Shown one piece after another: positions 1 to 23,302 of a DNA stretch of 23,302 nucleotides. Source of the DNA: a virus; the IMG/VR virus record IMGVR_UViG_3300025646_000390, positions 1-23,302 of that record. One strand, given 5' to 3'. Made by a program: the position numbers and the translations under genes. The notes beneath the pieces were generated by a model, which worked only from the letters and a program-made list of their open reading frames with translations, searched no databases and had not been told where the DNA came from. How positions within the stretch are numbered: position 1 is the stretch's first letter; every line of letters starts with the position of its first letter.

Positions 1-153
1 CAAGGACTTCAGGGACTTCAAGGTAACCAAGGACTTCAAGGAAGACAAGGAAATCAAGGAAGACAAGGTACTCAAGGAATCCAAGGTACTCTGGGAATTC
101 AGGGTACTCAAGGTACTCTTGGTGATCAAGGACTTCAAGGAACTGTAGGAGGT
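1..153 (+). repeat. Collagen-like 9-nt periodic repeat, block 1
   Basis: Seventeen in-frame triplets, mostly Q-G-x, are encoded by a CAAGGA/CAAGGT-type 9-base period. Arg, Asn, Thr, Leu and Ile occupy the variable position. The block continues off the left edge. Such repeats form triple-helical stalks in phage fibres, and their length changes easily by slippage. Confidence 0.9.
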
Positions 154-909
154 AATTACAACAAAACAGAAACTTCCTATGTTGCTACTGAAGGACAAAC
201 AACATTTAGTGGAATATCATATTCTATTGGTTTTGTTGATGTTTATTTAAATGGCGTGAGACTTTCTGCTTCTGAATTTACTGCTACTAGTGGAACTTCT
301 ATAGTTCTTTCTGTTGGTGCAAGTGCAGGAGATATTGTTGATATTATTGCTTATACTGGTGGTGCATTGGGAGCACAAGGACTTCAAGGCAATCAAGGAA
401 TTCAAGGATTAAGCAATCAGGGAGTTCAGGGTAATCAAGGTCTAGTTGGACAAACAGGTGGAATTACAATATCAAATGATACATCAACAAATTCAACCAG
501 ATACTTAACATTTTCTAGTTCTACATCAGGTTCAACTTCTACTTTAAATGTATCCTCAACTAAACTTACTTACAATCCATCAACTGGTCAATTATCTGCG
601 ACTGATTTTAATTCAACTTCTGATCTAAACTTAAAAGAAAATATTGAAAAAATTGAAAATAGTATAGATAAATTGAAATTAATTTCTCCAGTTAAGTTTA
701 ATTGGAAAGATAGTGGAAAGTCTAGTTACGGTATTATAGCACAAGAGTTGGAAAAAATAATTCCAGAACTGGTTAATGATAATGGAAATAATAAAACTGT
801 AAATTATTCTGGATTAATTCCATTTTTAATTAATGCTATTGTTGAAGAAAATAAATATATAAGAATACTAGAGAAAAGAATTTTATTACTAGAAAATAAC
901 CAAATTTAA
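1..909 (+). CDS. Collagen-like tail fibre protein with C-terminal S74 chaperone domain (5' truncated)
   Basis: The frame is open from the window edge, so this is the C-terminal 302 residues of a longer fibre; the GTG at 256 is internal. Visible residues 1-51 are G-x-Q collagen-like triplets. They are followed by a beta-rich domain of a type common in phage fibres (VDVYLNGVRL), a second collagen-like block, and a C-terminal intramolecular chaperone of the peptidase S74 (endosialidase CIMCD) family. The S74 features are the Ser-Asp pair at visible residues 207-208 (SDLNLKENI, codons from 619), then FNWK, GIIAQELEKIIPELV and a terminal helix likely to trimerise. In this family the chaperone helps the fibre fold as a trimer and then cuts itself off before the Ser. 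The likely role is a host-binding side or long tail fibre. The receptor is unknown. Confidence in a fibre is high; which fibre is not determined. Confidence 0.9.
   Translation, partial: QGLQGLQGNQGLQGRQGNQGRQGTQGIQGTLGIQGTQGTLGDQGLQGTVGGNYNKTETSYVATEGQTTFSGISYSIGFVDVYLNGVRLSASEFTATSGTSIVLSVGASAGDIVDIIAYTGGALGAQGLQGNQGIQGLSNQGVQGNQGLVGQTGGITISNDTSTNSTRYLTFSSSTSGSTSTLNVSSTKLTYNPSTGQLSATDFNSTSDLNLKENIEKIENSIDKLKLISPVKFNWKDSGKSSYGIIAQELEKIIPELVNDNGNNKTVNYSGLIPFLINAIVEENKYIRILEKRILLLENNQI
370..462 (+). repeat. Collagen-like repeat, block 2
   Basis: This is a shorter second run of G-x-Q triplets in the same fibre gene, interrupted once by a Leu-Ser-Asn step. It lies between the beta-rich domain and the S74 chaperone region. 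Confidence 0.8.
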
Positions 910-922
910 ATGGTAAATTAAA

Positions 923-1384
923 ATGGGAAAATCTAGAGATGCTGCAAATTTAGTATCTACAGGAGGACTAAAAATAACAATAAATAATGATTATGTTGGT
1001 ATAGGTTCAACTGTTCCTACTAGTAAATTAGATGTTAATGGAACAGTAACATCTTTAGAGTTAGATGTTAATGGGACTGCAACTGCTTCCAATTTCAATT
1101 CATTATCAGATATTAATGAAAAAAATAATATTAGTAAAATAGAAAATGCATTGGAAATAATTCAGAGTATTAATGGAGTTAAATTTAATTGGAAAAAAGA
1201 TAATAGTCCTTCCCTTGGAGTAATAGCACAGGATATTGAATCTATAATACCAGAAATAGTATCTGGTGTAAATGTCAAGACAGTAAATTATAATGGAATC
1301 ATAGCAGTATTAATTGAGGCAATAAAAGAACAGCAAATTCAAATAAATTATTTGCTGGAAAAAATAAAACTTGACATTCTTTGA
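923..1384 (+). CDS. Small S74 chaperone-domain protein, likely accessory fibre protein
   Basis: This 153-residue protein has an S74-type C-terminal domain clearly paralogous to the preceding gene. It shows Ser62-Asp63 (SDINEKNNI), VKFNWKK, GVIAQDIESIIPEIV and KTVNYNGIIAVLIEAI in the same order. The N-terminal 60 residues hold a fibre-like stretch (VGIGSTVPTSKLDVNGT) with an 11-residue in-frame duplication of LDVNGT; the DNA copies are at 1028-1041 and 1061-1074. The start follows a 13-base gap, with no strong ribosome binding site. It is short for an S74 fibre, so it may be a fibre tip, a separate chaperone, or the remnant of a longer fibre. The last codons carry the -35 box of the next promoter. 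Confidence 0.8.
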   Translation: MGKSRDAANLVSTGGLKITINNDYVGIGSTVPTSKLDVNGTVTSLELDVNGTATASNFNSLSDINEKNNISKIENALEIIQSINGVKFNWKKDNSPSLGVIAQDIESIIPEIVSGVNVKTVNYNGIIAVLIEAIKEQQIQINYLLEKIKLDIL

Positions 1385-1399
1385 AAAATTAAGTAGAAT
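1371..1399 (+). promoter_or_regulatory. Sigma70-type promoter (TTGACA-17-TAGAAT) for the glycan island
   Basis: The -35 box TTGACA (1371-1376) matches consensus fully. A 17-base spacer leads to TAGAAT (1394-1399, 5 of 6). Transcription would start near 1406, about 23 bases before the ATG at 1429. The -35 box lies inside the last codons of the preceding gene. This suggests host-polymerase (early-type) transcription of the glycan genes. Confidence 0.75.
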
Positions 1400-1428
1400 C
1401 GGTTTGTCGGTCTTAGAGATAGATATAA

Positions 1429-2433
1429 ATGAGACAATTACATAAATCATTAGAAAGTATGAATTTCGTTAAACATTGTATTGAGAATGGTGGTAGTATT
1501 CATCCATTAGTAACAGATTCATCAATACTTAAAGGACCAGCATTAACAAATCCATCAATTTACTTAGATGGAGATAAGATTTTAGTTAATCTAAGAAATA
1601 TTAATTACACATTGTATCACTCTGAAAAAAAGAAATATGAGCACCCATGGGGCCCTTTAGTTTATATTCATCCCGAGAATGATTGGAAGCTTCGTACAAA
1701 GAATATTTTGTGTGAATATGATTCTAACATGAATCCAGTTTGGCAAAGGCACATTGATACTTCAGACTTTCCTGATAAAGAGTTATGGGAGTTTGTAGGT
1801 CTAGAAGATTCTAGAATTTTCCGTTGGGATGGAAGACTTTTTATATGTGGTGTCAGAAGAGATCTAGACACTATTGGTACCGGTAGAATGGAACTATCAG
1901 AGATTGAGATTGGTGATGATTATGTAAAAGAAATTGCACAGTATCGTATTCCTACTCCAGGAGGTAGAGAGTCTTATTGCGAAAAGAACTGGATGCCTAT
2001 TATTGATATGCCATGGCATTTTGTGAAGTGGACTAATGGAACAGAAGTTGTAAAATATAATATTGAAACAAATACTACTGAAACTGTTGTATTAAAAGAT
2101 TGGAAAGATCTTGGTTGCATTGATTTGAGAGGAGGATCTCAGGTACTACCTTTTGGCGAAGGTCATATTACTTTATGTCATGAGACATATTTGACAAAAA
2201 GTGAGCAAGATCGTAAAGATGGTATCTATCGACATCGTTTTATTGTCTGGGACAATAATTGGGATATTGTCCAAGTATCTTCACAGTTTTCTTTTATGGA
2301 AGCAGAGATTGAATTTGCTGTTGGTATGTGTGAATATGGTGATGACTATTTGATTACTTTTGGATTTCAAGATAATGCTTCTTATTTGTTGAGGGTTAAT
2401 AAAGATATTGTGTGGAAATTTATTGTAAGTTAG
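1429..2433 (+). CDS. Five-bladed beta-propeller protein, GH130/GT108-like mannoside-active enzyme (putative)
   Basis: This 334-residue protein is first in the glycan island. Its motifs recall the GH130 mannoside phosphorylase and related GT108 mannosyltransferase superfamily: GLEDSR (124-129, compare the GH130 GxEDPR), EKNW (185-188), RGGS (234-237) followed by HETY, and GDDYLITFGFQDN near the C-terminus. Repeated aromatic-rich beta segments fit a propeller. If this is right, it would act on mannose-type linkages, by phosphorolysis or transfer, probably in the cytoplasm with the neighbouring transferases. The Pro of the EDPR motif is Ser here. The start ATG overlaps a TATAAATG string, and a later ATG at 1459 is an alternative start. 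The family call is from motif memory only, so the reaction is uncertain. Confidence 0.55.
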   Translation: MRQLHKSLESMNFVKHCIENGGSIHPLVTDSSILKGPALTNPSIYLDGDKILVNLRNINYTLYHSEKKKYEHPWGPLVYIHPENDWKLRTKNILCEYDSNMNPVWQRHIDTSDFPDKELWEFVGLEDSRIFRWDGRLFICGVRRDLDTIGTGRMELSEIEIGDDYVKEIAQYRIPTPGGRESYCEKNWMPIIDMPWHFVKWTNGTEVVKYNIETNTTETVVLKDWKDLGCIDLRGGSQVLPFGEGHITLCHETYLTKSEQDRKDGIYRHRFIVWDNNWDIVQVSSQFSFMEAEIEFAVGMCEYGDDYLITFGFQDNASYLLRVNKDIVWKFIVS

Positions 2434-2444
2434 GAAAAAATATA

Positions 2445-3098
2445 ATGAGTTTTGATTACAGACAATGTATTGAAAAAGCGTCGAAGTACTTGAGTGGTGA
2501 AATTTTAACCGTTGATGTTGGATGCAATATTAATCCAATTGTTGAGATGAACTATGCCGAATGGATAGAAAATTGGAATGATGATTTTACTTTTCTTTTT
2601 TTGGAAAAATTCCCACAATCAAAATGTATTGCTATAGAACCACTACACTGGCAAAGTTTTCAGAATAGATGGTTTGAAGATGATAGAGTTAAACTATTAA
2701 AAATAGCACTTTCAGATAATGATGGGACGGAATTTATGTTCTATCCTAGCAATAGGCATGTGTTGAGTAGTTTTTATATTAGAGAAGATTTTAACGGAGA
2801 AGTATTGAATAGTCAGGAAGTTGAAACTAAAAAACTTGATACTCTTTTTATCGAATCTCAAATCAATAAAATAAACTATTTGAAAATTGATACGGAAGGC
2901 GCCGAATATAAAGTACTTCTTGGCGCCAAAGACAGTTTAGAAAAAAAGAAAATTGATTTTATACAATTCGAATATGGTTTGACTGATGAAGATATACCCT
3001 CTGTTGAGTTAATTGAAAGTTACTTAATAGATTTTGGATATAAAGAAATTTTAGTTTCTGGAAGAGAAAAATTGTGGACTTGGATTGATTATACATAA
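2445..3098 (+). CDS. FkbM-family SAM-dependent methyltransferase
   Basis: The 217-residue product matches the FkbM methyltransferase pattern. LTVDVGCNINP near the N-terminus is the SAM loop, CIAIEPLHW follows strand 2, then KKLDTLF and the hallmark NYLKIDTEGAEYKVLLGA, with FIQFEYG after it. FkbM enzymes usually O-methylate sugars or polyketides, and here the neighbours point to a sugar. The ATG at 2445 was chosen because AGGAAAA lies just upstream; an in-frame GTG at 2412 would overlap the preceding gene by 22 bases and is less likely. It lies 11 bases after the propeller gene, in the same apparent operon. Confidence 0.85.
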   Translation: MSFDYRQCIEKASKYLSGEILTVDVGCNINPIVEMNYAEWIENWNDDFTFLFLEKFPQSKCIAIEPLHWQSFQNRWFEDDRVKLLKIALSDNDGTEFMFYPSNRHVLSSFYIREDFNGEVLNSQEVETKKLDTLFIESQINKINYLKIDTEGAEYKVLLGAKDSLEKKKIDFIQFEYGLTDEDIPSVELIESYLIDFGYKEILVSGREKLWTWIDYT

Positions 3099-3171
3099 GA
3101 AGATAATGATTATATTATTAATTATAATATTTCATTAAAGATTCGATCTTAAACAAATGGAGATTTAATAG

Positions 3172-3924
3172 ATGGCGAAACTATTTTCAAACCATAATGA
3201 TTATTTTAGTAAAATTTATGCCGGAGGCGGATGGGGCCCTATTCAAAGTGGTGGCGGATCCTCCCCGGAAAATACAGTAGAATATAGGGAATTTCTTTCT
3301 AATTTTATTAAAGAAAATAAAATTAAAACTGTATACGATTTTGGGTGTGGTGATTGGAGTTTTAGCAAACTCATCGATTGGTCTAATGTTAAGTATACCG
3401 GTATTGAAATTGTAGAGAGTGTTGTTAATAATCTTAAACAATACGAAAATGCAAATATTCGGTTTGTATTTTTGGATGATGTAGAAAGATTTTATAAGTG
3501 CAAGGGAGATCTTCTTATCATTAAAGATGTTCTCCAACATTGGACAAATAAAGAAATTACTACATTTTTAAATAATGTCAAAGATCAATTTAAATTTATT
3601 TTGATTTCGAATAGTTCACCACAAGGAGAAGATTGGCAAGAAACTCCAGAAAGAAATAGGCCACTTTCTTGCAAATATTATCCACTCAAAAAATATAATA
3701 TAGAATTTCTAAAAAATTATGGTGAAAAGGAATTATCAATTATTAAGAGAGAAAATAATATTGAGCAAGTGAAGAAATCTGTTGTAGAAAATAAAACTAC
3801 TAGTACTTCCAACTCTTCTATTAGTGCTCCTAAAGCTCCTAGAAAAATCACAACTGCTGCCACTAAAATCCAAACCACTCCCAGAAAAACTTCAACATTT
3901 ACTAGTAGAACATCAAAAAAATAA
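3172..3924 (+). CDS. Class I SAM-dependent methyltransferase with basic Ser/Thr/Lys-rich tail
   Basis: The 250-residue protein has a Rossmann methyltransferase core: VYDFGCGDWSFSKLIDW (54-70) is motif I, YTGIEIV is strand 2, and LLIIKDVLQHW holds motif IV. The N-terminal GGGWGP and GGGSSPENTVEYREFL segments are typical of a phage/bacterial methyltransferase subfamily found in glycan loci. Residues 201-250 form an unexpected low-complexity tail rich in Thr, Ser and Lys with APRK and TPRK repeats. It has no acidic residues after about position 206, and the DNA there is C-rich and G-poor compared with the core. The start has GGAG about 12 bases upstream. A 73-base AT-rich gap separates it from the FkbM gene. 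The substrate is unknown. Confidence 0.8.
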   Translation: MAKLFSNHNDYFSKIYAGGGWGPIQSGGGSSPENTVEYREFLSNFIKENKIKTVYDFGCGDWSFSKLIDWSNVKYTGIEIVESVVNNLKQYENANIRFVFLDDVERFYKCKGDLLIIKDVLQHWTNKEITTFLNNVKDQFKFILISNSSPQGEDWQETPERNRPLSCKYYPLKKYNIEFLKNYGEKELSIIKRENNIEQVKKSVVENKTTSTSNSSISAPKAPRKITTAATKIQTTPRKTSTFTSRTSKK

Positions 3925-3941
3925 TTTTATAATTATATAAT

Positions 3942-6119
3942 ATGAATATTGATTGTTTAATTCCAGTACATAACAAAGATTTTCATTCTTTGAATTATTG
4001 TATAAAGGGAATAAGAAACAATATTTTAAATCTCAACAATATTTTTGTAGTTTCTAATGAAGATCCAAAAATTGATGGAGTCATTTATATAAATGAAAGT
4101 AAATATGATGAATATGTGAGTTTACAAAAAATTATTGAAAGGTATGACAGGGAAAAATCAAATTTTACTTATAGAAGTGGATGGATTTATCAACAATTTT
4201 TAAAATTATTATCATCAAAAGTAATTCCAGAACTTACTGATTCTTATTTGGTTGTTGATTCTGATACAATATTTCTTAGGCCAATTTATTTTGATCCTAG
4301 AAAATTTTATTATTGTAGGGCAGATGAATATCATTTGCCTTATATTGATACAATAAAAAAATTACTAGGAATTGAAGACACTATAGGGTTTTCGACAATT
4401 TCTCATCATATGATTTTTGATAAAAAAATAATGAATGAGATGATAGAATTTATTGAAAAAAACTTCAATTCAAATTCTATCTATGAATGTGTTATGAGTG
4501 TAATTGATTATAATCAATTATCTTCTATTAGCGAGTGGGACTTATATTCCAATTATATTATTAAAAAACATCCTCATATTTGTGAGGAAAGGCAATTATT
4601 TTGGCAAGATATATCATATGTCCCATGCCAAAATGATTTAAATCATTTAAAGGAAACATTAGATTTTGTATCTTGTCATTTTTACTTAAGAGAAAAACAA
4701 ATTATGTCAAATTATGTTCATTGTCACATAGGAAAAATACCATCATATCTTATTGATTCTTTTAAAAGCATTTACGAAGTTGACCCATTTTCCAGATTGA
4801 TTCTTATTACGGATCAAAACATTGAAATTGATGGTGTGGAAATTATTAAAGTTAGTGATATTTCGTCAGAACAAACTCGCAATGTTTTGCAGATGAGTTT
4901 GTTTAGTGATGATGATAATATGTTATGGAGAACATCTATTTTTAGAGTTTTTCTTGTTCGTGATTGTATTAAATATTTGAATTTAAAAAATTGTTACCAC
5001 TTTGATTCTGATGTATTGCTTTTTGAACCATCATCAAAATTTGAGAATCTTATTTGCGATGATGATGGATTAAGTGTTACCTATCATACTGAAGATGAGA
5101 TAGTATTTGGTTTTTCCAAGTTTGGCTGTATTGAAAAGATAGATGAGATTTGTAATATATTAAGTGAACTTGTTTTCGATGAAGATAAAAGAAAGGAATA
5201 TTTTTCCATTATGCCAAACGAAATGCAATTGCTTGGTGGAATTTATAAAAGAAGACCTGATCTTATTAAAAGATTGAATGTTTTTCCTAATGAAGATGGA
5301 ATTGTTTTTGATCCATCATCTTACGGTCAGTTTTTTGGTGGAACTCATAATGGAGATCTTCCTGGTTGGTATGGAAATCATCATGTAGTCGGTAGAGAAA
5401 TAGGAAATAATATTTTGCATCCTATTATTATTGATAATAAACCCTATGTCGAAAAGGATGGAAAAAAATATCCACTAGTTAATTTGCATATTCATTCAAA
5501 AAATACGGAAAGGTTTACTTATCATATAGAACCAGAAATTAATTTGAAAATAGAGCAAATATATCCTGGATCTGAAATGCTTCCATACGAAAGATATAAG
5601 TTGTATACTTGGGTTTCCGAACTCATAAAACCAAGAAATGTGTTGGATGTTGGGTGCGGAGTTGGTGGAGCAACTTATTATATTTCCGAAGGAATGAAAA
5701 AATGCAAGTCAAAAGGAAAAGTTTATTCTTGCGATCCCGAACGCAGCCCATCTCAACAATTTTTTAGAAATCAGAATAATGTTGTTTATAATTCAATATA
5801 TTCCGATGAATTGATTTTAAAATTAATAAAAGATAACATTGAATTAGATTATGTATTTTTTGATGGACCGGAAGATCCTGATGTTGCTATGAGAGATATT
5901 CTTTCTTTGGAAAAATATATTAAACGTGGTTGCTATTTTACGATGCATGACTGGGAAACAGTCACTAGAAAATACGATGGGCAACTTTCTACTAAGTCTA
6001 AAAAAATTAGGAAATATATGGAGAATAATTCTTTAGTTTGGCAACCTGTTGAAATTTTAGAAGGAGTTAATAGTTCTGATTCTGTAGGATTATGTCTTTA
6101 TAGGTTTTTGGGTAGATGA
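3942..6119 (+). CDS. Trifunctional fusion: glycosyltransferase - glycosyltransferase - SAM methyltransferase
   Basis: Three modules are visible in 725 residues. Residues 1 to about 255 form a GT-A-like domain starting CLIPVHNKD, with VVDSDTIFLRP holding a DxD motif (Asp106, Asp108). Residues about 256-525 form a second GT-A-like domain (VHCHIGKIPSYL, then CYHFDSDVLLFEP with Asp355 and Asp357; later FFGGTHNGDLPGWY). Residues about 545-725 form a class I methyltransferase (VLDVGCGVGGATYY from 567, VYSCDPE, VFFDGPEDPD, FTMHDWE). Each DxD would bind a divalent metal and a nucleotide sugar. The fusion could add two sugars and methylate one, or cap a chain. It sits 17 bases after the previous gene, and its stop overlaps the next start as ATGA. 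Donors and acceptor are unknown. Confidence 0.8.
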   Translation: MNIDCLIPVHNKDFHSLNYCIKGIRNNILNLNNIFVVSNEDPKIDGVIYINESKYDEYVSLQKIIERYDREKSNFTYRSGWIYQQFLKLLSSKVIPELTDSYLVVDSDTIFLRPIYFDPRKFYYCRADEYHLPYIDTIKKLLGIEDTIGFSTISHHMIFDKKIMNEMIEFIEKNFNSNSIYECVMSVIDYNQLSSISEWDLYSNYIIKKHPHICEERQLFWQDISYVPCQNDLNHLKETLDFVSCHFYLREKQIMSNYVHCHIGKIPSYLIDSFKSIYEVDPFSRLILITDQNIEIDGVEIIKVSDISSEQTRNVLQMSLFSDDDNMLWRTSIFRVFLVRDCIKYLNLKNCYHFDSDVLLFEPSSKFENLICDDDGLSVTYHTEDEIVFGFSKFGCIEKIDEICNILSELVFDEDKRKEYFSIMPNEMQLLGGIYKRRPDLIKRLNVFPNEDGIVFDPSSYGQFFGGTHNGDLPGWYGNHHVVGREIGNNILHPIIIDNKPYVEKDGKKYPLVNLHIHSKNTERFTYHIEPEINLKIEQIYPGSEMLPYERYKLYTWVSELIKPRNVLDVGCGVGGATYYISEGMKKCKSKGKVYSCDPERSPSQQFFRNQNNVVYNSIYSDELILKLIKDNIELDYVFFDGPEDPDVAMRDILSLEKYIKRGCYFTMHDWETVTRKYDGQLSTKSKKIRKYMENNSLVWQPVEILEGVNSSDSVGLCLYRFLGR

Positions 6120-6952
6120 TTACTTTTCCTCATATTGGATTTCTTGGTAGACTTGGAAATCAAATGTTCCAATATTCTGCATTATTCTCTTTATGTAAAA
6201 AATATAATCTAGAATTTACTTTGTCTAAGATTGATTGTGAGTTATATAAATGTTTTGAATTAAATGCAAAAATATTATCATATTTTAATTCTGCATTTTC
6301 CGTTCCTAATGATTTGTCTCCTGATATAATAAAGAGTGGGCATACTATCACGATAGAAAATGCAGATCAAACTAATAAACTTTTCAGTACTGCATTTGAT
6401 TTGAATTTTTATAATCAAAATCATGATAATAAAAGTATTCTAGGATTTTTTCAGAACTATAAATATTTTTTTGATTTTGAAGATTCTCTAAGGGACGAGT
6501 TTGCATTTAAAAAAAAGTATGATAAGATAGCAAATAATTATCTTTCGACTAACTTTAATCAATCAGAAATTATATCCTTGCATATAAGAAGAACGGATTA
6601 TATAAATTCAGATCTTCTCAATAATCTTGATATAAATTATTATGAAAAGGCATTGCTATATTTCGATTCTTCTTTGCCAGTATTAGTTTTTTCGGATGAT
6701 CCTAATTGGTGTCAAGAACAATTTATTTTTTCTGATGATAGATTTTTTATTATGAAAAGCAATGACACATATATTGATCTTTGTTTAATGTCTAAATGCG
6801 ATTATCATATTATAGCTAACAGCACATACAGTTGGTGGGGATCCTGGTTAGCAAAAAGTAAAAAAACAATATCCCCAAATCAGTGGTTTAAACCACACTA
6901 TGAATTTTTAGATTCTGATGGATTAAGATTACCTCATTGGATTAGTATATGA
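6116..6952 (+). CDS. GT11-family alpha-1,2-fucosyltransferase-like protein
   Basis: The 278-residue protein carries the GT11 signature set. GFLGRLGNQMFQYSALFSL (8-26) is the N-terminal signature. HIRRTDY (156-162) is the GDP-fucose-binding HxRRxDY motif. VFSDDPNWC (191-199) and ANSTYSWWGSWLA (234-246) are the later conserved motifs. Length matches bacterial alpha-1,2-fucosyltransferases. It would transfer L-fucose (or a related GDP-sugar) onto a galactose-like residue in the cytoplasm. The start overlaps the upstream stop as ATGA, and its own stop overlaps the next gene the same way, so translation of the three large enzymes is probably coupled. No GDP-fucose synthesis genes are seen in this window, so the donor must come from the host or from elsewhere in the phage. 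Confidence 0.88.
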   Translation: MITFPHIGFLGRLGNQMFQYSALFSLCKKYNLEFTLSKIDCELYKCFELNAKILSYFNSAFSVPNDLSPDIIKSGHTITIENADQTNKLFSTAFDLNFYNQNHDNKSILGFFQNYKYFFDFEDSLRDEFAFKKKYDKIANNYLSTNFNQSEIISLHIRRTDYINSDLLNNLDINYYEKALLYFDSSLPVLVFSDDPNWCQEQFIFSDDRFFIMKSNDTYIDLCLMSKCDYHIIANSTYSWWGSWLAKSKKTISPNQWFKPHYEFLDSDGLRLPHWISI

Positions 6953-9900
6953 ATGTATCAGTAATTTGTGCTTGCAAAAATCGAAATAATGCACTAAGAG
7001 TTTCTTTGAATTCTTGGTTAGCGTTTGATGAAATAAAGGAGATCATTATTGTTGATTGGAGTTCTGATGAACCAATTAATTATCTCACAAAACTAGATAA
7101 AAGAATTAAAATAATTAGAGTTGATGATGAGCAGTATTTTAATCAACCTCAACCACTGAATCTTGCAGCAAGTATTGCTACTGGAGATTATATTCTTAAG
7201 TTGGATTGTGATTATATGATCAATCCTTATTTTGATTTTTTTGAATGTTATAACATAGATGAAAATTCTTTTCTTTGCGGGCAAGATTCTTATGAGTGTA
7301 GGCATGAATATTGGGATGAAAATTTAAAAGCATACGCTGTCAATTTCCATGGAATGGATGTTGGTGAGTTGATGAAATACTCTCATACATATAGTCCTTT
7401 ATTCAAATATCTAACTGGACTTTGTTTTGTCTCTAGAGAAAACTATTGGAAAGTCGGTGGTTATGATGAACGCATGGGTAAGTATTATGCATATGAAGAT
7501 GATCAAATGACTAAAAGATTGTCTATGTTAGGATTGGAGTGTAAAAAGTTAGTTCATAATTATAATATTATTCATATTCCTCATCCGGATAAAAAAAGGT
7601 ATGAAAATTTTGAAGGGTATGGCGAAGAATCTGATGATAATAATATTGAGAATGTAAAAAGAAAAATCTCAGATCCTAATACTTCAGATTCCGATAGATG
7701 GAATTTGGAATATCTTTTGGCAAAAATGAATATCGAACATAATGAAAATCTTTTTTCTGATCTTGAGGATTATTACATTGAGAGAATTTATGATTGGGAG
7801 GTCATAAATATGGATGATCAAAATTATATTGCTTTTAGGAAAGAAGATGTGAAAAAATTAACTGGATTGAATACAGTATACTATACTACTCTAGAAGAAA
7901 GTATTGATAGAAGAAAAAAATTAGAAGAATCTTTAAAAGAACATGGAGTAAAAAATATTAGATCTATTGTTTCTAAAAGATTTGCAGAGTGTGATGATAT
8001 AGTTACCGGCAAATATGCGGATACTCTTAATGACGGTACTAAAGGTTGTTGTGTCTCTCACTTGAAGGCAATTAAAGAGTGGTATGAAACTACTGATGAA
8101 GAATATGGATTCTTCTGTGAAGATGATTTAAGTTTAAATACTTTAGAGTATTGGAATTTCAATTGGAATGAATTTATATCCAATCTTCCGAAAGATTGGG
8201 GATGTGTTCAGATGCTTTCCATTCGAGGAGATTATACTGATTTTAAAATTAGAGGTAGATTATGGGATGATTGGTCAGTTACGGCGTATATTATAAAAAG
8301 AGAGTGTGCAAAATACGTTATAGATAATCACATTATTGATAATACTTATCATTTAGAACTTAAGGATTCTGATGTTCAACCTTTAATAGAAAATATCATC
8401 TATACAAGTGCGGGAAAAGTATATACGATTCCATTGTTTGTTGAAGATGTTGGTTTTAGATCAACTTTCCAAGATGGCGATGGTGATGTTGAATATGGAC
8501 AAAAGCGTAATCATTATTATGCACATGACTGTGTTATAAATTGGTGGAAAGATTATGGGAAAAATAAAACCATTGAAGAACTTATGAAAAAAACATTCAA
8601 GATTAAACTTGTCGAAGATTCGATTGAAGAAAAAGTTGAAAATGTATTAGAAGAAAAAGTTGAAAATGTATTAGAAGAAAATGAAACAAAAATTTTAGTT
8701 GATGTATCTAATTCCAATCTAAATGATTTGCTTGTAGCATATGCATTAGATACTGAAAATCCAATTAAAAATTTTAATATGGGGATGTGGTATGAGCATC
8801 ACCGACACAATGCTCCAGCACTTTCTTTCTTTTTGAGGTGTGCTGAAAGAACAGATGATTTAGATCTCGCTTATGAGGCATTGATTCATGCTTCTAATGC
8901 TTATGCTCGCCAAGGAACAAGAGATCAAACAGCAAAAGGTCTTCTTCAGCAAGCACTTTGCATTCGTCCAAAGAGACCGGAAGCATATTATCTTCTTGCA
9001 AGATTTTCTGAAAATCGTCAGTGGTGGCAAGACTGTTATATATTCTCTCAATGGGGAATTGATTTTTGTGATTTTGAACTTCCTCCATTGCACACTGATG
9101 TGGAATATCCAGGTAAGTATGGCCTTTTATTTGAGAAACAACTTTCTGCTTGGTGGTGGGGAAAGGGCGATGAATCTAGAAAACTTCTTCAAGATATGAA
9201 GGATAATTATTCTCTAGATAAGGCACATTATGATATGGTATCCAATAACCTTATGAGACTGGGTGCCGGACATATTCCGGAAGAGATTATTAAATATCAA
9301 AAACATAAACATGATAATCTGAGATTTAAGTTTCCTGGATCTGAAGAGATTGAAAAGAACTACTCTCAGGCATTCCAAGATATGTTTATTCTTGCTGCAA
9401 CCAAAGGTAAGACCAATGGACTATATCTTGAGATTGGTGCTCAGCAACCATTCTATCAGAATAACACAGCACTGCTTGAGACTAAGTATGGTTGGGATGG
9501 AATTTCTATTGAAATTCTCCCAGATCTTTGCGCTCAGTTTGCCAGAGAACGTAAGAATCAAATAATTTGTCAAGACGCTACTACTGTGGATTATGAGAAG
9601 TTGTTGGATGAATTTGGTAAGGGAACTGACTTTGATTATCTGCAGTTAGATGTAGAACCATCTAAAACTACATTTGAATGTTTGTTGTCAATGCCATTTG
9701 AAAAATATAGATTTGGAATTATTACATATGAGCACGATCATTATGTTGATATGACTGGATCTTATCGTGATAAGTCTAGAAGATATCTTAAATCGATTGG
9801 ATATGAGATCTTAGTTGCCAATGTTTCTCCGAATGATAATAGTCCATTTGAGGATTGGTGGTATCATCCGGATCTTATTGATCCCGAAATCGTCAACCAA

Positions 9901-9957
9901 ATGAAGTCTGTATCGGATGAAACAGTTAATATTGTTAAATATATGATCCGGGATTAA
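6949..9957 (+). CDS. Giant fusion: GT2 glycosyltransferase - GT25-like transferase - helical (TPR-like) region - FkbM methyltransferase
   Basis: Visible modules in 1002 residues are as follows. Residues 1-225 are a GT2/GT-A domain (VSVICACKNR, then LKLDCDYM with the DxD-type site Asp86/Asp88, GLCFVSRENYWKVGGYDE, YEDDQMTKRL). Residues about 305-545 are a GT25-like domain (TVYYTTLEESIDRR, GCCVSHLKAI, YGFFCEDDL). Residues 559-580 are an acidic spacer with an 8-residue repeat. Residues about 590-790 are helical TPR-like sequence. Residues about 803-1002 are an FkbM-type methyltransferase (YSQAFQDMF, LYLEIGAQQP, DYLQLDVEPSKTTFECLL). The DNA from about 8780 onward looks less AT-rich and differs in codon use from the first half, suggesting fusion of an older cyanophage TPR-FkbM gene to newer transferases. 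It is coupled by an ATGA overlap to the fucosyltransferase gene. Confidence 0.8.
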   Translation: MNVSVICACKNRNNALRVSLNSWLAFDEIKEIIIVDWSSDEPINYLTKLDKRIKIIRVDDEQYFNQPQPLNLAASIATGDYILKLDCDYMINPYFDFFECYNIDENSFLCGQDSYECRHEYWDENLKAYAVNFHGMDVGELMKYSHTYSPLFKYLTGLCFVSRENYWKVGGYDERMGKYYAYEDDQMTKRLSMLGLECKKLVHNYNIIHIPHPDKKRYENFEGYGEESDDNNIENVKRKISDPNTSDSDRWNLEYLLAKMNIEHNENLFSDLEDYYIERIYDWEVINMDDQNYIAFRKEDVKKLTGLNTVYYTTLEESIDRRKKLEESLKEHGVKNIRSIVSKRFAECDDIVTGKYADTLNDGTKGCCVSHLKAIKEWYETTDEEYGFFCEDDLSLNTLEYWNFNWNEFISNLPKDWGCVQMLSIRGDYTDFKIRGRLWDDWSVTAYIIKRECAKYVIDNHIIDNTYHLELKDSDVQPLIENIIYTSAGKVYTIPLFVEDVGFRSTFQDGDGDVEYGQKRNHYYAHDCVINWWKDYGKNKTIEELMKKTFKIKLVEDSIEEKVENVLEEKVENVLEENETKILVDVSNSNLNDLLVAYALDTENPIKNFNMGMWYEHHRHNAPALSFFLRCAERTDDLDLAYEALIHASNAYARQGTRDQTAKGLLQQALCIRPKRPEAYYLLARFSENRQWWQDCYIFSQWGIDFCDFELPPLHTDVEYPGKYGLLFEKQLSAWWWGKGDESRKLLQDMKDNYSLDKAHYDMVSNNLMRLGAGHIPEEIIKYQKHKHDNLRFKFPGSEEIEKNYSQAFQDMFILAATKGKTNGLYLEIGAQQPFYQNNTALLETKYGWDGISIEILPDLCAQFARERKNQIICQDATTVDYEKLLDEFGKGTDFDYLQLDVEPSKTTFECLLSMPFEKYRFGIITYEHDHYVDMTGSYRDKSRRYLKSIGYEILVANVSPNDNSPFEDWWYHPDLIDPEIVNQMKSVSDETVNIVKYMIRD
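8626..8688 (+). repeat. 24-bp in-frame tandem repeat in the fusion linker
   Basis: Two exact 24-base units (8626-8649 and 8650-8673) and a partial third encode the 8-residue unit EEKVENVL. They fall exactly between the GT25-like and helical modules. This acidic helical spacer probably arose by slippage at a domain-fusion joint. Confidence 0.9.
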
Positions 9958-9966
9958 TAGTCTAGT

Positions 9967-10374
9967 ATGAACAAATACCAAATAAGTAGAGTTCTTGAGG
10001 TATTTGATGGTTCGACATTTGAAGGAATAATTGATTTAGGTATGGGAGTTTATCTTAAGAAAAAAATATTTTTATCTGGGATTGTTTCCCCATCTATAAA
10101 TAATGACAATGAAAAACTATATTGGAAGCAAGCAAAAGATAAATTGCAATATTATCTTAGATATGCTACCAATAGAAAAGTTTACATTCAGGTCGATGAG
10201 TATCATAATGATTATGTTTATGGATTTGTTTATACAGATGAATTTGAAGATTCAATAAATTGGATTATGTTTTTATATGGTTATGTCTGGGATAATGGTA
10301 TAGTACTTCCAGAAGACAATGAAAGAAAAAGAGAAACTTATGTTTTGAATACACCAAGTACGAGGTTAAAATGA
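9967..10374 (+). CDS. SNase-like (thermonuclease-fold) protein lacking catalytic residues
   Basis: The 135-residue protein aligns by eye with staphylococcal-nuclease-like proteins frequent in cyanophages. VLEVFDGSTFEGIIDLG replaces the usual V-x-D-G-D-T beta strand, and FLSGIVSPS replaces the L-x-G-I/V-D-T-P-E loop. The residues matching SNase Asp21, Arg35, Asp40 and Glu43 are Ser16, Phe35, Val40 and Ser43, so nuclease activity by the usual mechanism is unlikely. The fold may be kept for nucleic-acid or protein binding. It follows the glycan island by 9 bases, and its stop overlaps the pcyA start as ATGA. The fold assignment is moderate; the loss of catalytic residues depends on that alignment being right. 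Confidence 0.55.
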   Translation: MNKYQISRVLEVFDGSTFEGIIDLGMGVYLKKKIFLSGIVSPSINNDNEKLYWKQAKDKLQYYLRYATNRKVYIQVDEYHNDYVYGFVYTDEFEDSINWIMFLYGYVWDNGIVLPEDNERKRETYVLNTPSTRLK

Positions 10375-11084
10375 GAGATTTACACCCATTAATTCAAAAT
10401 CTTGCAGAATCAATTTTAGATAGTTGGGGAGGCCATTTTGATGAAGATGATTTGAAAGAAGTGCAACTGCCGGAAGAATTTGGTAGAGTGCAAAAAGAAA
10501 TTGATGGAGAAGAGCAAGTTTATATTGAAAATTATGTTTGGGAAAGTGAAAAATTTAGAAAAATACATTTGGAAGTTGCCCAAATGAAGTCTGGACTTGA
10601 CATTCTTCATATTAACATGTATCCTAGATACGACTATGATATTCCTATCTTTGGTGCTGATGTTGTTGCTTCTTCAAAATCCGTAGGTGCTGCGATTGTT
10701 GATATTAGTTCTATCAGGGAAGATAGAAGTCTTCCGGAAGAATATAAGATTCTTGATATTGTAGAAACTAATTTTGAAGAAGATAAAAAAATGCCCGACT
10801 GGGGTGATGTTTTTTCTGAGTATTGTGTATTTGTTAAACCAACAGAAGATGAATATGAAAAATTCATACATACCGCATTTACATATTTGAATTATCATTG
10901 TGCTATCTCTCACAATACTAAAGCAAATCCAGATAATATTTCCATTAATTACGAGGGCCATAAATTTTATTGTGAAAAGCAAAGACAAAATAATAAAACT
11001 AGAAAAGTTTTAGAAAGTATATTCGATGTAGAATATGCTGATAAATACATTTCAGAAATGTTGTTTGATTATCCAGAAATTTAA
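10371..11084 (+). CDS. pcyA: Phycocyanobilin:ferredoxin oxidoreductase
   Basis: The 237-residue product aligns almost end to end with cyanobacterial PcyA. It has LHPLIQNLAESI at the N-terminus, then FRKIHLEVAQMKSGLDILH, a variable MYPRYDYDIPIFG segment, ADVVAS, DWGDVFSEYCVF, and TRKVLESIF...YISEMLFD at the end. The catalytic residues known from Synechocystis PcyA (Glu76, His88, Asp105) fall at Glu68, His80 and Asp97, a constant offset of 8. The enzyme makes phycocyanobilin from biliverdin IXalpha using four electrons from reduced ferredoxin, in the cytoplasm. Phage copies are thought to support light-harvesting pigments or redox balance during infection. It is not the phage PebS type, since the sequence follows PcyA. 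Start and stop overlap both neighbours. Confidence 0.95.
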   Translation: MRDLHPLIQNLAESILDSWGGHFDEDDLKEVQLPEEFGRVQKEIDGEEQVYIENYVWESEKFRKIHLEVAQMKSGLDILHINMYPRYDYDIPIFGADVVASSKSVGAAIVDISSIREDRSLPEEYKILDIVETNFEEDKKMPDWGDVFSEYCVFVKPTEDEYEKFIHTAFTYLNYHCAISHNTKANPDNISINYEGHKFYCEKQRQNNKTRKVLESIFDVEYADKYISEMLFDYPEI

Positions 11085-11506
11085 TGTCAGAAGCAGAAGA
11101 ACCAAGAATCCAAGAGGTTATCCACAGTATTAAATATGCAGATGAACCTCAACAGCAAATCTATGAAGATAACGAACCTAAATTAGAAGGAATTGATCTG
11201 GATGATGAACAAGCAATTGCCAATTATTATTTGGCAAAAAATAATCAAATAGACCCAGACCAACTTGAAATTGAAAAAAAAGAAGAAGAACTTTTTGAAG
11301 AAATTAAAAAAGTTGTAAAAAATAAAAGTACTCTTGCTGAATATCTGACAAATCTACATGCTTCAATTGAGGTTATGGAAGAAAGGATTTATGAGTTAGA
11401 ATTGAAATCTGAGAAAAAAGAAAGGGAATCTGTATCTAATATTAGGAATAACCCTTCCGGATTATCTGCAAAAGGTATAGGTCAATTGCCATTTAATTTA
11501 TTTTAA
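11084..11506 (+). CDS. Acidic coiled-coil hypothetical protein
   Basis: I do not recognise this 140-residue protein. The first 60 residues are acidic and probably disordered. Residues about 65-120 are rich in Glu and Lys with a heptad-like pattern (IEKKEEELFEEIKKVVKNK, then IEVMEERIYELELK), suggesting a coiled coil. The end is PSGLSAKGIGQLPFNLF, a short hydrophobic tail that could bind a partner. Its ATG shares one base with the pcyA stop, so the two are probably translated together. Confidence 0.7.
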   Translation: MSEAEEPRIQEVIHSIKYADEPQQQIYEDNEPKLEGIDLDDEQAIANYYLAKNNQIDPDQLEIEKKEEELFEEIKKVVKNKSTLAEYLTNLHASIEVMEERIYELELKSEKKERESVSNIRNNPSGLSAKGIGQLPFNLF

Positions 11507-11526
11507 TTCTCTATCGGTATATTAAT

Positions 11527-11763
11527 ATGAAATTTACAGTTTATTCTAAAGATGGATGCCCGTATTGCACAAAAGTCAAACAAGTGCTAGAGTTAGCAGA
11601 ACTACAACATGTAGTTTATAAACTTGATGTTGATTTTACGCGAGAAGAATTTTACAATGAATTTGGTCATGGTTCTACATTTCCTCAAGTTATTGTAGAT
11701 CAAGAACATATTGGTGGATGTACAGATACTGTTCAATATCTTAGGGAGAATAATTTAGTTTAA
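11527..11763 (+). CDS. grx: Glutaredoxin
   Basis: This 78-residue protein is a full-length small glutaredoxin. The dithiol active site is C-P-Y-C at Cys11-Cys14, followed by the TFPQV segment with the conserved cis-proline and the GGCTD glutathione-binding turn. It uses glutathione to reduce protein disulphides. In T4-like phages the usual partner is ribonucleotide reductase, supplying deoxynucleotides for phage DNA; no nrd gene lies in this window. It starts 20 bases after the coiled-coil gene and its stop shares a base with the next start. Confidence 0.95.
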   Translation: MKFTVYSKDGCPYCTKVKQVLELAELQHVVYKLDVDFTREEFYNEFGHGSTFPQVIVDQEHIGGCTDTVQYLRENNLV

Positions 11764-12122
11764 TGGTTAATAATATTCATGAAGTTTATATTGATGTGGA
11801 AAAAGCAATTGATTATGCTTTTACTGGACAGTTTGTTTTGAAATTTTATGATTACCTAAAAGTCCGTGGAACAAAAAAAATTGAAATAGATGAGTTTATT
11901 GAAAGTAGTACTGCTAATGAAATAAGTAATCTTATATTAGATCTTAATGATTATATTGAAGGTGGTTCAGATGAAATTCATAAACAACTTCGTGAAGCCT
12001 ATGGACATATTCCAAAACCGCAAGCAAGAAAAATTAAAAACTACCTTCATGGCATACTAGAAGATGCCCAAAAATATAGTCATGATAAGAGGCCAGGACG
12101 ACGAAAAAAGAAAACTAAATAA
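11763..12122 (+). CDS. Hypothetical protein with basic C-terminal tail
   Basis: This 119-residue protein has no motif I can name. The first 95 residues look mainly helical (VEKAIDYAFTGQFVLKFYDYL, broken by short acidic turns), and the last 20 are strongly basic (KRPGRRKKKTK), suggesting nucleic-acid contact. The ATG shares one base with the glutaredoxin stop. The stop region contains CTAAATA (12115-12121), which recurs at other gene ends in this window. Confidence 0.75.
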   Translation: MVNNIHEVYIDVEKAIDYAFTGQFVLKFYDYLKVRGTKKIEIDEFIESSTANEISNLILDLNDYIEGGSDEIHKQLREAYGHIPKPQARKIKNYLHGILEDAQKYSHDKRPGRRKKKTK

Positions 12123-12288
12123 GACAGATCCCCAAATTAATAGGGGAGTTGAATTATTATTACGAAATAGGAGAAGAAAATCAGAAAAACCAAAAACTTT
12201 TCAAGTGAAGTTTGGTAAAATGATTTCTCTTTTCCGCAGAGAGTTTCATTTTTTTATCAACTTTCACTTTGATATTAAAAAAAAGTAA
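12064..12288 (+). CDS. Possible small basic protein overlapping the preceding gene
   Basis: An open frame of 74 codons fills most of the 184-base space between two better-supported genes. The product is basic (RNRRRKSEKPK) and ends in an alternating aromatic/charged stretch (FRREFHFFINFHFDIKKK) that looks like real protein rather than random translation. Against it, the only ATG starts (12064, 12082) overlap the preceding gene by 40-59 bases, and neither has a clear ribosome binding site. A TCCCC/GGGGA hairpin (12129-12147) lies within it. Treat as tentative. Confidence 0.4.
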   Translation: MPKNIVMIRGQDDEKRKLNKTDPQINRGVELLLRNRRRKSEKPKTFQVKFGKMISLFRREFHFFINFHFDIKKK

Positions 12289-12306
12289 ACTCTCTGGAGA
12301 AAACAA

Positions 12307-12540
12307 ATGGAAACAGCATACGTAATCACATTTATTACAATGTTTACATTGCTATTTTTTATGACAGGAGGTATAATTGGTTGGTTGGTATATAGACATC
12401 TTTTAGAAACGAGACCTCCATATCTACATCCAGAGTTTTTTGATGAAAATGGGCAGGTGATACCTGACGAAATAGTAAGTGTACGCTTTGAAAACAACTA
12501 TGACTACGACTACGACGAAGAAGAAGGTGCCGACGACTGA
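12307..12540 (+). CDS. Small single-pass membrane protein
   Basis: The 77-residue protein has one hydrophobic segment (about residues 5-30, VITFITMFTLLFFMTGGIIG then WLV) at the N-terminus, followed by a soluble tail ending in a strongly acidic stretch (YDYDYDEEE). A few charges before the helix and an Arg just after it suggest it sits in the host inner membrane or thylakoid with an undetermined orientation. GGAGAAA precedes the ATG at a good distance. From memory, similar short membrane proteins are common in T4-like cyanophages, with no known function. The last 41 bases also encode the start of the next gene. Confidence 0.85.
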   Translation: METAYVITFITMFTLLFFMTGGIIGWLVYRHLLETRPPYLHPEFFDENGQVIPDEIVSVRFENNYDYDYDEEEGADD

Positions 12541-13081
12541 ACAAATAATCGAATCCCTTCCTACAAATCCCTTTATTTTTGAAATTTTAGAACTTGTTTC
12601 GAAACAAAGAAGTAACTCTAAAAAAGTTGAGATTTTGAAAGCCTATGAGCATGATTCTCTTAAATCTATTTTTATTTGGAATTTTGATCCTACTGTGATT
12701 AGTCTTCTTCCCGAAGGAGAAGTTCCATATGCTCGTACTGAAGATCAAAATTTTAAAAGCGGATCTTTGAGTTCTAAAATTAATGATGCCGTTTCCAAAA
12801 TGGAAGAAATTAATACAAAGTCTTTAGGCGCATCGGATCAAGGAAAATCTACAATAAGAAAAGAGTATGTAAAGTTTTTTAATTTTGTTAAAGGTGGTAA
12901 TAATACATTATCAACTCTTCGTAGAGAAACTATGTTTATTAACATTCTTGAAGGCCTTCATCCATTAGAAGCAGAAATTCTTTGTTTAGTTAAAGATAAA
13001 AAATTGGAAACTAAATATAAGGTAAGTTTTGATAATGTAAAAGAATCCTATCCCGATATTCAATGGGGTGGTCGTTCATGA
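12500..13081 (+). CDS. Conserved cyanophage protein, DUF6433-like
   Basis: The 193-residue product is mostly helical and soluble. It contains IIESLPTNPFIFEILELVSKQRS near the N-terminus, SIFIWNFDPTVISLLPEGEVPY in the middle and RRETMFINILEGLHPLEAEI toward the end, finishing in DIQWGGRS. I recall this pattern as a T4-like phage family of unknown function (DUF6433). ATG 12500 was chosen over an in-frame GTG at 12479 because it gives the usual short Thr/Lys-rich N-terminus. It overlaps the membrane-protein gene by 41 bases in another frame, and its own stop overlaps the next start as ATGA. Confidence 0.8.
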   Translation: MTTTTTKKKVPTTEQIIESLPTNPFIFEILELVSKQRSNSKKVEILKAYEHDSLKSIFIWNFDPTVISLLPEGEVPYARTEDQNFKSGSLSSKINDAVSKMEEINTKSLGASDQGKSTIRKEYVKFFNFVKGGNNTLSTLRRETMFINILEGLHPLEAEILCLVKDKKLETKYKVSFDNVKESYPDIQWGGRS

Positions 13082-13416
13082 AAGCAGTTATTGGGGAAAA
13101 AGTACAAATGGCAGAATACAATGAAACTCAATCAATGATTCTGCCTCATGAATATGGATGTGAAATTATTCTTGAAAAGACTAATGTAAATAAAGCAAAA
13201 GACTCTTCATTTCCTAATGATGCATACTTAATCTGGTATGTTGTTGACGGTCAAGAGTATATTGATCTAACTCGCAGCGCAAAAAGAGTAAATTTATTTG
13301 ATATGTATTATGATAAGTATGGCCCAGGATCTGTACGAAAAATTGATTTTGGATATGGTAGAACAAATCCAAGATTGTGGGGATATAAGCAATCTGATAA
13401 AAAGAAAAAAAGATGA
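13078..13416 (+). CDS. Conserved cyanophage hypothetical protein
   Basis: This 112-residue protein starts at the ATG overlapping the upstream stop (ATGA); an internal ATG at 13108 is an alternative. It has a central pattern I associate with a cyanophage-wide hypothetical family: DAYLIWYVVDGQEYIDLTRS, AKRVNLFDMYYDKYGPGSV, DFGYGRTNPRLWGYK. It ends in a Lys/Arg tail. It looks like a small alpha/beta domain, and no catalytic motif is evident. Its stop overlaps the next gene's start. Confidence 0.8.
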   Translation: MKAVIGEKVQMAEYNETQSMILPHEYGCEIILEKTNVNKAKDSSFPNDAYLIWYVVDGQEYIDLTRSAKRVNLFDMYYDKYGPGSVRKIDFGYGRTNPRLWGYKQSDKKKKR

Positions 13417-13631
13417 GTGAAGGATTTAAAGGTTTTTCCAAACCAGAAAATGATAAAGAATTTAAACTTTATATTAAAAATAAAGAAATAAAAAACATTA
13501 TTAACCAATATAAAAAACTTAAAAAATATCAAAAATCATCTATTTTTGAAATTGAAAAACTTTCGGGTCAAGAAACAAGAATAGATAAACTAATCAACGA
13601 ATACGGAATAGACCCTGAAGCAATTGAATAA
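13413..13631 (+). CDS. Small lysine-rich hypothetical protein
   Basis: The 72-residue product is highly charged, rich in Lys and Ile, and probably all helical (KEIKNIINQYKKLKKYQKSS). It ends in an acidic segment (GIDPEAIE). I do not recognise it. Its gene-like status rests on an ATGA overlap with the gene before and a one-base overlap (TAATG) with speD after. Confidence 0.7.
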   Translation: MSEGFKGFSKPENDKEFKLYIKNKEIKNIINQYKKLKKYQKSSIFEIEKLSGQETRIDKLINEYGIDPEAIE

Positions 13632-13957
13632 TGGGAAAACATTATCTTCTTAATTTATATGGATGCTCATTTGTTCTTTTAGATGATGAGCGTTGTCTTA
13701 TAGACTTATTAGAAAATGCAGCAGTTGCTAGTGGTGCTACTGTAATTCAAACTATCTCTAACAAGTTTGAACCACAGGGAGTCACTGTAATTTGCTTATT
13801 ATCTGAAAGTCATATTAGCATTCATACTTGGCCTGAAGAAGGTAAAGCAGCAGTAGATGTTTATACTTGCGGAGATTGTAACCCTAAAATTGGATGTGAT
13901 ATCATCATCCAACAACTTTATGCCCAACACCATACACTTAGTTATATAGAACGTTAA
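13631..13957 (+). CDS. speD: S-adenosylmethionine decarboxylase proenzyme
   Basis: The 108-residue protein matches the short prokaryotic class of AdoMetDC. The self-cleavage site is LLSESHISIHTWPE: the chain would be cut between Glu59 and Ser60, with Ser60 becoming the pyruvoyl cofactor. His65 and Cys80 (VDVYTCGDC) match the processing and catalytic residues of the bacterial enzymes. The product, decarboxylated SAM, donates aminopropyl groups for spermidine, which can help package or neutralise phage DNA. speD is a known recurrent cyanophage auxiliary gene. It is joined to the preceding gene by a one-base overlap. Confidence 0.95.
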   Translation: MGKHYLLNLYGCSFVLLDDERCLIDLLENAAVASGATVIQTISNKFEPQGVTVICLLSESHISIHTWPEEGKAAVDVYTCGDCNPKIGCDIIIQQLYAQHHTLSYIER

Positions 13958-13984
13958 CTAAATACGTTATAATTGGAGAATATT

Positions 13985-14308
13985 ATGCTTTCTACTCAAT
14001 ATCGTTTGCGACTTGAAGAAATTTGTCAAAAAATTATACTTCACGAAGAGGTGAGTTTGGAAGATATGATTTGGGCAGAAAAACTTGCCAAAGCAAATCG
14101 TTCTGCTGCTACTATTCTTCGTCAAGCGAGAAGAAGAGCAGAAAATCCTGACATGCAAGAAGGCGACTTGGATGATTTCATGAATCAGTTGGACCTTGGT
14201 GGATTAGGTCACGAAAGATTTGGTAAACGTGGTTTTGATAGTATTGATGATATGGTAGATTGGTTTAAACGAGATGACGATGAAACTGATTGGAGGCAAA
14301 GAGATTGA
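13985..14308 (+). CDS. Conserved cyanophage hypothetical protein
   Basis: The 107-residue protein starts at the ATG at 13985, which has GGAG (13975-13978) six bases upstream. The first half is helical and rich in Arg and Lys (EVSLEDMIWAEKLAKANRSA, then RQARRRAE). The second half is Asp/Gly-rich and ends DDETDWRQRD. From memory similar proteins occur in many T4-like cyanophages with no known role. TATAAT (13968-13973) and CTAAATA (13958-13964) lie just upstream, but no -35 box is visible. The stop overlaps the next start as TTGA. Confidence 0.75.
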   Translation: MLSTQYRLRLEEICQKIILHEEVSLEDMIWAEKLAKANRSAATILRQARRRAENPDMQEGDLDDFMNQLDLGGLGHERFGKRGFDSIDDMVDWFKRDDDETDWRQRD

Positions 14309-14505
14309 CCTACGATGAGTTCATTGGTAAGAGTCATGAATATTATATGGATATGGTGCGTCTTATAGACATAAAAACTAAGCATCGTATGACATTGAGT
14401 AGTGAAGAAAAACAAATAAATCAATTTATTTTAAAAGTTCAAGAAGATAATAGAATTAATGAACTAAAAAATAGATTTGAAAAGTGTTGGCAAATTGAAG
14501 AATGA
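14305..14505 (+). CDS. Small hypothetical protein with TTG start
   Basis: The 66-residue product is helical and charged (YDEFIGKSHEYYMDMVRLID, LKNRFEKCWQIEE); I do not recognise it. The start is read as TTG at 14305 because GGAGG (14292-14296) lies 8 bases upstream and the TTG overlaps the preceding TGA as TTGA, the same geometry as the ATGA junctions nearby. An in-frame TTG at 14290 lies before the ribosome binding site and is unlikely. Confidence 0.7.
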   Translation: MTYDEFIGKSHEYYMDMVRLIDIKTKHRMTLSSEEKQINQFILKVQEDNRINELKNRFEKCWQIEE

Positions 14506-14690
14506 AATCTTTAATTCTTATTGCTTGCTTTTTACCACTTGTTTTGATATGGTTGATTATGAAATTGTCAATATGGATTGCTGCTATTACTGAAGAGCAA
14601 AAATATGTCAGAGAAGAATCCAAACGACCACATGGACCATACTTGGAAAATGTATATGCTGACCTTGATGAAGAGGAAGAAAATGATTGA
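14502..14690 (+). CDS. Small membrane protein
   Basis: The 62-residue protein has a hydrophobic N-terminal helix (residues about 3-29, SLILIACFLPLVLIWLIMKL then SIWIAAI) and an acidic soluble tail ending DEEEEND. It could be a single-pass membrane protein or carry an uncleaved signal anchor. It has the same general layout as the membrane protein at 12307. The start overlaps the upstream stop as ATGA. Its tail codons hold the ribosome binding site of the next gene. Confidence 0.75.
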   Translation: MKSLILIACFLPLVLIWLIMKLSIWIAAITEEQKYVREESKRPHGPYLENVYADLDEEEEND

Positions 14691-14823
14691 AGTATCAGAA
14701 ACCATTGACAAAGCAATCTGGGAATGGTATTCTGAGCGTGGTTTAGATGTTCCTGATTGGAAATATGAAAAAGATCCTCAATGGTGGATAGATTACCTTG
14801 CAGAACTTGACAAAGAAGAATAG
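14683..14823 (+). CDS. Small Trp-rich acidic hypothetical protein
   Basis: The 46-residue protein (starting MIEVSETIDKAIWEWYSERG) is acidic with five Trp. It overlaps the previous gene by 8 bases, and GAGG (14673-14676) sits 6 bases before the ATG. Its last codons encode Leu-Asp-Lys and contain the TTGACA -35 box of the next promoter. Function unknown. Confidence 0.7.
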   Translation: MIEVSETIDKAIWEWYSERGLDVPDWKYEKDPQWWIDYLAELDKEE

Positions 14824-14835
14824 ATAGTTTATAAT
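14807..14835 (+). promoter_or_regulatory. Consensus sigma70 promoter (TTGACA-17-TATAAT)
   Basis: Both hexamers match consensus exactly: TTGACA at 14807-14812, TATAAT at 14830-14835, spacer 17 bases. The predicted start is near 14842, giving a leader of about 16 bases before the ATG at 14858. The -35 box is inside the preceding coding sequence. Confidence 0.88.
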
Positions 14836-14857
14836 TTCTGGATATATCTTCCTTATC

Positions 14858-15049
14858 ATGGACTATAAACCCTACACTGTAGAATGGAGTAGAAAGAGGT
14901 ATCTTTCCGAAGCAATCCAAAAATACTTTGAAGATAATGTATCGGCAGATGTTATTGTTGGTGATATTCTTGATACATTAGAAAATTGGGCTTTATTGCA
15001 TAAAAATAAAACAAATAAACTTGAAGAAGTAATAAGTAAATTAAAGTAA
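14858..15049 (+). CDS. Small hypothetical protein, probably early-expressed
   Basis: The 63-residue product begins MDYKPYTVEWSRKRYLSEAI, then contains an acidic helical region (VIVGDILDTLENWALLHK). It has no recognisable catalytic motif and could be a small regulatory or host-takeover protein. It has its own full-consensus promoter immediately upstream and is followed by the nitrogen-control region, so it is probably transcribed early by host RNA polymerase. Confidence 0.75.
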   Translation: MDYKPYTVEWSRKRYLSEAIQKYFEDNVSADVIVGDILDTLENWALLHKNKTNKLEEVISKLK

Positions 15050-15057
15050 TATAAACC

Positions 15058-15071
15058 GTAACAAAAGTTAC
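15058..15071 (+). promoter_or_regulatory. NtcA-type binding site (GTA-N8-TAC)
   Basis: GTAACAAAAGTTAC is a perfect palindrome matching the cyanobacterial NtcA consensus GTAN8TAC; the wider TGTAN8TACA form is met at 7 of 8 positions. Its centre lies about 50 bp upstream of the predicted transcription start, one helical turn further than the classic -41.5 activator position. NtcA senses 2-oxoglutarate and activates nitrogen-stress genes, and NtcA sites are known in cyanophage promoters. Binding here is an inference. Confidence 0.6.
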
Positions 15072-15079
15072 AAAATTAC

Positions 15080-15108
15080 TTGACTACATAATTTATTAAG
15101 TCTAAAAT
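15080..15108 (+). promoter_or_regulatory. Sigma70-type promoter (TTGACT-17-TAAAAT) of the micropeptide operon
   Basis: TTGACT (15080-15085) and TAAAAT (15103-15108) each match consensus at 5 of 6 positions with a 17-base spacer. Transcription would start near 15115, exactly at the first helix of the riboswitch, which supports the assignment. Confidence 0.8.
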
Positions 15109-15115
15109 GACTTTA

Positions 15116-15208
15116 CGTTCAACCAGGTAACTGGTCGCAAGTAGGACGGCGGAACGGATCGTTCATTCGCTATTCGCAAATAGCGAACGCAAACCGCCCG
15201 AAGGAACG
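15116..15208 (+). ncRNA. Glutamine riboswitch (glnA / Downstream-peptide class)
   Basis: The outer helix P1 is CGTTC (15116-15120) with GAACG (15204-15208). A hairpin ACCAG-GTAA-CTGGT (15122-15135) is followed by the conserved CGCAAGTAGG internal-loop strand (15136-15145), then helix GGCGG (15148-15152) with CCGCC (15194-15198), and the 3' conserved CGAAGGAACG (15199-15208). These are hallmarks of the glutamine-binding RNAs of cyanobacteria and their phages. Inside the third helix are two extra hairpins: GAACG/CGTTC at 15152-15164, and a 9-bp stem at 15166-15187. A ribosome binding site GGAGG (15232-15236) lies downstream, in the loop of a possible ATTTC/GAAAT hairpin, suggesting translational control of the ORF at 15245. 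Confidence 0.88.
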
Positions 15209-15244
15209 GGGCCTAAAAATCTCATTTCTTTGGAGGAAATCCCA

Positions 15245-15382
15245 ATGTCTAAAGTAGTCTATCGCGGCGTAGAATATGATACCCAGAAGCGTCTGGAGTA
15301 TCAACAACAGATGGCACAGCAACCTCAACAGTACAACGAAACATATCGTGGTGTTAAGTTCGTAAAGGAGGGTCACAAGTGA
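15245..15382 (+). CDS. Riboswitch-controlled micropeptide with two YRG motifs (DUF4278-like)
   Basis: The 45-residue peptide begins MSKVVYRGVEYD and ends ETYRGVKFVKEGHK. Two copies of Y-R-G-V-x-(Y/F) flank a Gln-rich middle; 8 of 45 residues are Gln. The YRG motif is the mark of DUF4278, a family of tiny cyanobacterial proteins, and this is the type of short ORF that follows Downstream-peptide riboswitches. GGAGG lies 8 bases before the ATG. It is net basic and probably soluble. By analogy with cyanobacterial small proteins under NtcA or glutamine control, it may bind and adjust a nitrogen-metabolism protein; this is inference. Its stop overlaps the next start. Confidence 0.82.
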   Translation: MSKVVYRGVEYDTQKRLEYQQQMAQQPQQYNETYRGVKFVKEGHK

Positions 15383-15480
15383 TGAAAAAACTCAATGTAC
15401 TTCAACTCATCAAAGAGCAGAAGCAAAAAGAGCAACGTCGTCATGAAGCACTTCTTGCAAATGCTGGAGCAGGAAAATGA
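15382..15480 (+). CDS. Basic 32-residue micropeptide
   Basis: The sequence begins MKKLNVLQLIKEQKQKEQRR and ends LLANAGAGK. It is a highly basic, probably helical peptide. The TGATG stop/start overlap with the YRG peptide and GGAGG 11 bases upstream support translation. Part of the same riboswitch-led operon; function unknown. Confidence 0.6.
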   Translation: MKKLNVLQLIKEQKQKEQRRHEALLANAGAGK

Positions 15481-15563
15481 TTCCTATGATTGCAGCTATT
15501 GCAGGCGCATCAACAGCATTCATTTATCTGATATATATTGAAGTTCTATTACTAAATAGGTAG
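15477..15563 (+). CDS. 28-residue single-helix membrane micropeptide
   Basis: The ATG overlaps the preceding stop (ATGA). The peptide is almost wholly hydrophobic (MIPMIAAIAGASTAFIYLIY, then IEVLLLNR) and would form one membrane helix. Support comes from its coupled position and its composition. Function unknown. Confidence 0.5.
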   Translation: MIPMIAAIAGASTAFIYLIYIEVLLLNR

Positions 15564-15718
15564 TGGAAAATTACCGTTATCACTATGATGATATGGACAA
15601 GGACAATAGAGGTCCTGCTTGTTATCTTTTAACATATCGTGGATGTAAATATTGGTCTTGCTATCGTATTCATCTAGTGGAATGGTTTGAAAAAATGTTT
15701 AAATCTGAGGGGTCTTGA
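15563..15718 (+). CDS. Micropeptide with YRG motif (DUF4278-like), GTG start
   Basis: The 51-residue reading begins at GTG 15563, whose G is shared with the preceding TAG; an internal ATG at 15593 is an alternative. The middle reads ACYLLTYRGCKYWSCYRIHL, with the Y-R-G-x-x-Y motif of DUF4278 and three Cys, then a hydrophobic/charged helix (VEWFEKMF). It is the last gene of the riboswitch operon, and its 3' end forms the terminator stem. The TGA stop lies inside the TTGACA box of the next promoter. Confidence 0.65.
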   Translation: MENYRYHYDDMDKDNRGPACYLLTYRGCKYWSCYRIHLVEWFEKMFKSEGS

Positions 15719-15734
15719 CACTCCTCTTTTTTTT
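15707..15734 (+). terminator. Rho-independent terminator of the micropeptide operon
   Basis: A 7-bp stem GAGGGGT/ACTCCTC (one G-U pair) with a 6-base loop is followed by eight T. The 5' arm lies in the last codons of the 51-residue peptide gene. Confidence 0.88.
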
Positions 15735-15743
15735 AACTATAAT
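15715..15743 (+). promoter_or_regulatory. Consensus sigma70 promoter overlapping a terminator (TTGACA-17-TATAAT)
   Basis: TTGACA (15715-15720) lies in the terminator loop and stem, and the T-tract forms part of the 17-base spacer before TATAAT (15738-15743). Both boxes match consensus fully. Transcription would start near 15750, before the ATG at 15766. Confidence 0.88.
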
Positions 15744-15765
15744 TCACCCTATATGAGTTTATAAA

Positions 15766-15945
15766 ATGGATAAAGAAAAACTCAAGTTAATTATTAAAAA
15801 TCTTGAATCTTTAGTGGAGTGTTTAAAGTCGGAAGTTTATTCGGATGTAGATTCATACAAAATAAATTCCGAAAACATTTCACAATACATCACGGATTAT
15901 GACGAAGTATTTTATGACGGAGATGATGATGGATATCCCGATTGA
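15766..15945 (+). CDS. Small acidic hypothetical protein
   Basis: The 59-residue protein begins MDKEKLKLIIKNLESLVECL, a likely coiled-coil helix, and ends in a very acidic tail (DYDEVFYDGDDDGYPD). From memory, similar short proteins precede thyX in other cyanophages. It has its own consensus promoter. Its last bases overlap possible upstream starts of thyX in another frame. Confidence 0.75.
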   Translation: MDKEKLKLIIKNLESLVECLKSEVYSDVDSYKINSENISQYITDYDEVFYDGDDDGYPD

Positions 15946-15958
15946 TGAATTTGAGTAT

Positions 15959-16648
15959 ATGAAACCTGAAGTAAAACTTATTAGTGTTACCCCCGAAGCA
16001 GAAAAGCACATGGCATATTGTGCTAGGGTAAGTAATCCTTCCAATCAAGAAAACGAAAAATTTTCGGGACTTCTTAAGTATTGTATTCAACATCAGCACT
16101 GGAGTATTTTTGAACAGGCAAGTATGACGGTAGAAATCAATACCACTCGTGGTATTGCAGCCCAAATACTTCGACATAGATCTTTTACATATCAAGAATT
16201 TTCGCAAAGATATGCTGATAGCACTCTTCTAGGAAAAACTATTCCTCTTCCAGAACTTCGTCGTCAGGATAGTAAGAATCGTCAGAATTCAATTGATGAT
16301 ATTCCTGACTATTTGAGACTGACTCTAACAGAAGATATCCGTGTTCATTTTGAGCACTCCCTGCGCCTCTACAACCGCCTTCTAGAGAAAGGAGTAGCAA
16401 AGGAGTGTGCAAGGTTCGTATTGCCTCTAGCAACGCCTACACGCCTCTATATGACCGGTTCTGTGCGGTCATGGATCCACTACATTGATTTACGCTCTGC
16501 ACATGGTACACAGAAAGAGCATATGGAAATTGCAGAACTAGTACGTTGTATTTTTACTTGCCAGTTTCCTGCAGTATCTGAAGCACTTGGTTGGACTCGT
16601 GAAGGGTGTTCTGAGTGCATCGATGCTCCTTCTATTACCATTGAATAA
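15959..16648 (+). CDS. thyX: Flavin-dependent thymidylate synthase
   Basis: The 229-residue product has the ThyX signature RHRx7S: RHRSFTYQEFS at residues 72-82. Other ThyX features are AYCARVSNPSN near the N-terminus, HWSIFEQA, and LYMTGSVRSWIHYIDLRSA toward the C-terminus. The enzyme makes dTMP from dUMP with methylene-tetrahydrofolate, FAD and NADPH, as a homotetramer, supplying T for the AT-rich phage genome. ATG 15959 gives the usual start (MKPEVKLISVTPEAEKHM). Upstream in-frame ATGs at 15899-15929 would overlap the preceding gene; 15929, with GGAG at 15918-15921, is a real alternative. The 3' half (about 16340-16480) looks more GC-rich than its neighbours. Confidence 0.95.
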   Translation: MKPEVKLISVTPEAEKHMAYCARVSNPSNQENEKFSGLLKYCIQHQHWSIFEQASMTVEINTTRGIAAQILRHRSFTYQEFSQRYADSTLLGKTIPLPELRRQDSKNRQNSIDDIPDYLRLTLTEDIRVHFEHSLRLYNRLLEKGVAKECARFVLPLATPTRLYMTGSVRSWIHYIDLRSAHGTQKEHMEIAELVRCIFTCQFPAVSEALGWTREGCSECIDAPSITIE

Positions 16649-16676
16649 ATATCTGCATATAGAATGGAGGTTAAAA

Positions 16677-16925
16677 TTGCCCACATATCCCGTAGTTAAT
16701 AAGGAAACTGGTGAACAAAAAGAAGTGACAATGAGTATTTTTGATTGGGACCAGTGGAAAATAGATAATCCTCAATGGGAAAGAGATTGGTCCGATCCAA
16801 GTACTTGTCCTGCTTCTGCAGAAATCGGTGAAGTTTATGATAAACTTCGTAAATCGCATCCAGGATGGAATGATGTACTCCATAAAGCATCGAAAGTTCC
16901 TGGATCAAAAGTAAAACCAGTTTGA
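16677..16925 (+). CDS. Small hypothetical protein, TTG start
   Basis: The 82-residue protein reads from TTG 16677 as M-PTYPVVNKETGEQKEV, followed by MSIFDWDQWKIDNPQWERDW and a C-terminal HPGWNDVLHKASKVPGSKVK. I recall a cyanophage-wide small protein with the same MPTYPV opening and GWNDVL..PGSKVK ending; no function is known. TTG is preferred because GGAGG (16666-16670) lies 6 bases upstream and homologues, as remembered, begin at this point. ATG 16731 is the fallback start. Confidence 0.75.
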   Translation: MPTYPVVNKETGEQKEVTMSIFDWDQWKIDNPQWERDWSDPSTCPASAEIGEVYDKLRKSHPGWNDVLHKASKVPGSKVKPV

Positions 16926-16930
16926 TAAAT

Positions 16931-17689
16931 ATGCCATCTAAGAAAAGAAACACTCCACAAAATCCAGTACCATTTGGAATGAGCAACAGACAAATGAAAC
17001 GCAAAAAACCAATAAATCTCGATTTGATGAAGGTAATTGAACCTTTAACTGACAATCAAGAAAGTCTTTTTAAGCAATATAAACTTCAACAAAATATTGT
17101 TGCGTATGGTGCAGCTGGCACTGGCAAAACTTTTATTACTCTTTATAATGCACTTCGTGATGTTCTCGATGAAAAAACACCATACGAAAAAATTTATCTG
17201 GTAAGATCTCTTGTTGCAACAAGAGAAATTGGATTCCTTCCCGGAGATCATGAGGACAAGTCCTCTCTTTATCAGATTCCTTACAAGAATATGGTAAAAT
17301 ATATGTTCCAAATGCCTGACGATCCTGCATTTGAGATGCTTTACGGAAATCTTAAAACTCAAGGTACAATTAGTTTTTGGAGTACTTCTTTTATTCGTGG
17401 AACTACTTTGGATGATGCAATCATTATCGTTGATGAATTTCAAAACTTGAACTTTCACGAACTTGATAGTATCATTACTCGTGTTGGTGAAAATTCTAAA
17501 ATCATGTTCTGTGGTGATGCGACCCAATCAGATCTTGTAAAAACTAATGAGCGTAATGGTATTGTTGATTTTATGAGAATTTTGAGAGCAATGCCTTCAA
17601 TGTCCATGATTGAATTTGGTATTGAAGATATTGTTCGTTCTGGTCTCTGCAAAGAGTATCTTGTTGCTAAAATGGAATTGAATTTATAA
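16931..17689 (+). CDS. phoH: PhoH-like ATPase
   Basis: The 252-residue product has the PhoH P-loop domain. Walker A is GAAGTGKT (60-67) and Walker B is IIIVDEFQN (165-173). The sensor-like region is GDATQSDL (195-202). PhoH proteins are ATPases of uncertain role, once linked to phosphate stress and related to the helicase superfamily 1 core; phoH is nearly universal in marine T4-like phages. The N-terminal 35 residues are basic. ATG 16931 was preferred over an in-frame TTG at 16922. GATAAATA overlaps the start. The stop shares a base with the next start. Confidence 0.95.
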   Translation: MPSKKRNTPQNPVPFGMSNRQMKRKKPINLDLMKVIEPLTDNQESLFKQYKLQQNIVAYGAAGTGKTFITLYNALRDVLDEKTPYEKIYLVRSLVATREIGFLPGDHEDKSSLYQIPYKNMVKYMFQMPDDPAFEMLYGNLKTQGTISFWSTSFIRGTTLDDAIIIVDEFQNLNFHELDSIITRVGENSKIMFCGDATQSDLVKTNERNGIVDFMRILRAMPSMSMIEFGIEDIVRSGLCKEYLVAKMELNL

Positions 17690-18357
17690 TGTTTAATCAT
17701 ATTGAGTTGAATCTTCCCTCTCTCGATAGGGAAATGATTGATGGAGTTCGTTATTACAAAGTTCCTGGAAAAGAAGGACTTCAAAAGTTTGTATCAATTA
17801 CATCGGTAATCAGTCATTTTAGCAGAGAAAAATTTGCCGCATGGAGAAAAAGAATCGGTGATGAAGAAGCAGATCGTATAACTCGTAGAGCAACAAACAG
17901 AGGAACAGATGCACATACACTCATTGAGCAACACTTAAAAAATCTTGATCTTAGCTCTGATGTTCTTCCTATTTCAAAACATCTTTTTCAAGTTGCAATT
18001 CCTGCCCTTAAGCGTATAAATAATATTCACGCACTTGAGGGTTCTCTTTATAGTCAATACTTAGGTATTGCAGGGACAGTTGACTGCATTGCAGAATTTG
18101 ATGGAGAACTTGCGATAATTGATTTTAAGACATCTAAACAACCTAAACCAAGAGATTGGATTGATGGATATTTCGTTCAGTGTTGTGCTTATGCATGTAT
18201 GCTGCATGAACTTACTGGGTTATCTGTAAAAAAGTTTGTGATTATTATGACTTGTGAAAATGGAGAAGTAGAAGTATACGAAGAATATAATAAAACAAAG
18301 TACATTAGATTACTCATTCAATATATTAAAAAATTTGTAAACGATAAAACAACTTGA
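17689..18357 (+). CDS. PD-(D/E)XK (RecB/Cas4-like) exonuclease
   Basis: The 222-residue protein has the core of RecB-family nucleases. His76 lies in GTDAHTLIEQHL. Glu117 is followed by GIAGTVDCIAEFDGELAIIDF with Asp132, then Asp145-x-Lys147 (DFKTSK), and Gln164 with Tyr168 in the motif after the core (VQCCAYACMLHEL). These would bind metal and cut DNA ends. Such nucleases next to phoH are standard in T4-like cyanophages and are thought to serve host DNA breakdown or recombination. It overlaps phoH by one base, and its TGA stop is inside the -35 box of the gp33 promoter. Confidence 0.85.
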   Translation: MFNHIELNLPSLDREMIDGVRYYKVPGKEGLQKFVSITSVISHFSREKFAAWRKRIGDEEADRITRRATNRGTDAHTLIEQHLKNLDLSSDVLPISKHLFQVAIPALKRINNIHALEGSLYSQYLGIAGTVDCIAEFDGELAIIDFKTSKQPKPRDWIDGYFVQCCAYACMLHELTGLSVKKFVIIMTCENGEVEVYEEYNKTKYIRLLIQYIKKFVNDKTT

Positions 18358-18382
18358 CTTTACTTTAATTTTAGTTTAAACT
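18354..18382 (+). promoter_or_regulatory. Sigma70-type promoter (TTGACT-17-TAAACT) of the gp33-gp59-gp32 cassette
   Basis: TTGACT (18354-18359, 5 of 6) and TAAACT (18377-18382, 4 of 6) are separated by 17 bases. The start would be near 18389, just before the ribosome binding site GAGG (18394-18397). The exonuclease stop TGA lies within the -35 box. It is the weakest of the six promoters here. Confidence 0.6.
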
Positions 18383-18404
18383 GAACAAAAGTTGAGGAAA
18401 TAGA

Positions 18405-18686
18405 TTGCACATCACTGTATTGGGTCAAATGGAGAACGAATTAGAAAAAGCACTAGAGAATAAGTTTTTTTGTCCTTCTCGGTTTGCGCAAGAGATTGAA
18501 AACCTTGTTCAATATAATCAGGACATGAGTTATATTGATGCTATAATTCACTTTTGTGAAAAGAATAGTATTGATGTTGAGTCCGTTCCAAAACTTATTT
18601 CTAAACCATTAAAGGAAAAAATAAAATACGAGGCTATGGAATTAAACTTTTTGAAAAAAACTTCTCGTGCCAGATTAGTTTTTTAA
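18405..18686 (+). CDS. 33: Late transcription coactivator gp33
   Basis: The 93-residue product (85 if started at ATG 18429) matches the cyanophage gp33 pattern: CPSRFAQEIENLV, MSYIDAIIHFCEKNSIDVES and VPKLISKPLKEKIKYEAMEL, ending NFLKKTSRARLVF. In T4, gp33 binds the RNA polymerase beta flap and, by a C-terminal hydrophobic motif, the sliding clamp gp45, linking late transcription to replication. The terminal RLVF could be that clamp motif. TTG 18405 is chosen because GAGG lies 7 bases upstream; the ATG has only a weak site. The order gp33-gp59-gp32 is as in T4. Confidence 0.85.
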   Translation: MHITVLGQMENELEKALENKFFCPSRFAQEIENLVQYNQDMSYIDAIIHFCEKNSIDVESVPKLISKPLKEKIKYEAMELNFLKKTSRARLVF

Positions 18687-18742
18687 ATCCATTTTTGGGG
18701 CAAAAATTTTCCCGGAAAAAATCCATATATTACTTTTTTTGA
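18687..18742 (+). other. gp33-gp59 intergenic spacer with imperfect inverted repeat
   Basis: TTTTTGGGG and CCCGGAAAAA form an imperfect stem around an AT-rich centre, flanked by direct copies of AAATCCAT, before a run of six T. It could attenuate transcription or affect gp59 translation. No clean terminator or promoter is seen. Confidence 0.35.
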
Positions 18743-19333
18743 ATGGCTCCTTTTGATACTTATAAAACATATCTTGCCCTGAAGAATCATTTTACGAAAG
18801 ATACTTATGATTATCACAAGTATCAAGGTAAGAGTCGTGCATCTCTTCAGTCATTTTATAAAAGGCGTGATAGATTTTGGTTTGAAAAATTATCGAGACA
18901 AAAAGAAGATAAAGAAGTTGTTAATTTTTTTGTAGCAAATTTTGTTTCTTGTACTGATCCACAGACAGTGTGGATTGGAGAAATGATTAAAGATGGTGAG
19001 TCCAAGTATACATCTTGGCAAAAAAGGGTACAATCTCTATCTTATTTGTTTAAAGAAGAGTCGCAACAGTTATTTGAAAATAAATTTAATGAAATATTTG
19101 ACTGTTCTAAGGGACATCCATTACTTTTAAAAAATTTCTTAGTTGGTAATATTAGCATAGAAACTATGGTAATATATGATAAGATTTTTTTATTTAGAAA
19201 GAACTTTGATAAAAAACTAAAAGATCCTGTATGGGAAACTGTAAGTTTAAAGATAAAAAAATATTCTCCCTTCCTACATATAGATGTATTCCATTACAAA
19301 AAAATACTTAAACAGATCGTAGGAGGAACATGA
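18743..19333 (+). CDS. 59: Loader of DNA helicase gp59
   Basis: The 196-residue, Lys- and Phe-rich helical protein has the length and start typical of T4-like gp59 (T4 is 217). The opening is FDTYKTYLALKNHFTKDTYD, then YKRRDRFWFEKLSR and VVNFFVANFVSC. In T4, gp59 binds forked DNA and gp32 and loads the gp41 hexameric helicase. Its place between gp33 and gp32 is the main support. No ribosome binding site is strong here. The stop overlaps the next start as ATGA. Confidence 0.85.
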   Translation: MAPFDTYKTYLALKNHFTKDTYDYHKYQGKSRASLQSFYKRRDRFWFEKLSRQKEDKEVVNFFVANFVSCTDPQTVWIGEMIKDGESKYTSWQKRVQSLSYLFKEESQQLFENKFNEIFDCSKGHPLLLKNFLVGNISIETMVIYDKIFLFRKNFDKKLKDPVWETVSLKIKKYSPFLHIDVFHYKKILKQIVGGT

Positions 19334-19674
19334 GTTTTTTTGATTCCGAACTTGTCCGTGCAGAGATGAGTGAAATTTCAACATTACAAGAAGACATTTA
19401 TAAAAATGTCTTCGAGTTTCCTAATATGAGTAAAGAGCAAAAATTATTTCACGTTTCTCTTTTAGAAAAACTTTTGAACAAGCAACAAGTCCTTTATACT
19501 CGATTAAAACTTTCTGATGATCCTGAAGCAATTCAGATGAAAGAAAGGATTAAAGATTCTGCCCAGATGATGGGTCTTCCTGCTAACGTGGATATGAATG
19601 TCATATTCAATAACATGACACAATTGCTTGAAACAATGAAAGAACGTATTGACAAAACAAGTTCTGATCTGTAA
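19330..19674 (+). CDS. DUF1825-like protein, cyanobacterium-related
   Basis: The 114-residue protein starts MSFFDSELVRAEMSEISTLQ and ends MTQLLETMKERIDKTSSDL. The start, helical middle (LLEKLLNKQQVLYTRLKLSD) and 'FNNM..LLETMKERI' end resemble the cyanobacterial DUF1825 family, which begins with a similar FFDSE motif. It is probably all-helical. It is the one gene in this T4-type cassette with no clear T4 counterpart (T4 has gp32 directly after gp59). AGGAGG just before the ATG implies strong translation. Function unknown; a host-derived regulatory or polymerase/replisome-associated role is only a guess. Its stop TAA is the first half of the gp32 promoter -10 box. Confidence 0.7.
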   Translation: MSFFDSELVRAEMSEISTLQEDIYKNVFEFPNMSKEQKLFHVSLLEKLLNKQQVLYTRLKLSDDPEAIQMKERIKDSAQMMGLPANVDMNVIFNNMTQLLETMKERIDKTSSDL

Positions 19675-19677
19675 AAT
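19649..19677 (+). promoter_or_regulatory. Sigma70-type promoter (TTGACA-17-TAAAAT) of gp32
   Basis: TTGACA (19649-19654) is full consensus, and TAAAAT (19672-19677) matches 5 of 6 after a 17-base spacer. The -10 box begins with the upstream gene's stop codon. The start would be near 19684, leaving a leader of about 37 bases before gp32. Confidence 0.8.
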
Positions 19678-19720
19678 AAAGGAGTACACAAAGGCCAAAT
19701 CCTATTAATACGAGGTACAA

Positions 19721-20668
19721 ATGTCATTTCAAAATCTTAAAAAGCAATCTTCTCTTGGTTCTCTAACGGAAAAACTGGTAAAGCAAGTAGAGAAGATGAA
19801 TACCACTTCGAGTGGTGTTGATGATCGTCTTTGGAAACCAGAGATGGATAAAACTGGTGTTGGTTCTGCAGTAATTCGCTTCCTGCCTGCCCCTGATGGC
19901 GAAGAACTTCCTTGGGCAAAAATGTATACTCATGCATTCCAAGGTCCTGGTGGTTGGTATATTGAAAATAGTTTGACTACTATGGGTCAAAAAGATCCAA
20001 TTAGTGAGTATAATCGTGGACTGTGGAATAGTGGTAGTGAGAAAGATAAAGAAACTGTCCGTAAGCAAAAGCGCAAACTTTCTTATTATTCCAACGTTTA
20101 TGTTGTGAAAGATCCTGCAAATCCTGCAAATGAAGGAAAAGTATTTCTCTTCAAGTATGGTAAGAAAATCTTTGATAAGATTCTAAATGCTATGCAACCA
20201 GAGTTTGATGATGAAGATCCAATCAATCCTTTTGATTTCTGGCAAGGTGCCAACTTCAAAATTAAAATCGTAAAGAAAGATGGATATTGGAATTACGATA
20301 AGTCTGAATTTGATCGTGTAGGTTCTCTACTTGATGATGATGATGCTATGGAGGCAATTTGGAAGAAAGAGTATTCTTTGACTGCTATTACTGCACCCGA
20401 CCAATTTAAGTCGTATGAAGAACTTGAAAAGCGTATGAACTATGTTCTTGGTTTGGGTGGCACTACTTCACCTTCCCGCTCCCGTGCAGTTATTGAGCAA
20501 GAGGATGACCTTGAAGATTTTTCTCAAACACCTTCAGTTCAAGATCGTGTCGTAGAAGAATTAGAGCAATCTTATGCTCGATCTAAAACACCTTCACTTC
20601 CCAAGATTACCCAGGAAGATGAGGATGAAGATGATGCGATGGCGTATTTTCAAAAATTGGCGGAATAA
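19721..20668 (+). CDS. 32: Single-stranded DNA-binding protein gp32
   Basis: The 315-residue protein follows the T4 gp32 plan. It has an N-terminal basic region for cooperativity (LKKQSSLGSLTEKLVKQVEK), an OB-fold core (IRFLPAPDGEELPWAKMYTH, GWYIENSLTT, YSNVYVVKDPANPANEGKVF), then a long acidic, Ser/Thr-containing C-terminal arm (EDEDEDDAMAYFQKLAE) that binds partners such as gp59. It coats single-stranded DNA during replication and repair. The protein has no cysteine at all, so the Zn site of T4 gp32 (His, three Cys) is missing; T4's CPVC stretch corresponds to GQKDPISEYN here. GAGG lies 7 bases before the ATG. It has its own promoter and a strong terminator. Confidence 0.95.
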   Translation: MSFQNLKKQSSLGSLTEKLVKQVEKMNTTSSGVDDRLWKPEMDKTGVGSAVIRFLPAPDGEELPWAKMYTHAFQGPGGWYIENSLTTMGQKDPISEYNRGLWNSGSEKDKETVRKQKRKLSYYSNVYVVKDPANPANEGKVFLFKYGKKIFDKILNAMQPEFDDEDPINPFDFWQGANFKIKIVKKDGYWNYDKSEFDRVGSLLDDDDAMEAIWKKEYSLTAITAPDQFKSYEELEKRMNYVLGLGGTTSPSRSRAVIEQEDDLEDFSQTPSVQDRVVEELEQSYARSKTPSLPKITQEDEDEDDAMAYFQKLAE

Positions 20669-20704
20669 ATAGTGATGCCTTAATTGACTAGCATCTTTAA
20701 GGTT

Positions 20705-20729
20705 GGAGGAGAGAAATCTCCTCCTTTTT
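20705..20729 (+). terminator. Rho-independent terminator of gp32
   Basis: A perfect 8-bp stem GGAGGAGA/TCTCCTCC with a GAAA tetraloop is followed by five T. It separates gp32 from the homing endonuclease. Confidence 0.95.
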
Positions 20730-20731
20730 AA

Positions 20732-20739
20732 TATAAATA
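20732..20739 (+). promoter_or_regulatory. T4-type late promoter motif TATAAATA
   Basis: An exact T4 late promoter sequence, recognised by gp55 with gp33, lies 27 bases before the endonuclease ATG and just after the gp32 terminator. It suggests late, separate expression of the endonuclease. Confidence 0.65.
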
Positions 20740-20766
20740 ATATCGCTAGTCAATTTAAGAGCAGTT

Positions 20767-21534
20767 ATGAAACTCAAAGAGTATCATTATGTCTATTATT
20801 CCTATGAGGAATACGGTAGAGGATATATTGGATCAAGAACTTGTAAGTGCTTACCAGAAAAAGATATAAAGTATTTTGGTTCTTTTAAGGACAAAAGTTT
20901 TAAACCAACTCAAAAGATAATTCTAAAAACTTATGCTACAAGAGAGGAGGCATATGTTAATGAAATTATCTTACAAGAATATTATAAAGTAGTAGAAAAT
21001 CCTTATTTTGCTAACAAAGCATACCAAACTTCTACTGGATTTAGTAGGAAAGGTATGATTCCTCATAATAAAGGAAAAAAAATGTCTTTGGAACAAAGAA
21101 AAAAGTTGAGTGATGTTTGTAAAGGAAGAAAAATAAGTGAGGAAACTAAAAATAAGTTAAGTAAAAAACTCAAAGGGAGGATTTTAACCGAAGAACATAA
21201 AGTAAAAATTGCAAACTCAAATCGAGGTAAATCAAAAACTATAACAGAAAAAAGAAAACAAGCAGATATTCAAAGAGGATTAACATTAAAAGGAAGACTT
21301 GTAGGAGATAAAAATCCAACAAAAAGACTAGAAGTTAGAGAAAAAATTAGCAATTCCTGTAAAGGAAGAATACCTTGGAATAAAGGAAAATCTGCACCAG
21401 AAATCTTAGGAGCAAAACATCCAAAAGCAAAAAGAATTGAATTTGAAGGAATTATTTACGGTTGTGTAAAAGATGCTTTAAATGCTACTGGAAGATCGAA
21501 ATATTATATCCAAAAGTATTCCACTTATCTTTAA
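20767..21534 (+). CDS. GIY-YIG homing endonuclease with NUMOD motifs
   Basis: The 255-residue protein has an N-terminal GIY-YIG catalytic domain: YVYYSYEEYGRGYIGSR (8-24) carries the VYY...YIG pair and the following Arg, and a later Glu (AYVNEIILQEYY, Glu66 or Glu71) is the likely metal ligand. Residues about 95-220 contain several NUMOD3 DNA-binding repeats (HNKGKKMS, CKGRKISEETKNKLS, LKGRILTEEHKVKI, WNKGKSA). The C-terminus ends in a NUMOD1-like helix-turn-helix (GCVKDALNATGRSKYYIQKY). Such enzymes cut gene copies lacking them and spread between phages. It is free-standing, between gp32 and the baseplate genes. Lys-rich composition and its position suggest recent gain. Confidence 0.92.
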   Translation: MKLKEYHYVYYSYEEYGRGYIGSRTCKCLPEKDIKYFGSFKDKSFKPTQKIILKTYATREEAYVNEIILQEYYKVVENPYFANKAYQTSTGFSRKGMIPHNKGKKMSLEQRKKLSDVCKGRKISEETKNKLSKKLKGRILTEEHKVKIANSNRGKSKTITEKRKQADIQRGLTLKGRLVGDKNPTKRLEVREKISNSCKGRIPWNKGKSAPEILGAKHPKAKRIEFEGIIYGCVKDALNATGRSKYYIQKYSTYL

Positions 21535-22571
21535 GAATAAAGTCTAATATTATCACCACGCTTGAGGTTCTCAGATACATACTGCTGAGAACCTCTTTTA
21601 TATGGCATGATATCGTCCAGATCATTAAAGATCACATTTAAGTATCTTGGTTTTAAAATAAAAATATTTCTCTTTGATTCATTTAAATTAGTTTCATACT
21701 CATAGTTCGTAACTTCTCTTACAAAATTTATTGAAGGAACTAGATTTGAATATCCGAGACCAGGATCCCAGTATTCATAATAGTAAGAGTTCCCTGCAAA
21801 AGTTGAATTTTCAGAAACATAAAAAAGAACCGATTCTTTTTTTTGACTTGAAAGAGTTGGGGATGCAATAATTGGAGCAGTTGGAAGTTCGTATCTAAAT
21901 GCAGTTACACTATCAATATCACCTCCACCTGATGCAAGTGCATCTGATGATAAGATTTCTGTGACTATCTGAGCTCCATTATATTCATTTTCTACAACAT
22001 CAGCAATAACAACTTGATTTCCAACCTGTAAATTGGGAATACCATTTAACATATAAACGGTTACTGTTGTTGATGAGTTTACAGAATCGCCTGATGAAAT
22101 AGCAGCAATCTGAGAATTGATAAATTCTACAAAGTTTCCATTGCTTTTCCATGTTGGAGAAACTTGAATACCACCTTCTAAGACTGTAATACCTAATGAA
22201 TTTTTAATTTCTGTAGTTTCATAATGGCGAACATTATAAAGATTATCATAAGAACCATATTTTTCTAGTAAAAATTTATCAAATGCATTTTGTTCTATTG
22301 GCCACTCTGATTGTATATTTAAAATGTTATTAGAGAGAAGAACAACCCAATCTAATGTTGAATCTCCATAAAATTTATTAGCAACATTATCAGGTCTTTC
22401 ATCACCAATAATGGAATACTTTTCAAAGAATGCAAGATTTTCAAAAATATCTTCTCTTAGTTTGCCACGTTTAAATAAATTTTTAACAGGGATATACTCT
22501 GAAATATATGTTTCTCCAGGATTCCTGGAGATATAGTCGAAGTTTGGTACTTTTCTGAAGTAAGATGCCAT
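21531..22571 (-). CDS. 53: Baseplate wedge protein gp53
   Basis: The 346-residue minus-strand product has the gp53 N-terminal pattern: FRKVPNFDYISR, then DERPDNVANKFYGDSTLDW followed by VVLLSNNI, matching the T4 gp53 region RPEELANAIYG...YWVLLMCN. It is much longer than T4 gp53 (196). About residues 120-260 form a Ser/Val/Gly-rich insertion, probably a beta domain specific to cyanophages. The C-terminus holds KRGSQQYVSENLKRGDNIRL. gp53 joins the baseplate wedges to the hub. It is 2 bases downstream of gp48. Its stop shares the TTAA with the endonuclease stop on the other strand. Confidence 0.85.
   Translation of the reverse strand: MASYFRKVPNFDYISRNPGETYISEYIPVKNLFKRGKLREDIFENLAFFEKYSIIGDERPDNVANKFYGDSTLDWVVLLSNNILNIQSEWPIEQNAFDKFLLEKYGSYDNLYNVRHYETTEIKNSLGITVLEGGIQVSPTWKSNGNFVEFINSQIAAISSGDSVNSSTTVTVYMLNGIPNLQVGNQVVIADVVENEYNGAQIVTEILSSDALASGGGDIDSVTAFRYELPTAPIIASPTLSSQKKESVLFYVSENSTFAGNSYYYEYWDPGLGYSNLVPSINFVREVTNYEYETNLNESKRNIFILKPRYLNVIFNDLDDIMPYKRGSQQYVSENLKRGDNIRLYS
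21564..21599 (+). terminator. Plus-strand terminator hairpin inside gp53 coding sequence
   Basis: A perfect 11-bp stem GAGGTTCTCAG/CTGAGAACCTC with a 10-base loop is followed by TTTTA on the plus strand. It would stop rightward transcripts from the gp32/endonuclease side from running antisense through gp53, while encoding gp53's C-terminal region on the minus strand. Confidence 0.75.
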
Positions 22572-22573
22572 TT

Positions 22574-23302
22574 TTAGTAACCTATTAGACCATCATCACT
22601 TTGTCCATAATCATCATCAAATAGAGGTTCAATTTCACCAAAGGTTAATGTCATATCATATTGAGTCATTGCTCCATCTTCATATGTTGCATAATTTCCT
22701 GCTGGAGTGTAATTCACAACACAATTTTGTAATGCACATGTTTTTATTTTATTGATATATCTATGTTCTTCATTTTTATTGTAGTATTGTATATCAAAAA
22801 TATTTGGACTCTTTAAGAAAAGATCTCCTTTACTTCTTTTCACCGACATTCCCTGTTTGAAGAACCTTATAATTTTTCTTATCTCTTCAGATTCTTCTTT
22901 GTAGCGAGCAGACATTGAAAATGTAAAAGTAAAAGAACGAAGTGCTGGCCCTTGGAATAATAATTCTAAATTATTATTCAGAATTGCACCTGTTGCCCTT
23001 GTCAAAAATCCTTGATTTCCCCCTGCTGCTTGCGATGCAAATCCTGCCGCTAATCCTGCAATAGCGTCATTTTTATTTTCTCTTATACCTTTTGCAATAG
23101 TCTCTATGCTTTCGCCCACTCCTTCCGGTCCTTTCATTATTCCAGCCAATGCAGCTGCAGCTGCAGCTGCTTCTAGGGCATTCATTGAATTTTCTCCCCA
23201 AGAAACTCCATTAGAATCGGAAATTGTTGGTTGAATAGGAAGCATTACTGTTCCCATTGATTTTCCTTTGTTTGAACCTGAAAATGCACCTAGTCCTGAA
23301 GT
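22574..23302 (-). CDS. 48: Baseplate tail-tube cap protein gp48 (5' truncated by window)
   Basis: The frame on the minus strand is open to the window edge. The ATG at 23257 is internal, and the 15 codons before it (SGLGAFSGSNKGKS and on) read on without a stop, so at least 242 residues are visible. It has LLFQGPALRSFTFTFSMSARYKEE, IIRFFKQGMSVKRS and MTQYDMTLTFGEIEPLFDDDY, as in gp48/gp54-type tail-tube junction proteins. An Ala-run (EAAAAAAALAG) and a Gly/Ala helix lie in the middle. gp48 caps the baseplate hub and starts the tail tube. gp54 is the alternative; its place next to gp53 favours gp48. Confidence 0.82.
   Translation of the reverse strand, partial: TSGLGAFSGSNKGKSMGTVMLPIQPTISDSNGVSWGENSMNALEAAAAAAALAGIMKGPEGVGESIETIAKGIRENKNDAIAGLAAGFASQAAGGNQGFLTRATGAILNNNLELLFQGPALRSFTFTFSMSARYKEESEEIRKIIRFFKQGMSVKRSKGDLFLKSPNIFDIQYYNKNEEHRYINKIKTCALQNCVVNYTPAGNYATYEDGAMTQYDMTLTFGEIEPLFDDDYGQSDDGLIGY

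Follow-up and report, generated by a model that had tools for sequence, protein, structure and literature searches.

A probable glutamine riboswitch with an interlocked second junction at the head of a cyanophage micropeptide operon

Does a cyanophage read the glutamine of its host, and why would its aptamer carry two hairpins more than the known one? The question is raised by a locus in the stretch of viral DNA analysed here, which is 23,302 nucleotides in length and is called the window below. The window covers part of the genome of a T4-like cyanophage, which infects cyanobacteria of the ocean or of lakes. It carries the T4-like cyanophage markers SpeD, ThyX, PhoH and gp32, and the gene order speD-riboswitch-td-PhoH is as in Synechococcus phage S-PM2. 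An ORF adjoining gp32 (20767-21534) resembles a GIY-YIG/NUMOD homing endonuclease, judging from the look of the sequence. A sequence-only reading had proposed a glutamine riboswitch of the cyanobacterial class in control of a phage micropeptide operon. Its coordinates hold: P1 begins at 15116 and the ATG of the peptide lies at 15245. When the whole window was searched with cmscan, the sole match above cut-off was RF01739 (Glutamine) at 15114-15212 on the plus strand, with 40.2 bits against a gathering cut-off of 35 (E=1.1e-5) over the full model (1-53). The strands CGCAAGTAGG (15136-15145) and CGAAGGAACG (15199-15208), the helices CGTTC/GAACG and ACCAG/CTGGT, and two inserted hairpins (15152-15164 and 15166-15187) were all found where that reading had put them. 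Thus, P1, P2, P3 and the conserved CGnAAGUA and GAAGGAACG strands are all in position, and the assignment to the glutamine aptamer class stands. In the base numbering of the construct of PMC5393176, C15138 and G15209 can form the tertiary 23-60 pair; position 23 is a C here and a G in most cellular aptamers. The RF01739 alignment treats a stretch of 52 nt as an insert in P3. A local search with RF01704 (Glutamine-II) gave 23.1 bits on 15157-15211, which is the second half only and below the cut-off of 33. It was this sub-threshold match that first suggested a resemblance between the insert and part of a glutamine aptamer. Judged by its sequence, the window element is a real riboswitch of the known glutamine kind in a new structural variant, and family membership points to glutamine as its ligand.

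What are the two additional hairpins? As read from the pairing pattern, they are a second, circularly permuted aptamer-like junction that has P3 in common with the first one. Comparison with relatives shows that the canonical aptamer (P1, P2, P3) bears this second junction (P4, P5) on the far end of P3. P4 is a P1-like helix capped by a loop, and P5 is the counterpart of P2 and is followed by CGCAA. The features are listed in Table 1.

Table 1. Predicted elements of the riboswitch and its operon in the window
Feature	Position	Strand	Remark
Sigma-70-like promoter TTGACT-17-TAAAAT, 10/12	15080..15108	+	RNA start expected at about 15115, at the aptamer
P1 5' strand CGTTC, partner 15204-15208	15116..15120	+	RF01739 alignment; RNAalifold consensus
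P2 hairpin ACCAG-GTAA-CTGGT	15122..15135	+	RF01739 alignment; all five pairs covary
Junction J2/3 CGCAAGTA	15136..15143	+	C15138 is the position-23 linchpin base, expected partner G15209
P3 5' strand GGACGG, long-range	15144..15149	+	Partner 15194-15199, one A.C mismatch
P4 hairpin GAACG-GAT-CGTTC	15152..15164	+	Belongs to the inner, circularly permuted junction as its P1-like helix; inner position 60 is G15157
P5 hairpin TTCGCTATTCGCAAATAGCGAA	15166..15187	+	P2-like arm of the inner junction
Inner junction CGCAA	15188..15192	+	C15190 is the inner position-23 base
P3 3' strand CCGCCC	15194..15199	+	P3 comparison and covariation in relatives
Conserved 3' strand GAAG, P1 3' strand GAACG (15204-15208) and linchpin G15209	15200..15209	+	
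Shine-Dalgarno GGAGG of ORF1, the first regulated ORF	15232..15236	+	Direct reading
ORF1, 45-aa YRG-motif micropeptide, DUF4278-like, phrog_5049	15245..15382	+	
ORF2, 32 aa, weak phrog_545, start overlaps ORF1 stop (ATGA)	15382..15480	+	
ORF3, 28 aa, hydrophobic, start overlaps ORF2 stop	15477..15563	+	
ORF4, 51 aa, GTG start, YRG motif (LTYRGCKYW)	15563..15718	+	
Terminator-like hairpin and T run, end of operon	15707..15734	+	

Phage relatives were gathered by DNA similarity and by six IMG/VR pattern scans with different anchors. After removal of duplicates, at least 216 distinct interlocked elements were found in phage contigs, including the window (L394). They share the order CGTTCA-P2-CGnAAGTA-x-GGAACG-loop-CGTTCA-P5-CGCAA-x'-GAAGGAACG, where the x/x' pairs are AGTCG/CGACT, GGACGG/CCGCCC, AGCCGACN/N'GCCGACT, CGCCGACTC/AAGCCGACG and AGACAACTC/AAGTTGACT. 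Since x and x' pair, P3 joins both halves. Among 80 elements with AGCCGACN/N'GCCGACT, N/N' (at x8) is T/A in 48, G/C in 17 and A/T in 13. The nested pairing of P3 shows double changes from A-U to G-C and C-G. The GGCGG/CCGCC helix of the sequence-only reading is possible at 15148-15152/15194-15198, but the relatives favour GGACGG/CCGCCC, which leaves the first G of P4 free, unlike the former register.

The solved structure of the aptamer with glutamine bound has base 23 inserted in P1 and paired with base 60 (PMC11477058). Under the interlocked reading, this outer linchpin is compatible in 216 of the 216 elements (C-G in 179, G-C in 37), and it is kept in all 113 long forms, where an ORF separates the partners. 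The inner linchpin is C-G in 211, G-C in two (swapped in L216 and L351) and C.A in three. Both junctions thus keep the tertiary 23-60 pair through compensating changes. P4 is compensated to CAACG/CGTTG in L206, L425 and L466. When an alignment of 42 natural sequences was given to RNAalifold with no structure supplied, the interlocked P1 was chosen together with P2, P4 and P5. In the named interlocked structure, 94.5% of the cells are paired versus 83.2% in shuffles, and the covariation score is 0.272 versus 0.080 (0/500 shuffles), counts that overstate the significance because the elements are related sequences. Sliding the structure along the alignment abolishes the signal. The covariation in related phages that the sequence-only reading called for is present, as P2, P3, P4 and the linchpin pairs covary or are compensated; P1 is invariant in the sample, partly because it belonged to the search patterns used for retrieval. 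When the window RNA is folded alone by minimum energy, P1 does not form, and the window fold is only modestly stable (z -2.0).

In some elements a 22-nt palindrome, TTCGCTATTnGCnAATAGCGAA (window 15166-15187), caps P2, in others P5, which suggests exchange between the two halves. I also asked whether the TTCGCTATT..AATAGCGAA palindrome is a mobile repeat in its own right. This was rejected: the copies listed outside the parsed elements are reverse complements of riboswitch hairpins or belong to unparsed elements.

Could the locus be read as two independent glutamine aptamers in tandem, each CGTTC pairing with the next GAACG, with the response made more digital, as in the tandem glnA RNAs already known? 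Each unit would comprise a pair like P1, a hairpin like P2 and CGCAA, P1 pairs in every sequence under both assignments, and glnA tandems have been described (PMC2864571), with true tandems in marine bacteria. On the helices that both structures have in common, the tandem structure scores like the interlocked one. At each linchpin, however, it reaches 81% versus 100%, and the bases are incompatible in 38 (unit 1) and 37 (unit 2) of the 216 elements, versus none when interlocked. The P3 strands covary between the units and not within them, and in nearly all interlocked elements of phages the conserved GAA is missing from the first GAACG, though it is retained in true bacterial tandems. On these grounds, two complete aptamers in series were rejected, and the tandem reading is very unlikely. 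It is also improbable that a single ordinary aptamer carries functionless hairpins in its P3 arm. The Rfam alignment, one aptamer plus an insert, agrees with such a view, and loop 3 was replaced in the crystallised construct, so P3 tolerates change. But CGTTCA, CGCAA, the P1-like helix and the inner 23-60 pair are kept across 216 distinct elements, and the compensating changes in P4 (L206, L425, L466) and in the inner linchpin (L216, L351) are not expected of free filler.

The sequence-only reading had supposed that the second CGTTC/GAACG pair competes with P1. The strands could indeed swap, but conservation and the covarying linchpins favour both pairs being formed together, as P1 and P4. A strand-exchange switch, in which four P1-type strands re-pair between interlocked and tandem arrangements of equal energy and the ligand selects one, comes near to this idea. 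The two CGTTC and the two GAACG strands are identical, so the number of P1-type pairs is the same either way. However, both linchpins together with P3 form in the interlocked arrangement alone, and the three elements with CAACG/CGTTG in P4 persist though full exchange with P1 is impossible in them; such a switch is rather unlikely. Might the element bind something other than glutamine? The C at position 23, beside the ligand, would fit a shifted specificity, but glutamine-binding type-2 riboswitches have the same C and G (RF01704 consensus CGCA..GGAACGG; binding, PMC6316151), G22 and the conserved loop strands are kept, and the gene partner is of the usual DUF4278 type. A change of ligand is highly improbable.

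Is the interlocked glutamine riboswitch common in phages and in bacteria? A pattern independent of the second half was used to sort interlocked from ordinary elements. Among the matches listed, the phage loci comprise 117 interlocked and 26 ordinary elements, a ratio biased upwards because the loci include contigs from the interlocked-specific scan. In bacterial genome contigs, the matches listed include 111 ordinary elements, all with GAA before GGAACG, and one interlocked element (L316), whose contig is phage-like as judged from neighbouring proteins. In 386 sampled cyanobacterial genomes, nine ordinary matches and no interlocked element were found among the matches listed. True tandem glutamine aptamers, about 18 nt apart, occur in L230, L232, L241, L264 and other SAR116, SAR86 and alphaproteobacterial contigs, that is, in marine Alpha- and Gammaproteobacteria, outside cyanobacteria.

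Where does the transcript start? The -10 box of the promoter-like site in the window ends seven bases 5' of P1. One site of the TTGACT-17-TAAAAT type has no significance by itself. In the relatives, a promoter-like site of at least 9/12 lies upstream of 166 of 211 elements, versus 37 in shuffled sequence, and its -10 box ends 7-10 nt 5' of CGTTC in 144 of the 166. Since these sites recur at this spacing, the RNA very probably starts at the aptamer. Two perfect promoters (12/12) were also seen in the window, at 14807-14835 and at 15715-15743. The latter serves the next small ORF, and the loop of the operon-closing hairpin (15707-15734) holds part of its TTGACA -35 box.

ORF1 to ORF4 are chained start-to-stop as a coupled micro-ORF operon with a terminator-like hairpin after it. 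A protein of Synechococcus phage DSL-LC02 shares 95.6% identity with ORF1. Against DUF4278 (PF14105), it scores 19.7 bits (E=0.0011), below the curated cut-off of 25.3, and its relatives score up to 24.4 bits. ORF1 is thus DUF4278-like and no formal member of DUF4278. PirA was considered as its identity and rejected, as the Pfam match, below cut-off, is to DUF4278, and marine picocyanobacteria have no PirA (PMC8092223). A downstream ORF was identifiable in 203 of the 216 collected elements. In 150 of these ORFs, a script located a YRG-type motif among the first 20 residues; of the remaining 53, every example printed has the motif further in. In cyanobacteria, aptamers of this type mainly precede DUF4278 genes, and in the glutamine-synthetase inactivating factor IF17 the DUF4278 domain covers the N-terminal part (PMC6316151). 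Since the phage ORFs are YRG/DUF4278-like and DUF4278 is the cyanobacterial partner, the phage has the switch-gene pairing of its host group in a rebuilt form. The proposed control of a micropeptide operon is borne out by this context, with a promoter-like site at the aptamer and a DUF4278-like micropeptide in a coupled operon downstream.

I found that many relatives enclose a gene inside the switch. P5 is at most 43 nt in 103 of the 216 elements (short form, including the window) and 138-211 nt with an ORF in its loop in the other 113 (long form). The embedded ORF is whole, of about 50-65 codons, with its ATG in the 5' arm of the P5 hairpin stem. Its stop codon is the UGA in CUGAAGGAACG, within the 3' strand of the aptamer consensus, in 103 of the 113, and the P5 lengths track the reading frame of each P3 class. 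Substitutions by codon position (31/14/56% in 25 independent pairs) are as expected for coding sequence. The P5 arms pair across the ORF in 310 of 348 cells, versus 236 +/- 8 in shuffles; the arm types include TCCCA/TGGGA, TCTAT/ATAGA, CCCCA/TGGGG and GATTATG/CATAATC. The P4 loop is most often GAG in long forms, which yields a GGAG ribosome-binding site; in short forms it is mostly GAT or GAA. The embedded proteins are phrog_504 and phrog_13397 and have no match in Pfam. Their N-terminus is hydrophobic, two cysteines are conserved, and the tail, DAND or DAKAD, is encoded by the 3' half of the aptamer itself; the family (e.g. L008:1605-1772) is possibly an exported helical hairpin.

Long forms of isolates lie in L668 (P-SSM2, AY939844.2) at 1253-1475, L008 (S-SM2) at 1552-1780 and L003 (DSL-LC02) at 1267-1479, with enclosed ORFs of roughly 50 codons. 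The embedded ORF of Prochlorococcus phage P-SSM2 is unannotated and ends with UAA. Inserts of 100-800 nt with an altered P4 (e.g. GGAACGGAGCGTAAGC or GGAACGGAATGCCTA) were seen in L011 (S-B43; 1537-2384), L407, L360, L480 and L567; these are possibly further inserted genes.

How might the switch work? It is likely that the element is a type-1 (glnA, RF01739) glutamine riboswitch with an interlocked fold that heads a phage mRNA encoding coupled micropeptides. Host glutamine would bind the outer junction, base 23 (C15138) would be inserted against base 60 (G15209), and the stabilised P1 would alter ribosome access to the micropeptide operon. The inner junction may be either a stiffener of P3 or a second, weaker sensor. 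In the tested cyanobacterial switches, expression is activated upon glutamine binding (PMC6316151), and by homology with them translation is most likely ON at high glutamine. A crude calculation of Shine-Dalgarno accessibility gave no ON signal, and the window leaned the opposite way. In the G-C linchpin class, 32 of 36 elements have a 7-nt CUCUUUA that is the complement of the Shine-Dalgarno UAAGGAG; since it starts at base 60, this base could serve both the ligand-bound pair and an anti-SD helix there. Consistent anti-SD pairing was looked for in the C-G class of the window and was not found. A general anti-SD element beside P1 was thus rejected, being clear in the G-C class only.

Where a relative has a long P5, folding of the aptamer would also mask the ATG of the enclosed ORF, which would put the two genes under opposite control. 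A bolder proposal, which I regard as tentative and rather doubtful, is a two-site switch of two head-to-head aptamers sharing one helix, half of whose lineage encloses a gene with its start buried in an aptamer helix and its stop in the ligand-binding consensus; a single metabolite would then regulate the embedded and downstream genes oppositely. With a gene inside the sensor, translation and ligand sensing should exclude each other. The window's own switch may tie phage infection to the nitrogen state of the host via peptides resembling the N-terminal part of IF17, the cyanobacterial glutamine-synthetase inactivating factor. Phage riboswitches are rarely examined, the interlocked one appears widespread in T4-like cyanophages, and the cultured phages P-SSM2, S-SM2 and S-PM2 allow direct testing.

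The presence of a glnA riboswitch in a cyanophage is already known; the interlocked second junction is new. Glutamine riboswitches have been reported in other marine phages (PMC9004378), and for Synechococcus phage S-CREM1 a glnA RNA is listed at 44.0 bits, as one cis-regulatory RNA in a table (PMC9964418). S-CREM1 belongs to the same phage group and carries the same element in its short interlocked form, but the double architecture and the gene partner are not mentioned in that report. In the open-access papers searched, neither the interlocked architecture nor a conserved gene enclosed in it was found described, and one precedent was found for a translated short ORF within an aptamer, metE.

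The window element resembles type-1 glnA RNAs (RF01739) in its P1/P2/P3 topology, its CGnAAGUA and GAAGGAACG strands, its 23-60 pair, its promoter-proximal place and its DUF4278 partner. Unlike in them, a second, permuted aptamer-like junction caps an extended P3, and the 23-60 pair, usually G-C in type 1, is usually C-G in the phage interlocked elements. The type-2 Downstream-peptide motif (RF01704) likewise has C at 23 and G at 60 and precedes short ORFs in marine picocyanobacteria, but the window scores below the cut-off of that model and the P3 region differs. Tandem glnA RNAs also have two aptamer-like units in a row. Each unit is complete there, whereas in the phage the conserved parts are divided between interlocked halves, and doubling of an aptamer by circular permutation around a shared helix differs from the known tandem designs. 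In the Mycobacterium tuberculosis metE B12 riboswitch, a translated 48-nt uORF within the aptamer affects the downstream gene (PMC11260477). The phage relatives likewise have a short ORF inside the aptamer, but there a conserved family of 49-66 aa fills the loop of a helix and has its stop codon in the aptamer consensus.
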